Position numbers and translations under genes: made by a program | Shown here: positions 1 to 64,000 of the stretch, piece after piece | Position numbering within the stretch: position 1 is the stretch's first letter | Layout: every line of letters begins with the position of its first letter | The notes under the pieces: model-generated | What the model was told of the DNA's origin: nothing | Databases searched by the model: none | What the model saw: the letters and a program-made list of their open reading frames with translations, nothing else | From: Gammaproteobacteria bacterium | GTDB taxonomy: Bacteria; Pseudomonadota; Gammaproteobacteria; Pseudomonadales; Pseudohongiellaceae | Length of the DNA: 64,000 nt | NCBI GenBank assembly: GCA_017853205.1 | Contig: JAFMKB010000004.1 | Location: 1 to 64,000 of the forward strand | Reading direction: 5' to 3'

Positions 1-2037
1 GGTGCCCGTATGCTGTACGTTACTTAACACTTTTTCTTCGCGTATCGGACTAAGAGCGTGATCTTCTCTACCGGGAGGAAGGAAGAGTCTGAATTTCGTT
101 CCGATTCCCAGCGTGCTTTCTACGACAATGTTGCCACCCGACTGGTTTAGAAAACCATAAGCGGTACTAAGCCCTAGTCCCGTGCCGCGGCCTTTGCTTT
201 TCGTCGTAAAAAAAGGCTCGAATATCTTTTCCATTACCTCGGTAGGCATCCCAGAGCCATTATCGCTAATGCTCAGTTCAATGTAGGGCTTGCCACCCTT
301 GATAACAGGTCTGCGACCATCGGCGAGCCTGAGAATGGGCTCTAGCGTTAAACTCGCTGAAATCGTTAGCACACCCCCATTCGGCATCGCATCTTTCGCG
401 TTAACGCATAAATTCAAAATAGCGTTTTCTAGCTGCATTTTATCGGTCGCGGCGATACAGGATTCAGGACAGGGCTCGCAGATCAAGAGGATATTTTCAC
501 CGAGCATGCGACTATAGAATTCTTTCATCTCTGTCATCAGCAAATTAATATCGACATTGCGCGTTTGCAGCGACTGCTCCCGAGAAAAGCTTAAAAGCCT
601 ATTGTTTAGATCAGCACCGTTCTGCACCGCTGTCATTATTTTTCGAACTAACGTGACCGACTTTTTATCGGCGCTACTATGTCGTTCGAGAAATTGTAGG
701 TTACCGAGTATCACGGTAAGTAAGTTGTTAAAATCGTGCGCAACACCACCGGTTAACCTACCAATACCTTCCATTTTTTGAGATTGAAGTAGCATAGATT
801 CCATTTCTTTTTGTTTGGAAATATCAATGAAACTGACCACGGCACCGATGACTTTGCCATGGCTTACAATGGGTTCGGCAGAGTACCTCACAGGTAGAAA
901 CTTATTGCTTTTGGTGCGAAAGCTACTCTCAATCAGTTCGACGGCCTTACCGTCGACGTAAGTTTGACGCAGTGCGGTATTCTGATCCTCGCTGACGGGA
1001 CCGGTTCTTAGTAGTGGATTGACCAAATGTATTGCAGCGACTCCAATTACCTCGGCCTCGGAGTACTCGAGCATGGCGAGTGCAGATTTATTAATAAACG
1101 TCACCGCACCGACATCGCTGATGCCAAAAATGCCTTCTTGCAACGCGTTCAGTAGAAGGTGACGATCCTCCGCCGCAGAGCGAAGTTTTGCATCGGCCCG
1201 AGCGTTCTGTACCTTGAGGGCTGCCTCTTTACTTCGTTGGACAGCGAGTTCTTCTTCTTTCTCAGCGAAAATGAGTTTCTTAGCGGTAAGTTCATCGCGC
1301 ATGAGCCTATTGTCCAAAACCGCATTGATAAAAGCGCTTGCGCTTTGCTGCAGCCCTATTGGAATGATGAATATCAGAAAGAGTAAATAGCTCGTAATGA
1401 GTTCTATTGGATTGTGCTCCATATGAAAATACACGCTCGTAACAAAGGCGAGCGATGCAGCGAGTACAAAAGCGCCAAAAACCATTCCCATAATAGAGAG
1501 CGTTGCAGCCGCGCCCGCCAGCATGCCCGCAAGCCAGAGCGCCGAGAGAGCAGAGGTGGTTGGTGTGACGTCGGCTGCAACGATTAGGGGTGTCAGACCC
1601 CAGCAAAAACCTGAGGCAAATGAGCCGAAAATCAGAAATTGATAGCGAGATTCGTAATTAATAGTCTCTGCCGAAGAAGCCAAATACTGCGATCGAATAT
1701 AATAGCGAAGGCTTGTAATCGAAAGCAAAGCAATCAACCAGAGATAAAGCGGCGGATTGTAATTGGGGTTCATGAAAAACGTCACAGAAAAAACGAAGAT
1801 TGAGGCCACTAAATCACCCAAGAGAACAATGGATTGACCTCGAAGCAAACGATCTACACGCTCATTGAAGAGCGCATTGCTGCGACCAACCGACACGAAG
1901 GGCTCAGGGTTCGGCGATGTGCCGTAAGCTGCGTGGGTAAGATGGTCACCTAGCAGGTATTGGCCGTCATCGATCTTCCGCTGGGCTCGTGCTTTACTGC
2001 TCTGTGTACTCGTGGGTTCTCTCGAATCATCACTCAT
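1..2037 (-). CDS. Membrane PAS sensor histidine kinase (C-terminus runs off the window; possibly hybrid)
   Basis: Own translation of the minus strand from CAT at 2035-2037: MSDDSREPTSTQSSK..., multi-TM N-terminus, PAS region, H-box GGVAHDFNNLLTVILGNLQFLER, N/G boxes ISDNGSGMP, FFTTKSKGRGTGLGLSTAYGF. Absent from the ORF track because it is truncated at position 1. Confidence 0.9.
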   Translation of the reverse strand, partial: MSDDSREPTSTQSSKARAQRKIDDGQYLLGDHLTHAAYGTSPNPEPFVSVGRSNALFNERVDRLLRGQSIVLLGDLVASIFVFSVTFFMNPNYNPPLYLWLIALLSITSLRYYIRSQYLASSAETINYESRYQFLIFGSFASGFCWGLTPLIVAADVTPTTSALSALWLAGMLAGAAATLSIMGMVFGAFVLAASLAFVTSVYFHMEHNPIELITSYLLFLIFIIPIGLQQSASAFINAVLDNRLMRDELTAKKLIFAEKEEELAVQRSKEAALKVQNARADAKLRSAAEDRHLLLNALQEGIFGISDVGAVTFINKSALAMLEYSEAEVIGVAAIHLVNPLLRTGPVSEDQNTALRQTYVDGKAVELIESSFRTKSNKFLPVRYSAEPIVSHGKVIGAVVSFIDISKQKEMESMLLQSQKMEGIGRLTGGVAHDFNNLLTVILGNLQFLERHSSADKKSVTLVRKIMTAVQNGADLNNRLLSFSREQSLQTRNVDINLLMTEMKEFYSRMLGENILLICEPCPESCIAATDKMQLENAILNLCVNAKDAMPNGGVLTISASLTLEPILRLADGRRPVIKGGKPYIELSISDNGSGMPTEVMEKIFEPFFTTKSKGRGTGLGLSTAYGFLNQSGGNIVVESTLGIGTKFRLFLPPGREDHALSPIREEKVLSNVQHTGT

Positions 2038-2196
2038 TAGTCACCGGGTGGAATTCTTTGAATCTAAAGACTACTTAGGTGACCGGTTCGGAAGGGATTC
2101 ATTACTAAAATTGAATGATATTTCTCCGAGCAATGTGTATTCATAGGAATTGTGAGAGTTATACCTAACTAATCCTGTGATAAAGTCGATGCGCGA

Positions 2197-2233
2197 AAGC
2201 GGTCGAAGTTGGCAATGCCCGCTACGACCGCTT
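2197..2233 (+). promoter_or_regulatory. Inverted repeat/hairpin AAGCGGTCG...CGACCGCTT in the leader of the acyl-CoA dehydrogenase gene
   Basis: 9-bp perfect arms at 2197-2205 and 2225-2233, with inner GGC-AAT-GCC. Confidence 0.45.
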
Positions 2234-2251
2234 CTTCAGTTTTAAACAAAA

Positions 2252-3946
2252 ATGGCAGGGGCCAATAACATTATGGATAGATCCAACCAGTCCGAGGTGC
2301 TTTGGTCTGCCCAGTCACTTATGCGGTCGCTAACGAGTATGATTGATGTGGCGTTCTCAGAGGTTCGGCATCGATGTGTCGATCGAGAAAGCGGGCGCCT
2401 CAACGCTGCGTTGCTCGATGAGAATCAGCAAGTGAGTTACGAGCTAGCCTTTGTGGTGGCCGAACTCGCAGCAACTAGTGCGCTGGTATCAAAAGCAGAA
2501 TTCGGCGGCGAACTGGAGACTCTTGTTGCTTTGGCGCAGTGCTCATGCGCACTCAATGCTGCGCAGTCGAGACTACTGCCAATCGCCGACGAATGTGGAC
2601 TCGATAGGGATGAGCTATGCGGTTTCTTTAATCAGCAGTCGCTCGTAGCGCTTCAAACTAAATTTGGATCGAGCAAAGCGCTCGCTCGGTTAGGTGAGAG
2701 ACTCTGCGCTACGGAAATACAGAGGCTGCCTTCTGTACTTGATACCGACAAAGAGATGATGCGCGGAACGTTCGAACGTTTCGCCAACGAAATAGTCGCT
2801 CCAAGAGCGGAGGCCATCCATCGTCAGGACTTAGATATTCCCGATGAAATATTAATCCCCGCTGCTGAACTCGGTTGCTTTGGGACCTGTATTCCAGAGC
2901 GATTTGGCGGGCTGCAACCGGATGATAAGCCCGATAGTCTGAGCATGATTGTCGTAACCGAAGAATTGTCGCGGGGTTCTCTTGGCGCGGCGGGAAGTCT
3001 TATTACGCGTCCAGAAATAGCGGCGCGCGCGCTTCTTTCAGGGGGAACGGATGAGCAACAGCAAAAATGGTTGCCTAAACTTGCCGCAGGAGAAACGCTG
3101 TGCGCTATTTCGATCACAGAGCCCAATACAGGATCCGATGTCGCCTCTGTGGCACTGCGAGCTACCCGCACCGAAACTGGCTGGAAGCTCAATGGAGCAA
3201 AAACCTGGTGTACTTTCGCAGGACGATCTGAGCTTTTAGTCGTATTGGCGCGCACTGAGGGTGACAGGGATCTTGGCTATCGCGGTTTGAGCCTCTTTCT
3301 CGTCGAGAAACCAGCATGTGCGGGGCACGAGTTCACTGTCGAGCAAGACGGCGGTGGCAGGCTGAGTGGACGCGCTATCGCGACTTTAGGCTATCGTGGT
3401 ATGCATTCTTTCGAGTTAGCATTCGATGAATTCATTGTGCCCGAATCAGCTTTGCTAGGAGGCGAGGCGGGGCTCGGTCGGGGTTTTTACTACACGATGG
3501 CAGGGTTCGCCGGCGGGCGCATCCAGACGGCCGCGCGCGCTACCGGACTCATGCAAGCCGCGCTCGAAAAGGCGATGAGCTATGCGCGTGAACGCAGCAC
3601 GTTCGGGACACCGCTTGCTAGCTACCAATTAATTCAAATTAAAATTGCAAAGATGTTTGCGACAGTTTCAGCGTCGCGACAATTTTCCTATGATGTTGCC
3701 GCATTAATGGACGAGGGTGCGGGTCAAATGGAGGCGAGTTTGGTAAAATTGTTCAGTTGCCGCGCCGCCGAAATCGTGACCCGCGAAGCAATGCAGATAC
3801 ATGGCGGTATGGGTTATGCCGAGGAAATGGCAGTCAGCCGTTTTTTTGTTGATGCAAGAGTGCTCTCAATTTTCGAGGGGGCCGAAGAAGTGCTCGCGCT
3901 CAAAGTTATCGCGCGCGAATTAATTGAGAACGCGAAAGTAATTTGA
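2252..3946 (+). CDS. Acyl-CoA dehydrogenase with N-terminal extension, (2S)-methylsuccinyl-CoA dehydrogenase (Mcd)-like
   Basis: 564 aa; ~160-aa extension ahead of the ACAD core; TEPNTGSD, GYRGLSLFLVEKP, LGYRGMHSFEL, QIHGGMGYAEE. Arrangement and motifs resemble Mcd of the ethylmalonyl-CoA pathway. Start could be 2273. Confidence 0.75.
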   Translation: MAGANNIMDRSNQSEVLWSAQSLMRSLTSMIDVAFSEVRHRCVDRESGRLNAALLDENQQVSYELAFVVAELAATSALVSKAEFGGELETLVALAQCSCALNAAQSRLLPIADECGLDRDELCGFFNQQSLVALQTKFGSSKALARLGERLCATEIQRLPSVLDTDKEMMRGTFERFANEIVAPRAEAIHRQDLDIPDEILIPAAELGCFGTCIPERFGGLQPDDKPDSLSMIVVTEELSRGSLGAAGSLITRPEIAARALLSGGTDEQQQKWLPKLAAGETLCAISITEPNTGSDVASVALRATRTETGWKLNGAKTWCTFAGRSELLVVLARTEGDRDLGYRGLSLFLVEKPACAGHEFTVEQDGGGRLSGRAIATLGYRGMHSFELAFDEFIVPESALLGGEAGLGRGFYYTMAGFAGGRIQTAARATGLMQAALEKAMSYARERSTFGTPLASYQLIQIKIAKMFATVSASRQFSYDVAALMDEGAGQMEASLVKLFSCRAAEIVTREAMQIHGGMGYAEEMAVSRFFVDARVLSIFEGAEEVLALKVIARELIENAKVI

Positions 3947-4000
3947 CAGCAACGTCGCGAGCCTTGCAGCAAAAATGCCATCAATTCGGGATCCCCACTA

Positions 4001-5215
4001 ATGCAAAATTTACTGAAAGGACTTCGCATCGTAGAAGGAAGTGCTTTTATTGCAGCGCCCTCTGGAGGAATGACGTTAGGCCAATTGGGCGCGGATGTCA
4101 TTCGCTTTGATCAGATCGGCGGCGGCATCGACTACCGTCGCTGGCCGATAACAGAGCAGGGCAAGAGTCTTTATTGGCATAGTCTCAACAAAGGTAAGCG
4201 TTCGATAGCAGTAGATTTTCGCAAACCCGAGGGCCGTGAGCTGCTCTCGCGACTGATATGCGCACCAGGCGCCGATGGGGGGCTTTTTCTCACGAATTTC
4301 CCCGCGCGCGGTTGGCTTTCCTATGATGCGTTAAAGCGAAGGCGCGAAGATCTCATCTACCTGAATCTAACCGGCGATCGCCACGGCGGCAGTGCGCTGG
4401 ATTACACCGTGAATGCGCGCGTCGGAGTCCCATTTCTTAACGGCGACGGCGTCACTCCTCTAAATAGTGCACTGCCAGCCTGGGACGTGATCGCAGGGCA
4501 GCAGATCGCGCTCGGGCTTCTGGCTGCGGAGCGTCATCGTAGCCGAACCGGGGAAGGGCAAATGATCACTCTTGCGCTTGCCGATGTCGCGCTTGCGACC
4601 ATGGGTCACCTTGGCTACCTCGCGGAGGCTCAGATGAATGAAAACCAGAGACCGGCTATGGGTAATCACATATATGGAACCTTCGGTCACGATTTCGTGT
4701 GTGCCGACGGAGAACGAGTGATGATTGTCGGTGTAAGCCCAAATCAATGGCAGGCAATCGTGAAGGTTACTGATTGCGCTAACAGTGTCGCCGAACTTGC
4801 CTTCGAACTTGGCCTTAACTTCGATAAAGAAGGCGACCGATTTGCTGCAAGAGAAAAATTGCGATCTCTTTTTGAACCCTGGTTCGCTGCACGCAGTAGT
4901 AAACAGGTGCACGTCGCTCTCGAAGCCGCGGGCGTCTGCTGGGGTCCCTATCAAACTGTTAAACAGTTAGTGAAAAACGACGCCGAATGTTCAACCGATA
5001 ATCCCCTTTTCTCATCGATCAATCAGCCCGATATTGGGTGCTTACTCACGCCCTCCCAGCCGCTAAACTTTACGGGGCTCGAGAGTACCGAGCCGAAGCC
5101 CGCGCCGCGCTTGGGTCAACATACCGACGAAATACTTAGCGAACTACTGGAGATGAGTTCGGGGGAGATCGCTGCTTTGCATGATGCGAAAATCGTGGCT
5201 GCGGCGAGTAGCTAA
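4001..5215 (+). CDS. CaiB/BaiF family CoA transferase, mesaconyl-CoA C1-C4 CoA transferase (Mct)-like
   Basis: VEGSAFIAAPSGGMTLGQLGADVIRFDQIGGGIDYRRWP, LNKGKRSIAVDFR, FPARGWLSYD, APRLGQHTDEIL; close to remembered Chloroflexus Mct. Confidence 0.8.
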   Translation: MQNLLKGLRIVEGSAFIAAPSGGMTLGQLGADVIRFDQIGGGIDYRRWPITEQGKSLYWHSLNKGKRSIAVDFRKPEGRELLSRLICAPGADGGLFLTNFPARGWLSYDALKRRREDLIYLNLTGDRHGGSALDYTVNARVGVPFLNGDGVTPLNSALPAWDVIAGQQIALGLLAAERHRSRTGEGQMITLALADVALATMGHLGYLAEAQMNENQRPAMGNHIYGTFGHDFVCADGERVMIVGVSPNQWQAIVKVTDCANSVAELAFELGLNFDKEGDRFAAREKLRSLFEPWFAARSSKQVHVALEAAGVCWGPYQTVKQLVKNDAECSTDNPLFSSINQPDIGCLLTPSQPLNFTGLESTEPKPAPRLGQHTDEILSELLEMSSGEIAALHDAKIVAAASS

Positions 5216-5239
5216 AGACAACATTAAAGAGTGAGAGAG

Positions 5240-6922
5240 ATGTCGACAAACGAAGTAAACGAGCAGGTATTAGCGGCAGGCAATGAAAGCGGCGAGGTTT
5301 TCGCTTTGCTTACCGAGGCGGCTAAGCACTGGCCGGAACGAGCAGCTGTTACTTATCAAGGTTCCACCCAGACATGGCGTGAAACGTTGCTGCGCTGCCG
5401 GGCACAGGCCAGCGTGTTTGCACAGTCAGGTGTCGAGCGCGGTGATAGGATCGCTTATCTCGGTTTCAACTCGAATGTGTGTTTTGAAGGCTATTTCGCC
5501 CCCTCAGCAATTGGCGCAATATTTGTTCCGCTCAATTTCCGCCTGGCCATCGGCGAGTTGATTGAATGTCTTGATGATTGCACGCCACGAATTTTGCTCT
5601 GCGAGCCAGCGTTCTATAGCCAAGCCGTGACATTGTTAAACGCCTGTGCGAGCGTCGAACATATTTTTGTTACTGGCGATCCAGCTGAGTTCGATGCAAC
5701 GAGTGCTAACGGGGTCGAGATCGACGGAGCTGTCCAACCCTTACCAAGTGGAATGCGTTCGCTCGAGAGATGCATTGCTGAGACAGTAGCAGCGAACGCG
5801 TTTGTTGACCTACGGCCGAGCTCGTTTGACGAAACGCTAATCCTTTTCTACACCGGTGGTACAACCGGACGCTCGAAAGGAGTTATGCTCAGCAACAAGA
5901 ATTTCCTGTGTAATACCACGGGCTCTGTGCCGCTTTATAAAATGCAGGATGGCTGGTGTTTCCTCATCGTAGGCCCACTTTTTCATATTGCAGCAGGCGC
6001 ACGCATTTTTAGCTGCGCGGTGCTTGGTGGTCATGCGGTAGTTTTGCCGAAATTCGATGTTCCTGACGTATTAGCAAGCATTGCAAGCTATCGAATCAAC
6101 TCGGCTACGCTTGTTCCGACCATGTTTCAAATGCTTATCGACCACCCGCTTTTTCCGAGCGCTGATCTTTCTTCAATGCAGATGGTAGCCTCTGGTGCTG
6201 CACCAATGCCAATGGCATTGCAGCATCGCGTTATCGAGGCGTTTTCTGGCATCAATCTCTATCAAACCTACGGGATGACCGAGGCGGCGCCCATCGTCAC
6301 AAGTCTCGACTCCCAGTATCACGTTGTCAGCGGTCCTGGTTCTGAGAAATTAGGCTCGGTTGGCAGGCCAGCGCCGCATGTGCAGCTGCGCATTATCGAC
6401 GAAGAGGGCGCTGACCTTCCCATAGGGCAAACCGGCGAAGTGCTTGCGCGCGGCGACAATATTATGACTGGCTATTGGAATTTGCCCGAGCAAACTGCAG
6501 TTGCCTTAAAAGACGGCTGGTATCACACAGGTGATGCCGGCTATCTCGACGCCGAAGGGTTTTTGTTTCTCGAGGGTCGCGTCAAAGACATGATTGTTAG
6601 CGGCGGTGAAAATATCTACCCGATAGAGATAGAGAATGTGCTATCGAGTCATCCCGCGGTTCATCAGTGCGCAGTTATCGGCATTCCTCACGAAACTTGG
6701 GGAGAGGCGGTGCATGCGGTTATTCTCCTCGAAGACTCGGAAAGTAAACCGCCGACAGAGCGTGAATTGATCACCTATTGCCGTGAAAGAATTGCTTCTT
6801 ACAAGTGTCCGGTGAGTGTTAGTTTTAGGAGTGAGCCGATGCCACTCTCGCCTATAAACAAAATTCTAAAGACCGAGCTTCGCAAGCCCTTTTGGGAAGG
6901 GCGATCGAGCGCGCTTGTCTGA
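5240..6922 (+). CDS. AMP-binding acyl-CoA synthetase
   Basis: LFYTGGTTGRSKGVMLSNKN, YQTYGMTEAAP, GWYHTGDAGYLD, GRVKDMIVSGGENIYPIEIE. GTG at 5231 is an alternative start. Confidence 0.93.
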   Translation: MSTNEVNEQVLAAGNESGEVFALLTEAAKHWPERAAVTYQGSTQTWRETLLRCRAQASVFAQSGVERGDRIAYLGFNSNVCFEGYFAPSAIGAIFVPLNFRLAIGELIECLDDCTPRILLCEPAFYSQAVTLLNACASVEHIFVTGDPAEFDATSANGVEIDGAVQPLPSGMRSLERCIAETVAANAFVDLRPSSFDETLILFYTGGTTGRSKGVMLSNKNFLCNTTGSVPLYKMQDGWCFLIVGPLFHIAAGARIFSCAVLGGHAVVLPKFDVPDVLASIASYRINSATLVPTMFQMLIDHPLFPSADLSSMQMVASGAAPMPMALQHRVIEAFSGINLYQTYGMTEAAPIVTSLDSQYHVVSGPGSEKLGSVGRPAPHVQLRIIDEEGADLPIGQTGEVLARGDNIMTGYWNLPEQTAVALKDGWYHTGDAGYLDAEGFLFLEGRVKDMIVSGGENIYPIEIENVLSSHPAVHQCAVIGIPHETWGEAVHAVILLEDSESKPPTERELITYCRERIASYKCPVSVSFRSEPMPLSPINKILKTELRKPFWEGRSSALV

Positions 6923-6923
6923 C

Positions 6924-7601
6924 CTAGGTCGTCCATCCCCCCGCAAGCGGGATCAGCTGTCCGACCATGTGGGTGCAGTGTTCACTCGCGAGATAGGCGG
7001 CGAGTTCCGCGGTTTCGGAAGGCGCGCCGACTTTATTGGTCGGGACATTGCGTTTCACGTGCTCAATGAATTTAGCCTGATCGAGAACATCGTCGGGATA
7101 ATAAGTGTCATTGTTAACATAGTTTTGTGCAATCGCATTGACTTGTATGCCGCTTCGGGCCAGTTCGAGTCCAACCGCTTTAATAAAGCCATTCTGCGCG
7201 CCGCGCGCCGCGCAGTACGCCGCGTTATTCGCGATGCCTTTTAAGGGCGCTGCGCTCGTGACCGCGATTATTTTACCGCTCTGGCGTTCGAGCATCTGTG
7301 GAGTTACTGCACGAACAAGATACATTAGCGGGTCTACTAAGCGTACGAATAATCGCTGCCAGTTGGCGTCATCTATCGCATGTACCGGACCGGTCATCGG
7401 CGGTTCAGCAAGATTCGCTACTAAGATATCGATGCGTCCGGCTTCTGCGATTACACGATCAACCTCGGCATTACTCGTGAGCGGAGAGTCGTCTTCGATA
7501 ACGTCGATAGACAGTTGTCTGAACTTCGTTGCGATAGCGCGTCCCATATAGCGGTCTGCGCAGGTGATTAATGCCCGACGTGCGGGCGTAGTGGATGTCA
7601 T
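6924..7601 (-). CDS. SDR-fold protein with halohydrin dehalogenase (Hhe-type) signature motifs
   Basis: T-x4-Y-x-G (TCADRYMG) replaces the Gly-rich cofactor motif; S-x12-Y-x3-R (SAAPLKGIANNAAYCAAR) replaces S-Y-K; further HheC-like AIAQNY...YYP, HVKR, GQLIPLAGG. Confidence 0.75.
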   Translation of the reverse strand: MTSTTPARRALITCADRYMGRAIATKFRQLSIDVIEDDSPLTSNAEVDRVIAEAGRIDILVANLAEPPMTGPVHAIDDANWQRLFVRLVDPLMYLVRAVTPQMLERQSGKIIAVTSAAPLKGIANNAAYCAARGAQNGFIKAVGLELARSGIQVNAIAQNYVNNDTYYPDDVLDQAKFIEHVKRNVPTNKVGAPSETAELAAYLASEHCTHMVGQLIPLAGGWTT

Positions 7602-7663
7602 CTTCTCTAACCCTTCTAATTCTTCGCTGTTTTCAATAGCAATCCTTTTGGCTCGAGTGGCCG

Positions 7664-8284
7664 CTAGCTCACCCTGTTCTTTTCAGCAAGCAAGTGCTTT
7701 ACAAATTTTTCAAGCGTCTCATAGGGCTGGCAGCCCACTACAGCGAGGTCGTTGGCATAAAATGTAGGTACGCCAGTCACGCCAACCTCGCGCGATCGCG
7801 CCCAATCATCATCGACCTTGGTAGAGAAACTGCGCTCAGTCAGAACGGTACGCGCTGCGCCGCTGTCGAGTCCAACTGATTCGGCGATGGCAATGAGCGC
7901 ATCAATATCGCTGATGTTAATGGCGTTGACAAAGTAGGCACGATAAAGCGCCTCGTGAATGGCGTCACCACCGGTCTGCGTGTCAGCCCAGGCACCGAGT
8001 TCCTGTGCGAGCCGGCTATTATAAGTATGCGTGCGCTCGCCGTAGTCAAGACCAGCTTCCGCCATAAGGCTCTTGAGCCTCTGGCGGATAGGCTCGATGT
8101 CTCGTCCCGCGAACATTTCGGCTAATGAACGTCCTTCGGCAGGGGTGTCTGGATGCAGCGGGAAGTGAACCCACTGAATTTTGACGGGGTAATTCGTCTT
8201 CAGTTTTTCAATACTCACGGTACTGAGGTAACACCAGGGTCAAACGTAATCGGTGAAGACGTCTAGTTGAATAATGTTGGACAT
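7664..8284 (-). CDS. DsbA/FrnE-family oxidoreductase, candidate selenoprotein (UPWC active site, in-frame TGA at 8240-8242)
   Basis: From ATG at 8284 with upstream GGAG: MSNIIQLDVFTDYV-(TGA)-PWCYLSTVSIEKLKTNYPVKIQWVHFPLHPDTPAEG... The track ORF starts downstream of the TGA at a GTG (8218). Confidence 0.8.
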
Positions 8285-8343
8285 GTAGCGCTCCGACTGA
8301 GTGTTAGGCGTTGTTATCAAACCAACATTGACTGTATCAAACT

Positions 8344-8349
8344 CTTATC
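8344..8349 (-). promoter_or_regulatory. Possible -10 element (GATAAG) of the dsbA-like gene
   Basis: Positioned about as expected for a class II FNR promoter with the box at 8373-8386. Confidence 0.4.
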
Positions 8350-8372
8350 TGCGTTGCCTTTATTAGTTCTGC

Positions 8373-8386
8373 TTGATGTAGATCAA
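8373..8386. promoter_or_regulatory. FNR/Anr binding site TTGATGTAGATCAA
   Basis: Perfect match to TTGAT-N4-ATCAA, in the divergent region between the dsbA-like and TPR genes. Confidence 0.8.
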
Positions 8387-8537
8387 ATAGGCGATAACTG
8401 AATTAATTTGGTGGCGATTATTACGCTTTTTTGCAAGTTGCAGTGTGTTTGCACCATTTGCCTCTTGTGCCAATTGCGCTAGACTCAACGGGTTGACGGG
8501 ACTACTGAGACCAGAAAATAACAACGGAGAAACGACC

Positions 8538-10220
8538 ATGCGTAAACTCTTAACCGCCGGTGTCATACTCGGCGTCACCGCGATGCAACTCGCGGCGCTG
8601 CCGTCTACAGCTGTCGGTCAGTCTAGCGACGAACCGCTTGCCATACTCGTACCCGGTGGCGGGACGTATTCGCGGCCTATCACGACCGACTCTGATCTTG
8701 CGCAGCAGTTTTTTGATCAAGGATTGCGCATGGCGTGGAGTTTTTACTTCCCCGAGTCGATTGCCTCGTATCAAGAAGCGAGCCGCCTAGATCCCGACAG
8801 TCCTATGCCCTATTTCGGGTTAGCGCATGCTGCGGGCCCCAATCCTAATAGCCGCTATGCAAATATGCCGGACGATCCGCAAGGTACTGGTCTTGCGGCT
8901 ATCCGAGAAGCCATGCGGCGCATCGATAATGCGACGCCGCGGGAGCAGGATATGATCCGCGCGCTTTTCGTTCTTTACAACAAAGATGCGATCCCCGACA
9001 ACCGAGAGCGAGATTTCGCTTTCGTCGATGCAATGCGCAAACTACATGCGAAGTACCCCGAAGATCCCGATATCGGAGCAATGTTCGCGGCGGGCTTCAT
9101 GAACACGACCCGTTGGGATTATTGGGAGAAGGATGGGACAGCGCGCCCAGGCACGGAGGAGGCGCAGTTGGCGCTCGAAGCGGCGATGCGTGCGGAGCAC
9201 GATCATCCCGGCGCTAACCACCTTTACATACATCTAATGGAGGCCTCTTCTCAGCCCGAATTAGCGATGCCTGCGGCTCAAAAGCTAGAATCTACCGTGC
9301 CCATTTCGGGTCACATGGTTCACATGCCCGGACACATTTATCTTCGAGTAGGCGAGTATGAAAAAGCGATAGACATCAACGAGCGCTCGCAGATCGTCGA
9401 TCTTCAGTTTGCCGAACTGTGGGGCAATACTAACTTCCCCAACATTGGTACTTATCCGCTATCTCACAAAATGCACGCACCACACGCGCTAGACTTTGTG
9501 CGGTATGCCAGCATGCTGCAGGGTAGTTATGCTGAGGCATCCGAAGCGGCGCAGCGCGGAGCAGCGAGCGTCGGCACCGCACCCGAGGCGGTGAACCGAG
9601 GCGAGAAGCGCGTTGTGCACTCTTGGGTTGTCGACAAGGTGTTTGGCAAATGGGACAAGCTACTTAGCAGTGAGCAGAGCCATAAAGGCACGCCTTACCT
9701 CGACGGTATGTGGAGCTATGTGACCGGCAGCGCCAACATCGCGAAGGGTAATCTCGCTGCAGCGGATGCGGCGCTTTTACACATTCGTGAAATGGCTGCT
9801 GATCCAAAGGTCGATACTACAGGCGTGAGCCCTACGTCCGCTTCGCAGATTCTTACGCTTGCGGGTTTCGCGCTCGAGGGTGAAATTAAAGAAGCGCGCG
9901 GCGATCTGGACGGCGCGATTGCTGCCTTCGCGCGCGCAGTTGAGATTGAAGACACGAACAGCTATACCGAGCCACCCGATTGGTCTCAGTCGATGCGTCT
10001 TTACCTTGGTGCTGCTCAGCTAGATGCTGGGCAGGCCGCCGAAGCTGAAGCGACATTCCGCCAAGATCTCGAGTGGAAGCAGCAGAGTGGCTGGTCGACT
10101 TTTGGTCTGTATCAGGCGATCGAGGCGCAGGGACGCAGTGCCGAGGCCGAGATTGTGAAGCGACAGTTCGAGTCTTTCTGGCGTAATGCCGATGTGACCC
10201 TGTCGCGGGCGCATCTCTAG
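8538..10220 (+). CDS. Secreted TPR-repeat protein
   Basis: Signal peptide MRKLLTAGVILGVTAMQLAALPSTAVGQ; repeated TPR-like helices. The track start at 8445 is probably too early. Confidence 0.75.
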   Translation: MRKLLTAGVILGVTAMQLAALPSTAVGQSSDEPLAILVPGGGTYSRPITTDSDLAQQFFDQGLRMAWSFYFPESIASYQEASRLDPDSPMPYFGLAHAAGPNPNSRYANMPDDPQGTGLAAIREAMRRIDNATPREQDMIRALFVLYNKDAIPDNRERDFAFVDAMRKLHAKYPEDPDIGAMFAAGFMNTTRWDYWEKDGTARPGTEEAQLALEAAMRAEHDHPGANHLYIHLMEASSQPELAMPAAQKLESTVPISGHMVHMPGHIYLRVGEYEKAIDINERSQIVDLQFAELWGNTNFPNIGTYPLSHKMHAPHALDFVRYASMLQGSYAEASEAAQRGAASVGTAPEAVNRGEKRVVHSWVVDKVFGKWDKLLSSEQSHKGTPYLDGMWSYVTGSANIAKGNLAAADAALLHIREMAADPKVDTTGVSPTSASQILTLAGFALEGEIKEARGDLDGAIAAFARAVEIEDTNSYTEPPDWSQSMRLYLGAAQLDAGQAAEAEATFRQDLEWKQQSGWSTFGLYQAIEAQGRSAEAEIVKRQFESFWRNADVTLSRAHL

Positions 10221-10247
10221 TCTGGGCTTCTGCTCAATGCGTTACCC

Positions 10248-10282
10248 AAAGGGCCTATCAGAAAACTGATAGGCCCTTTTTT
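10248..10282. terminator. Bidirectional Rho-independent terminator
   Basis: AAAGGGCCTATCAG-AAAA-CTGATAGGCCCTTTTTT between convergent genes. Confidence 0.93.
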
Positions 10283-10314
10283 CTGGCGCGAGAATTTCGA
10301 TCGAAAGTCGAGAA

Positions 10315-12030
10315 CTAGCGGTTCGATCGAAGATGCCGGCTCTCATCCCGAATTGATTTAAATTCCGAACTCGGCAGCAACTCTGGCCAACGTGATGAGT
10401 TTGCCAGATCTGTGATAATAGAAAGAAATAGTTCGATATCCTGAACTGCCCCGCGCAGATCCCAGTCGGGGCTCCATGCGTCGCAGGTTTGGTGGTAGCA
10501 ATTGGCGGTGTAGTCGGCGATCCACTTATCGCCCGCCGCGCGCCCGCCCTCAATCAGATCAGCGCCGCCGGCAATTCCCATTATCAGAAGCACAGGGACG
10601 CCACGCCGTGCCAGTGAGAAATGGTCGGCTCTAAAAAATAGGCCGTTCTCCGGCAAGTTCTCCGGTGTCACCGTGCGTTTCTGCAACGCGGCGGCACGCG
10701 CCAAATCTTGTTCAAGCTCGCTCTGTCCCTCACCAACCTGTATGACATCCCGCGCGGGGCCAGCGGTTTGCAGTATGTCTAGGGTGAAGTTCGCAACGGT
10801 TGTTTCGAGTGGGAAAAGGGGTCGGGATGCATAGGCTTCGGAGCCAAGGAGGCCACTCTCCTCTGCGGTCCACGCGGCGAAGACTACGCTGCGCTCGGGC
10901 CGCTCCTCTTTGCTGAGCACGCGGGCTAGTTCGATCACACCGGCAATACCCAGCGCATCGTCGTTGGCGCCGGGTCGCACAGTGCGTCCTAGCGAATCGG
11001 GTTCGCCAACACCATACGCGTCCCAATGCCCCGAAACCATTATTGTTTCCTCTGGACGGCTCGACCCTTTTAGCCGCGCCAGTACATTCCGGCTTTGCAC
11101 GACTTCCATGTCAACCTCGAGGGTTGTGGATAGTGTTACTCCTTCGAGCTCAAAGGCCTCGAAGTCCTCAGAGCGCGCCAGTCGTCGCTGCTCTTCGAGA
11201 GTAAGCCCCGCAAGAGCAAACAGATCGCCAGCCGCATCGTTGTGGATCCACCCTTGAAGCAAGGGCGGCTCGAGGCTTGTGGCGGGGCGTTCAATTGAGT
11301 AGTTTTCGCCGGGGGAAGATGAGGCCACGTTCCAGCCGTAGCCTGCGCCTGCATCGTCGTGGACTACGAGAGCAGCAAGTGCTCCGCGACGCGCTGCTTC
11401 CTCAAATTTATAGGTCCAGCGGCCATAATAAGTCATGCGTTTGCCGCCAAACCGACCGGCAATAGCCTCGTCTTCTTGTGCCGCGAAATCAGGATCGTTG
11501 ACTAGAAAGATGGCAAGCTTGCCGCGCAGATCTATGTCACCAAAATCATCCCAATCACGCTCCGGAGCGAAGGCGCCGTGACCAACGAAGACTATTGGGG
11601 CGTTCTCAATGAGTGCTTGGGTAACCGGCCGAGTAGTGCTGAACTCTACATCCGTTCCTTGGATTAGATTGACAGTCGCCCCGTTTGCGTTGAGTTGGAG
11701 ACTGGGCGCGTTGTCTGCTTGGACAGAAATTTGCGTATGAATCAGTGGAACAGACTGCGTCCATCCTCCTTCTTCGCCAGCCGGTTCGAGTCCTAATTCA
11801 GTAAAGCGTTCGATCAAATAGTTGACCGTCAGGGCTTCCCCCGGCCCGCCGGGGGCGCGGCCGTAAAATTCGTCCGATGCCAAGACCCGCACGGTTTCGG
11901 ATAGCTGCGTAGCGTCGATCTGAGCGCTTGTCGCGGTGTCGAGTGTGCCTTCTTGGCAGCCGCTGAGAAAGACAGCGAGAGCCGCTATGAGTGGTAGGGT
12001 TAGGGGGCGCGAAAAATTGACTTTAAACAT
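10315..12030 (-). CDS. M28-family zinc aminopeptidase, lipoprotein
   Basis: Lipobox LSGCQ; VSGHWDAYG, GANDDALGIAGVIELAR, WTAEESGLLGSEAYA, RADHFSLARRGVPVLLI. Confidence 0.9.
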   Translation of the reverse strand: MFKVNFSRPLTLPLIAALAVFLSGCQEGTLDTATSAQIDATQLSETVRVLASDEFYGRAPGGPGEALTVNYLIERFTELGLEPAGEEGGWTQSVPLIHTQISVQADNAPSLQLNANGATVNLIQGTDVEFSTTRPVTQALIENAPIVFVGHGAFAPERDWDDFGDIDLRGKLAIFLVNDPDFAAQEDEAIAGRFGGKRMTYYGRWTYKFEEAARRGALAALVVHDDAGAGYGWNVASSSPGENYSIERPATSLEPPLLQGWIHNDAAGDLFALAGLTLEEQRRLARSEDFEAFELEGVTLSTTLEVDMEVVQSRNVLARLKGSSRPEETIMVSGHWDAYGVGEPDSLGRTVRPGANDDALGIAGVIELARVLSKEERPERSVVFAAWTAEESGLLGSEAYASRPLFPLETTVANFTLDILQTAGPARDVIQVGEGQSELEQDLARAAALQKRTVTPENLPENGLFFRADHFSLARRGVPVLLIMGIAGGADLIEGGRAAGDKWIADYTANCYHQTCDAWSPDWDLRGAVQDIELFLSIITDLANSSRWPELLPSSEFKSIRDESRHLRSNR

Positions 12031-12176
12031 AATGAGGCCTACTGGCTTTTAACTGTCGGAAAGGGTGTAGAGTCGCACGGGGTAGGGCCAAGAGTAACGA
12101 GTTAGCTAATCTAATCTAGCGCGGCGGCAAGTCGTAAAGTAAGCTTGCCACGCATTAGTAATAATACAGGCATGCC

Positions 12177-12995
12177 GTGACCGACGCGATTAAAGATTTC
12201 CTCCTCGCCAATCCTAGAACGGTTGTCCTCACAGGTGCGGGTATTAGTCTTGCTTCGGGTATTCCTACCTATCGCGATAGCGCGGGCAAGTGGCAACGCA
12301 ATGACCCTATCCAACACCGAGATTTCGTCGAAAAGCCGGCGTCTAGACAAAGGTACTGGGCGCGGAGCTATGCGGGATGGCCGGCCGTCGGGCAGGCTCA
12401 ACCTAATGCCGCCCACCTTGCGCTCGCCCGACTCGAGGCAGCGGGATATGGCTCTTTGCTGGTTACTCAGAATGTAGACCGGTTGCATCAGCGCGCAGGA
12501 TCGCAACAGGTCATCGATCTGCACGGCAGGCTTGATCGCGTTATCTGTTTAAGCTGCGGCGAGAGAACCGATCGAGCGCGCATGCAAGAGCGCCTAGTTG
12601 ACTATAACCACTCGCTGCCAAGCCCTGGCGCCCTCGCTCCGGACGGTGATGCAGACGTACCCGACGACATAATAAATCAAATAAATGTACCACCTTGCGA
12701 GTCTTGCGGCGGGGTACTTAAACCCGACGTGGTGTTTTTCGGCGATTCCGTCCCCCGTACCACAGTCGAAGAAATTTTTACGGCTATCAATGCGGCGGGC
12801 GCATTATTGGTTATCGGCAGCTCGCTAATGGTATATTCAGGCTTCAGATTTTGTCGTCATGCTCATCAGGCGGGCTTGCCCTTAGCGTGTATCAATCCCG
12901 GCGCCACGCGCGCCGACGATCTGTTCACACTCAAGAGCGAACAAGGCTGCTCCGAGCAGCTGCAGGCATTAGCTGCAGAATTAGCAGGGGGGTAA
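12177..12995 (+). CDS. Sir2-family NAD-dependent deacylase (GTG start)
   Basis: TGAGISLASGIPTYRD, TQNVDRLHQRAGS, LHGRLDRVICLSCG, CESCGGVLKPDVVFFGDSVP, IGSSLMVYSG. Confidence 0.93.
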   Translation: MTDAIKDFLLANPRTVVLTGAGISLASGIPTYRDSAGKWQRNDPIQHRDFVEKPASRQRYWARSYAGWPAVGQAQPNAAHLALARLEAAGYGSLLVTQNVDRLHQRAGSQQVIDLHGRLDRVICLSCGERTDRARMQERLVDYNHSLPSPGALAPDGDADVPDDIINQINVPPCESCGGVLKPDVVFFGDSVPRTTVEEIFTAINAAGALLVIGSSLMVYSGFRFCRHAHQAGLPLACINPGATRADDLFTLKSEQGCSEQLQALAAELAGG

Positions 12996-13061
12996 AGTTG
13001 CTTTTCCCCAGACAATAAAAACAAGCGCAGATCTATCACGCAGCGCGAATGGGGTATCACA

Positions 13062-15128
13062 ATGAACAAAACAACTTTCTCCGCAGGCCAAGCAAACAAG
13101 CGTTGCGGAAACGGCACTGCTCGAGTACGACACTTTTCACCTCAAGCGGCAGCGGTAACACTTGCCGTGGTCAGCTTTGGACTCGCCGGATCGCTGTTTG
13201 CTCAGGATCACTTCAATGCGAAGGGTTCTCCAGCGTCAGTGCACACATCAGAACTGCAACAAGAACTGCGCGAATCACTCCCCTTTGAGGACGATCGAGA
13301 CTTTGCCGAGTCACGCCGCGGCTTCATCGCAGAACCCGCCTCAAAGCAGATCCTAAATTCTCAAGGCGCTGTTGTCTGGGATATGGGGCGATACGAATTT
13401 TTGCTAAGCGGTGAAGAGTTCGACTCAATGCATCCATCGCTCCAGCGGCAAGCAACACTTAATATGAACTTCGGTCTTTACGAGGTTGTGCCAGATTTTA
13501 TCTATCAGGTGCGTGGCTTCGACCTCTCGAATATGACTCTTGTGCGGGGCGATACGGGCTGGATACTTTTCGACGTCTTGCTGTCTGCAGAAACCGCGGC
13601 GGCGGCGCTTAAACTAGCCAATGAGCAGCTCGGCGAATTGCCGGTCAAAGCGGTAGTGTACTCGCACTCACATATCGATCATTTCGGTGGTGTGTTAGGC
13701 GTTACGAGCATTGACGCAGTAAACAACGGCGAGGTCGCTATCTATGCGCCCGTAGGATTCATGGAGGAGGCTATTTCTGAGAATGTCTACGCCGGTAATT
13801 CGATGTCGCGTCGCGCGGGCTTTCAGTATGGCCGACTTATTCCCTCTAGCCCTTTTGGGCAGGTCGACTCGGCCATAGGCAAGGGACTGTCGGTTGGTGC
13901 CGCGGGCCTCATCCCGCCCACGGTTGTTGTTACCGAGCCATTTGAAGAGCACATAATAGACGGCATACGCGTAAATTTTCAAAATACACCGGGCACCGAA
14001 GCGCCAGCAGAGATGAATGCGTGGTTCCCCGATCACAAAGTTTTCTGGGCGGCAGAAAACATTACGGCAACCATCCACAATGTGTATACACTTCGCGGCG
14101 CACTGGTGCGAGATGCCCTAGCATGGTCGAAGCAAATCAACGCTGCGCTCTATGAGTTTGGTCTTGAGGCAGAGGTTATGGTCTCGTCACACAACTGGCC
14201 GCGTTGGGGCAACGAGCGAATTCAGGAAGTACTGCGCACTCAGAGAGATGCCTACGCGAACCTCAATAACCAAGTGCTGCATCTTGCGAATCAAGGCGTA
14301 ACGATCAATGAAATTCACAATGAGTATCAGGTCCCCCTAAGCTTGCAGCAGAAGTGGAGCGCTCGTCAGTACCATGGGTCGGAATTCCATAATTCACGCG
14401 CAGTGATCAATCGCTATCTAGGCTACTGGGATGGCAATCCGGCAACGCTCGTGCCGCTTTCGCCTGCTGATTCGGCCCCGCTTTATGTGGAGATGATGGG
14501 AGGAAGTGAGAAAATAATCGCGAGAAGCAGCGAGCTTGTTAGCGAAGGGAGCTATCGTCATGCAATGGAGCTGCTGAATAAGCTTGTCTATGCTGAGCCT
14601 TCGAATACCGAAGCGAAAGACTTGTTGGCCGACGTATTCGAACAGCTTGGATATCAATACGAAAGCGCAAGTGTGCGTCATGTGTTCCTTTCTTCTGCTG
14701 AGGAGTTACGCAACGGCGTCAGGCCGTATGAGAGCCCTCGAGGTGGCAGCCCGACAGTTGCGCGCGCGATGACAACTGGGCAGTGGTGGGATGCGGTAGC
14801 CACACGCGTCGATAGCCAAGCCGCAGATGAAATTAATTTTGTACTCAATTTCATTACGCCTGATACGAGTGAAACTTTTGTCGTCGAACTGAGTGGTGGG
14901 ACACTTTCTAACATCGAAGGCTATCTAGCGCCCAATCCCGATATCACAATCACAATGAATCGTAGCGACGTCGAAACCATCATCATGGGGCAGGCCACAC
15001 TCGGATCTCAATTGCAAAGTGGTATCGGCACTGTAACTGGTAACGCGGGGTTACTTATGCAGCTGAATTCGGTTTTGGTTGAGTTTGATCCAAGCTTTGA
15101 AGTAATTCCCGGAACGCGCAATCCATAA
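13062..15128 (+). CDS. Alkyl sulfatase (SdsA1/BDS1-like MBL fold with C-terminal SCP2-like domain)
   Basis: YSHSHIDHFGGVLG, WFPDHKVFWAAENI, WPRWGNERI; C-terminal INFVLNFITPDTSETFVVELSGG. Confidence 0.9.
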   Translation: MNKTTFSAGQANKRCGNGTARVRHFSPQAAAVTLAVVSFGLAGSLFAQDHFNAKGSPASVHTSELQQELRESLPFEDDRDFAESRRGFIAEPASKQILNSQGAVVWDMGRYEFLLSGEEFDSMHPSLQRQATLNMNFGLYEVVPDFIYQVRGFDLSNMTLVRGDTGWILFDVLLSAETAAAALKLANEQLGELPVKAVVYSHSHIDHFGGVLGVTSIDAVNNGEVAIYAPVGFMEEAISENVYAGNSMSRRAGFQYGRLIPSSPFGQVDSAIGKGLSVGAAGLIPPTVVVTEPFEEHIIDGIRVNFQNTPGTEAPAEMNAWFPDHKVFWAAENITATIHNVYTLRGALVRDALAWSKQINAALYEFGLEAEVMVSSHNWPRWGNERIQEVLRTQRDAYANLNNQVLHLANQGVTINEIHNEYQVPLSLQQKWSARQYHGSEFHNSRAVINRYLGYWDGNPATLVPLSPADSAPLYVEMMGGSEKIIARSSELVSEGSYRHAMELLNKLVYAEPSNTEAKDLLADVFEQLGYQYESASVRHVFLSSAEELRNGVRPYESPRGGSPTVARAMTTGQWWDAVATRVDSQAADEINFVLNFITPDTSETFVVELSGGTLSNIEGYLAPNPDITITMNRSDVETIIMGQATLGSQLQSGIGTVTGNAGLLMQLNSVLVEFDPSFEVIPGTRNP

Positions 15129-15140
15129 ACACCTCTTTAG

Positions 15141-15169
15141 TCTCTGGTGAATCGATGATTCACCAGAGA
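15141..15169. repeat. Perfect 13-bp intercistronic hairpin TCTCTGGTGAATC-GAT-GATTCACCAGAGA
   Basis: Arms 15141-15153 and 15157-15169 with a 3-nt loop; no T tract. Confidence 0.85.
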
Positions 15170-15193
15170 GTCGTGGTTGTGAGGGTAAAGAGA

Positions 15194-16537
15194 ATGAATT
15201 TTCGATCTGTATCTAAAGTAAAAATTTTAGGTGCCATCGCGCTTAGTTTGTTTGTTGCCAGCGCCGCAGTGAGTGCGGCGAGCGATAAACCAAATTTCGT
15301 CATTGTTATGGCCGACGACCTCGGCTATGGCGATCTCGGCGTCTATGGCGCTAAGCTGATAAAGACGCCAAATCTCGACCGCATGGCGCTGAATGGTGCT
15401 CGTTTCGATAGCTTTTATTCGAGTGCGAACATCTGCACGGCGGCGCGCGGAGGATTATTAACCGGTCGGTATCCAATTCGGCTAGGGCTGGTTAATGACG
15501 TGGCGCGGCCGACTAACGAGATTCACCTCGCGGAGGAAGAAGTGACGATCGCCGAAGCGCTGCAGCCGCTAGGCTATCGAACCGGACTCTTCGGAAAGTG
15601 GCACCTTGGCAGCCGGGTCGAATGGTCGCCGTTGCATGCTGGGTTCGATACCTACTTTGGTGTTCTGCACAGCAATGACATGCTGCCTCTCGAACTTTAC
15701 AGCCAAGAAGCAATGATCGAAGACCCAGTCGTGCAGGAAACGCTGACGCAGCGTTATACCGAACAGGCATTGGCGTTCGTTGAAGACAGCGTCGCCAATG
15801 AAGATCCGTTCTTCCTCTATTTGCCCCACAGCTTCCCGCACGTTCCTCTTTACACGACAGCGCCTTTTGAGGGGCAATCCGATGCGGGTCTCTATGGCGA
15901 TGTCGTTGAGACGATCGACTGGAGCATGGGAGAGATCCTTGCCAAGCTCGAGGAATTAGGGGTGGCGAACAATACCTTAGTCATTTTCACCTCCGACAAC
16001 GGTCCTTGGTGGGAAGGTAGCCCTGGCCCCTTTCGCGATCGCAAAGGCAGTTCATGGGAAGGTGGACAGCGCGTGCCGTTCATTGCGCAATGGCCTGGCA
16101 TGATCCCTCAAGGCTTGGTGTCGAATGAGCCGGCGATGAACATCGATCTTCTACCGACGCTTGTCGCGCTTGCGGGTGGTGACTTACCGGACGATCGCGC
16201 CATAGACGGAAAAAACATTACGGCAATGCTGACAGAGAATGCAGTTTCGCCTCATGAGGCACTTTTTCTTTTTGACGCCGATAGGATTGCGGGTGTGCGT
16301 AGCGGCCAATGGAAACTCGTGCTTGAGTCTCGCTATCGTACGGCGACGAACAGCTTCGATAATCCTGATTCCTATTATGGCCCCGTCGGGCTTTTGTTTG
16401 ACGTGGTAAAAGACCCGTCTGAAACATACAGCTTCGCGCGTGAACAGCCGGAGATCGTCAACTCGCTGCGAGCGCATCTCGAACGTGGTCAAAAAACCTA
16501 TAACAGCACCGTGCTGCCCAATATGTGGAATCGCTAA
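15194..16537 (+). CDS. Formylglycine-dependent sulfatase (arylsulfatase family), exported
   Basis: PNFVIVMADDLGYGDLGVYG; CTAARGGLLTGRYPIRLG fits a CxAxR FGly motif; signal peptide after MNFRSVSKVKILGAIALSLFV. Track start 15155 lies inside the hairpin. Confidence 0.9.
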   Translation: MNFRSVSKVKILGAIALSLFVASAAVSAASDKPNFVIVMADDLGYGDLGVYGAKLIKTPNLDRMALNGARFDSFYSSANICTAARGGLLTGRYPIRLGLVNDVARPTNEIHLAEEEVTIAEALQPLGYRTGLFGKWHLGSRVEWSPLHAGFDTYFGVLHSNDMLPLELYSQEAMIEDPVVQETLTQRYTEQALAFVEDSVANEDPFFLYLPHSFPHVPLYTTAPFEGQSDAGLYGDVVETIDWSMGEILAKLEELGVANNTLVIFTSDNGPWWEGSPGPFRDRKGSSWEGGQRVPFIAQWPGMIPQGLVSNEPAMNIDLLPTLVALAGGDLPDDRAIDGKNITAMLTENAVSPHEALFLFDADRIAGVRSGQWKLVLESRYRTATNSFDNPDSYYGPVGLLFDVVKDPSETYSFAREQPEIVNSLRAHLERGQKTYNSTVLPNMWNR

Positions 16538-16540
16538 TTC

Positions 16541-18217
16541 ATGGTTCAGGTGGCTAATGGCGACGCAGCGAATAAAGCGATGGCGATAACGTCGCAGGAA
16601 TCACAGGTTGAAGCGCCGCCGCACGACTCTCTGTTAGCAGTAAAGAATTTGAAAAAATCCTATGGGGAAATCGAAGTGCTTCACGGCATAGACTTCGATC
16701 TTCGACGAGGAGAAATTCATGCCATCCTAGGTGAGAACGGTGCAGGGAAGTCAACGTTGGTGAAATGTCTCTCTGGGTTCGAGGCAAGAAACGACGGCCA
16801 CCTTTATGTAAATACGAAGCAAGAGTTTTCTGGCTCTGACAATAGCGTGGTCCCGTCGATAATGACCGACAACGCAGACACGGCGCAATCAATCGCAGCA
16901 AGAGACTGGACCCACGCCTCAGCCGAGGCGGCGGGGGTTGTTCTTATTCATCAAGAGTTCAATCTCGCCGAGCAGCTTAGCGTGGCTGAGAACATCTTTC
17001 TTGGGAGCGAACTTTGCGGTAAGGGACTGGCTAGCTTGTTCCTCGACAAGAAAAAAATGAATGATCTTAGTCGGGATTATCTTGCCACGCTTCACTGCAC
17101 CATAGATCCAACGACCTTAGTCTCGAGTCTCTCTGTAGCCGACAAGCAGATGGTTGAGATTGCGAAGACGCTCGCTAAAGACGCACGCGTGCTTATTCTA
17201 GATGAACCGACCGCAGTGTTAACTCAAAAAGAGAGCACTGCACTATTTGAATTAATTGATCGCCTACGCGGACGCGGCGTTGGGATTATCTATATTTCAC
17301 ACAAGCTCGAAGAGATAGAGCGTATCGCCGATCGCATTACCGTCATCCGCGATGGTGACCTCGTTGGTTGCTACCCAGCCGCGACACTGAGTAAGGACGA
17401 TATGGCGCGGTTAATGGTCGGCCGCGAACTTAGCTCCCTCTACCCGAAGGTGCCAGCTCCAGACGAGTTGGCGAGCGTGGCGCTTTCTATTCACGGTTTG
17501 CATGTCGCGGGGGTGAGCGCACCAGAAAATTTTGAGCTTCGCCGCGGAGAAATACTGGCATTCTCTGGGCTCGTCGGCTCGGGACGGACGGCGCTTTTTG
17601 AAACGCTTGTGGGTCTGCGCCCGGCTCAGTTAGGCTCAGAGTCGAAAATTTTTGTGCACGGAGAAGAGGTCCGCCTTAACAGCTTTACTGACGCTCGTGC
17701 TCACGGTGTTGCTTACTTAACTAAAGATAGGAAAGGCAGCGGTCTACTTCTGAACAAAGGGTTGAGAGAAAATTTCTCGCTTTATGCGTTGGCGCATTTT
17801 GCAGGCATCATTATAGATACGCGCGCTGAACAATCTGCCTTCGAAAAGGCCGTAGATAGATTCGATATCCGCATGCGTGATACAGGCGTGGTGGCCGGTA
17901 ATCTGTCTGGGGGCAATCAGCAGAAACTGCTTCTTGCGAAAATGCTCGAAACCACGCCAGACATAGTGATTGTGGACGAGCCTACGCGCGGCATCGACAT
18001 CGGAACGAAAAGTCAGATTTATCACTTTCTTGCTGAACTAGCCGCAGCTGGGAAGGCTGTGATTATCATCTCTTCAGACATGAGCGAGGTGATTGGAATG
18101 GCTCATCGGGTTGCAGTGATGCATCAAGGTAACATTGTCGGTGTGCTTAGCGGCAACGAGATAACAGAACACGAGATTATGCGTTACGCGACAGGGCTTA
18201 AGGCTGCTGCGGCATAG
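16541..18217 (+). CDS. Sugar ABC transporter, duplicated ATP-binding protein (RbsA/XylG type)
   Basis: GENGAGKSTLVKCLSG, VLILDEPTAVLT, second domain LVGSGRTALFETLVG, LSGGNQQKLLLAKML, IVDEPTRGIDIGTK. Confidence 0.95.
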   Translation: MVQVANGDAANKAMAITSQESQVEAPPHDSLLAVKNLKKSYGEIEVLHGIDFDLRRGEIHAILGENGAGKSTLVKCLSGFEARNDGHLYVNTKQEFSGSDNSVVPSIMTDNADTAQSIAARDWTHASAEAAGVVLIHQEFNLAEQLSVAENIFLGSELCGKGLASLFLDKKKMNDLSRDYLATLHCTIDPTTLVSSLSVADKQMVEIAKTLAKDARVLILDEPTAVLTQKESTALFELIDRLRGRGVGIIYISHKLEEIERIADRITVIRDGDLVGCYPAATLSKDDMARLMVGRELSSLYPKVPAPDELASVALSIHGLHVAGVSAPENFELRRGEILAFSGLVGSGRTALFETLVGLRPAQLGSESKIFVHGEEVRLNSFTDARAHGVAYLTKDRKGSGLLLNKGLRENFSLYALAHFAGIIIDTRAEQSAFEKAVDRFDIRMRDTGVVAGNLSGGNQQKLLLAKMLETTPDIVIVDEPTRGIDIGTKSQIYHFLAELAAAGKAVIIISSDMSEVIGMAHRVAVMHQGNIVGVLSGNEITEHEIMRYATGLKAAAA

Positions 18218-18267
18218 GAAAACAGCATGAGGCCGCAGTTCGTGGCGATGCTAAAATGGGACAGTAG

Positions 18268-19236
18268 ATGACAAAAATAGACTTCAAGACAGCGGGGCCT
18301 TTCATCGCTCTTGTTGCCTTATTCATTCTCGGTATTTTCGTTAACGACGCGTTTCTGAGCGCAGGCAATGTCAGTAATATTCTTGCACGCAGTTCATTCA
18401 TTGGCATTGTTGCAATCGGCGCTACATTTGTTATCACCACCGGCGGAATTGACTTGTCAGTTGGTTCGATGGCCGCGTTTATTTCTGGCTGTATGATTCT
18501 ACTGATGAATGCGCTAATGGCCACGATAGACTCTCTGGTGACAATAATCTTCTTGGCTATAGTGGCCTCAGCGGCGATTGGTGGGCTTGCAGGAATGATC
18601 AATGGCCTGCTGACCACGAAGGCGAAGATCGAAGCGTTTATCGTGACCTTGGGTACGATGGGTATTTACCGCTCGCTCGTTACTTACATGGCCGATGGCG
18701 GCACGCTTTCGCTCAACTTCACGCTCGGGGATGTCTATAGCGAAGTCTATTACGGCACCCTGTTCGGCTTGCCCTATCCAGTCTGGGTATTTTTGGCTGT
18801 GGCAGTAATCGGCTACGTGCTATTGAATATGACAGTATTCGGACGCCACTGTTTTGCAGTGGGATCTAACGAGAGCGTTGCACATTATTCGGCCATCAAC
18901 GTAGACCGCGTAAAAACTGCGACTTATATTTTACAGGGTCTTTGCGTATCGATAGCGACGATTATTTATGTGCCACGACTCGGTTCTGCATCGGGACAGA
19001 CGGGTATTCTCTGGGAGCTCGAAGCGATCGCTGCGGTGATTATTGGTGGCACGATGCTCAAGGGTGGTTATGGACGCATAGGGGGCACGGTTGTTGGTGC
19101 GTTGATACTCACGCTAATTGGCAACATACTGAACCTTACGGATGCGGTTAGCAATTATCTCAATGGTGCGGTGCAAGGTGTAATAGTGATTGTCGCTGTG
19201 TACCTCCAGCGAGGCGCATGGCGCGCGAAGGACTAA
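18268..19236 (+). CDS. Sugar ABC transporter permease (RbsC type)
   Basis: TTGGIDLSVGSMAAF, AAVIIGGTMLKGGYGRIGGTVVGALI, multi-TM. Confidence 0.94.
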   Translation: MTKIDFKTAGPFIALVALFILGIFVNDAFLSAGNVSNILARSSFIGIVAIGATFVITTGGIDLSVGSMAAFISGCMILLMNALMATIDSLVTIIFLAIVASAAIGGLAGMINGLLTTKAKIEAFIVTLGTMGIYRSLVTYMADGGTLSLNFTLGDVYSEVYYGTLFGLPYPVWVFLAVAVIGYVLLNMTVFGRHCFAVGSNESVAHYSAINVDRVKTATYILQGLCVSIATIIYVPRLGSASGQTGILWELEAIAAVIIGGTMLKGGYGRIGGTVVGALILTLIGNILNLTDAVSNYLNGAVQGVIVIVAVYLQRGAWRAKD

Positions 19237-19248
19237 GTCAAAATACAG

Positions 19249-20316
19249 GTGATAAGCATGACGAACAACGAGATGAAAGCGGTACGTGCACATTCTGCTA
19301 GTGGCAGCCTCGGCGAGATTTTATGTCTTAGCTCTTTGTTTGCGGGCACCGTCATAAACACGGTATGCAAGTTTGCCAAGCATTCAATACTCACTCTCGC
19401 TGCGTCGAGTCTGTTGCTCGCGGTGGCACCGACTCTTCGCGCACAAACAATCGGTGTCTCTATTCCTGCGGCGACTCATGGCTGGGCCGGTGGTTTGAAT
19501 TTTCACGCCGAGCAGACAAAAGCGCGACTCGAAGCGGCGAACCCAGGGCTTAAAGTTGTCCTCGTGACTGCCAATAGCGCGTCAGAGCAGGCGAACGATT
19601 TGGAAGACTTGGTGGCGATTCATCGAATGGATGCGCTCGTTATATTGCCCTTCGAGTCTGCGCCGCTAACGGGCCCGGTGCGCAATACGAAGCGCCGAGG
19701 CGTGTTCGTCACCGTTGTTGACCGTGGTCTTAGCGAACCGGGTATCCACGATGTGTATGTCGCTGGCAATAACGCGGAAATGGGACGTGTATCGGGCGAG
19801 TATATAAAAGAGCGTTTAGACGGTAACGGTAAAATTGTTGTGCTGCGCGGGATGCCGACGGTGATCGATGAGCAACGCTTTGACGGATTTATGTTGGCAC
19901 TCGAAGGAAGCAATATCGAAGTGTTAGACGATCAGTACGCCAACTGGAATCGCGACGACGGCTTCACCGTAATGCAGGATTTTCTCTCGCGGTTTTCAGA
20001 AATAGATGCGGTTTGGGCGCAAGACGATGATATCGCAATCGGCGTCATTCAGGCGGTCAGGCAAGCTCGGCGTCAAGAGGAATTATTCATTGTCGGCGGT
20101 GGCGGCATGAAAGATATCGTGAAGCGTGTGCTAGACGGCGACGAGCTGACACCGGTAGACGTTCTCTACCCACCATCGATGATCTCTACGGCGATGGAGC
20201 TTACGGCACTTAAGTTTATCTCCGATACGCCTATCGAAGGCGAATATATACTGGGCTCGCCGCTCATAACTAGAGAGAATGCCGAAGACTACTATTTTCC
20301 AGACTCACCGTTCTAG
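19249..20316 (+). CDS. Sugar ABC transporter periplasmic substrate-binding protein
   Basis: TIGVSIPAATHGWAGGLNFHA, GNGKIVVLRGMPT, VWAQDDDIAIGVIQAV; signal peptide. Exact start uncertain. Confidence 0.9.
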   Translation: MISMTNNEMKAVRAHSASGSLGEILCLSSLFAGTVINTVCKFAKHSILTLAASSLLLAVAPTLRAQTIGVSIPAATHGWAGGLNFHAEQTKARLEAANPGLKVVLVTANSASEQANDLEDLVAIHRMDALVILPFESAPLTGPVRNTKRRGVFVTVVDRGLSEPGIHDVYVAGNNAEMGRVSGEYIKERLDGNGKIVVLRGMPTVIDEQRFDGFMLALEGSNIEVLDDQYANWNRDDGFTVMQDFLSRFSEIDAVWAQDDDIAIGVIQAVRQARRQEELFIVGGGGMKDIVKRVLDGDELTPVDVLYPPSMISTAMELTALKFISDTPIEGEYILGSPLITRENAEDYYFPDSPF

Positions 20317-20338
20317 AACCAGGTAGAAGAGAACAGAG

Positions 20339-21394
20339 ATGAAGACGATCAAAGGGCCAGCAATTTTTCTAGCACAGTTTGTCGGTGAGCATGCACCGTT
20401 TAATTCGCTCGATAGCATTGCCGCGTGGGCGGCCGATTTAGGTTACAAAGGTATTCAATTGCCCAGCGGCGAGCCTAGCCTGATCGACCTCGAACTCGCC
20501 GCCGAAAGTCAGTCCTATTGCGATGATCTTCGCGATACCTTAGCGAATCACGGAATAGAGATAACCGAGCTGTCGACTCACTTACAAGGTCAGCTTGTCG
20601 CTGTGCATCCAGCCTATGATGAGATGTTCGACGGCTTTGCCCCTGCGAATGTGCGCGGCAGGCCTGATGCCCGCCAAGACTGGGCGGTGAACCAACTCAT
20701 GCTTGCAGCAAAGGCTTCGCGCAGACTCGGGCTGACCGCACACGCGAGTTTCTCGGGGGCGCTAGCATGGCCATACTTTTACCCGTGGCCCCAGCGTCCC
20801 GCCGGTTTGGTGGAGACGGCGTTTGATGAACTCGCGGCGCGCTGGCTTCCTATCCTCGACGCGTTTGACGACGCGGGTGTTGACATCGGATTTGAGCTTC
20901 ATCCCGGAGAAGACCTGCACGATGGCGTGACTTTCGATATGTTTCTCGAGCGAGTCAACAACCATCCACGAGCCAATATTCTGTTCGACCCCAGCCACAT
21001 GGTCTTGCAGCAACTGGACTATCTGGCTTTTATGGATGTCTATAAAGAGCGCATAAAGCTCGTACATATTAAAGATGCCGAGTTCAATCCAACTGCTAGA
21101 CAAGGCGTTTATGGTGGCTATCAGCCTTGGGTCGATAGGGCAGGCCGGTTCCGCTCGCTAGGCGATGGCCAAGTCGATTTTCGCGCGATGTTCTCTAAAC
21201 TAGCCGCTAACGATTTCGAGGGCTGGGCGGTGCTTGAGTGGGAGTGCTGCCTCAAACACCCCGAAGACGGCGCGCGCGAAGGCGCTGCGTTTATTAAAGA
21301 TCATATCATTCGCGTTACCGATCGTGCTTTCGACGATTTCGCTGATGCGGGTACCAACGACGCAGCCAATGCGCGCATTCTGGGTTTAGACTAA
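20339..21394 (+). CDS. Sugar phosphate isomerase/epimerase-like TIM barrel
   Basis: AWAADLGYKGIQLPSG, FELHPGEDLHDG, NILFDPSHMVLQ, LVHIKDAEFN, GWAVLEWECCLK. Confidence 0.9.
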   Translation: MKTIKGPAIFLAQFVGEHAPFNSLDSIAAWAADLGYKGIQLPSGEPSLIDLELAAESQSYCDDLRDTLANHGIEITELSTHLQGQLVAVHPAYDEMFDGFAPANVRGRPDARQDWAVNQLMLAAKASRRLGLTAHASFSGALAWPYFYPWPQRPAGLVETAFDELAARWLPILDAFDDAGVDIGFELHPGEDLHDGVTFDMFLERVNNHPRANILFDPSHMVLQQLDYLAFMDVYKERIKLVHIKDAEFNPTARQGVYGGYQPWVDRAGRFRSLGDGQVDFRAMFSKLAANDFEGWAVLEWECCLKHPEDGAREGAAFIKDHIIRVTDRAFDDFADAGTNDAANARILGLD

Positions 21395-22539
21395 TGGTTG
21401 CACGAATTCGCTTGGGTATGGTGGGAGGAGGACAGGGCGCGTTCATAGGCGAAGTGCATCGCTTAGCTGCTCGTCTCGACGACCGTTTCGAGTTTTGTGC
21501 GGGCGCTCTTAGTGCCGACCCTGAGCGGGCACGCGAATCAGCCCGGGCATTGGGCATTGCCGCCGATCGCACTTATGTGTCTTTCGAGGAGATGGCGCGA
21601 GTAGAATCACAGCGCGAAGACGGCGTGCAAGCAGTAGCAATCGTTACGCCGAATCATTTGCATTTCGAACCCGCTAAAGCGCTGCTCGCTGAAGGTATTC
21701 ATGTCATTTGCGATAAGCCGCTCACTAACGACTATGCCCAGGCACAAGAACTCGCCGAGATCGTAAGCAAAAGTAACGCACAGTTTGCCGTGACCTATAA
21801 CTACAGCGGTTATCCACTTGTCCGTGAGGCGCGCCACCTAGTTGCCTCCGGAGCCCTTGGTGCGATTCGATTAGTACAGGTCGAATATCCACAAGACTGG
21901 CTTGCAACGAATATCGAAGCCAGTGGGCAGAAGCAAGCGGCATGGCGAACCGACCCCGCTCGTGCGGGCGCAGGCGGTAGCATCGGGGACATAGGCACGC
22001 ACGCGTTCCATCTCGCGGGATTTGTTTGTGGCATGCAGCCGACAAGCCTGCTTGCCGATCTCTCTTCTTTCGTCCCCGGCCGCGTCCTCGACGACAACGC
22101 CCATATTCTGCTGCGATACGCCAGCGGCGCTCGGGGGATGCTCTGGGCGAGTCAGGTCGCGGCGGGACAGGAAAACGCGCTTCGGTTGCGAGTCTATGGC
22201 GAAACGGGGAGTCTGGAATGGTTTCAAGAGAACCCTAATCAGCTCATACATCGTCCCTTAGGCGAGCCGATGCGCACGCTCACTCGCGGCGGAGCGGGTC
22301 TCTCGGCAAGCGTTGTTACACGAATCCCTGCGGGTCATCCCGAAGGGTTTATCGAGGGCTTCGCCACGCTCTACAGCGACTTTGCCGATCTGATTGTCTC
22401 TAGCGATGGAATTAACCATGGCCATGAAGACGATCCTTCGCGACTGCTCCCCACTGTCGCCGACGGTGTAAAGGGTGTACGTTTTGTGACAGCGGCGGTA
22501 GAGTCAATGGCAAATGGCTGTAGCTGGGTGACGCTGTAG
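21394..22539 (+). CDS. Gfo/Idh/MocA-family oxidoreductase
   Basis: RLGMVGGGQGAFIGEVHRLA, VAIVTPNHLHFEPAKALLAEGIHVICDKPLTND, GSIGDIGTHAFHL; start overlaps the upstream stop (TAATG). Confidence 0.94.
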   Translation: MVARIRLGMVGGGQGAFIGEVHRLAARLDDRFEFCAGALSADPERARESARALGIAADRTYVSFEEMARVESQREDGVQAVAIVTPNHLHFEPAKALLAEGIHVICDKPLTNDYAQAQELAEIVSKSNAQFAVTYNYSGYPLVREARHLVASGALGAIRLVQVEYPQDWLATNIEASGQKQAAWRTDPARAGAGGSIGDIGTHAFHLAGFVCGMQPTSLLADLSSFVPGRVLDDNAHILLRYASGARGMLWASQVAAGQENALRLRVYGETGSLEWFQENPNQLIHRPLGEPMRTLTRGGAGLSASVVTRIPAGHPEGFIEGFATLYSDFADLIVSSDGINHGHEDDPSRLLPTVADGVKGVRFVTAAVESMANGCSWVTL

Positions 22540-22570
22540 TAATTCAGAATCTAAAAAAGGACTACGCACA

Positions 22571-23416
22571 ATGGTAAGCATTAGCCGTCGACAATTTCTA
22601 AATCGCAGTGGGCTTTTCGCTGCCGGCATCACAAGCAGTGTGCTGCTTCCGTCATTCGCTCGCGCACAATCGCGCCGAGTCGAAAACATTGGGCTGCAAC
22701 TCTACACACTGCGCAACGAACTTGCCGATGACTTTGATGGCACGCTAGCACGTGTAGCCGAGCTTGGTTATAAAGAGATGGAGTTTGCTGGCTATTACGG
22801 CCGCAGCGCGGCTCAGATTAAAGCGGCGCTTGACGCGAACGGATTAGTGTCACCGGCGGCGCATATCCAATGGGCAGCAGTCCGCGATAATCTACAAATT
22901 GAAATTGAGCGGGCAGTAGGGATTGGCCAAGATTATATTGTCATTCCTTATTTGCAAGAGAACGAGAGAACACTCGATCACTACAAGCGGCTTGTCGATA
23001 CGCTCAACGGAGCGGGTGAGGCTTGTCGCAATGCGGGTCTCAAAATCGCTTACCACAACCATGATTTTGAATTTGCCGCAGTCGATGGCGTTGTTCCCTA
23101 TGACATGCTGCTTGCACAGACTGATCCGGCGCTTGTCGATATGGAGCTCGATCTGTTCTGGATAGCCTATGCTGGGGCCGATCCCCTCCGCTATGTCAAA
23201 GAACATGCAGGCCGCTTCAGTATGCTGCACGTGAAAGACCTTTCTGCTGACCGAAAGATGGTAGCGGTGGGCGAGGGCTCGATCGACTTCGAATCTATTT
23301 TCGCGCATACCGATACCGGTGGTTTTAAACATTATTTCGTCGAACACGACAATCCTGTTGACGCGTTCGAGTCTGTGACCACGAGCATCGAATCGGTTCG
23401 CCGAATGAGATTTTAA
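22571..23416 (+). CDS. Sugar phosphate isomerase/epimerase-like TIM barrel with Tat-type signal
   Basis: SRRQFLNRSGLFAAG; IGLQLYTLRNEL, AYHNHDFEF, MELDLFWIAYAGADP, MLHVKDLS, YFVEHDNP. Confidence 0.9.
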   Translation: MVSISRRQFLNRSGLFAAGITSSVLLPSFARAQSRRVENIGLQLYTLRNELADDFDGTLARVAELGYKEMEFAGYYGRSAAQIKAALDANGLVSPAAHIQWAAVRDNLQIEIERAVGIGQDYIVIPYLQENERTLDHYKRLVDTLNGAGEACRNAGLKIAYHNHDFEFAAVDGVVPYDMLLAQTDPALVDMELDLFWIAYAGADPLRYVKEHAGRFSMLHVKDLSADRKMVAVGEGSIDFESIFAHTDTGGFKHYFVEHDNPVDAFESVTTSIESVRRMRF

Positions 23417-23471
23417 TCTGCGAGCGCGCGAGTAGCGCAGCACTAAGCGGTAAGAAAACGAGGAAAGAAGA

Positions 23472-24014
23472 ATGAAGACCAGAAGAGAGTTTATCCAAGG
23501 CTTAATCTTATCGGTAGGCGGCGCGGCGACCCTTAGCGCCTGCGGAGATAAGGCGCCAGCGGTCACGGCGACCGCACCGCACAACCCAGGGCGATTCTAT
23601 ACAGGCGACGAGATGGCGCTCGTTAGCCGCGTTTCCGATCTCATCATTCCTCGAACAGAGACACCTGGCGCGCTCGACGTGAATGTTGCCGGTTACCTCG
23701 ATGGCCTCATGAGCGATTGGGCAAGTGCAGAAACTCAGCGCGCACACCGCGCAGCACTCGCGCGACTGCGCGCGGATCTTGATTCTGCCGTTGGAGTTCC
23801 ATTCGAGCGCGCGGCGCAAGAGGCTGCCGAGGAGGCATTGGCGGAACTCGACGCACGTGCGTTCGAAATCGATCAGAGCATGGAAGGCTATCGCCGTTTT
23901 AAGGGTTGGATAACGCAGGCCTATTTCGCGACCGAAGGTGGCGCCGTCCAAGAACTAAAATGGGTCGCCTTACCCGGCCGCTGGGATCCTAGCGTCGACA
24001 TAACGCCTGCGTAA
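23472..24014 (+). CDS. Gluconate 2-dehydrogenase subunit 3 family protein (Tat signal)
   Basis: MKTRREFIQGLILSVGGAATLSACG; VSDLIIPRTETPGALDVNVAGYLDGLMSDW. Confidence 0.88.
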   Translation: MKTRREFIQGLILSVGGAATLSACGDKAPAVTATAPHNPGRFYTGDEMALVSRVSDLIIPRTETPGALDVNVAGYLDGLMSDWASAETQRAHRAALARLRADLDSAVGVPFERAAQEAAEEALAELDARAFEIDQSMEGYRRFKGWITQAYFATEGGAVQELKWVALPGRWDPSVDITPA

Positions 24015-24109
24015 CTTCGCATAACTCTGCGCGCATAACTGCGTTGCGCTAAATAATGATACGAGCGCCTTACGGCGGCTTCAAAAGAATTGAAGAGAGG
24101 ATAACCACA

Positions 24110-25810
24110 GTGGCAGATTTCGATGCGATAGTAGTAGGGTCGGGAATGAGTGGCGGCATGTCGGCCAAAGAGCTTACCGAGCGTGGACTCAAGGTGTTGG
24201 TGTTGGAACGAGGTCCAGAAATAATTCCCGAGCGCGATTACACTGACAATTTAGCCCCTTGGGAGAAACCGAATCTCGACAATGTTGCGCAGGAGGAGAT
24301 AGCGGAACACTATCCGCGTCAATACGGTGGCGTGGCCTACGCGATTAAAGAATCGACAAAGCACTTCTGGGTAAAAGATTCTGAGCATCCCTACGAAGAA
24401 GCTGAGGGCACGACCTACGACTGGCTACGCGGATACCATACAGCGGGGCGGTCGATTATGTGGTCACGCCAAACCTACCGTTTGAGCGATCTCGATTTCG
24501 GTGCAAACGCGCGCGAAGGCCATGCGATAGACTGGCCGATCCGCTACGCCGATATTGAGCCTTGGTATAACAAGGTCGAGACCTTTATTGGTATTTCTGG
24601 CAGCGCCGAAGGGCTTCCACATCTACCTGATAGTGTTTTCCAGCCCGCGTTTGAACTTACCGATGCCGAGAAAGCATTGAAGGCAAGCGTTGAGTCTAGT
24701 TTCCCAGAACGCAATGTAATTCCTGCGCGCATCGCACACCTTACAGATGCGACTGAAGAGCAGAAATCGCTTGGACGCAGCAATTGCCAAGTACGTAACC
24801 ATTGCCACCAAGGCTGCAGCTTTAAGGCATATTTCTCGTCGCTCAATGCGACCCTCCCCGCCGCAGAGCGCACTGGTAACCTAACCATGGTTCATAACGC
24901 GATAGTTGAGTCTATTGAATACGACGCAGTAAGCAATCGTGTTTCTGGTGTACGCGTAATCGATGCGGAGACGAATGAGAAACGCACCTATACAGCAAAA
25001 GTTATTTTTCTAAATGCGTCCACGATAGCGTCTGCAATGATTTTGCTCCAGTCTAAGTCAGAGACGTTCCCTAATGGGCTGGCGAATCATTCCGATCAAG
25101 TGGGCCGCAATTTAATGGACCACGTTAGCGGCGCAAATGCGACCGGTTACCTTAGCGGATTCGATAACAAAACGACGTTTGGTAGACGCCCAAGCGGTGG
25201 GATTTATATTCCGCGTTACGCCAATCTAAACGGACAAGACAAACCGTATCGCCGGGGATTTGGTTTCCAAGGAGGCGCAACCTCTGTGGGTAATGCCGGC
25301 GGTCAAATCCCTGGCATCGGTCGAGCGTTTAAGGAAGCGCACAGATTACCGAGCGCTTGGCGTATCGGCATCGGCGCTTTTGGAGAGCAACTCTCTAATC
25401 CAGATAACCGCGTTACTCTTCATCCTAGCAAGCGCGATAAATGGGGCAACCCTCTCGCTTTATTTAACGTTAAGTATGGCGAAAACGAATATAAAATGTT
25501 GGAGGAAGCCAGCAAAGACGCTGTTGCGATGCTTGAGGCAGCGGGCTGTACACAAATCACCGCGACACCAGTTAATCTCACCAAACCTGGCAACCGCATT
25601 CACGAAATGGGCAGCGCGCGCATGGGACGAGATCGAGAGACTTCCGTGCTAAACGGTTGGTGTCAGGCGCACGATGTGCCAAACCTGTTTATTACCGACG
25701 GTTCGTTTATGACGTCGGCAGCATGTCAGAACCCATCGCTTACGTATATGGCGTTCAGCGCACGCGCTGCTAATTACGCAGCTGACCTTATTGAGCAGGG
25801 GGTCATCTAA
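24110..25810 (+). CDS. GMC-family FAD oxidoreductase, probable catalytic subunit of a sugar/glycoside dehydrogenase
   Basis: FDAIVVGSGMSGGMSAKELTERGLKVLVLERG; C-terminal GNRIHEMGSARMGRD, NLFITDGSFMTSAACQNPSLTYMAFSARAA. GTG start at 24110 is likely (track 24056). Confidence 0.92.
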   Translation: MADFDAIVVGSGMSGGMSAKELTERGLKVLVLERGPEIIPERDYTDNLAPWEKPNLDNVAQEEIAEHYPRQYGGVAYAIKESTKHFWVKDSEHPYEEAEGTTYDWLRGYHTAGRSIMWSRQTYRLSDLDFGANAREGHAIDWPIRYADIEPWYNKVETFIGISGSAEGLPHLPDSVFQPAFELTDAEKALKASVESSFPERNVIPARIAHLTDATEEQKSLGRSNCQVRNHCHQGCSFKAYFSSLNATLPAAERTGNLTMVHNAIVESIEYDAVSNRVSGVRVIDAETNEKRTYTAKVIFLNASTIASAMILLQSKSETFPNGLANHSDQVGRNLMDHVSGANATGYLSGFDNKTTFGRRPSGGIYIPRYANLNGQDKPYRRGFGFQGGATSVGNAGGQIPGIGRAFKEAHRLPSAWRIGIGAFGEQLSNPDNRVTLHPSKRDKWGNPLALFNVKYGENEYKMLEEASKDAVAMLEAAGCTQITATPVNLTKPGNRIHEMGSARMGRDRETSVLNGWCQAHDVPNLFITDGSFMTSAACQNPSLTYMAFSARAANYAADLIEQGVI

Positions 25811-25884
25811 CAGATTCTTTGGTGAGTGAGTCAATCAGATCGCGATAGAAAGAAGTTGATCAACACAGAAAGGGTTACACCGTT

Positions 25885-26208
25885 ATGACACTCAAAAGCA
25901 CCTACCTTTTGCTTGCGATACTCGGCGCTGCAGTGCCTTATCTTTTCTTTTTAGATTTTTTCGGTGAGTACGGGGTAAGTGTTTCGGATTTCGTTGCCGC
26001 GCTTTTTGCAAATTCTGCGAGCGGCGGATTTACCGCCGATCTCCTCATTAGCTCTTTTGTATTCTGGCTATTTATGTTTGCACGTCGTTCACAGACGAAA
26101 GGCGAAAGTCCAGCACCTTGGTTTTTTATGCTTTTGAACCTTGGTATCGGTTTGTCCTGTGCTCTTCCTGCTTACCTTTATGCGCAGGCCAGTCGTGAAG
26201 CAAAATAA
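25885..26208 (+). CDS. DUF2834-like small membrane protein
   Basis: LFFLDFFGEYGVSVSDFVAALFANSASGGFTADLLISSFVFWLFMF; 3 TM pattern. Confidence 0.65.
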   Translation: MTLKSTYLLLAILGAAVPYLFFLDFFGEYGVSVSDFVAALFANSASGGFTADLLISSFVFWLFMFARRSQTKGESPAPWFFMLLNLGIGLSCALPAYLYAQASREAK

Positions 26209-26226
26209 TAGTACTTCCTCAGACTA

Positions 26227-26400
26227 ATGCGCGGCGTCAAGAAACAGGATCTTCCTCAGAAAACGTGTCCCGTCTGCGAGCTGCCTTTTGCGTGGCGGAA
26301 AAAATGGGAGAAAAACTGGAACGAGGTTAAATACTGCTCGGAAAGATGTCGACGATCGGCGAAGGTCAGCCAAGCCCCAGCTTCCCCCGAACAGCGCTAA
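26227..26400 (+). CDS. DUF2256-like small zinc-binding protein (57 aa, missing from ORF track)
   Basis: Own translation: [61 protein letters not shown]...CSERC typical of the family. Confidence 0.88.
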
Positions 26401-28090
26401 AGGCCTCAAACTGACTCAGATAAACCTCGCCGCTAAGATGCTCGAAGAAATCGGTGCGGTTGAGCATGTCCATCACGGGTCCCTTCACCTCCGACAGGTT
26501 CAGTGTAATTCCCTGCTGTTTTAAACGCAGGTTGATCGCCTCTAGTGTCTCTAATGCCGTGTAGTCAATCTCATTTATCGCCGTACACATAAGTATTACG
26601 TGTGCGATGTCGCCGTTATCGAACGCAGCAGAATAAATGCGTTCCTCAAGATAAGAGGCGTTGGCAAAGAAGAGGCTTTCGTCGACTCTAAGAGTAAGAA
26701 TCTGTGGGTAGCATTCGACCTGATAACGGCGCACATTGCGGAAATGCTCGGTGCCCTCGATAAGTCCCACTTCGGCTATATGAGGTTTGGAGGTGCGATA
26801 GAGGTGTAGACCAATCGATACCAATATGCCGCAGGAAACACCGGCTTCGACGCCGAACCCCAAGGTAATAAACATCGTGACCAACACAGCTGCCGTATCT
26901 CCCTTGGAGACGCGCCAGGTCTTTTTGATAACCGAGAAATCGACGAGGGCAATAACCGCTACAATAATCGTGGCGGCGAGGGTAGCTTTAGGTAGGCTGT
27001 AAAGTAATGGCGTTAGGAATAGAGAGACTACGCCGATAAATGCCGCGGTCATTAGACTTGCAGCCTGCGTGACAGCGCCGGCGTCGAAGTTAACAACCGA
27101 GCGTGAAAAGCCGCCGGTTACTGGAAGTCCGCCCGAAAAAGCCGAGGCGACGTTTGCGGCGCCGAGCCCAATGAGTTCTTGATCCGCATCGATCCGCTCT
27201 TGCCGCTTGCCACCTAAAGTGCGACCGACCGATACCGATTCTACGTAACCGATAATCGAAATAAGAAGCGCAGGCAACCACAGCGCCTCAATGAGTGCGA
27301 TTGAGAAATCAGGTAAAGCGAGCATTGGTAAACCAGTAGGAATAGCACCGACTACCGCAACGCCATTAGCATCAAGTCCTAGGGATGAAACCGCAACTAT
27401 CGTCGCAATGACTGCTAGCACAGGTGCGACCTTGGTCAGCAGCTGCGCGCGGAAACGACTGACGCCGAGCTTTGTAAGAAACGAAACGCCGCTTCTCTTC
27501 ACAAGCATCAAAAAGACAATTACGCCCACGCCTATCCAAAGGGTCGAAAAATTAAGCTGTGGGATATGTATCCAAATTGAGTGGAGAAGTTCACCGATCG
27601 TATCTCCGCCAGCCTGGATGCCGAAAATATGGCGCAGCTGACTGAGCGCGATAATGATAGCCGACGCAGTTATAAACGCCGACACGACGGTGTGCGAAAG
27701 AAAGTTGGCAAGAAACCCGAGTCTCAATAAACCAAATACGGCGAGCATGCCTCCGGACAGTGCTGCAAGAGTAATGGCAGCAGCAGTTGCGCTGACGCCA
27801 TCACTCGCTGAAACCTCACCGACAGCAGCCGCCGTCATGAGCGAGGCGATTGCCACCGGTCCTACCGACAGTGTGCTACTGCTACCAAAAAGCGCGTACA
27901 CAGCGAGTGGAAGAATACTGGCGTAGAGGCCGACTTCCGCAGGCAGTCCAGCTAACAGCGCATAGGCTAAGGATTGCGGTATTAGCATAATTGTCACAAT
28001 GATCGCAGCGATCAGGTCACTGCTAAAAGTCTGTCCATCGTAACCGCGTATCCAGCGCAGCGCCGGCAGTAATTTATCGCTCCTTCGCAT
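26366..28090 (-). CDS. SulP-family anion (sulfate) transporter with STAS domain
   Basis: [39 protein letters not shown]-terminal STAS segment ending [13 protein letters not shown]. Confidence 0.93.
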
Positions 28091-28160
28091 TCAACTCTTT
28101 CCTTGGTTCACGGTACTTAATTTTGCTGCAGTGCAGGACGCATCTGCAGCGCAATAAAGA

Positions 28161-29870
28161 CTAACTTCTTAGCGACTTCAGCTTCTTGGGTGCTGCGAGC
28201 CACTCGCGACCCTTCAACATCGCATGCCAATAGATCGCGGGGAGCATGTCCTTTTTAAGAATCCACGCTGCCCACGTTGGGCGAGTGCCATTAAGTAAAA
28301 ATGACGGAAATGAAGGAAGAAGCTTGCCACCATAGCCAAACTCCGCGAGCACAATCTTACCGCGTTCGACCGTAAGTGGGCACGAACCGTAGCCATCGTA
28401 TCCTGCCTGGAGATCTCGACCGTTAATAGAGCTAATGATGTTAGCAGCCACAACCGGCACCTGCTTGCGCACAGCAGCCATGGTTTTGGCATTGGGGGTG
28501 TTCATTACGTCGCCTAATCCCCAAACATTCGCAAATTTCTTATGTTGCAGACTGAATTGATCGACGTCGAGCCAGCCACCGGCATCGGCAAGTACGCTGT
28601 TAGCAACAAAATCCGGCGCTTTCTGTGGTGGGCACACGTGAATCATATCGAACTCTTCGCAGATTACGTCATTCTCTTTCCCTTCCTCAGACGATTTAAA
28701 ATAGGCGCGCTTATTTTCGCCGTCGACTTCGACAAGAGTATGATTGAAATGAGTCTTGGCATGGTATTTCTCAATATATTTCTGCAGCGCTGGAACGTAC
28801 GCTGCGACACCGAAAAGAACTCCGCCAGCATTGAAGAAATCGATGTTGATATCTTTTAGCGCACCGGTGCGACGCCAATGGTCGCCGGAAAGATATAACG
28901 CTTTCTGAGGAGCGCCCGCGCATTTGATCGGCATCGGTGGTTGGGTAAAGATTGCGCGCCCTTTCTTAAGTCCTTTTACAAGTTCCCAAGTGTAGGCTGA
29001 ATATTCATAGGAATAGTTGGACGTGACGCCGTTCTTACCGAGACTCTCTTTGAGCCCTTTGATGCCATCCCAGTTAAGCACAAGCCCGGGAGCGACGATA
29101 AGGTGCTGATAATGAAGCGACTGCTCGTTATCTAACTGAACCGTATTTTCGGTCGGTGTAAAGCCGACGGCAGCTTGTTTGATCCATGAGACGTTGCTAG
29201 GAATCAGGTCGCGCATGTTGCGCTTTGTTTGCGTGTTGTTGAACACGCCTCCGCCTACCATTGTCCACCCAGGCTGATAGTAATGTGACTCGGCTGGATC
29301 TACCAAGGCGATACGTAAATCGCCTTTACGTTTGAGTAGGCTCGCTGCTGCAGCGATCCCTCCCGATCCTGCGCCAACTATTACCACGTCGAACGAAGGT
29401 TTTGCTGCACCCTCGTTCTGTGTAGAAGCAGCGGCGATTTCTTTGTCTGCGACATAGGGTTTGACTGCGTCGGTAACATCGAATCCGACTTCCTTCGCCT
29501 TTTCGAGTACCTCCTGAGCGCCGGCGCCTCGACTAACCGCTGCGGCTGACCAAAGGCAAACCGTTCGATTACCGGTTCGGCAGTAGGCGTGAATTTTCTC
29601 GGCTTTCGCTTGGGCCTGCTCGAGTAAGTCAGCGAAAGTCTGAACCTGCGCATCTGTCTGTTCGCCTGACTTGAAAGGCAGATTAACGACCGCAATCCCT
29701 AGCGCGTCAGCAGCAGCCGAAATAGCGTCAAATGTCACTTGGTCTTGCGACTCGCCATCGGGACGATTGCAAACGAGTGTTGTTACGCCATTGGCTTTCA
29801 GTTCGGCAAGATCATCTATTTCAACTTGAGCCGAAACTGTGAGTGTGTCGTTTAGCGTCATGATGCGCAT
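28161..29870 (-). CDS. Fusion of N-terminal DUF442 (TIGR01244/PTP-like sulfurtransferase) with sulfide:quinone oxidoreductase-like FAD enzyme
   Basis: N-term LKANGVTTLVCNRPDGE...HAYCRTGNR; C-term VVIVGAGSGGIAAAASLLKR, FTQPPMPIKCAGAPQKALYLSGDHWRR, WGLGDVMNTPNAKTMAAVRKQ. Confidence 0.88.
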   Translation of the reverse strand: MRIMTLNDTLTVSAQVEIDDLAELKANGVTTLVCNRPDGESQDQVTFDAISAAADALGIAVVNLPFKSGEQTDAQVQTFADLLEQAQAKAEKIHAYCRTGNRTVCLWSAAAVSRGAGAQEVLEKAKEVGFDVTDAVKPYVADKEIAAASTQNEGAAKPSFDVVIVGAGSGGIAAAASLLKRKGDLRIALVDPAESHYYQPGWTMVGGGVFNNTQTKRNMRDLIPSNVSWIKQAAVGFTPTENTVQLDNEQSLHYQHLIVAPGLVLNWDGIKGLKESLGKNGVTSNYSYEYSAYTWELVKGLKKGRAIFTQPPMPIKCAGAPQKALYLSGDHWRRTGALKDINIDFFNAGGVLFGVAAYVPALQKYIEKYHAKTHFNHTLVEVDGENKRAYFKSSEEGKENDVICEEFDMIHVCPPQKAPDFVANSVLADAGGWLDVDQFSLQHKKFANVWGLGDVMNTPNAKTMAAVRKQVPVVAANIISSINGRDLQAGYDGYGSCPLTVERGKIVLAEFGYGGKLLPSFPSFLLNGTRPTWAAWILKKDMLPAIYWHAMLKGREWLAAPKKLKSLRS

Positions 29871-29960
29871 TGTTCTTCTCCTAGAATTTTTACTTAGAGC
29901 TAGTCATTATTTATGTTTATTCTTTAACAGAAATGATCTAAAGGTCTGAATCTACTCGTG

Positions 29961-30851
29961 CTATTTGAATGCATTTATTGGCACTTTGAGATAGACGAGC
30001 CCATTGTCCTCGGCTGCAGGAAATTCACCAGCGCGAACGTTGACCTGTAGCGACGGCAGGATTAAATGCGGCATGGCGAGTGTTTTATCTCGCGCGGTAC
30101 GCATTTTCACAAATTCATCTTCGCTTATAGATTGGTTGACATGGATATTTCGCTCGCGTTCCTCAGCGATGGTTGTTTCATACTCGAGCTCGCGGTCATT
30201 TGGGCCATAGTCGTGGCACATAAACACACGGGTCTCACCAGGGAGCTGAAGCAATTTGTGAATTGAGCGGTAAAGTGTAGCAGCATCGCCCCCAGGGAAG
30301 TCGGCACGCGCAGTTCCGGCGTCCGGCATAAATAGCGTATCGCCTACGAATAGCGCATCACCGATTAGATGCGACATACACGCAGGTGTGTGTCCAGGGG
30401 TATGCATAACATGCCCTTCGAGATTTCCGATTTTATAAGTTTCCCCGTCAGTGAAGAGGTGATCGAACTGCGAGCCATCGTGAGCAAGTTCGTTATCGAT
30501 GTTATAGATACCGCCGAAAACTTTTTGCACTGTCTTTATTTGTTCGCCAATAGCGAGCTTTCCACCGATCTTATCGCATATGTAATGGCCTGCAGAAATA
30601 TGATCGGCATGCGCATGCGTTTCGATTATCCATTCAATCCTTAGCTCGTTGTCGCGGATAAACTTTATCATCGCATCCGCGCCTTCATGGCTAATGCCGC
30701 CTGACGCGTAATCCAAGCCGAGCACGCTATCGATTATTGCGCACGCGGCAGAGCTAGGATCTTTGACGACATAAGAGAATGTATTGCTCTCGGCATCAAA
30801 GAATGGCGTGACGACTGGAATCAAAGTGCTGTTATCGATCGCTGCGTTCAT
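29961..30851 (-). CDS. MBL-fold persulfide dioxygenase-like protein (ETHE1/Blh family)
   Basis: ETHAHADHISAGHYI, HTPGHTPACMSHLIGDALFVGDTLFMPDAGTARADFPGGDA, CHDYGPNDRE. Start at MNAAIDNST preferred over track 30902. Confidence 0.88.
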   Translation of the reverse strand: MNAAIDNSTLIPVVTPFFDAESNTFSYVVKDPSSAACAIIDSVLGLDYASGGISHEGADAMIKFIRDNELRIEWIIETHAHADHISAGHYICDKIGGKLAIGEQIKTVQKVFGGIYNIDNELAHDGSQFDHLFTDGETYKIGNLEGHVMHTPGHTPACMSHLIGDALFVGDTLFMPDAGTARADFPGGDAATLYRSIHKLLQLPGETRVFMCHDYGPNDRELEYETTIAEERERNIHVNQSISEDEFVKMRTARDKTLAMPHLILPSLQVNVRAGEFPAAEDNGLVYLKVPINAFK

Positions 30852-30915
30852 GTTGACCTCCTTGTTTCGCTCCCACGCTAACGCAAGAGTGATTAGTTTC
30901 AAATTCTTGAGATGT

Positions 30916-31908
30916 TTATTCGTAGCTCAATGGCCGTGATTTTCCGTAGAAAATTTTATAAATAAATGCTGTGTAGATCAGAATCATGGGAACTGCGATT
31001 GCCGTTCCTATGAGGGCAAATTCGAGTGATGCGGTGGAGGCAGCGCTCTCCCAAATATCAAGTTTTCCGATGACGATATCTGGGAAGATGCTATAAGCGA
31101 GTCCTAATGCCATCATCAGACACATCACTACCATGCACACGAAAACAATCCAGCCATAACCGGCTCTTAAGATCTCTTCCTTAGACAATACCCATAGCGC
31201 AGTGATATAGGCAACGCCTGTCATTAGTGGGATAGGGAGTAAGCCGATTGCTGCGGGCAAAGTGAACCACTTCGCCGCAATCGTGCTACTTGCAATGGGT
31301 GTAGCAATTGAAATTAGAAATAGACCGATGCCCATCGGCAAAATGGCTGTGCGCGCCCATTTGGCAGCTTTCGTGTAGATCTCACCAGAACTTTTAATGA
31401 ATAACCATCCGCACCCGAGAACGACATAGAAGGCTGGAAGTGAGAAAGAAATTGCTATCGAGAATGCGATGCTAGTGAAACTGCTTTCGAGTCCCATAAC
31501 ATAAGTGCCGAGCATCCAACCCTGCGCCATGGCTGCTAGAAGTGAACCTATGAAGAACAGATTGTTCCATAGGCGTTTGTACTCTGCTGTGACCTTCACG
31601 CGGAAATCGAATGCTACACCTCGCAAGATCAAGCCAAATAACATGAGCGTAACTGGGATATAAAGGTGTGTCAGGATCATGCCGTGCGCGCTAGGGAAGG
31701 CTATGAGCAAAATACCTATGCCAAGCACTATCCAAGTCTCGTTTGCGTCCCAGAAAGGCCCGATGGTTTCAATCATGCGGTCTTTCTCATCGTCAGTTGC
31801 AAGCGGGAGCAAGATTCCAATTCCGAGATCGTAGCCGTCTAGAATAATATAGAGCAGTAGGGCTAGCCCCATTAGGCTTACAAAAATTAGCGGTAGCCAA
31901 TACTCCAT
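30916..31908 (-). CDS. cydB: Cytochrome bd-type quinol oxidase subunit II
   Basis: DGYDLGIGILLPL, GPFWDANETWIVLGIGILLIAFP. Confidence 0.94.
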   Translation of the reverse strand: MEYWLPLIFVSLMGLALLLYIILDGYDLGIGILLPLATDDEKDRMIETIGPFWDANETWIVLGIGILLIAFPSAHGMILTHLYIPVTLMLFGLILRGVAFDFRVKVTAEYKRLWNNLFFIGSLLAAMAQGWMLGTYVMGLESSFTSIAFSIAISFSLPAFYVVLGCGWLFIKSSGEIYTKAAKWARTAILPMGIGLFLISIATPIASSTIAAKWFTLPAAIGLLPIPLMTGVAYITALWVLSKEEILRAGYGWIVFVCMVVMCLMMALGLAYSIFPDIVIGKLDIWESAASTASLEFALIGTAIAVPMILIYTAFIYKIFYGKSRPLSYE

Positions 31909-33281
31909 TATAGCGCTCCTAGGGTGACTGCTGATCCAGGCGTACCTATGCTAGGCGCTGCGAAATCCATGCTTTCTTTTAGCGAGCGTGCCGGCTTAGA
32001 AGACATGTGCATAAGCGTGAGGATGTAGAATAGAAGTAGGAATGCATACAGCAGCAGGTATCCGATTAAGGTGCTGAGCACCATGCCGCCTGCGTGGTCG
32101 GCAACAACTTCGCTCGCGCGGATATAACCTTGTACAACCCAAGGCTGACGACCTATTTCGGTAACATACCAGCCTGCGAGGCTTGCGACCCATCCGGCGA
32201 ATGTCATCCAGCTAAGCGTGCGCAGTAACCAAGGGCCGACCTTGTCGCGAAAGAGCGCATAGCTGCCCCACCAGGCGACTGCGAGCATCAGGAAGCCCAT
32301 GCCGACCATTACGCGGAAGCTCCAGAAAAGAGGAGCAACCGGTGGGTGTGCCTCTTCGAATTCATTCAATCCCTTAAGTTCGCCGTCGGCATGATGCGTC
32401 AGGATGATGCTCGCGAGCTTCGGTACTTCAACTGCAAAATGCGTTGTGCGTGTTTCTTCATCCGGAAATCCGAACAGGGTAAGGGGTGCGCCTTTTTCTG
32501 TCTCCCAGATGCCCTCGACTGCGGCGATTTTGGCAGGCTGGTTCTCCAGAGCAACAAGCCCATGTAAGTCGCCTACAAAAATCTGAATAGGAGCGACGAT
32601 TGCCGCAAGCACGACGCCTGTGCGAATTACCTTCCAAGTGGCGGGTCCATCAACGTTCTTGCGGGCACGCCATGCACTAATGCCGGCGACAAAGAAGGCC
32701 GAGGTAAGAAGAGATGCGGTAACCGTGTGTATAAATCGATACTTGAACGAAGGATTAAATATTATTTCCATCCAGTCGTCGACCATGAACACGCCATTTT
32801 CTATCGTGAAACCTGCAGGCGTATGCATCCACGAGTTGAGGCTGAGGATCCAGAAGGCTGAGGTTGTGGTGCCAATCGCAACGAGGAAAGACGAGATTAG
32901 GTGTACGCGGTTAGACACAAGGTTTTTTCCGTAAAGCATAATGCCAAGGAAAGAGGCTTCCAGGAAAAAAGCAGTAAGTACCTCGTAGCCGAGTAGAGGG
33001 CCTGCGATATTTCCGACACGCTCCATGAAACCTGGCCAGTTGGTGCCAAACTGAAAACTCATGGTGATGCCAGAAACTACGCCTAATGCGAAGGTGAGCG
33101 CAAAAACTTTTACCCAAAAGAAATAAGCGTATTCCCAGTCTTTGTCACCGGTGAGCGTGTAGCGTAGGCGAAAAAAAACAAGAAGCCAGCACAGTCCGAT
33201 TGAGATGCTAGGAAACAAAATATGGAAACTGATATTGGCGGCAAACTGAATGCGCGAAAGAAGGAAGGGATCGAGTTCCAT
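31908..33281 (-). CDS. cydA: Cytochrome bd-type (CIO-like, short Q-loop) quinol oxidase subunit I
   Basis: LLSRIQFAANISFHILFPSISIGLCW, GVVSGITMSFQFGTNWPGF, EASFLGIMLYG, GDLHGLVALENQPAKIAAVEGIWET, GRQPWVVQG. Confidence 0.94.
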   Translation of the reverse strand: MELDPFLLSRIQFAANISFHILFPSISIGLCWLLVFFRLRYTLTGDKDWEYAYFFWVKVFALTFALGVVSGITMSFQFGTNWPGFMERVGNIAGPLLGYEVLTAFFLEASFLGIMLYGKNLVSNRVHLISSFLVAIGTTTSAFWILSLNSWMHTPAGFTIENGVFMVDDWMEIIFNPSFKYRFIHTVTASLLTSAFFVAGISAWRARKNVDGPATWKVIRTGVVLAAIVAPIQIFVGDLHGLVALENQPAKIAAVEGIWETEKGAPLTLFGFPDEETRTTHFAVEVPKLASIILTHHADGELKGLNEFEEAHPPVAPLFWSFRVMVGMGFLMLAVAWWGSYALFRDKVGPWLLRTLSWMTFAGWVASLAGWYVTEIGRQPWVVQGYIRASEVVADHAGGMVLSTLIGYLLLYAFLLLFYILTLMHMSSKPARSLKESMDFAAPSIGTPGSAVTLGAL

Positions 33282-33328
33282 TGGTAGTGTCTCCGAGAGG
33301 CGTGTGGTCTTCTGGTCAAAGATGCTGG

Positions 33329-33418
33329 TTAGAGCAGGTAGGTCCAAATAGCCCAACAGACGAGTGCAGTGGTCGGCGCTACGAACATCATGAGGACCAT
33401 ATTTTTAATGTGTATCAT
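33329..33418 (-). CDS. 29-aa single-TM small protein upstream of cydA (unannotated smORF)
   Basis: Own translation MIHIKNMVLMMFVAPTTALVCWAIWTYLL*; AAGGAG SD 8 nt upstream of ATG; co-directional with cydAB. Confidence 0.72.
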   Translation of the reverse strand: MIHIKNMVLMMFVAPTTALVCWAIWTYLL

Positions 33419-33500
33419 CGGAGTGTCTCCTTGCTAGCGTGAACGGCGACGGGGTAAGCGCCTGTCGCCAAGCAATAAATTAAGTCTTGTACTGAAGGTT

Positions 33501-33516
33501 TGCAGTACTCGTGCCA
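33501..33516 (-). promoter_or_regulatory. Sigma-54 promoter TGGCACG-AGTA-CTGCA driving smORF-cydAB-PDO-SQR-SulP
   Basis: Matches TGGCACG-N4-TTGCW with one mismatch and correct GG/GC spacing; predicted TSS ~33490. Confidence 0.8.
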
Positions 33517-33623
33517 ACTTCTTGATAACTTCCTAACCTATTGTTTTTTATGAAGTAAAATTATAGGAGCGCGGATTTTGTGCGTGTTTCAACAAGCGAG
33601 GTGATAATAATATGGAGATAGCT

Positions 33624-33635
33624 GCCAGAAATGGC
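33624..33635. promoter_or_regulatory. Candidate enhancer site 1: GCCA-GAAA-TGGC
   Basis: Inverted repeat between the sigma-54 promoter and the divergent activator gene. Confidence 0.55.
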
Positions 33636-33662
33636 TACAATCCAGCCAGTTTTGTCAAAAAT

Positions 33663-33674
33663 GCCAAATTTGGC
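33663..33674. promoter_or_regulatory. Candidate enhancer site 2: GCCA-AATT-TGGC (within TGCCAAATTTGGCA)
   Basis: Perfect palindrome with the same half-sites as site 1, centre-to-centre 39 bp. Confidence 0.6.
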
Positions 33675-33691
33675 AGTAAGTAGGGTCATCC

Positions 33692-35101
33692 ATGCAGCTA
33701 ATCGCCAGTAACAAGGCGCGTGATCTTGGCGCGATGCTCGAAGGCTATGAATGCCCTGCCATTCTAGTCTCTGCAGACTACGAAATACTGGCGACCAATC
33801 AACAGTACCTCGACGCGTTCGGCGAGATCGAGTTCGATAAGACGCCGCGTTGCTTCGAAGTCTCACACGGTTATTCCAAGCCCTGCGATCAGTCTGGGGA
33901 GGACTGCCCGCTTGGTGCTGCGGTGGCGTCGGGGCATAAAGAGCGAGTGTTGCACATTCACCAGACACCTCGCGGTCGGGAACATGTCGATGTCGAGATG
34001 CTGCCGATTCACAACGCCGAGGGTGATCTTGCCTATTTTGTCGAGCTTTTGCGGCCCGTTCCGCTTGCTAGCGGCGAGGTGTCGACTCAGGAGCTTGTCG
34101 GATCGAGCCCACCTTTTGAGAAGATGTTGGAAAAGATCGCACGTGTTGGTGCAACCGATGCGTCCGTTTTGCTGCTAGGTGAATCAGGCACGGGCAAGGA
34201 ACTTGCCGCTCGAGCGATTCATCTGGCGAGCAAGCGTAGCACAAAACCGATGGTCACCCTCGAGTGCGCTGGGCTCTCGGATTCGCTGTTTGAGAGCGAG
34301 CTTTTTGGCCATGTGAAGGGTGCGTTTACCGGGGCGCTGAGCAACAAGAAAGGCCTGGTCGAGCTTGCCCACGGAGGTACGCTGTTTCTCGATGAGTTGG
34401 GGGATATTCCTCTTGGTATGCAGGTTAAGTTGCTGCGATTACTCGAGACAGGAACTTTCCGCCCGGTTGGTAGTGGCGAGGTAAAAACCTCGAATTTCCG
34501 ATTAATCTGCGCAACGCATAAAAACCTCTTGGCGATGGTGAATGCAGGTGAGTTTAGGAACGACTTATTTTATCGAATCAACGTGTTCCCGATCGCTATA
34601 CCGTCACTTGGCGAACGCCTAGACGACCTTCCTGCCTTGAGTAAGGCGATACTCTCGCGATTCGCAGGAGGCGATAAATATCATCTGACCCACTCCGCAA
34701 TTCGGACGCTTGCCGCCTATCGATTTCGCGGTAACATTCGAGAATTGAGGAATTTGCTCTATCGCGCGATTGTGTTAGCTGACACTAATGTTATCGACAG
34801 CCGCGTCATCGAGCTGTGTTTCGAAGAGGATAATCTCATCGATGCGTCTAAAGGTGATCAGCCAATGTACAATGATTCGGCACAGAGCGATCCGGCGGTA
34901 GCGAAGGCGCCCACGGCGGGGTTGCTCGACGCACTCATTCCAAATAAGAAAGAAACGCAGTGGCCGTCGCTCAAAGAAATCGAGCGGCGTTATATTGAGG
35001 CCATGCTCGCCGCACAGGATGGTGACAAGGCAGCGGTTGCTGCTGCGTTAGGTGTCAGCGAGCGCTCTCTGTACAGGAAGCTCAGCGGCAAAAATAATTA
35101 G
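33692..35101 (+). CDS. Sigma-54-dependent activator, FisR-like (Cys-containing PAS-type sensor, AAA+, Fis HTH)
   Basis: LLLGESGTGKELAARAIH, GAFTGALSNKKGLVELAHGGTLFLDELGDIP (GAFTGA loop), C-terminal HTH; C54/C65/C72 in the sensor domain. Confidence 0.88.
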   Translation: MQLIASNKARDLGAMLEGYECPAILVSADYEILATNQQYLDAFGEIEFDKTPRCFEVSHGYSKPCDQSGEDCPLGAAVASGHKERVLHIHQTPRGREHVDVEMLPIHNAEGDLAYFVELLRPVPLASGEVSTQELVGSSPPFEKMLEKIARVGATDASVLLLGESGTGKELAARAIHLASKRSTKPMVTLECAGLSDSLFESELFGHVKGAFTGALSNKKGLVELAHGGTLFLDELGDIPLGMQVKLLRLLETGTFRPVGSGEVKTSNFRLICATHKNLLAMVNAGEFRNDLFYRINVFPIAIPSLGERLDDLPALSKAILSRFAGGDKYHLTHSAIRTLAAYRFRGNIRELRNLLYRAIVLADTNVIDSRVIELCFEEDNLIDASKGDQPMYNDSAQSDPAVAKAPTAGLLDALIPNKKETQWPSLKEIERRYIEAMLAAQDGDKAAVAAALGVSERSLYRKLSGKNN

Positions 35102-35196
35102 GAGAGACTTAGATATTGGTCATTTATAGGTAGTAAGTACTAACTAATTCAAAAAGACTAAGACGAAATTGATAAAATTCATAAGCTGCGGAGAGA

Positions 35197-35583
35197 GTGA
35201 TGAAGACGATAAAAATAGAACAACAGTTTAGACAGGCGGCAGACGAGGTGTGGGCAATATTTTCCGATGTGACGCGCTGCGACTGGGTGCCGGCAATCGA
35301 AAAAATTACCTTAGTGGGCGACGTGCGCAGCTTCGATATGGCGGGCCTGGGTGAGGTGCAGGAACGCATCGTCCTGCTCGATGATGAGCAGAGGAAGCTT
35401 CAGTATTCGGTGATCAAAGCCCGCTCGGTGCTTGAGCACCATCTTGCCACAATACGCGTCACCGAGGCGGGAGAGGGATGCCACTTTTATTGGGAGACTG
35501 AGATCGCGCCAGACGAATTCGCGCCGGCAATAGAGCAGGGCATGCACTCGGCGTTTGCTCAACTGCAGAAAATCCTTGCCTAG
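35197..35583 (+). CDS. SRPBCC-family (START/polyketide cyclase-like) protein
   Basis: IEQQFRQAADEVWAIFSDVTRCDWVPAIEKITLVGD...GCHFYWETEIAP. Confidence 0.75.
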   Translation: MMKTIKIEQQFRQAADEVWAIFSDVTRCDWVPAIEKITLVGDVRSFDMAGLGEVQERIVLLDDEQRKLQYSVIKARSVLEHHLATIRVTEAGEGCHFYWETEIAPDEFAPAIEQGMHSAFAQLQKILA

Positions 35584-35773
35584 ATGCGCGCTATTTTGGT
35601 GCGCTGACGCTCGCGAGGTGAGCCTAGTGGTGCGCGAATATCAGAGTGCCATTTTTCATGATGGGTAGAACAGAGCGGCGTTACTGGCCGAGTCGAGCCC
35701 CAAACAGCAAAAAATAACCTACTTAGGGGGAAAAAGCAGAGAAATAGAAATATTTTTGCCTGGATGGTGAACT

Positions 35774-35789
35774 TGGTACGGCTGTTGCA
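35774..35789 (+). promoter_or_regulatory. Sigma-54 promoter TGGTACG-GCTG-TTGCA
   Basis: Near-consensus -24/-12 element with correct spacing, in a long intergenic region. Confidence 0.82.
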
Positions 35790-35798
35790 TCGTTATAG

Positions 35799-35924
35799 CC
35801 ACATACCTGAAAACGCATTCCGATGTGTGAGGAGATTCTCTCCCTCTCTCGCCACACCGATGTGCACCAACCTAGTTTTCAGTATTTTTGAACCCGCCAG
35901 CGTCTCGCTCGGCGGGTTTTTTTT
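35799..35924 (+). ncRNA. Predicted sigma-54-dependent small RNA (~125 nt)
   Basis: Starts ~12 nt after the -12 element; nested pairings CTGAAAAC/GTTTTCAG, GTGTG/CACAC, GGAGA/TCTCC; ends in a strong intrinsic terminator; no convincing ORF. Confidence 0.75.
35891..35924 (+). terminator. Rho-independent terminator AACCCGCCAGCG-TCT-CGCTCGGCGGGTTTTTTTT
   Basis: 12-bp GC-rich stem with one bulge followed by a T tract. Confidence 0.95.
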
Positions 35925-36079
35925 ACTCAGTTTTCCACAACTTCGCTTGCTATCCTCGTGCGTTCCTTCCGAGCCGTTTGTCTGCGCCATCTCGACAGTC
36001 CTTTCGCAACGCGCATATTTAAGTTGCAGGATTTGGGAACAGCCCGATAATCAGCACTTCAACCAATCGAGCGACATCC

Positions 36080-36793
36080 ATGGTCAGACAGGTAGCAAAG
36101 TCCTTCACTGGGTCTCACTTTGATGATGAGGCGTTATTCGCAAAAATCGCAAAGGAGATCACTGAGCAAGGATTCAGCATCAATCCTGCTGCTATGCCAA
36201 TGCCATTGATTACGGCGCTGCACGATCACGTCATGTCGATTAGTGACGATAAGTTCTCTGCAGCGGGTATTGGACGAGGCAACCGATTTACCCGCAGCAA
36301 GTTCGTTCGCACCGACGAAATCTGCTGGATTGAGGGTGATTCGCAGGCAGGCCGCGATTGGTTAGCGTGGACACAGTCGTTACAAATCTATCTCAATCGG
36401 CATCTTTTGCTCGGCCTATTCTCGTTTGAGAGCCACTTCTCCCTCTATGGTCCAGGCGATTATTACAAACGCCACAAAGATGCCTTCAAAGGTGAGGCGA
36501 ATCGCGTTCTCTCGCTGGTGCTCTACCTTAACCCCGGTTGGTCAGCGAAAGATGGCGGTGAACTCGTGCTCTATCCATCGGACACTGAGAGCGAATCGCT
36601 AAGCCCGCCTGCTTTGCTCGCAGCGGGGTTGGCATCTGAGACCAAGGTTACCCCGCTCATGGGGACTTTAGTGCTTTTTCTTAGCGAAGATTTCCCCCAC
36701 GAAGTCCTGCCCGCCGCTCGCGACCGCTACGCCATCGCCGGCTGGTATCGCGTAAACACCTCGGTTAGTGACAGAGTCGACCCGCCGCGGTAG
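36080..36793 (+). CDS. 2OG-Fe(II) oxygenase (SM-20/prolyl hydroxylase-like)
   Basis: GPGDYYKRHKDAFKGEANRVLSLVLYLNPGWSAKDGGELVLYP, LVLFLSEDFPHEVLPAARDRYAIAGWYR. Confidence 0.87.
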   Translation: MVRQVAKSFTGSHFDDEALFAKIAKEITEQGFSINPAAMPMPLITALHDHVMSISDDKFSAAGIGRGNRFTRSKFVRTDEICWIEGDSQAGRDWLAWTQSLQIYLNRHLLLGLFSFESHFSLYGPGDYYKRHKDAFKGEANRVLSLVLYLNPGWSAKDGGELVLYPSDTESESLSPPALLAAGLASETKVTPLMGTLVLFLSEDFPHEVLPAARDRYAIAGWYRVNTSVSDRVDPPR

Positions 36794-36796
36794 ACG

Positions 36797-37273
36797 CTAA
36801 CTCGGCACCGGAATCTTCAAGGTCTCTTTAACCTGCTCCATCACCACGTAGCTCGTCGACTCCTGCACGCCGGGTAGGGTGAGCAGGGTATCGCCAAGCA
36901 GCTCGCGATACGCACCCATATTTGCGACCCGAGCCTTGATTAGGTAGTCGAAATTGCCCGATACGAGATGGCATTCTTGAACCGACTCAAGCGCCAGCGC
37001 TGCCTCTGTAAACTCGGCGAAGATGTCTGGCGACTTGCGAGAGAGGCGAATCTGCACAAACACCACAAGGCCTGCTTCCAGCTCTGCCGGATTGAGGATC
37101 GCACAATAACCGCGGATCACTCCATCGCGCTCCATTCGCTTTACTCGCTCCATACACGGGGTAGTGGTAAGACCTACCCTGCGGGCAAGCTCGGCATAGC
37201 TTATGCGACCGTTAGCCTGCAGCTCTCTGAGGATTTTTCGATCGATTCTAGATAGAGACTTTGTCTGCTTCAT
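36797..37273 (-). CDS. Lrp/AsnC-family transcriptional regulator
   Basis: LSRIDRKILRELQANGRISYAELARRVGLTTTPCMERVKRMERDGVIRGY. Confidence 0.94.
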   Translation of the reverse strand: MKQTKSLSRIDRKILRELQANGRISYAELARRVGLTTTPCMERVKRMERDGVIRGYCAILNPAELEAGLVVFVQIRLSRKSPDIFAEFTEAALALESVQECHLVSGNFDYLIKARVANMGAYRELLGDTLLTLPGVQESTSYVVMEQVKETLKIPVPS

Positions 37274-37335
37274 AGAGATATGCCAGATTAATTCACTAAT
37301 TAATTATCTTAAAAGCAGACTTTATCTCATTTAAT

Positions 37336-37361
37336 GGTGCAAATGTAAGGATATTTGCCAA
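37336..37361. promoter_or_regulatory. Candidate Lrp/AldR-type operator, GCAAAT-N8-ATTTGC
   Basis: Perfect 6-bp inverted repeat at 37339-37344/37353-37358 in the divergent Lrp-ald region. Confidence 0.5.
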
Positions 37362-37454
37362 TTGTATTTTGGGCCCCTTGGCTATACTTCTCGTTGTACT
37401 GTCTGCGTGTATTTTGCGCGTGGACATCCAACATGACTCATGAGGAGAACGACA

Positions 37455-38594
37455 ATGCTGGTAGGTGTCCCCAAGGAAATAAAGAACCACGAATATCGCG
37501 TCGGTTTAACTCCGGCGGGCGTCCGCGAACTTGTTAGCGCGGGCCATCAAGCGCTTGTCGAGACGCAGGCGGGCATCGCTATCGGCTTCACCGATGACCA
37601 ATATGCCGACGCGGGCGCAGAACTTGTCGCTACTGCTGCCGAGATATTCGAGCGTGCCGAATTGATCGTGAAGGTAAAAGAGCCACAACCGAGTGAGTGT
37701 AAACAGCTTCGAGCAAATCAGACGCTGTTCACTTATCTGCACCTTGCGCCAGATCCCGAGCAGACCAAACTACTCCTCGCTTCGGGTGCAGTATGCATAG
37801 CGTATGAAACGGTAACCGGTCTAAATAATTCACTGCCGCTACTCGCGCCAATGAGCGAGGTAGCCGGCAGGATGTCTATTCAGGAAGCGGCCCTGTGCCT
37901 CGAAAAATCGAGAGGAGGTAGCGGCGTCCTCCTTGGAGGCGTTCCGGGTGTCGAGGCGGGTAAGGTTGTTGTACTCGGCGGTGGCGTGGTTGGTTTGAAT
38001 GCTGCCCGCATGGCGCTCGGCCTCGGCGCTGATGTCACGATACTCGATCGGTCGCTGCCGCGGCTGCGCCAGATAGATGAACTGTTCGACGGACGGATTA
38101 AAACGCTCTACTCGACTACTGAGGCGATCGAGAGCCAGCTTAGAACGGCCGATGCGGTCATTGGCGCGGTGCTAATCCCGGGTGCTTCTGCGCCTAAACT
38201 AGTGACACGCGATATGCTCGGGGTTATGAAGCCCGGCTCGGTGCTCGTGGATGTAGCAATCGATCAAGGCGGTTGTTTCGAAACGAGCCGCGCCACAACG
38301 CATCAGGACCCGATTTACGTGGTCGATGGCATCATTCATTATTGTGTGGCGAATATGCCGGGTGGCGTAGCGCGCACGTCGACGTTCGCGCTAACCAATG
38401 CCACGCTGCCCTTTGTGATGAGTCTTGCGAACAAAGGCGCAGAGGAGGCTCTGCGCAGTGACGCACATCTGCTCAATGGCCTCAACGTTTACCGCGGCGT
38501 GCTCACGGTGCAGGCCGTCGCCGAGGCGCAGGGACTCAGCTTCGTTGAGCCTGCCGAGGCGCTTCAGTACGGTGGATTGCAAGTTAGCGCGTAG
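37455..38594 (+). CDS. ald: Alanine dehydrogenase
   Basis: [72 protein letters not shown]. Confidence 0.96.
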
Positions 38595-40473
38595 CCTCGA
38601 TCCATGCATCGATTTTGGCTTCGAGCATGCCCATGGGTAGCTGGCCAGAACCTAAGATTTGATCGTGGAATTCGCGGATATCGAAGTTATCCCCCAGGGC
38701 CGCTTCGGCCTTGGAGCGGATAGCTTGTATGCGCAGCATGCCAATCTTATAGGCGGTAGCCTGCCCAGGATTATTAAAATAGCGGCGTATCTCTGACCGC
38801 ACCGAGGGCTCAGGTCGCGGCGAATTCGTGAGTGCGTACTGAACCGCCTCATCCTGAGTCCAGCGCTTCGCGTGTATCCCCGTGTCTACGACTAAACGCA
38901 CCGCGCGCCAAATCTCGCCTGACAGTCGGCCAAAATCTGCATAGGGGTCTTCATACCCCCCCATCTCTTTACCAAGTCCTTCGGCGTAAAGTCCCCAGCC
39001 CTCGCTAAACGAGGTATATCCTTTGTTGGCTCGGAAGGCGGGAAGCCCTTCGAGCTCCTGCTGGATCGAGATCTGCATGTGATGCCCTGGGACGCCTTCG
39101 TGATAGGCCAGATTTTCAAGGCGATGTTTAGACGCGGCGCGCATATCCGACAAATGGACATAAAACGTACCCGGGCGCGAGCCGTCCTTAGTTCCGCGGG
39201 CATAGTGTGCAGCGCCGCCATCCTGTTCGCGGAAGGGTTCAACGCGCCGAACCTGCAAGCCCGCCTTGGGTAGAATGCCGAAGAACTCGGGAAGCTTTTC
39301 GTAGGTGGCGGCGAGGATTGCGTCGGCGTCGGCGATGTAAGCGGCTCGGCCTTCGTCTGTATTAGGGTGATAGAAACGGTCGTCGTTACGGATGAAGGTA
39401 AAGAAGTCCTGTAGCGACCCTTCAAAACCAACGCGCGCTTTAATTGCTTCCATCTCTGATTGGATGCGAGCGACTTCGCTGATACCGGTGTCAAAAATTT
39501 CGTCCGCAGTAAGGGGCAGGGTTGTCATGCGCTCGAGGCGCTGCTGATAATACGCCTCGCCATCGGGCAATGACCAAGAACCTTGGGCAATGTCTGAAAC
39601 ATTGGCAAGGTCAGTGGTGAGCCATGCGCTAATCTCTGCATAAGCGGGCTGCATATTGTCCAAAATCGCGGTGCGTGCTCGTTCAAGGAGAGCGTCGGCG
39701 CGCGCTTGGTTGAGTGTGCCCGCAGCAACCAGCGCACTGAACTTATCGGTGATGTCGTCCCAGAGTGCCGAACTGCCGATGTCGTTAAAAGGCTCTCCGG
39801 TGGTTATCCGTTTGATCTCGCTCAACGCCTGCTGAAAATCGAAATACGGCGGGCGTATGCCATCCTCCGCGGCGAGCTGTGCGCGTGTGAGGTATTGCAG
39901 CAGGTAGCGCCCGCTCTGCTCTAGTCGGGAAATATAGTCGAGTGCATCCTGCTCCGTGTCTACAACGTGATAGTTGATCAGGCTGTTAGGCAGTGAGGCT
40001 TGGGGGCCATTGCGGCCAAAGATAAAGCCATGGCGCCGAAACGGAACTGACTGCTCGGCTTGAGTGAGCTGATACACCCAGAGATCAAAAGAGCGTTTCG
40101 CCTCGTCGCTGAGCTGGGCGTAGTCGAATTCGCGTCGAAGCCGCGCAACCGAATCTCTACGCCACGCAAGCTGCGCATCGCTCGCGGCTTCGGAGACATC
40201 GTCTAGCTCTCCGTGGGCACTCTTGTCGCCTAAGCGAGTCTTCGTTAGCGGCGAGAAATCAAGCTCTCGAGCGTATTCGGCATCAAGCCATGCGGTAAGC
40301 CGCTGTGATTCGCTTGTCGCTAGGGTCGTCGCAGGTAACGCTGACGCGACCGTTGCTGATGAGTCGTTGGGCCCGCAGGCCTCCAAGCCGAAGCAGCTAA
40401 CAAGTGTAAGTAACGCGAGGGAAAAACGACGAAGCGGAGATGTCTCGACGATTGATGTGTTATGAAAAGGCAT
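38584..40473 (-). CDS. DUF885-family lipoprotein (putative metallopeptidase-like)
   Basis: Lipobox-like LEACG; NLAYHEGVPGHHMQISIQQEL, TSFSEGWGLYAEGLGKEMG. Confidence 0.92.
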   Translation of the reverse strand: MPFHNTSIVETSPLRRFSLALLTLVSCFGLEACGPNDSSATVASALPATTLATSESQRLTAWLDAEYARELDFSPLTKTRLGDKSAHGELDDVSEAASDAQLAWRRDSVARLRREFDYAQLSDEAKRSFDLWVYQLTQAEQSVPFRRHGFIFGRNGPQASLPNSLINYHVVDTEQDALDYISRLEQSGRYLLQYLTRAQLAAEDGIRPPYFDFQQALSEIKRITTGEPFNDIGSSALWDDITDKFSALVAAGTLNQARADALLERARTAILDNMQPAYAEISAWLTTDLANVSDIAQGSWSLPDGEAYYQQRLERMTTLPLTADEIFDTGISEVARIQSEMEAIKARVGFEGSLQDFFTFIRNDDRFYHPNTDEGRAAYIADADAILAATYEKLPEFFGILPKAGLQVRRVEPFREQDGGAAHYARGTKDGSRPGTFYVHLSDMRAASKHRLENLAYHEGVPGHHMQISIQQELEGLPAFRANKGYTSFSEGWGLYAEGLGKEMGGYEDPYADFGRLSGEIWRAVRLVVDTGIHAKRWTQDEAVQYALTNSPRPEPSVRSEIRRYFNNPGQATAYKIGMLRIQAIRSKAEAALGDNFDIREFHDQILGSGQLPMGMLEAKIDAWIEATR

Positions 40474-40690
40474 TAATCTCAGTCCTAATTCGCTTATGGT
40501 GGCCCACGCTTTCTCGCTTACGCACTGAAGCGAGTCGAAGGTGTGAAATTGAAAGACAGCACCCGTGTTCGGTTTCAGGATAGAAGCAAACCAACAACGT
40601 GTCCATGAGCAAAGTTTGGGTGTTGCTTTGTGGATTAACCCCTCCGCCTATTGCATAATCTCGGCCCCGCCGATCAAATGGATTTCTCTT

Positions 40691-41611
40691 ATGTGGTTTA
40701 AGAATCTTCGCTTTTATACCTTTGCCAAACCTCTCGCTCAATCGTTCGAAGAAATCGAAACGGCGCTCGCCGACAAACTATTCGAGCCCTGCGGATCCAT
40801 GGAAAAGGCACGATTGGGCTGGGTAAGCCCGCTAGGGCGTGAAGGCGAAATGTTAAGCCACGTGCAAGGACCTTACCTGATGCTCTGCTCGCAAAAGCAA
40901 GAACGTTTGCTGCCTGCATCCGTTGTAAACGAAGCCACCGAGGAGAAGGTTGCCGAGCTCGAGGAGCGTCAAGGACGCAAGATCTACCGAAAGGAAAAGC
41001 GTCAGATTCGCGACGATGTCTTCGTGACTCTCTTGCCCCGCGCGTTCACTCGTAATCAGCAAACTTTTGCCTATTTGTCGCTCGCCGACAACATGCTGAT
41101 CGTGAACTCGAGCAGCGCGCCGAAAGCTGAAGAGCTCATTACCCTCCTGCGAGATACGCTTGGGTCGCTTCCGGTCGAGATACCTTCGACCAATCGCGCG
41201 CCAGCAGATGTGATGACTCGCTGGCTTCGCGAACAGCACGGCAGCAACAATTTTGTGATCGATGAAGAATGCGAGTTGTTCAATCCCATCGACGGCGGCA
41301 ACGTTGTACGCTGCAAGGGTCAGGATTTATTCAGTGAAGAGATACAGGCACATCTAAGCGCGGGCAAGCAGGTTAAAAGTCTCGGTGTGACATGGAATAG
41401 CGTGGTTAGCTGCGTCTTGTCCGAAGACCTTTCGATAAAGCGCGTAAAGTTCGTCGGCATGAACGAGGAGCGTGATCAGGGTGACGCCGAAACGGCTGCC
41501 GAAAAATTCGATCAGGAATTTGCGGTGATGACGCTCCAGCTCACAGACTTCTTCAAAGACTATTTCGCTGCCTTTGGTGGACTAGAACAAAGCAACGGCG
41601 CAAGCAATTAG
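40691..41611 (+). CDS. rdgC: Recombination-associated protein RdgC
   Basis: MWFKNLRFYTFAKPLAQSFEEIETALADKLFEPCGSMEKARLGWVSPLG; track start 40565 is too early. Confidence 0.95.
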   Translation: MWFKNLRFYTFAKPLAQSFEEIETALADKLFEPCGSMEKARLGWVSPLGREGEMLSHVQGPYLMLCSQKQERLLPASVVNEATEEKVAELEERQGRKIYRKEKRQIRDDVFVTLLPRAFTRNQQTFAYLSLADNMLIVNSSSAPKAEELITLLRDTLGSLPVEIPSTNRAPADVMTRWLREQHGSNNFVIDEECELFNPIDGGNVVRCKGQDLFSEEIQAHLSAGKQVKSLGVTWNSVVSCVLSEDLSIKRVKFVGMNEERDQGDAETAAEKFDQEFAVMTLQLTDFFKDYFAAFGGLEQSNGASN

Positions 41612-41658
41612 TCGGCGTGAGCAATTAAACAGCGTAAGCAGTAGGAATCCCCGCTTCA

Positions 41659-43992
41659 ATGGATATCAATAATAAAATTGCCGAGGAACTCGGCGTGATG
41701 GTGCAGCAGGTTGCTGCAACGATAGCTCTCCTCGATGAGGGGTCGACGGTCCCCTTTATCTCGCGCTATCGCAAAGAAGCAACGGGTGGTCTCGATGACC
41801 TGCAGTTGCGAGATCTCGAAGTACGCCTACGGTATTTACGCGAACTTCAAGAGCGTAAGCAGGCGATCGTTGCGAGTATTATCGAGCAGGGCAAACTCAC
41901 GCCTGAGCTCGAGCAGAAAATCACTGCCGCTGAAACAAAATCGATTCTCGAAGATCTCTATCTTCCTTACAAAAAGAAGCGCCGCACTAAGGCAATGATT
42001 GCTATCGAGGCGGGCATCGAACCTCTCGCGGATAAACTCTTAGAGGATCCGACACTTGATCCCGAACAAGAAGCGGCGGCGTTTGTCGATGCCGAAGCAG
42101 GATTTGCAACCCCAAAAGAAGTGCTGGACGGCGCGAAGCAAATCCTGATGGAACGTTTCGCCGAGCACCCGGAGCTTAGCGGAAGTCTCCGCAACTATCT
42201 CTGGGAGGAGGGCGTGTTGCAGTCGCGTGTGGTCGAAGGTAAAGAAAGCGATGCGGCGAAATTCCGCGATTATTTCGACTACGATGAGCCGCTAAAACGC
42301 GTGCCCTCGCATCGCGCACTCGCCATCTTCCGCGGCCGCAAGGAAACCTATCTGCAGGTGGTTATCGCTACCCCCGCGGCAGTAGCTAATGCCGACAAGA
42401 CGCGTCCTGATATTGTACCCGAACGTGCAGAGCTCATGATTGCTAACACGTTCGGTATTGCCGACAAGGGCAGGGCGGCGGATCGCTGGCTTGCAGAAGT
42501 GGTCAAATGGACATGGAAAATAAAACTTCTCACGCGCTTAGAGTTAGACCTATTGGGTCAGCTCCGCGACAGCGCTGAGGAAGAAGCCATTCGAGTATTT
42601 GCCGAGAACATGAAAGCCATTCTGCTCGCCTCACCTGCAGGCAGCAAAGTGACTATGGGACTCGATCCCGGCCTGCGTACCGGCGTTAAAGTGTCGCTCG
42701 TCGATGCGACAGGTAAGTATCTAGAGGACACGGCGATATACCCGCACGCGCCAAAGAACCAATGGGATCAATCGATCGCAACACTCGCTGCGTTATGTGA
42801 GAAGCATAACGTAGAGTTGATCGCGATAGGTAACGGAACCGCGTCGCGTGAAACAGACAAGCTCGCGAGTGAACTTCTCAAGAGGCATCCGGAGCTGCGC
42901 GCGCAGAAAGCAATGGTAAGCGAGGCCGGTGCATCGGTGTATTCTGCAAGCGATATAGCCCGCGAAGAATTTCCAGACTTAGATGTCACCGTTCGCGGGG
43001 CAATTTCGATTGCTCGACGCCTGCAAGATCCGCTTGCAGAATTAGTAAAAATTGAGCCCAAGTCGATTGGCGTGGGTCAATATCAGCATGACGTCAGTCA
43101 AATAAAGCTGGGACATTCATTAGACGCCGTCGTCGAAGATTGTGTGAACGCTGTGGGGGTGGATGTGAATATGGCCTCTGCACCACTGCTACGGCGTGTA
43201 TCGGGGCTCAGCGCCTCTATCGCAACTAACATTGTCGCGTACAGAAATAGCAACGGCGCGTTTAAAACGCGCGCCGATCTTAAGGCAGTACCAAGGTTCG
43301 GTGAGAAAAGCTTCGAGCAGGCGGCAGGATTCCTGCGAATTGTCGATGGTGAGAACCCACTGGACGCGTCGGCTGTGCATCCTGAATCATATTCGGTTGT
43401 CGAAAAAATAGGCGCGGCAGGGCAAAAATCGGTTAATGATTTGATCGGTAACGTGAGCTATTTGAAGTCGCTGGATCCGAAAGTGTTTGTCGATGAGCGT
43501 TTCGGATTGCCGACAGTAACCGACATTCTTGCCGAGCTTGAAAAGCCCGGTCGAGACCCGCGACCAGAATTTAAAACCGCAGACTTCAAAGACGGCGTCG
43601 AAAAAGTGTCTGATCTCGAAGTGGGTATGGCACTTGAAGGTGTCGTCACCAATGTGACTAATTTTGGCGCTTTTATTGATATCGGTGTTCACCAAGATGG
43701 ACTCGTGCATATCTCAGCGCTGTCCCATAGCTTTGTCAAAGATCCTCATACGGTTGTTAAGACCGGCGACGTAGTAAAGGTCAAAGTGATGGAGGTTGAT
43801 ATAAATCGGCAAAGGATTGGTTTGTCGATGCGCCTGGATGACGATCCAGCGACACGCCAGGCCGAGTCCGCAAACCGAGGGCGTAGCGATGGCGCTCGTA
43901 CTAGCAATCGACAGCAGTCACAGCAGCGTTCGAGTGCGCCAGTGAAGACCGGCACTCTAGGCGATTTGTTGAAAGGTGCGATGAAAAAGTAA
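41659..43992 (+). CDS. tex: Tex family S1 RNA-binding transcription accessory protein
   Basis: [53 protein letters not shown], HhH region, C-terminal S1 [31 protein letters not shown]. Confidence 0.97.
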
Positions 43993-43997
43993 CATTT

Positions 43998-44549
43998 ATG
44001 GCACTTAAACCAACGATCTATAAAATGAAGCTCGCGCTAACGGATCTTGATCGAGAGGTCTACGAGAACCTTAGCCTCACGGTGGCGTGTCATCCATCGG
44101 AGACGCTCGAGCGCATGATGGTGCGCGTGCTTGCTTACTGCCTCAACGCCTGTGAAGGACTCGAGCTGTGTAAAGGGCTGAGTGATACTGAGGAGGCCGA
44201 TCTCTGGGCGCACTCACTCGACGGTTCTCTTGCCCTTTGGATCGACGTAGGAGAACCAACGATAGAGCGTATAAAAAAGGTGTCTCGTCTTGCGCCAGAT
44301 GTTCGCCTTTATAGTTTTAATTCCAAGTCCCCGACCTGGTGGGAACTATCGTCTCCCGAAATTGCTAAGTTACCCATCAGCGTTTTTCGCTTCGATTGGG
44401 TAGGTGTGCAAGCTCTCGCAAAGACGGTTGAACGGACGATGGAGTTCTCGATAACCGTCAGCGAAAGCAGTTTGTTCGTCTCGACGCCAGCCGGCGACTG
44501 TGAGCTTCATTTAGAGCAGCTGCAAGATGGCTCAGCCTTAAGACGATAG
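43998..44549 (+). CDS. yaeQ: YaeQ family protein
   Basis: MALKPTIYKMKLALTDLDREVYENLSLTVACHPSETLERMMVRVLAYCLNA...WIDVGEPTIERIKKVSR. Confidence 0.95.
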   Translation: MALKPTIYKMKLALTDLDREVYENLSLTVACHPSETLERMMVRVLAYCLNACEGLELCKGLSDTEEADLWAHSLDGSLALWIDVGEPTIERIKKVSRLAPDVRLYSFNSKSPTWWELSSPEIAKLPISVFRFDWVGVQALAKTVERTMEFSITVSESSLFVSTPAGDCELHLEQLQDGSALRR

Positions 44550-44756
44550 GTCTGGCCGTTAGTTATTCGAACTCGAATTACTTCTTTAACCCTGTCGCAC
44601 CCCTAGCCAACAAGTTAGAACGTTGGCCGTCCTGTAGGACTCTTAGACCACAAACCTTCCTGATTTTTGTCCTCAAAAATACTTTCTGAATCAACTAAAA
44701 AATTCTTGTAGAAGATGCCACATAGGCAGTATAAAGCGCGCGTTGAAACACGTGGT

Positions 44757-44768
44757 CGTGCTAGCACG
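44757..44768. repeat. Perfect palindrome CGTGCTAGCACG upstream of the SET-domain gene
   Basis: 12-bp perfect dyad in intergenic DNA, downstream of a possible TATAAA -10. Confidence 0.5.
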
Positions 44769-44934
44769 CACCGAACTCAGCGCGCTGTTCTTGGGATAAG
44801 TGTCTATGCAGTATCAGGCACTTGTTTTGGCAATGTGGAATAACCACATGATTTGGGTTCTCGGCAGTAGTCGCCTTATTAGAGAAACAGGCTTCGATTG
44901 TCCGCGACCGGTCGTTATTTGGAGAAAATTAACG

Positions 44935-45405
44935 ATGCTCTATCCTGCTAGCTTTGGGGACAACCCCCTTTACCCAAAAGATACAGACTTCCGTGTGATC
45001 CGAAAGGACGACACAAATGGTTTCGGCGTAATCTCCCTAAGGTCGTTTAAGTGCGGAGAAATTGTTGCCGCTATGGCGGGTGAGAGAGTCTCTGATATTC
45101 GTCAACACACCCTGCAGATCGATGACAATACGCATCTGCACGATACCTATTTTTCGGGCTATTTCTTACATTCTTGTTCGCCAAATATTTCGTTAGATAT
45201 GCGTAATATGCTGATCACAGCGGTGAAAGATATTGCTGCCAACAGCTATTTAACGATGGACTATGCGGAAACCGAGCAAGTTTTGTTTAGGCAGTTTGCC
45301 TGCGCCTGCGGAAGTGAAAACTGCCGCGGTTGGATAACCGGCAACCAAGAAATTCACCCTGGTTTCATCCAGGAAGCTATTGCGTGCGGACCCGACGCTG
45401 CTTAG
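44935..45405 (+). CDS. SET-domain protein with post-SET Cys motif
   Basis: NGFGVISLRSFKCGEIVAAMAGER, YFLHSCSPNISLDMRN, LTMDYAETEQVLFRQFACACGSENCRGWI. ATG 44935 with GGAGA upstream. Confidence 0.85.
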   Translation: MLYPASFGDNPLYPKDTDFRVIRKDDTNGFGVISLRSFKCGEIVAAMAGERVSDIRQHTLQIDDNTHLHDTYFSGYFLHSCSPNISLDMRNMLITAVKDIAANSYLTMDYAETEQVLFRQFACACGSENCRGWITGNQEIHPGFIQEAIACGPDAA

Positions 45406-45442
45406 CGCAAAAAAAACGAAACAGCAAAAAGTTCAGACACTG

Positions 45443-45474
45443 CAGCGCCGAGTCAGTCTCGAGCGCTGTTTTTT
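45443..45474 (+). terminator. Rho-independent terminator after the SET-domain gene
   Basis: CAGCGCCGAG-TCAGT-CTCGAGCGCTGTTTTTT. Confidence 0.85.
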
Positions 45475-45518
45475 GCGTCTGTAGAAATTTTCAATACTCT
45501 CCGAAAGGAATAACGAAG

Positions 45519-46763
45519 ATGATGAATGCCGAAGAATCACAGCGCTGGTGGCAACGAGAAGACCTTGCCTATCGCGGTGAAGAGCTATTTTTTGCTGGCT
45601 TAGCAGTGTCAACGCTCGCGAAACGTTTCGGTTCTCCTGCCTTTGTCTATTCTTTCGCGCGCGTCCATGAAAATCTCGAGCGCGTTCACGCCGCACTTCG
45701 CGATGCGAAGCTACCTGCTGGCTACACGCTGCTCTATGCGATGAAGGCGAATCGATTTGCGCCATTGCTCACGAGTCTTCAGCATACGGGTCTCTGTGGG
45801 ATCGACGCGTGTTCTCCGCGCGAGGTCGAGCACGCCGTCAGCTGCGGTTTCAGACCAGATCAGATTTCGTTTACCGCAGGCAGTCTTTCGCGACGAGACG
45901 TCGATGCGCTTGCGTGTTTCGATGGACTTTTTGTCGACTGTGATTCGCTACATGCGATTAAAACTTGGGGTGAAATTAAACCGGGCTCGTCGATCGGCAT
46001 CCGCGTTAATCCGGGTATGGGCGTTAGCCGCGCCGACAACGACAAACTTCAGTATGCCGGTGTCGCAGCCACGAAATTTGGAATCTACGAAGAGCAATTG
46101 CAGGAGGCCCTGAGCCTAGCGGCCCATTACAGCCTCAAGATTACGAAAATTCACTTCCACACTGGCTGCGGCTATCTGACTGCCGAATTGCCACAGTGGG
46201 ATCGCGTGTTGGGCGCGTGCTTGGAAAAATTCGTTGAGCGGTGCCCGGACGTCACCACGGTCAACGTTGGTGGAGGCTTAGGCGTGCCTCACGTTGCGAG
46301 TGACGGTGTTCTCGATCTCGCTGAATGGAGCCGTGTGCTGAACAAGCACTTTGGACATCGCCAATACAAAGTGGAACTCGAGCCTGGTGAATACTTGCTT
46401 AAAGATGCCGGTATTTTGATCCTAGGAAAAACATTTGAAGAGACTAAACAGACGTCACGGTTTGTTGGTGTTGACGCGGGATTCAACATTGCGCCGGAGC
46501 CTGCTTACTACAATCTTCCTTTTCAGCCACTAGCGCCGATTTGTAGGGGCGAGCTTAGGCAGGTGACAGTGGTGGGTAATATCAACGAAGCGCTAGATGT
46601 GTGGTATCGCGATGCCTGGTTGCCTGAACTGAGCGAGCAAGATTATTTGGTGCTGATAAATGCCGGGGCCTATTCGGCATCTATGGCGTCTAATCACTGT
46701 ATGCGTGGAGACGGCAATACCATGGTTCGTGAATTCCTGTTGCCGGATACAAAGGAGCAGTAG
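45519..46763 (+). CDS. Type III PLP-dependent decarboxylase (Orn/DAP decarboxylase family)
   Basis: YAMKANRFAPLL, GIRVNPGMGVSRADND, KIHFHTGCG, NVGGGLGVPH, VELEPGEYLLKDAG, LINAGAYSASMASNHCMR. Confidence 0.92.
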   Translation: MMNAEESQRWWQREDLAYRGEELFFAGLAVSTLAKRFGSPAFVYSFARVHENLERVHAALRDAKLPAGYTLLYAMKANRFAPLLTSLQHTGLCGIDACSPREVEHAVSCGFRPDQISFTAGSLSRRDVDALACFDGLFVDCDSLHAIKTWGEIKPGSSIGIRVNPGMGVSRADNDKLQYAGVAATKFGIYEEQLQEALSLAAHYSLKITKIHFHTGCGYLTAELPQWDRVLGACLEKFVERCPDVTTVNVGGGLGVPHVASDGVLDLAEWSRVLNKHFGHRQYKVELEPGEYLLKDAGILILGKTFEETKQTSRFVGVDAGFNIAPEPAYYNLPFQPLAPICRGELRQVTVVGNINEALDVWYRDAWLPELSEQDYLVLINAGAYSASMASNHCMRGDGNTMVREFLLPDTKEQ

Positions 46764-46841
46764 ATCTGAGTTATTACTCGATTGGCGAGACTCGCTTTAA
46801 TCAGAATCTGTTATCCTCTAAACGACACGTCGGAGGAAAAA

Positions 46842-47306
46842 ATGGACAACGAACTGTTTATAAAGCGCATCACGCTCAAGGCGAATCTCGAGAAGCTTGC
46901 AGGCAAGATAAATGCTGCGCAATGGGACGAAGGCAATGCGCTGCTCGGCGGCGGGTATACCGCTGATTCTCTTGAGTGGTATTTGCGCGGTGAGGGAAAT
47001 TTCTTCTTCGTCTGTTTTATAGGATCAGACCTCGCGGGTATGGCCTCGGCACAGCTTCTGCCTCGCGCCTACGGAAAACACAGCACGTTCTATGTTGATG
47101 AGCTCGATACGGCGGTTAACTTTCGCAGGCGAGGGGTGGCAACGGCATTGATGAACGAAATTAAACTACTCGCCGACGAAACCGACAGCTATGAACTGTG
47201 GCTTGGGACCGAAAAAACCAACACCGGCGCACAGAGGCTCTACGAAAAATTAGCGCCAGACAGCGTTGAGGAGTTCGTCGGCTATACGTGGAATCTAGAG
47301 GATTAA
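46842..47306 (+). CDS. GNAT-family N-acetyltransferase
   Basis: FYVDELDTAVNFRRRGVATALMNEIKLLADETDSYELWLGTEKTNTGAQRLYEKL. Confidence 0.88.
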   Translation: MDNELFIKRITLKANLEKLAGKINAAQWDEGNALLGGGYTADSLEWYLRGEGNFFFVCFIGSDLAGMASAQLLPRAYGKHSTFYVDELDTAVNFRRRGVATALMNEIKLLADETDSYELWLGTEKTNTGAQRLYEKLAPDSVEEFVGYTWNLED

Positions 47307-47326
47307 TCAGCAGTCCAAAGCGTTTC

Positions 47327-48091
47327 TTAGTCAGTAGATCGCTCAAATAGGGTTCGGTATTTTCGCGTCTGATACCCTATCGCGATACCGCCGATAACGC
47401 CTGGCGCTACCCAGAGTACGATGCTATAGCCCCTAACTGTATCGCCGAACACCTCGCTTAGAAAGTTCAGGCCGCCGAAGACAAAGAACGCGGTATAGGC
47501 AGCAATGCCTGAGGCGATTAAGCCATTAAGATGTTCCGTCCACCATTCCTTCGTACGTGTTACAGGCTTCAAGGCGAAATACAGGCAGCTTGCCGAAGTA
47601 TAGATTTCGAACACACCAAAAAGAATGAATAATATCGAGCCTGTTGCGAGTCCGTTTACAGAGAGTCCGAGTCCCGCAACGATAAGTGCAGCGCAGAGGC
47701 CGAGTTGGATCGGTTCGCGCAGCGCGCTTCGGTCCTCTTTGCCCTGCACTGTGAGCCAGCCATGACGTGTTGATAGTAAGACAAGCAGGGATATTGAAAA
47801 TAGAAATAGGGCGAAATCTCGAACCTCACGACTGACAGCGACGGCGCGGGCAGGCTCTAAAGCTATGCCTGGAGCATGCATCGCAAGTGGGAAAAGCAAA
47901 TCTAATGTAGTGACAGTGATACCAGAAAAACCAACTGCATACATTACAACCGCGAAATAGCGGCCAAATTTTTTGTGATTAAGATTTCCTTTACGTGTTA
48001 CCACGGGAATCCAGAAGAGTAGCAGGCCGCAGCTGCCGAAAGCCACGTGAAGACGTATCACATTCTCATGCACCCAATGCAGTATTTCCAT
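47327..48091 (-). CDS. Multi-pass membrane protein of unknown function
   Basis: Six to seven hydrophobic segments; RLHVAFGSCGLLLFWIPVVTRKGNLNHKKFGRYFAVVMYAVGFSG. Confidence 0.75.
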   Translation of the reverse strand: MEILHWVHENVIRLHVAFGSCGLLLFWIPVVTRKGNLNHKKFGRYFAVVMYAVGFSGITVTTLDLLFPLAMHAPGIALEPARAVAVSREVRDFALFLFSISLLVLLSTRHGWLTVQGKEDRSALREPIQLGLCAALIVAGLGLSVNGLATGSILFILFGVFEIYTSASCLYFALKPVTRTKEWWTEHLNGLIASGIAAYTAFFVFGGLNFLSEVFGDTVRGYSIVLWVAPGVIGGIAIGYQTRKYRTLFERSTD

Positions 48092-48140
48092 CTCCGCTCT
48101 CCCTAGAATCAGTTTGTCTATGCGTCATTTTTAGAGGCGT

Positions 48141-48194
48141 TTATTCAAAAGTGCTCATTCAGAAGTGCTTATTCAGATGTCTATTCAGAGGCTC
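48141..48194. repeat. Four degenerate ~13-14 bp tandem repeats (TTATTCAGAAGTGC-like)
   Basis: TTATTCAAAAGTGC / TCATTCAGAAGTGC / TTATTCAGATGTC / TATTCAGAGGCTC in intergenic DNA. Confidence 0.7.
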
Positions 48195-48345
48195 TTAGCA
48201 TCACCTTTCCTAAAATCTTTACTTGTGTCAAGGCCGCGAATGAAAGGCAGATCTTCTCACTTAATTGACTGCTATACTGAACAGATCGGCGGTAACGCGA
48301 ATCGCTAACTACGCGCGCCTAAAATCGGATAGAAGGGATGCAGCA

Positions 48346-48813
48346 ATGAATGGTGACAAAACGGGCGAAAGCAGATTGAAACCGCGGTCAGTCGAGTTGC
48401 TGCGTGAGCCAGTTGAGCTATACAAAGTGCTTAAATTCGAAGGCTTGGTGGCGAGTGGTGGTGAAGCGAAAGCGGCGATTGACGCAGGTCTTGTGTTCGT
48501 AAACGATAAAATAGAAAAGCTGAAGCGCAAGAAATTGGTTAACGGCGACACGGTGCGCATGGGTGAAGAGTCCCTGATCCTCAAATTAGCCGAGGATTAC
48601 GATCCAGCGTCAAAGCCGGTCAAAGCGAAAGCCAGCAAAATTGCGCCTGCACCTCCCGCCAAGAAGGACTGGCGTCGAAAGAGGACGCCGGCTCAGATCG
48701 ATGCCGACGCCGGCGTGGTGTCAGACCGAAAGCCTCAAGGCGTTTCGAAAAAAGGCAATCAGAGAGCGGCGCGTCCAACGCTTGGCGCGTTGAGTAAAAA
48801 AACGCGCCAGTGA
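48346..48813 (+). CDS. S4-domain RNA-binding protein (YbcJ-like) with basic tail
   Basis: REPVELYKVLKFEGLVASGGEAKAAIDAGLVFVNDKIEKLKRKKLVNGDTVRM; track start 48265 is likely too early. Confidence 0.85.
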   Translation: MNGDKTGESRLKPRSVELLREPVELYKVLKFEGLVASGGEAKAAIDAGLVFVNDKIEKLKRKKLVNGDTVRMGEESLILKLAEDYDPASKPVKAKASKIAPAPPAKKDWRRKRTPAQIDADAGVVSDRKPQGVSKKGNQRAARPTLGALSKKTRQ

Positions 48814-48839
48814 AGTTAATTTTATTCCATGCGCGCATA

Positions 48840-49400
48840 TTACCAGTCGAGGTCATCGGGAATCGCAAAGTCAGCATAGGCCTGCTCTTCGAGTTCGAGC
48901 TTAGTGAGCTGCTTTGGATTCGCGATCGTCACAAAATGCTCAGCGCTACGTTCTTGAATCTTGTGCGCCACATCCACAGGCACAACGACATATTTTCCGT
49001 CGACTTTTGATTCGACAACGGCTAGCGTGCCACCGCTGAGCTGTTCGCGAGTGCGCGCGTCTACCCAAATTTGTTTGACTTTGTTTTCATGCTTGAAGTT
49101 GAATTTTAGCTCGCCTCCAACCTTCATTGCATTTGCTTCGATTAGCTGTCTGATTTGCGCCATTTTCGCGCGCCACTCTCCGTCGCGATTCCGTTCTTCG
49201 TTGAGCTTTCGATCGCGTTCGATCTGCTCTTGGCGCTGTTTTTTGCGCGCTAACTCTGTTTCCTGCTTGGCGTTTTTCTTAACAGTTTTTTTCTGCTGAG
49301 GTTGCTTGCTCTCTTTGCGCTTGGCGCGCTCAAGCTGTTTCGCTTTTTTCTCATCAACGAGGCCAGACTTCTTAAGTTGATCTTGTAATGACAAACCCAC
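48840..49400 (-). CDS. DUF2058/YaiL-family protein
   Basis: MGLSLQDQLKKSGLVDEKKAKQLERAKRKESKQPQQKK...DFAIPDDLDW. Confidence 0.94.
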   Translation of the reverse strand: MGLSLQDQLKKSGLVDEKKAKQLERAKRKESKQPQQKKTVKKNAKQETELARKKQRQEQIERDRKLNEERNRDGEWRAKMAQIRQLIEANAMKVGGELKFNFKHENKVKQIWVDARTREQLSGGTLAVVESKVDGKYVVVPVDVAHKIQERSAEHFVTIANPKQLTKLELEEQAYADFAIPDDLDW

Positions 49401-49635
49401 GCGAGCTTCCCCTTGTATTTATCTTTCGGACAGATGACGCAATGCTACAAAAAAATCCTGACATAACGTATGCAAACGATAGAGTGAATGTTACCGGCGT
49501 ACTAACTCTATGGCTAGCAGATGCCGCACGACGCATCTCAAATTGTACTATCCCAGCGCTGTTTCATCGAGAATCTTTGCCTAAACCCCTCATCTTGGTT
49601 AGTCTTGATGGAAACGGGTATATGAGAGCAACGCC

Positions 49636-51150
49636 ATGTTAGATGTCTTAATTGTAGGAGCCGGCATATCCGGCATTAGTGCCGCCTGTCATCTTGAGAA
49701 GCGCTGCGCTAAAAAGCGCTATGCGGTACTCGAAGGGCGCGACAATGTGGGCGGAACTTGGGACTTATTCCGCTACCCAGGTATTCGATCCGACAGTGAC
49801 ATGCATACTTTCGGTTTTAGTTTCAAACCTTGGACAAACCCTAAATCTATTTCGGACGGTGAATCAATTCGCGAGTACCTGAAAGAGGCGGTTGCCGAGT
49901 ATGGAGTCAAAGATAAAATTCGCTTCGGTCATAAAGTCGTTTCAGCTAACTGGGATAGCATGCGCGATGTCTGGCTTGTCACTGCAACGAATGTTGCCGG
50001 TGAGACGGTCGAAATTGAGACGCGCGTACTTTTCATGTGCAGCGGTTACTACAACTACGCCGAAGGTTATACGCCGGACTATCCAGGGTTAAGTAATTTT
50101 AAGGGCCAGCTGATCCATCCGCAAAAATGGCCAGAGGATCTCGACTACTCAGGTAAGAAAGTTGCAGTAATTGGCAGCGGCGCGACGGCAGTGACGATTG
50201 TCCCAAACATGGTCGATAAAGCCGCGCAGGTGACAATGATTCAACGTTCGCCAACCTATATGTTTTCGCGCCCAGCAAAAGACGCAGTCGCGAACTTCCT
50301 CGGCACTGTATTGCCTAGCAAGTGGGCTTATGCGCTTACTCGCTGGAAGAATATTTATTTTCAGAACGCGACTTACAAAGGGGCGCGTAAAAATCCGGAA
50401 AAAACTAAAAAGCTTCTATTAGATAGCGTACGGAAATCACTAGGCGACGACTACGACATCGATACGCATTTTACGCCGCGCTATAACCCCTGGGAGGAAC
50501 GCCTCTGCCTTATTCCTGACGATGATTTCCTATCAGCTGTGAAAAGCGGTTCAGCAGAGGTGGTAACCGATACGGTTGATAAATTTGTCGAGAATGGCGT
50601 TTTAATGTCATCGGGTAGATTGGTCGAAGCAGATATTGTGGTGAGTGCAACAGGTCTTAACATGCAGTTTATGGGGGGCGTAGAATTTTTTCTCGACGAG
50701 GTGAAACTCGATCTTAGCAAAAAATACTACTATCAGGGCATGATGTTTTCGGGCGTGCCTAATCTTATTCAGACATTTGGCTACATCAATGCCTCATGGA
50801 CACTGCGCGCTGACCTCAACTCGATATTCGTCTGTGACTTGTTGCAAGAGATGGACAGAAAGAACGCAAGTCATTGCGTGCCAAAGTTGCGTCCCGAGGA
50901 TGCTTCGATGGTGCCACGGCCAACTATTTCGGGCTTTAATCCTGGATATATGCAGCGCGGGATTCATGAGTTTCCGAAACAGGGTGAGCATGCCCCATGG
51001 CATAACACTCAGGACTATTTGCTTGATCGAAAGATCCTCAAGAGCAACCTTTTTTCAGACGGCGTGCTTCAATTCGGGCAAGCTGATTGCAAAGATTCGG
51101 CTAACAAAGCGCAAGAAACTCACGAAACTCACGAAACAAAAGTCGCGTAA
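49636..51150 (+). CDS. Flavin-containing monooxygenase / Baeyer-Villiger-type FAD enzyme
   Basis: LIVGAGISGISAACHLEKR, GGTWDLFRYPGIRSDSDMHTFGFSFKPW, VIGSGATAVTIVPNM, VVSATGLNMQFMGG. Confidence 0.94.
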   Translation: MLDVLIVGAGISGISAACHLEKRCAKKRYAVLEGRDNVGGTWDLFRYPGIRSDSDMHTFGFSFKPWTNPKSISDGESIREYLKEAVAEYGVKDKIRFGHKVVSANWDSMRDVWLVTATNVAGETVEIETRVLFMCSGYYNYAEGYTPDYPGLSNFKGQLIHPQKWPEDLDYSGKKVAVIGSGATAVTIVPNMVDKAAQVTMIQRSPTYMFSRPAKDAVANFLGTVLPSKWAYALTRWKNIYFQNATYKGARKNPEKTKKLLLDSVRKSLGDDYDIDTHFTPRYNPWEERLCLIPDDDFLSAVKSGSAEVVTDTVDKFVENGVLMSSGRLVEADIVVSATGLNMQFMGGVEFFLDEVKLDLSKKYYYQGMMFSGVPNLIQTFGYINASWTLRADLNSIFVCDLLQEMDRKNASHCVPKLRPEDASMVPRPTISGFNPGYMQRGIHEFPKQGEHAPWHNTQDYLLDRKILKSNLFSDGVLQFGQADCKDSANKAQETHETHETKVA

Positions 51151-51212
51151 TGAGTCGCCGATGAGTCTTCGGGGCTTATGAGCGCCTCCTAGAAAGAGGC
51201 GTTGATAAGCGG

Positions 51213-51887
51213 CTAGAAATTATCCGGGTTCAGTTCATCGTGATCGGAGTAGACGCGAGTCTCGCCCGCGAGACAAGGGAAGTCGCCTACACAAGAGAAG
51301 GGTGGAATGAATCCCTCAGGCATCATCTCGAGGGAATACAGAGGCGTGTTCACGTCTTCTGTTTTTATGCACTGTCTAACTTTCCGTCGACTTCCGACTC
51401 TTGGCTTGTTTTCACAAACGATACGCTGCGTGTCCATACCATAGAGCTGAATGTAGGTGTCCACCTTATTATCGATAAAGGCCTGCTGCGCAGAGTTTAA
51501 AGTGCCGTATAGTTTTTTATAAAGCGATAGCCACTCTTTGTTTTCAACCTCGAGAGCTGTGCCGAGCCAGGCCATTCCTATGGGAATTGAACGTGGAGCA
51601 TACTCACCCTGCAAATACATAAAGCCGAGTAGGTATTGTGCATCTTTGACGCCACGTTGTGCTGCGAGGCTAAGGTCGGCGTAGGCGGATTCGTAGTCGC
51701 CTTTCTCATAGGCGATGGCGCCCTGCTCGTACTGTCTAAGCACCTCATGATAAAAGAGCTGAGTAACTTCAACCTGAGCTGTACAAGCAAGGGAGGCGAC
51801 TAAGCTCAAAGTGCAGGTGAGTCTTCTAATCCAGACGTTGACCGCGTGATGGGTGTTAGGATGAGCGTCACTGTGTCGGTTCTTCAT
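51213..51887 (-). CDS. Exported Sel1/TPR-like repeat protein
   Basis: EQGAIAYEKGDYESAYADLSLAAQRGVKDAQYLLGFMYLQGEYAPRSIPIGMAWLGTALE; signal-peptide-like N-terminus. Confidence 0.75.
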   Translation of the reverse strand: MKNRHSDAHPNTHHAVNVWIRRLTCTLSLVASLACTAQVEVTQLFYHEVLRQYEQGAIAYEKGDYESAYADLSLAAQRGVKDAQYLLGFMYLQGEYAPRSIPIGMAWLGTALEVENKEWLSLYKKLYGTLNSAQQAFIDNKVDTYIQLYGMDTQRIVCENKPRVGSRRKVRQCIKTEDVNTPLYSLEMMPEGFIPPFSCVGDFPCLAGETRVYSDHDELNPDNF

Positions 51888-51954
51888 AGCTGGAGTCCCT
51901 TTCTTGTTAATCTACTGAAGAGAAAAGCATGGGCTTTGGGGTAAACTTATTTAT

Positions 51955-51971
51955 CGCAGTAATCTACTGCG
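51955..51971. repeat. Perfect hairpin/dyad CGCAGTA-ATC-TACTGCG upstream of zinc-ribbon/Smr-like gene
   Basis: 7-bp perfect arms, 36 bp before the GTG start. Confidence 0.5.
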
Positions 51972-52007
51972 TTTATCAGTCTATTAAAACCGAGAGTTGA
52001 GCTATTT

Positions 52008-52406
52008 GTGAAGTCATTTCAATCGGGGCATAGCCGCGTTACCTGTCCTAACATCGATTGCGGAATAGACCTTACGCTTGACGCGCTGTCCTGCCCCAAA
52101 TGCGATGAGCCGTTGCCGGTTGGGCTGCGAGAGGATTTGCTCGAGGTAGATGTCGCCCATTCGGGTGAGACATGGACAGAGGCGCTAGACAAGCTCGAGG
52201 CTGCCATCGGCTTTGCCCGCGCGCAGCGCTTTAAGGGTCTGCGGGTAATTCATGGCACTGGACGGTCTCGCGATGATGATGCTTGGGAGGGCCCGGGGCG
52301 GATCCGCCGAGAGTCGCTAAACTATCTTCGTCAGGCGGCATTCGATATCGACGCACGGTTGATACCCGAAAAACATAATCGCGGCGCCCATCTACTTCTA
52401 TTCTGA
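52008..52406 (+). CDS. Zinc-ribbon plus Smr-like domain protein (GTG start)
   Basis: CPNIDC...CPKC ribbon followed by LLEVDVAHSGETWTEALDKLEAAIGFARAQRFKGLRVIHGTGRS...RGAHLLLF. Confidence 0.65.
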   Translation: MKSFQSGHSRVTCPNIDCGIDLTLDALSCPKCDEPLPVGLREDLLEVDVAHSGETWTEALDKLEAAIGFARAQRFKGLRVIHGTGRSRDDDAWEGPGRIRRESLNYLRQAAFDIDARLIPEKHNRGAHLLLF

Positions 52407-52492
52407 GCACGGTTTGACTCGACTGGTATTCTTTCGAAGCCAGTAGTCGCCCTGACGCGAAGTTCTATGCCTGCGTCTCGTCTACACAGATA

Positions 52493-53620
52493 TCAGAGTG
52501 CGCGACTAATCACCATTTTCTGCACCTCGCTCGTGCCCTCGTAAATCTGACAGGCTCGGACGTCGCGGTAGTAGCGCTCCACTGGGAAATCCTGCAAATA
52601 GCCATAGCCTCCGTGTATCTGAATCGCATCGGAACAGACGCGTTCCGCTATTTCGGAGGCAAAAAGTTTGGCCATCGATGCCTCGCTGAGGCAGGGCTCG
52701 CCTGCATCTTTGAGCGCGGCTGCGTGGAGCGTGAGCTGCCTCGCGGCCTCTATTTGAGTAGCCATGTCGGCAAGTTTGAAGCCCACTGCCTGATGTTCAG
52801 AAAGCGGTTTGGCAAACGCCTGTCGCTCGCGGCTATAACAGGTTGCAGCTTCGAGCGCCGCGCGCGCGATACCGACACACTGTGCGGCGATGCCGATTCG
52901 ACCGCCTTCGAGATTGCCAAGGGCAATTTTATACCCTTGGCCCTCTTCGCCTAAACGGTTCTCCGCTGGAATAACGCAGTCTTCAAAAGCTATCTGACAG
53001 GTATCCGACGCGCGCTGACCCATTTTCGTCTCGACGCTAGCGACGCGGTAGCCAGGAGTATCCGTTGGTACGACGAACGCGCTAATCCCGCGTTTGCCGG
53101 CTGCAGGATCGGTAACCGCAAAAACAATCGCGATATCTGCGTTTTTGCCCGAGGTAATGAACTGCTTGGTGCCATTCAAAACGTAGTCACCGCCTCGCGT
53201 CTCAGCACGGGTCTTAAGCCCCGAAGCATCGCTGCCCGCCTGTGGCTCGGTGAGACAGAATGCAGCGAGCTTGTCTCCACGCGCAAGCGGCGCAAGAAAA
53301 TCTCGTTGCTGCTGAGACGTGCCGTAATGGAGTAAAGGCATGCAGCCAACCGAATTAGTCACACTTACGATTGTCGAGCACGAGGCGTCGGCAACGCCTA
53401 TTTCCTCTAGCACGAGTGCTGCTGCAACGTAGCCGATGTCGCAGCCGCCGTGCTGCTCGGGCACTAGCATGCCGTAGAAACCGAGCTTAGCGAGGCCGCT
53501 TAGCGCCTCCGCCGGGAAGGTTGCGTCCCGGTCCCATTGCGCCGCGAAGGGCGCAATGTGTTCGCTTGCATAGCTGCGCGCGGTTTCGCGGATGAGGCGC
53601 TGTTCTTCGCTGAGAATCAT
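52493..53620 (-). CDS. Acyl-CoA dehydrogenase (short/branched-chain type)
   Basis: [94 protein letters not shown]. Confidence 0.96.
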
Positions 53621-53626
53621 CGGGTG

Positions 53627-54682
53627 CTATTTCCAGCTGCTTGCTGGCTCGTTCGGGTCCGAAGTTAGGAAGCGAATCAGGTCTTTATGAAACAGGTCTG
53701 GTATTTCGATCTGCGGTGCGTGACCAACGTCCGGATAGAGGATGATCGCGCTATTTTGGAGCTGATTAGCGACATTATTGGCTAATGCTGGGAAATCATC
53801 GACTAATCCATCCTCTTCCCCGCCGATGACCAGCGCCTTTGTCGCGATATGCTGCCAGTCATAGACAACGGGATCGTCGTAAAGCATCTGCCCTTGCAGA
53901 CGTCTCACCTGCGCGAGGCGGGGCCAGTCGCCGCCGAGGGTTTGACCATACTGGCGACGCACAAATTCGAGGTGTGCGGGGGGCCACTTAAGTGGGAAAT
54001 AGCGCTGGTGTCCTCGAAGTATCGATTGATAGGTGGTTTCACCGCCGCCGACAAAAGGGTCGCTCCAGGGACGACTCTGACGTTGGTCTGTGAGGCCTAT
54101 CTGATTAATCATGACCACATGGGTGGTTGTCTCGGGATACATCATGGCAAACCGAGAAACGGCCATGCCACCCATTGAATGCCCCACGATCGCGGTTTTC
54201 TCGATGCCGAGTTCGTCGAGCAGCGCCTTCATGTTGGCTGCGACCATATTAAAGCTGTAGGGGAGTATTGGCTTAGAGCTTTTGCCATAACCAATGCGAT
54301 CCACTGCGATCACCCTAAATCCCTCTTCGGCAAGCGCATTGATCGTCGGAGTGTAGGCTTCGGAGTAAAAGTTCATCCCGTGTTGTATAAACACAGTTTG
54401 GCCGTTAGCGCGTCCGCTTGGCGCAACGTCCATGTAGGCGTAGCGAAGATCCTGCTGGAAGCGGTTTATCTCGAGGAATTGAACCGGATAGGGATAGGGG
54501 ATCTCCTCGAAATTAGCTGAAACCGCGCCCCACTCGGCAGGCGGCTCGGCCGGGGCCACCTCGGGCCAAGATTCCTGAGCTTGGCCAAGGTTTCCGCCTA
54601 GCGCAAGGGCGAGCGCGAAGCTCAATGCGGCGCTTTGAATGAATCCAGTGTGTTTACGCTTTCTGACAATTGAGTAGAACAT
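53627..54682 (-). CDS. Exported alpha/beta hydrolase
   Basis: TVFIQHGMNFYSEAYTPTINALAEEGFRVIAVDRIGYGKS, AIVGHSMGGMAVSRFA, YPDVGHAPQIEIPDLF; signal peptide. Confidence 0.92.
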   Translation of the reverse strand: MFYSIVRKRKHTGFIQSAALSFALALALGGNLGQAQESWPEVAPAEPPAEWGAVSANFEEIPYPYPVQFLEINRFQQDLRYAYMDVAPSGRANGQTVFIQHGMNFYSEAYTPTINALAEEGFRVIAVDRIGYGKSSKPILPYSFNMVAANMKALLDELGIEKTAIVGHSMGGMAVSRFAMMYPETTTHVVMINQIGLTDQRQSRPWSDPFVGGGETTYQSILRGHQRYFPLKWPPAHLEFVRRQYGQTLGGDWPRLAQVRRLQGQMLYDDPVVYDWQHIATKALVIGGEEDGLVDDFPALANNVANQLQNSAIILYPDVGHAPQIEIPDLFHKDLIRFLTSDPNEPASSWK

Positions 54683-54734
54683 ACAGCTAATCCTCTCTTT
54701 ATTTATCGGTTTTATTCTTGAAGGTCAGTGGGGG

Positions 54735-55928
54735 TTAAATGAGTTCGACGGCCAAGGCAGTCGCTTCACCTCCGCCAATACACAGCGAGGCAATGCCGCG
54801 TTTCTTGCCATGATTCGCGAGTGCGGCAAGTAGCGTGACGACAATGCGCGTACCAGAGCAACCAATGGGGTGGCCGAGCGCACAGGCACCGCCGTTGACA
54901 TTTACCTTCGACGCGTCGAGCCCTAGTGATTTGATAGCCGCCATTGGGACGACTGCAAAGGCTTCATTAATTTCGAAGAGGTCAACAGAGTCTTTATCCC
55001 AGCCGGTTTTGGTCATTAGGCTGCCGATTGCTCCGATGGGCGCCATGGTGAATTCACTGGGCTCCTGCGCATGCGATGTATGTGCCACGATGCGCGCAAG
55101 CGGAGTAAGTCCTCGCTTCGACGCCTCGGACTGGCGCATCAACACAACGGCAGCTGCGCCATCGGAAATCGAGCTCGCATTCGCTGCGGTCACGGTCCCG
55201 TCCTTTCTGAAGGCAGGGCGTAGCTGCGGGATTTTATCGAAGCGCGCTTTCATAGGCTGCTCGTCGGTGTCGATTGTTACAGTGCCACCGCGCTGTGCGA
55301 CCACAACAGGGGTTATCTCGCTTATAAAAGCCCCGCTTTCGATGGCCGCTTGTGCCTTCTTCAGCGAGTCAATAGCGTAGGCATCTTGGGCTTCGCGGTC
55401 AAAGCTATATTTGTCCGCGCAGGTCTCTGCGTAAACGCCCATTGCAGCGCCTTCGTAGGCGTCTTCGAGCCCATCGAAGGCCATGTGGTCGATAACTTTT
55501 GCATGGCCGAATCGATAACCCGAACGCGCGCCGGGGAGCAGATGCGGCGCATTGCTCATGCTCTCCATTCCGCCCGCGACTGCCACAGTGGCGCTGTCTG
55601 CAAGCAGGAGGTCGTGGGCAAGCATTATCGCCTTCATGCCAGAGCCGCAAACCTTATTAATCGTAGTTGTGCCGGTAGACTTGGGTATACCTGCGCCCAA
55701 AGAGGCCTGTCGGGCGGGCGCCTGACCCAAGCCGGCCGGCAGCACACAGCCCATAATGACTTCATCGATATCGCTCGCCTCGAGACCCGCACGCGCCACC
55801 GCCGCGCGGATCGCAGTAGAACCCAGTTCCGTTGCCTTTACTGAGGCTAATTCGCCCAAAAAGCCGCCCATTGGAGTACGTGCTTGGCCGACGATGACAA
55901 TGGGGTCTTGTTGTGCTGCGGTGGTCAT
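54735..55928 (-). CDS. Acetyl-CoA C-acyltransferase (thiolase)
   Basis: ARTPMGGFLGEL, NKVCGSGMKAIMLA, FEINEAFAVVPMAAI, NVNGGACALGHPIGCSGTRIVVTLL, CIGGGEATALAVE. Confidence 0.96.
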   Translation of the reverse strand: MTTAAQQDPIVIVGQARTPMGGFLGELASVKATELGSTAIRAAVARAGLEASDIDEVIMGCVLPAGLGQAPARQASLGAGIPKSTGTTTINKVCGSGMKAIMLAHDLLLADSATVAVAGGMESMSNAPHLLPGARSGYRFGHAKVIDHMAFDGLEDAYEGAAMGVYAETCADKYSFDREAQDAYAIDSLKKAQAAIESGAFISEITPVVVAQRGGTVTIDTDEQPMKARFDKIPQLRPAFRKDGTVTAANASSISDGAAAVVLMRQSEASKRGLTPLARIVAHTSHAQEPSEFTMAPIGAIGSLMTKTGWDKDSVDLFEINEAFAVVPMAAIKSLGLDASKVNVNGGACALGHPIGCSGTRIVVTLLAALANHGKKRGIASLCIGGGEATALAVELI

Positions 55929-56196
55929 AGGATTTCCTGCTAGGTTCGAGTTGCTGTGATGGCAAATTACGTGGTCTGTGAGTATAACCCAAGGTCACCG
56001 CTTGGCGAGCGTTGTGACCCCAAAACCAGCTCGCATCGTACCCCTTTCCAAGCCCAAAGCGTTTTGGCACACTGCGTTCTGAAATCACTCATCACATCGA
56101 GCGGTTTGCCCCTATGGGCAGCAACACGCTCGGTTTAGCATTCGAGAAATAACTCGAACCCATCGTCGCTACACACCCGAACCAAAAGGACCCAGC

Positions 56197-57162
56197 ATGG
56201 CAATCCCAGAAATTCTAAAAGGCCGACTCTCTATTCCTGTTGTCGCGTCACCCCTCTTTATCATCTCGGGCCCCGAGCTCGTCATTGCGCAGTGTAAAGC
56301 CGGCGTCGTTGGTTCATTTCCTTCGCTTAATGCGCGTCCTGTCGAAGTGTTGGACGAATGGCTGACGCAGATTAACGCGGAGCTCGACGCGTACAATTTG
56401 GCTAATCCAGATAAGCCTGCAGCACCTTTTGCAGTGAATCAGATAGTTCACAATTCGAATGATCGTCTAATGCAAGATGTCGAGCTCTGCGTTAAGCATA
56501 AGGTGCCGATTGTCATTACCTCGCTGGGTGCTCGCCCTGAAGTGTTTGATGCAATTCACTCCTATGGCGGTATTGTGCTTCACGATGTGATTAACAACCG
56601 GTTTGCAAAAAAGGCGATCGAGAAGGGCGCCGACGGTCTTATCTGCGTGGCAGCCGGCGCCGGTGGTCACGCTGGCACTCTTTCACCGATGCCATTCATT
56701 CAGGAAGTACGCGAGTGGTTCGACGGTCCGGTCCTGCTTTCAGGCGCAATCTCGACGGGCGATGCCGTACTCGCAGCGCAAGCGATGGGTGCCGATATGG
56801 CGTATATCGGGTCGGCGTTTATCGCCACCAAAGAGGCAAACGCTGACGAAGCCTATAAACAGTCGTTAGTAGACTACGCGGCGAGCGATATTGTTTACAC
56901 GAATCTTTTTACCGGCGTCCACGGCAATTATCTGCGCCCATCTATCGAAGCGGCGGGCCTTGATCCCGATAATCTTCCCGAGAGTGACCCGTCGAAGATG
57001 AACTTCGGCTCAGGCGGCAGTTCTAAGGCTAAGGCATGGCGCGACATTTGGGGTTGTGGGCAGGGTATTAACGCGATTAAGTCTATTGGTACAGCAGGAG
57101 AGCTTGTAGAGCGATTGAAGCGTGAATATGCCGCAGCGCGCGAGCGTCTGCTCGCTAGCTAG
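56197..57162 (+). CDS. Nitronate monooxygenase / 2-nitropropane dioxygenase family
   Basis: PVVASPLFIISGPELVIAQCKAGVVGSFPSLNARP, GADGLICVAAGAGGHAG, LLSGAISTGDAVLAAQAMGADMAYIGSAFIAT. Confidence 0.94.
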   Translation: MAIPEILKGRLSIPVVASPLFIISGPELVIAQCKAGVVGSFPSLNARPVEVLDEWLTQINAELDAYNLANPDKPAAPFAVNQIVHNSNDRLMQDVELCVKHKVPIVITSLGARPEVFDAIHSYGGIVLHDVINNRFAKKAIEKGADGLICVAAGAGGHAGTLSPMPFIQEVREWFDGPVLLSGAISTGDAVLAAQAMGADMAYIGSAFIATKEANADEAYKQSLVDYAASDIVYTNLFTGVHGNYLRPSIEAAGLDPDNLPESDPSKMNFGSGGSSKAKAWRDIWGCGQGINAIKSIGTAGELVERLKREYAAARERLLAS

Positions 57163-57190
57163 AGTTGCCGCAATAATCCGAATCGAAAAA

Positions 57191-59527
57191 ATGCGCATAA
57201 AATCGAGGGAGAGGAAAATGCCAAGAATGGTAATTAGTGAGGATCGATGTGTAATTAATAGTCGGGTAGGGCAGACGCCGGTGAAGCTCGCAATTGCTTT
57301 TAGTCTGAGTGCACTGATGGCGGCCTGCGCCCCAGACGAAGGTGTTTCGGACAACGGCGTAAGCGAATCTCCGAAAGAGACCATCAACGTTCGTTGGACC
57401 GAGCATGGAATTCCCCACATTACGGCCCAAACATGGGAGGGGCTAGGCTTCGGTTTTGCGCACTCTGTGGCGCAAAATGGTGTCTGCGTTTTGGCCAAAG
57501 AACTGGTCACAGTTAACGGCGAACTCTCAAAGTATTTTGGCGCAGAAAATGGCAACGTAAACAGCGACGCATTTCATCGCGCGTTGCTTAACGACGCTAA
57601 AATCGACGAGTATTTAGCAGCGAGTTCCGCTGACAGCAATGCGATGGATAGCGGCTACGCACGCGGCTATAACCGCTACATCGATACCCACGCCGATCAG
57701 CTCCCTGCATCCTGCGCTGGCGCAGAGTGGGTCAAGCCCATTGATGAACGAGACCTCGCGCGACTCGCAATTGGAGTAGGCATACGCTATGGCCTTGGGC
57801 GTGTAACAGACCAAATCGCAACAGCGACGCCTAACCAAGCGATCGCGTCACTAAAGCCGATCGATTTGTCGCTCGATGTCGAAAAAATCGGCAGTAATGC
57901 ATACGCGTTTGGAAGTGAGTTAACCGACACTGGGCGTGGCATTCTTCTAGGCAACCCGCACTACCCTTGGCAAGGGCCTTCGCGGTTTCATATGGCGCAT
58001 CTCACGTTGCCGGGCGAAATCGATTTTATGGGAGTTGGCCTGATTGCGACACCACGACTTGCGATTGGTTTTAACGAGACGATTGCGTGGTCGCATACCG
58101 TCTCCACGGCTCTGCGCTTTACCTTCTTTAGACTGGATCTTGTGCCTGGTAATCCGATGGCCTACCTCGTCGGCGACCAAGAGCGCCCCATCGAAGCGAT
58201 CGAAGTTGCAGTTGAGACCGCAACCGGAATAGAAAACCGAACAGTCTATTTAACGCATTTTGGCCCAGTCGTTGCAGGGCCTAATACGCCATGGAACGAT
58301 CAACACGTTTATGTTATGCGCGACGTAAATTATGAAAATTACCGCACGGGTGATCAGTATGCTGCGATGCAGCGCGCGACCGATGTCACACAGCTCAAGC
58401 AGGCGCTCGCTGATCACCAGGGTGCAGCGTTTGTGAACACAATTGCGGCCGACAAAGCGGGTGGGGCTCTTTATGCTGACATGTCGGCTATACCGAATGT
58501 GTCGGTTGATTTGATTGCGCGTTGCGCGGTTGATCAATCTGCAGGTGCACGTATAACGACACTTAATGGCTCCGACCCCAGCTGCGATTGGCAGATAGAT
58601 GAAAGCGCCGCGGCCCCGGGGCTCATGCCACCATCGCAGCAACCTAGCCTGATTACAACGACGTATGCCGGTAACAGCAACGACTCGTATTGGCTTAGCA
58701 ATCCTGCTATGCGTCTCGAAGGTTACTCGCCGATAATCGGCGACGAGAATGCGCAGCGCACGCTACGAACACGCGCAGGACTCAAATTTGTCGAAGAGGT
58801 GCTGAACGCAGGCGAGAAATTCGACCAGGCAACTGTCGAAAATTTACTATTTACTCATCGTCACTACGGCGCCGAATTGTTCCTCGATGAAGTGCTCGAG
58901 GTCTGTGCTGATGATCCCACTCTCGCCGAGGCCTGTGCGGTGCTCGCGAACTGGGATCGTCGACAAACAGTAGAGAGTCGCGGGGCGCATATTTTCAATG
59001 AATTTTTCACGGAGACTAATCAGCTTTCTGCTTACTACGCAGTGCCATTCGACAATGCCGATCCAGTCCACACGCCTCGCGGGTTAACGGTTAGTGAAAC
59101 GGCAACCCGGGAAGCTATTGTTGCTGCCTTGCATGTGGCGGTGGATCGGATAACCGACGCAGGTATTGCGCTCGATGCGCGGTGGGGTGATGTACAGTTT
59201 GAGATTCGTAATGGTGAGAAAATTGGAGTGCCGGGGGGCGATGGCCGCGCGGGGATGTTTAGCGTAATCAGCGCGCGTTTCGATGGCGACAACGGCGGCT
59301 ACACGCCAATTGTAACCGGCAACAGCTACATACAGTCGGTTACGTGGAACGAAGACGGAAGCCCGAGTGCGCGCGCGATACTCACCTATTCGCAGTCACC
59401 GGAGCCGGATTCGCCATTCTACGCTGACCAAACCAAAATTTACTCGCAGAGCCAATGGATAGAAATGCCTTTCACTGATGAACAGATTGCGACAAAGTTG
59501 GTGAGAGAAGAAACGCTAGAGATGTAA
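57191..59527 (+). CDS. Penicillin/AHL acylase family Ntn-hydrolase, lipoprotein
   Basis: Lipobox-like LMAACAP; WTEHGIPHITAQTWEGLGFGFAHSVAQNGVCVL; IGSNAYAFGSELTDTGRGILLGNPHYPWQGPSRFHMAHLTLPG with putative Ser nucleophile. Start uncertain. Confidence 0.9.
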   Translation: MRIKSRERKMPRMVISEDRCVINSRVGQTPVKLAIAFSLSALMAACAPDEGVSDNGVSESPKETINVRWTEHGIPHITAQTWEGLGFGFAHSVAQNGVCVLAKELVTVNGELSKYFGAENGNVNSDAFHRALLNDAKIDEYLAASSADSNAMDSGYARGYNRYIDTHADQLPASCAGAEWVKPIDERDLARLAIGVGIRYGLGRVTDQIATATPNQAIASLKPIDLSLDVEKIGSNAYAFGSELTDTGRGILLGNPHYPWQGPSRFHMAHLTLPGEIDFMGVGLIATPRLAIGFNETIAWSHTVSTALRFTFFRLDLVPGNPMAYLVGDQERPIEAIEVAVETATGIENRTVYLTHFGPVVAGPNTPWNDQHVYVMRDVNYENYRTGDQYAAMQRATDVTQLKQALADHQGAAFVNTIAADKAGGALYADMSAIPNVSVDLIARCAVDQSAGARITTLNGSDPSCDWQIDESAAAPGLMPPSQQPSLITTTYAGNSNDSYWLSNPAMRLEGYSPIIGDENAQRTLRTRAGLKFVEEVLNAGEKFDQATVENLLFTHRHYGAELFLDEVLEVCADDPTLAEACAVLANWDRRQTVESRGAHIFNEFFTETNQLSAYYAVPFDNADPVHTPRGLTVSETATREAIVAALHVAVDRITDAGIALDARWGDVQFEIRNGEKIGVPGGDGRAGMFSVISARFDGDNGGYTPIVTGNSYIQSVTWNEDGSPSARAILTYSQSPEPDSPFYADQTKIYSQSQWIEMPFTDEQIATKLVREETLEM

Positions 59528-59537
59528 TCTCTAGCGT
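59513..59537. repeat. Perfect 11-bp hairpin spanning the acylase stop codon
   Basis: ACGCTAGAGAT-GTA-ATCTCTAGCGT; TAA at 59525-59527 lies at the loop. Confidence 0.8.
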
Positions 59538-59578
59538 GCTGCTGTTTCGCAGTAAGGGGAAGCCTAGAAAAGCCTAGG

Positions 59579-61750
59579 TTAAAAAGTACCGTTGACTCGC
59601 AGGCTTAGTTCGATGCCCGTGGTCGTGCATCGGTACTCGATTTCTTCGAGAATGTCTGCCGTCGTGCGACCGACAAAACGAGTACGACGGCGACACTGTG
59701 CTCCATTAGTTAAAGCTCCGGCATCGAACCTATACGTAGTGCCCCGCTGGTTTCGATATTCTGCAAAAAGGTTTACGCGAGGCTCGCCGACATTAAACTC
59801 AATGTCATCGACGTCGTAGCGGAACATGCCGCCGTCTATGCGATCGAAATACTGCATTCCCCAATTGACTCTTATGTCGGGGATGTCGTGTCTAAAGAAC
59901 AGAGTGAAACGGCCGCGCTGGTAGTTCTGGAAGCGGCGCTTGATACCAAGATGGGGGTCGGTTACCTCGGAGTCTTGTACATTAAGCGAAGTCGTAATAA
60001 GCAAGTTCGGCATGCCGAGGGGCGTCGCTCTAACACTAGCGCTGAGGTCCACGCCCATTTCAACGCCGTCGCCAATGTTGCCATTTACCGATTGCAGGCT
60101 GTCTTCTGATCTACTTGAGTCTAGCCTGTCGATCACATCTTGATGCTGCGCGTAAAACACTTCGGCATTAAGCACGCCGAGGTCGTCGGGCAGGCGATAC
60201 TCGCCGTTAAACACATAGCGCCACTGCCACTGTTGGCGCAGGTCGGTGTTGCCCTCTAGTGTGTTCGTATCATTATCAGTTTCATCGTTAACCGCGACGA
60301 AATCGGCAAAGCTCAGCTGGTTCACGATTTTCTCGATACTGCCGCGCAATTGAAGATTTGTGCTCGGGTTATAGCGAAGATCGATTTTCGGTTTAACGAA
60401 ACTAAAATCCCGCTGGTTGCTACTGTCGCCGGATTGCGTGATCTCTGATGACTCATATAAAAGCGTCGTTTCAAGAGAAAGGGTAGGCGTGAGAGTCCAG
60501 TTATGAATGGCGAAGGGCTCGTAACGTATTTCTTGGACAGACGAATTTGCATTACTAACGGTTTGCGGAACAAGGCCGCCGACCGCTGCGGACGGTGTGC
60601 CGCCCGCTACAATACCCCCTAGCGTTAGTGCAGAATCAAGCGTAGTTTGCGCACGCTCGACACCAAACTCAATGCTCTGCGCATCGAAAAGGCTCGTCGT
60701 ATACGACCCTCGAACTATCTGCTCCTCTGTCACATTATTGATGCCTAGATAGAGATTTTTTTCTTCTGAGCCATCGTCACGGAGTTCGAATCTCTCTCTT
60801 GCTGAATCGCGATTGTCTTGATTGGCAATAGCGAGAAGTTTGAAGCGCTGCCCGTTCCTAAACGTTAATTCATAATCGCCACCAATTTCCCAGTTGTCGC
60901 GCTGACTTGGAATCTCTTCTCTTTCGCTGAGTACTGTATTCGGGGTAACCCGCAGATTTGTTGTATAGCGTTCGACATCGGTGGGGTCGTCTCGGTCGGC
61001 GTAGAGCGCATTTACTCGGAGGCTGCTGTTTTCCGATATCTCGTATCCGAGATTCATGCTGATCTCATTCTGCATCTGGTCGCGCGTGCGTGTTTCGAGA
61101 ACGAGGTCATTCATCGAAAAATCACCGAGTATGCTGTACTCATCGCCGATCGACACGTTGTAACGAGGTTGGCTACGGGCAGCAAAAAGATAATCTAGCC
61201 CGCCGCGTTGACCGCTTAAAGACAAGGTTCCCCCAGGACGGAAATTCTGATCTTGATAGCGATCGATGCTCGCCTCATAAGAGATGCTGTTGGACGCAAT
61301 AGCCTCAGTGAGTATGACGTTCACGATCTGGCCGCTGCCTCGCACATCGAGGTCGCCCGAGGTGCCGCGGATGATTTGGAACTCGCGAACCTGCGTCGCA
61401 GGGATCCGATCTAGCTGCTGGCTTGTCGAATTGTTTTTCCCCGCGATGCGTTTGCCGTTAATAAGCACTTGATTACCGCCACCGCCCCCCAATCCGCGGC
61501 CACCCGTTTCGGGGTTGCCGGGGATATTCGACGGCCCGCTGCTAGGCCCGCCCGCGGCGCCTTGTCCAGGAATCCTGTCGAGCATGTCTTGAGCGGTGAT
61601 GGGCTGCCACTGATCGAAATAGTCCGCTGTATATATGACAGTTGAGGACTCGTCGCCGGCGTCTTGAGCCGACACAGTGCTGGTGAGTGAGCTAGCAAAA
61701 ATGGCAGCGAGAGTGAATGCGCGTAAAAGGGTAGGCATGAAGCGTCTCAT
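59579..61750 (-). CDS. TonB-dependent outer membrane receptor
   Basis: TAQDMLDRIPGQ, NQVLINGKRIAGKNNSTSQQLDRIPATQVREFQIIRGTSGDLDVRGSGQIVNVIL plug; C-terminal aromatic GIELSLRVNGTF. Confidence 0.9.
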   Translation of the reverse strand: MRRFMPTLLRAFTLAAIFASSLTSTVSAQDAGDESSTVIYTADYFDQWQPITAQDMLDRIPGQGAAGGPSSGPSNIPGNPETGGRGLGGGGGNQVLINGKRIAGKNNSTSQQLDRIPATQVREFQIIRGTSGDLDVRGSGQIVNVILTEAIASNSISYEASIDRYQDQNFRPGGTLSLSGQRGGLDYLFAARSQPRYNVSIGDEYSILGDFSMNDLVLETRTRDQMQNEISMNLGYEISENSSLRVNALYADRDDPTDVERYTTNLRVTPNTVLSEREEIPSQRDNWEIGGDYELTFRNGQRFKLLAIANQDNRDSARERFELRDDGSEEKNLYLGINNVTEEQIVRGSYTTSLFDAQSIEFGVERAQTTLDSALTLGGIVAGGTPSAAVGGLVPQTVSNANSSVQEIRYEPFAIHNWTLTPTLSLETTLLYESSEITQSGDSSNQRDFSFVKPKIDLRYNPSTNLQLRGSIEKIVNQLSFADFVAVNDETDNDTNTLEGNTDLRQQWQWRYVFNGEYRLPDDLGVLNAEVFYAQHQDVIDRLDSSRSEDSLQSVNGNIGDGVEMGVDLSASVRATPLGMPNLLITTSLNVQDSEVTDPHLGIKRRFQNYQRGRFTLFFRHDIPDIRVNWGMQYFDRIDGGMFRYDVDDIEFNVGEPRVNLFAEYRNQRGTTYRFDAGALTNGAQCRRRTRFVGRTTADILEEIEYRCTTTGIELSLRVNGTF

Positions 61751-61959
61751 TGTTCGGTAATCACAAATAGAAACCGCCGCCAGCCCGATGCAGGCTAGGG
61801 TGCGGCGTTAGAAGAATTCAAAAACAGGGAGCGATTGTACAGTCTATCTAGTGTGCTGCCTTGCCTGTGTTACAAACTGGCAACAAATGCCCGCAAATGG
61901 ACCTACTTTAGAGGCCAGAATGCGGGGAATGCCTCTAAGCGCCATAACAGCGTTCGAGG

Positions 61960-63276
61960 CTAATGTTCGATCTGGCTGCCGCGGAGTGAGACCCAGTAGA
62001 AGAAGAGTCCAGAGGCGATTATTGCCAAGCCGAAGAGCGCTTCGACTGGACGATTAAGCATAACGAACCCAAGGGTCCATCCTGTGAGACCTAAAAATAT
62101 GAGCGGCGGTAAGGGGTACAGAAAGGTTTTGTAGGGCCGCGGCAGGTTGGGCTGGCGCCAGCGGAGGACGAAAATACTCGAAACCGTCGCGAAATTATTA
62201 ATCGCGAGCGTAAAGCCAGAAAACACCAATACGGATTCGAATGTCGACGAAAAGATAAAGACCAAGGTGATTATTCCCTGTGCGTAAATTGCGATCGAGG
62301 GGACTCCGTGCGCGTTAGTCTTGCCAAGAGCGCTCAGCAGTGGAAAGTCTTCTCCGATCATCTGAATTACGCGCGGGCCTGCCATCACCATGGCGCTGAC
62401 CGTCGAGATCAATAGCATGGCAAGCACAATGCCGGTGAAGCGCCCGCCCGCAGTGCCGAATGCTGCCTCTGCAGCGATATACCCCACCTCGACTTCTCCT
62501 GTCATGCTGTCCATAGGCGCCGCATATAAGAATGCGAAATTTAGCGCGACATACATTAGCGTTACGATGACGGTGCCCGCTAACAATATGCCCGGCAATG
62601 TCCGCTGTGGATTCTCCATTTCGCTGCTCAGATACGTGGCCGCATTCCAACCCGCAAATGCATAGCTCACATAGATTAGCGATACGGCAAACTCCCCAGA
62701 GGTGAGCACGCCAAAATCACCGCTTCGCGGGAAAAATTCAACGGGCTGAGGGGTGTCGACGAGCACGATCGCAGCGATAACGAACGCAAAAATGATTAGG
62801 ACCTTGAGTAACGTGAAAACTAGCTGAAGGCCTCCGCTGTTTCGTCGATTAGTAGCATGCACAACGCTCAGCGCGATAACGAGGCTGGCGGCGATAAGGC
62901 GTTCGCCCCAAGGGCCCGCGAAATCAGGAAAAATCGAGAGCATGTAAGCGGCGAATGTCATCGCTGCAAGTGCGGTCGGCCCCGCGAAGCCTATTGTCGA
63001 GGATATCCATCCAGAGACGAATCCTGCGGCCGGATGGTAAATGCGACTCAAAAAGTTGTACTCGCCCCCGGACCTCGGCAGTGCCGCACCGAGTTCGGCA
63101 TAGGTCATAGCGCCGCAGACGGCGATCAATCCCCCTACCGCCCAGAGCATTAACAGGGCAAAGCCCGATTGAATGTCGAGAAGCTGAAATCCGAGGCTGG
63201 TAAACACGCCTGTGCCGACCATATTAGCGACGACGACGGCGGTAACGGTAGTGAAGCGAAACTTATCTGCAGCCAT
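61960..63276 (-). CDS. APC-superfamily amino acid permease
   Basis: VVVANMVGTGVFTSLGFQLLDIQ, GALTYAEL-like GAMTYAELGAALPRSGGEYNFLSRIYHPAAGFVSGW. Start at MAADKF preferred over track 63384. Confidence 0.93.
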   Translation of the reverse strand: MAADKFRFTTVTAVVVANMVGTGVFTSLGFQLLDIQSGFALLMLWAVGGLIAVCGAMTYAELGAALPRSGGEYNFLSRIYHPAAGFVSGWISSTIGFAGPTALAAMTFAAYMLSIFPDFAGPWGERLIAASLVIALSVVHATNRRNSGGLQLVFTLLKVLIIFAFVIAAIVLVDTPQPVEFFPRSGDFGVLTSGEFAVSLIYVSYAFAGWNAATYLSSEMENPQRTLPGILLAGTVIVTLMYVALNFAFLYAAPMDSMTGEVEVGYIAAEAAFGTAGGRFTGIVLAMLLISTVSAMVMAGPRVIQMIGEDFPLLSALGKTNAHGVPSIAIYAQGIITLVFIFSSTFESVLVFSGFTLAINNFATVSSIFVLRWRQPNLPRPYKTFLYPLPPLIFLGLTGWTLGFVMLNRPVEALFGLAIIASGLFFYWVSLRGSQIEH

Positions 63277-63578
63277 AGATGAGTGGATCTCGTTAACCAA
63301 ATAGAGCTGCAGCAGGTGGGCATTGCAGCGCAGTGTGTGTCCCGTGGACTCGGCATTATGGCGTTCCCTAGAGGGCGAGTCCATCGCTCAGTTAATTAGA
63401 GTGAGGCGCGCAAAATGCTTTGATTTGATCTTAATAAATTGGATAATGCTCTCGATAACTATATGAATATAATAATTATTATTTTATTAGTTAGAATAAA
63501 ACCCAAAAAATCAATTCGATTTATAAATAATTTTAATCCAAGTAACTAAGCAAGCACTCATTCTACAAGGGAAGAGAT

Positions 63579-64000
63579 ATGACCATTTTCACCAAACGTC
63601 CAATAGCGGCGAGTGTCGCGAGCGCGATGTTGTTAAGTGCAGTAAGCACTCAGATTTTCGCGCAGCAGGAAATAGACGAGATCGTCGTTGTTGGGTCTCA
63701 GATTCGCGGCGCACAAATAAGCGATGCGCTGCCCGTCTCAGTGATGAACGAGCTCGATATCGAAGCCTTGGGTGTCAATTCCGGCGACGAACTTCTCGAG
63801 TTTATGGCTGAGCAGGGCCAGAACTTTTTCAGCGAATCAGAAAATATCTCGGGCGGCGTTAACTCTGCCCGCGGTGATATCGGTGCGTTCAATCTTCGCA
63901 ATTTGGGCACGGGAAACACGCTGGTACTTTTGAACGGACGTCGCGTGGTTAACTCCGCTGCCTACCAAACCGAATCGGTAGGCGGAAGCTTCGTGCCGGT
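63579..64000 (+). CDS. TonB-dependent receptor, N-terminal part (truncated by window end)
   Basis: Own translation MTIFTKRPIAASVASAMLLSAVSTQIFAQQEIDEIVVVGSQIRGAQISDALPVSVMNELDIEALG...NLRNLGTGNTLVLLNGRRVVNSA. Confidence 0.92.
   Translation, partial: MTIFTKRPIAASVASAMLLSAVSTQIFAQQEIDEIVVVGSQIRGAQISDALPVSVMNELDIEALGVNSGDELLEFMAEQGQNFFSESENISGGVNSARGDIGAFNLRNLGTGNTLVLLNGRRVVNSAAYQTESVGGSFVP

Follow-up and report, generated by a model that had tools for sequence, protein, structure and literature searches.

A probable cofactor-independent halohydrin dehalogenase of B/D-like type, encoded beside a probable selenoprotein in a marine gammaproteobacterium

In a genome of Pseudohongiellaceae (Gammaproteobacteria bacterium, assembly GCA_017853205.1), we have found a gene that very probably encodes a cofactor-independent halohydrin dehalogenase (HHDH) of B/D-like type, built on the fold of short-chain dehydrogenases/reductases (SDRs); motifs, sequence relatives, fold, and phylogenetic trees all point to this assignment. 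The gene lies in the first 64,000 nucleotides of contig JAFMKB010000004.1, the stretch of DNA that was analyzed here (the window; Table 1). HHDHs are valued biocatalysts, which interconvert halo-alcohols and epoxides without a cofactor. The protein is a new and fairly remote member of this known enzyme family and would be expected to act as a dehalogenase. Its own family adds HHDH sequences far from the characterized types, and the conserved neighbors provide a first lead to the natural role of such HHDHs; indeed, a deep and strongly conserved branch with a fixed neighborhood in one marine genus, together with the haloalkane dehalogenase and epoxide hydrolase genes near some relatives, makes this natural role testable.

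The open reading frame on the minus strand is intact, with 225 codons and an ATG start. As had been claimed in an earlier reading of the DNA letters (the sequence-only reading), it contains both of the HHDH motifs: namely, T-x4-[FY]-x-G occurs as TCADRYMG at residues 13–20, and S-x12-Y-x3-R occurs as SAAPLKGIANNAAYCAAR at residues 116–133. The motif definitions given in that reading agree with the published ones (PMC4989007, PMC11976700). Neither of the SDR motifs TGxxxGxG and S-x10-14-Y-x3-K is present in the 225-residue protein; when its residues were shuffled 50,000 times, only four of the shuffled sequences had both HHDH motifs. In the seven SDRs checked from the same genome, furthermore, TGxxxGxG was found in all seven and the S-Y-K motif in six, and none had any HHDH motif. 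The pair of motifs has been used for sequence mining in a 2014 study, where, as recounted in PMC4989007, all 19 enzymes picked for test were truly active. Pfam and NCBIfam gave the protein only generic SDR names, as the sequence-only reading had foreseen for its annotation, and none of the NCBIfam matches shown reached the cut-off.

Table 1. Features of the window around the putative HHDH gene
Feature	Position	Strand	Evidence or remark
Probable HHDH gene, 225 aa, B/D-like	6924..7601	-	ORF, PDB sequence search, tree, fold search
HHDH motif 1, T13-x4-Y18-x-G20; predicted nucleophile pocket, replaces SDR glycine motif	7542..7565	-	codon-computed position
HHDH motif 2, S116-x12-Y129-x3-R133; predicted catalytic triad	7203..7256	-	motif and conservation
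Loop NYVNNDTYYP, residues 160–169; presumed halide-side loop, role inferred	7095..7124	-	aligns with HheD NYxxNxTYFP segment
Acyl-CoA dehydrogenase, 564 aa, ~160 extra N-terminal residues	2252..3946	+	Pfam/NCBIfam
Class III CoA-transferase, 2-methylfumaryl-CoA-isomerase-like	4001..5215	+	562 bits, cut-off 725
Acyl-CoA ligase (AMP-binding), convergent with HHDH gene	5231..6922	+	Pfam/NCBIfam
DsbA/FrnE-like gene, probable selenoprotein (UxxC)	7664..8284	-	upstream of HHDH gene, co-directional, 62 bp apart
In-frame TGA at first position of CxxC motif, predicted Sec	8240..8242	-	
Candidate bacterial SECIS hairpin UCAGUAC-CGUGA-GUAUUGA	8208..8226	-	synonymous sites nearly invariant

A phmmer search of the PDB with the protein hit 7b73 (7e-56), which is HheD2 (PMC9629495), 8xxb (2e-55), which is a triple mutant of HheD8 with chloride, HheB (~1e-40), and a "dehalogenase" (6a41, 7e-30), and ordinary SDRs appeared in the same search from ~1e-24. 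The identity to the protein was 45% for HheD8, 43% for HheD2 (43–46% for the pair), 38% for HheB, 30% for HheA2, 29% for HheC, and 28% for HheG; the references of HheC, HheA2, and HheG were checked against PDB entries 1pwx, 1zmo, and 5o30, respectively, with the letters of 5o30 taken as HheG. The identity to any characterized HHDH is at most 46%, which speaks against the HHDH assignment. HheD2 and HheD8 share with the protein both motifs, the length, the fold (TM 0.92–0.96), and the loop AIAQNxVxNxTYxP, but they group with HheB to the exclusion of the window's family, which has conserved segments of its own (AEPPMTG and GIxNNAAYCAARGAQN). HheB (4zd6, 5b12) is similarly alike in motifs and fold (TM 0.94, rmsd 1.2) but has other substrate-side residues, while HheC, HheA2, and HheG have the motifs and the catalytic triad in common with the protein but possess longer chains and are distant on the tree. 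Of the HheC-like segments described in the sequence-only reading, AIAQNYVNNDTYYP and GQLIPLAGGW are indeed present, but they are closer to HheB/HheD than to HheC; at 29% identity to HheC, the HheC-like assignment was dropped in favor of a B/D-like one.

An AlphaFold2 model of the protein, which was built from 35 relatives, had a mean pLDDT of 91.9 and a pTM of 0.90. In a Foldseek search of the PDB, the model matched chloride-bound HheD8 (8xxb) at TM 0.95, HheD2 at 0.92–0.94, and HheB at 0.93–0.94 (1.2–1.3 Å); ranks 1–15 were all (halohydrin) dehalogenases, and the first ordinary SDR came at rank 16. The model and the trees both support the membership of the protein in the HHDH family: the fold is closest to those of the known HHDHs (pLDDT 92, TM 0.95 to HheD8), and the protein groups with HHDHs (B/D) apart from SDRs, in agreement with the motifs and the PDB sequence search. 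The generic matches in Pfam and NCBIfam would favor an ordinary NAD(P)-dependent short-chain dehydrogenase/reductase; this is, however, highly improbable, given that the glycine motif is missing, the catalytic Lys is replaced by Arg, the dehalogenases occupy all of the top ranks in the fold search, and the SDRs of the same genome branch away from the protein in the trees. Classical SDR identity was ruled out on motifs, fold, and tree.

In terms of the sub-type, the sequences would provisionally place the protein in the B/D neighborhood as a remote branch, in trees with types A, B, C, D, and G as the references and only two SDRs as the outgroup. In a tree of 85 rows, the window's family, HheB, and HheD were on one side (95/90) and types A, C, and G and the SDRs on the other; HheB joined HheD2/HheD8 (97/95) with the window's family outside. 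A tree of 34 rows gave the grouping of HheB and HheD again (99/96), and the A/C rows fell oddly inside the window's family, for which a single clade was not rejected (AU p = 0.20); a grouping of the family with D without HheB was weakly rejected (AU p = 0.031). The family is hence outside HheB, HheD2, and HheD8 in both trees, albeit with long branches, and the long branches of the references make the deep order among the HHDH types unstable. With HheD8 and HheD2 as the nearest solved relatives, and with long branches and an unstable deep order in trees of types A, B, C, D, and G, it is quite possible that the protein is a genuine HheD-type enzyme instead of a separate branch, or that it belongs to the published E type. 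Both the joining of HheB with HheD2/HheD8 and the weak rejection noted above nonetheless argue against the D type, as does the level of identity: the D enzymes mined later were 57–95% identical to verified ones (PMC4989007), as compared with 43–45% here to HheD2/HheD8.

The residues of motif 2 (S116, Y129, and R133) were invariant among 35 diverse relatives, and those of motif 1 (T13, Y18, and G20) were at least 90% conserved. The dN/dS values against close orthologues (0.04–0.10) indicate purifying selection. Within the genus, 36 further genomes were searched, and 21 of them carry an orthologue with 68–97% identity; no match passed 1e-30 in 22 genomes belonging to other families within the order. 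When 85,488 species genomes were scanned, at least 564 coding matches were obtained, and the best 80 of these were retained; records in the best 80 of the at least 564 were titled OM182, Pseudohongiella, SAR92/Porticoccaceae, and Burkholderiales, with single ones titled Desulfobacteraceae, Myxococcales, and Hydrogenedentota.

By homology to the solved HHDHs (PMC4989007, PMC11976700), Arg133 would lower the pKa of Tyr129; with Ser116 holding a vicinal halo-alcohol, Tyr129 would then take its proton. The resulting alkoxide would displace the neighboring halide with closure of the ring to an epoxide, and the halide would exit into the motif-1 pocket (T13, Y18, and G20), which corresponds to the NAD(P) site of SDRs. 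Since the HHDH reaction is reversible, halide, azide, cyanide, or nitrite would also be expected to open epoxides in the enzyme.

Around the HHDH gene, the CoA-transferase was found in all 20 same-genus regions examined, usually along with the acyl-CoA dehydrogenase. Further genes in the loci of other members encode a MaoC hydratase, an SDR, a thiolase, an HMG-CoA-synthase-like protein, and a second acyl-CoA dehydrogenase. The CoA-transferase is present in all of the 36 other genomes of the genus (37 with that of the window) with or without HHDH, and eight genomes have the CoA locus and the selenoprotein described below without the HHDH gene. No HHDH remnant was detected in the 15 HHDH-less loci checked. 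HHDH is therefore considered to be accessory to the CoA locus, because some genomes carry the locus without it; a single operon with the CoA genes was rejected on account of those eight genomes and the convergent direction of the HHDH gene. Elsewhere in the window (13062–16537, +), a gene for an SDS-hydrolase-type alkyl sulfatase is followed by those for a type I sulfatase and a sugar-type ABC transporter.

The DsbA/FrnE-like neighbor is probably a selenoprotein. Standard reading shortens the gene to 184 residues with a GTG start, and the in-frame reading upstream gives MSNIIQLDVFTDYV-TGA-PWCYLST, where TGA takes the place of the first Cys of CPWC; the protein will be truncated wherever UGA is annotated as a stop. 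The TGA was at this codon in 40 of the 41 copies from the window and the fetched loci (the exception, in locus L089, is disrupted) and in all 29 copies of the same genus in a whole-genome search that included the window's, and it was absent from three weaker homologues in other families. Also, the genome has SelA (552 bits), SelB (350), and tRNA-Sec (67), all of which are above the cut-offs and on one contig. The CTCAGTACCGTGAGTATTGA after UGA is almost unchanged in 40 sequences even at synonymous sites, with later codons varying. Four variants were folded, and two of them can form a 7-bp hairpin with CGUGA as the loop. As a SECIS, the hairpin was not significant by folding energy (z of −0.3 to −1.1), and the case thus rests on the position of UGA, the Sec machinery, and the conservation of synonymous sites. 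DsbA-like selenoproteins with UxxC are of a known kind (PMC1088965, PMC13188914), to which the neighbor is alike in the PF01323/FrnE-like domain, the UxxC motif, and the occurrence in marine bacteria; in the literature searched, however, their linkage to an HHDH or to this CoA locus was not reported. In many genomes, the stop of the DsbA-like gene overlaps the start of the HHDH gene by 4 nt, which suggests one transcript. The pair is not always adjacent, because a gene for proline utilization (PutA) intervenes in some genomes: it lies between the two in L040 (5836–9474, −), and a 1200-aa ORF does likewise in L046, L057, L095, L100, and L102.

While the assignment to the HHDH family concerns fold and active site, the natural reaction might not be dehalogenation, which would then be a side activity; for example, an epoxide on a CoA thioester or an acid of the adjacent locus could be opened or closed with another anion or leaving group. 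We consider this possible if somewhat doubtful. The neighborhood in the genus is one of CoA-ester catabolism without a halogen gene: neither an epoxide hydrolase nor a dehalogenase gene was found among the window's genes up to ~22.5 kb, nor was an epoxide hydrolase or other dehalogenase gene beside HHDH found in the window's genus. This genome has a single epoxide hydrolase of PF06441, on contig C91, and a haloalkane-dehalogenase-like gene below the cut-off, on contig C11, both away from the HHDH gene; the lack of such neighbors in the genus also counts against the HHDH assignment. HHDHs, furthermore, accept many anions in the reverse direction, and a 2016 review allows other physiological functions of HHDHs (PMC4989007). 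Dehalogenation as the natural reaction would nonetheless fit with the conserved pocket motif, with the occurrence of the CoA locus also without the HHDH gene, and with the presence of a haloalkane dehalogenase near a 67%-identical relative; in the SAR92-type loci L096 and L097, indeed, a haloalkane dehalogenase gene (8009–9055, +; 373 bits, cut-off 265) is two genes upstream of that HHDH gene on the same strand. As a guess, the natural role would most likely be to handle halohydrins or epoxides that might either feed or poison the adjacent CoA-thioester catabolism, and we can only speculate that these are sea-water compounds derived from acids or hydrocarbons. It is a tentative and rather unlikely idea that the window's family is a hitherto undescribed sub-type of HHDHs in marine Gammaproteobacteria, with a conversion or protection step in CoA-thioester catabolism as its natural role, beside a selenocysteine DsbA-like protein the gene of which is often translationally coupled; if true, HHDHs would gain a native pathway outside pollutant degradation.

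Outside the genus, the neighbors of HHDH genes differ from the CoA locus. Our literature search on HheE, and on clusters of HHDH genes linked to a physiological role, yielded nothing of use; the 2016 review knew of only two HHDH genes that share an operon with an epoxide hydrolase (PMC4989007). On plasmid pSA2 of Novosphingobium resinovorum (NZ_CP017077.1; L168, 4805–6678), an epoxide hydrolase gene is followed after 11 bp by a 35%-identical HHDH-like gene, which is annotated only as an SDR and has Ser in place of Thr in motif 1; natural variation at this threonine is known (PMC11976700). The pair is surrounded by acyl-CoA and aldehyde dehydrogenase genes. Like the haloalkane dehalogenase in L096 and L097, this epoxide hydrolase beside a relative favors the HHDH assignment. 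Loci L117, L118, L121, and L126, in which the HHDHs are 46–50% identical to that of the window, have a conserved setting of their own, where a small Cys-containing protein (~128–158 aa as called; no NCBIfam match for the one tested) is encoded directly before the HHDH gene.

Follow-up and report, generated by a model that had tools for sequence, protein, structure and literature searches.

In-frame UGA codon and conserved SECIS hairpin of a predicted FrnE-type selenoprotein gene in OM182 Gammaproteobacteria

Results

A FrnE-type reading frame interrupted by a single TGA

The window, a stretch of 64,000 nucleotides, lies on contig C55 of a genome assembly of 2.54 Mb with a completeness of 99%. 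On its minus strand, the frame beginning with the ATG at 8284 reads MSNIIQLDVFTDYV, TGA, PWCYLSTVSIEKLK and ends at the TAG in 7664-7666, with 191 sense codons between the two stops (Table 1). An earlier note, made from the letters of the sequence, had described this frame as open through a single TGA that falls on the first Cys of a CPWC motif. Both observations stand: the TGA is the only in-frame stop of a frame that gives 206 residues if it is read, and the aligned residue of FrnE homologues is that Cys. A scan of the window for further long frames interrupted by a TGA gave no second one in which a redox motif could be recognised by eye.

Table 1. Coordinates of the features of the predicted selenoprotein gene and its partner gene in the window
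Feature	Position	Strand	Description or basis
Predicted Sec-containing FrnE/DsbA-family CDS	7664..8284	(-)	206 aa plus TAG stop; ATG 8282-8284
In-frame TGA, predicted codon of selenocysteine 15 at the start of UPWC	8240..8242	(-)	orthologue codon comparison
TGT codon, resolving Cys18 of UPWC	8231..8233	(-)	C18 invariant in the alignment; Cys in 56/56 Sec-type sequences
GGAG, probable Shine-Dalgarno	8291..8294	(-)	6 nt upstream of the ATG; seen in the sequence
bSECIS hairpin	8208..8226	(-)	stem UCAGUAC/GUAUUGA, 7 bp; loop CGUGA, 8215-8219; comparison and folding
Partner gene, SDR-fold predicted halohydrin dehalogenase	6924..7601	(-)	starts 62 bp after the Sec-gene stop

As the note had anticipated, standard ORF calling sets the start at GTG 8218, so that the active site is cut off. 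This automatic choice speaks for a short product that starts at the GTG, lacks CxxC and leaves the upstream frame untranslated, but such a product is extremely improbable. The segment LDVFTDYV-U-PWC is conserved in 48 genomes and matches the Cys homologues, and the GTG itself lies within the conserved hairpin and is replaced by GTA or GTT in some relatives, which would abolish the start.

Conservation of the TGA codon across orthologues

Orthologues were searched for in 98 related genomes. In 48 genomes of the same genus (47 relatives and the window genome, with identities of 58-92%) an intact orthologue was present, and all 48 have TGA at exactly the same codon, a placement well outside what chance would produce. 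Neither another codon at this position nor another internal stop was present in these 48 orthologues. Two matches were listed with an extra TAG, which in one genome (G060) is the terminal stop. According to named records (OM182 bacterium BACL3 and OM182 bacterium MED-G28), the clade corresponds to OM182 Gammaproteobacteria. In the alignment of Sec-type and Cys-type homologues that the note had proposed, TGA in the genus stands against TGC or TGT in 43/43 orthologues recovered outside it (44-59% identity), which come mostly from Alphaproteobacteria (Rhodospirillales, SAR116), together with one Betaproteobacterium and a few Gammaproteobacteria. The aligned codon encodes Cys in more distant FrnE proteins and Ser in weakly similar proteins of the isomerase type.

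Downstream of the UGA, dN/dS values calculated against near relatives were about 0.2, 0.07 and 0.09, and purifying selection on the sequence 3' of the TGA is strong. These data bear on the possibility that the TGA arose by nonsense mutation or sequencing error in a decaying Cys gene. Decay does occur at this locus: in genome G010 (contig C185, 20986-21420) the copy carries a further stop and has lost the active-site Cys, and it is an example of a real pseudogene. Against decay in the gene studied here stand the 48 assemblies that have the TGA precisely at the nucleophile codon and no other internal stop, the strong selection downstream, and the conserved hairpin. The same TGA in separate assemblies of 47 related genomes speaks against a base error, and since dN is far below dS after the TGA and every intact relative has only one internal stop, with a decayed copy solely in G010, the gene is not a pseudogene. 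The decay explanation, to which we give next to no probability, is thus already refuted by conservation.

Two further observations were made in this comparison. In G010, the start of the partner SDR gene beside the decayed copy looks intact. In a Cys-type FrnE homologue of another family (genome G063, contig C20, about 3675-4307), a TGA replaces the Trp codon (CP-TGA-C). This TGA might stem from a base error or a nonsense mutation, or might mark a Sec residue at an unusual position; the genome encodes selA.

A conserved hairpin follows the UGA

Since an Rfam search of the window returned no family, the SECIS element was tested by comparison. Counting the U of the UGA as 0, nucleotides 16-22 pair with nucleotides 28-34, and the loop CGUGA has G and U at its second and third positions. 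Among 56 distinct orthologues, synonymous identity at codons +5 to +11 has a mean of 0.93, compared to 0.40 +/- 0.14 at 97 other conserved codons, and this is the most conserved seven-codon window of the gene at the synonymous level. All seven stem pairs are kept in 55 of the 56 distinct Sec-type sequences, as opposed to 1.9% (maximum 9%, 200 runs) after randomisation of synonymous codons. The seven-pair stem is found in 0/57 Cys homologues. Over the hairpin region, the mean energies are -5.9 versus -1.9 kcal/mol. Within the loop, bases 1 and 4 (8219 and 8216), each at the third position of its codon, for Thr and Val respectively, covary synonymously as C-G, U-A and A-U around an invariant G-U, although this covariation represents few independent events on the tree because the rows with U-A are related.

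The energy calculated for the hairpin depends on the length folded, with -5.8 kcal/mol for the hairpin, -6.9 for 48 nt and -9.8 for 60 nt from the UGA, and its z-score against dinucleotide shuffles is -1.1. Folding energy alone is unconvincing for this hairpin, whereas the codon-level conservation is convincing.

The bacterial SECIS model, as given in a 2026 review (PMC13188914), comprises a stem of 4-16 bp, a loop of 3-9 nt at 16-37 nt from the UGA, a G in the first two loop positions with G or U as the next base, pairing of two bases inside the loop, and an MFE of at most -7.5 kcal/mol. With the consensus drawn there (PMC13188914, Fig 2A), the hairpin shares a 7-bp stem, a 5-nt loop and 20 nt between UGA and loop, as well as a second loop base that is G and has U after it, and the pair within the loop. 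It differs from that model in that the hairpin alone lies above -7.5 kcal/mol, and about 60 nt have to be folded before the limit is reached. A stem-loop after the UGA had been proposed in the earlier note, and this part holds; the stem drawn there does not. The CUCA/UGAG stem with loop GUACCG suggested there is broken in 6 of the 56 distinct orthologues and shows no covariation, and the stem of Table 1 lies one base later and is longer, with 7 instead of 4 bp. Viral contigs gave no exact match to the Sec/SECIS pattern.

Selenocysteine machinery

The four genes whose presence the note had suggested to check, selA, selB, selC and selD, are all encoded in the genome. On contig C37, selA (552 bits), selB (350 bits) and selC (67.4 bits with Rfam RF01852; called by ARAGORN as tRNA-Sec with anticodon TCA) lie within about 20 kb of each other, and selD (264.8 bits) is found on contig C8. 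There, selD is part of a 753-residue open frame in which it is apparently fused to an N-terminal part resembling pyridine-nucleotide oxidoreductases. G025 and G056 are genomes of one contig each, on which selA and the UGA gene occur together, and this settles the worry about binning. In 8 genomes of the genus carrying the UGA gene, 6 of them less than 90% complete, selA was not found. Since selB is above the cut-off in 4 of these 8, missing assembly is the likeliest explanation for the undetected selA.

A further reading is that an amino acid other than Sec is inserted at the UGA, for instance Trp, through a reassigned genetic code or through near-cognate readthrough. Nothing was found in favour of this reading, although a full-length product would result from any readthrough. 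Other genes of the window end normally at TGA, such as the acyl-CoA dehydrogenase gene with its TGA in 3944-3946, the Cys homologues always have Cys at the aligned residue, and the genome has both the complete Sec machinery and a SECIS-like hairpin. We regard decoding as an amino acid other than Sec as having a negligible chance of being correct.

Protein family and predicted fold

The protein matches Pfam DSBA (PF01323) over residues 6-195 with E=6e-33, and no NCBIfam model scored above its cut-off. It would belong to COG2761, which we take to be the FrnE family. In a search of solved structures it matches Deinococcus FrnE (PDB 5cnw/5cp1, E=3e-25). In an AlphaFold2 model (pLDDT 95, pTM 0.91), the DSBA thioredoxin-fold domain spans the whole length and superposes on FrnE 5coh with a TM-score of 0.92, and lower matches were obtained with 2-hydroxychromene-2-carboxylate isomerase (TM 0.76) and kappa-class glutathione transferase (TM 0.66-0.71). 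The FrnE-like fold is thus a high-confidence prediction, and the structure matches bear out the proposal of a DsbA/FrnE-like oxidoreductase in the note.

In the model, Sec15 of the motif U15-P16-W17-C18 directly precedes the first catalytic helix (residues 16-31), which is the position of the nucleophile in the thioredoxin fold. G171, V172 and P173 (GVP) are invariant in the alignment, and Pro173 is expected to be the cis-Pro opposite Sec15. No signal peptide was seen by eye, and the protein is probably cytosolic. With FrnE of Deinococcus radiodurans (5cnw, 5coh, 5cp1) the protein shares the fold, 31% identity and the position of the CPWC motif; it differs from it in having Sec instead of Cys and a length of 206 aa, compared to the 260 aa of the crystallised FrnE chain.

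Origin of the Sec form

A tree of 84 rows was rooted on FrnE proteins with Cys. In this tree the Sec rows group in a single clade (SH-aLRT 99), and it takes no more than one change of state, from Cys to Sec. Since the Sec form is a single clade inside Cys relatives, we infer one Cys-to-Sec switch, which would have taken place in the ancestor of the OM182 genus, where the Sec form has been kept. A class-wide draw of 369 genomes contained no further relative at E<=1e-40, and therefore the Sec form looks confined to the OM182 genus within the sampled genomes.

Discussion

A predicted selenoprotein gene of the DsbA-like kind

The sequence itself shows the UGA codon, the Sec machinery, a conserved hairpin, orthologues with Cys and the operon. 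On these grounds the gene is almost certainly a genuine selenoprotein gene, with Sec at the UGA of a FrnE-type UPWC oxidoreductase that arose by one Cys-to-Sec switch. SelB carrying Sec-tRNA(UCA) would bind the mRNA hairpin, and selenocysteine would be inserted at the UGA to give a FrnE-type (COG2761/PF01323) thiol-disulfide oxidoreductase. The selenolate of Sec15 would then attack a disulfide or another electrophile, and the resolving thiol of Cys18 would release it. Judging by homology, a Sec15 nucleophile with Cys18 as the resolving thiol is most likely the chemistry of the protein.

Selenoproteins of this kind are already known. A DsbA-like selenoprotein (COG2761, UXXC) was described in 2005 from 9 sequences among Sargasso Sea reads (PMC1088965), 'DsbA 1' was represented by 63 sequences in GOS, with a higher abundance in marine samples (PMC2398784), and a 'DsbA-like protein form 1' (PF01323) is listed in the 2026 review, where the functions of most such selenoproteins are called unclear (PMC13188914). 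As far as the available text of these three sources describes them, the OM182 protein has in common with them the domain family, the UxxC motif, the marine origin and a SECIS-like hairpin after the UGA. The published sequences are environmental reads, and the same text does not give their host lineage, operon or SECIS evolution. The OM182 gene is likely orthologous to the published DsbA-like reads (AACY01178397, NIP15863.1), with which it was compared by description only. What is new is that the gene is assigned to OM182, that its SECIS is resolved, and that it stands in a conserved operon with a predicted halohydrin dehalogenase. Neither taxonomic assignment nor SECIS covariation nor operon was found in the literature searched, whose scope left out most subscription papers. 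In that literature, no paper combined 'selenoprotein' with OM182 or with 'halohydrin dehalogenase', and nothing relevant on the structure of the SelB-SECIS loop was retrieved.

Throughout this marine clade, ORF calling truncates the Sec gene and hides the active site. The clade is also a clean natural case of a single change from Cys to Sec, for which dozens of orthologues of both types are at hand, and its SECIS has a loop pair that covaries at synonymous sites.

The partner gene and a possible functional unit

The best solved relatives of the SDR-fold partner are 8xxb, HheB (4zd6) and 7b73, which is presumably HheD2 and hence the source of the D-type label of the partner gene. The partner protein of the window contains both recognition motifs of halohydrin dehalogenases, T-x4-F/Y-x-G (here T-x4-Y-x-G) and S-x12-Y-x3-R (PMC4989007), which occur in 31/35 and 34/35 called partner ORFs, respectively. 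These signature motifs are shared with HheD2 and HheB, and the activity of the partner is predicted from them. An SDR gene is located next to or near the Sec gene, on the same strand, in 35 Sec-type loci; it usually starts a few to about 200 bases past the Sec-gene stop, but a few gaps are larger, and two of these come to nearly 4 kb. None of the Cys orthologues of the sample adjoins this SDR family. From the spacing, the Sec gene and its partner would be co-transcribed as an operon. Also conserved nearby in Sec-type loci are genes for a CaiB-type CoA transferase, an acyl-CoA dehydrogenase and a divergent TPR protein.

This neighbourhood suggests that the Sec-FrnE protein and the predicted halohydrin dehalogenase might work together as a single functional unit, located next to a cluster for acyl-CoA catabolism. 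The selenolate of this unit would handle an electrophilic or halogenated intermediate, for example by reductive dehalogenation or epoxide/thioether chemistry, and not general disulfide exchange. We consider such a unit unlikely, and the link of the Sec protein to halohydrin/epoxide metabolism, drawn from the conserved neighbourhood, is speculative. If true, it would be a role for a selenoenzyme that is undescribed for the DsbA-like family in the literature searched, and the conserved halohydrin dehalogenase neighbourhood offers a testable hint to the substrate of DsbA-like selenoproteins.

In the window, genes for an acyl-CoA dehydrogenase, a CaiB-type CoA transferase and an AMP-dependent CoA ligase occupy 2252-6922 on the plus strand, convergent to the Sec operon, and most Sec-type loci also have the dehydrogenase and the transferase gene. 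In two genomes (loci L105 and L124), the Sec gene and the partner are separated by an opposite-strand gene of about 1,200 residues, which at L105 lies at about 586-4246 nt past the UGA.
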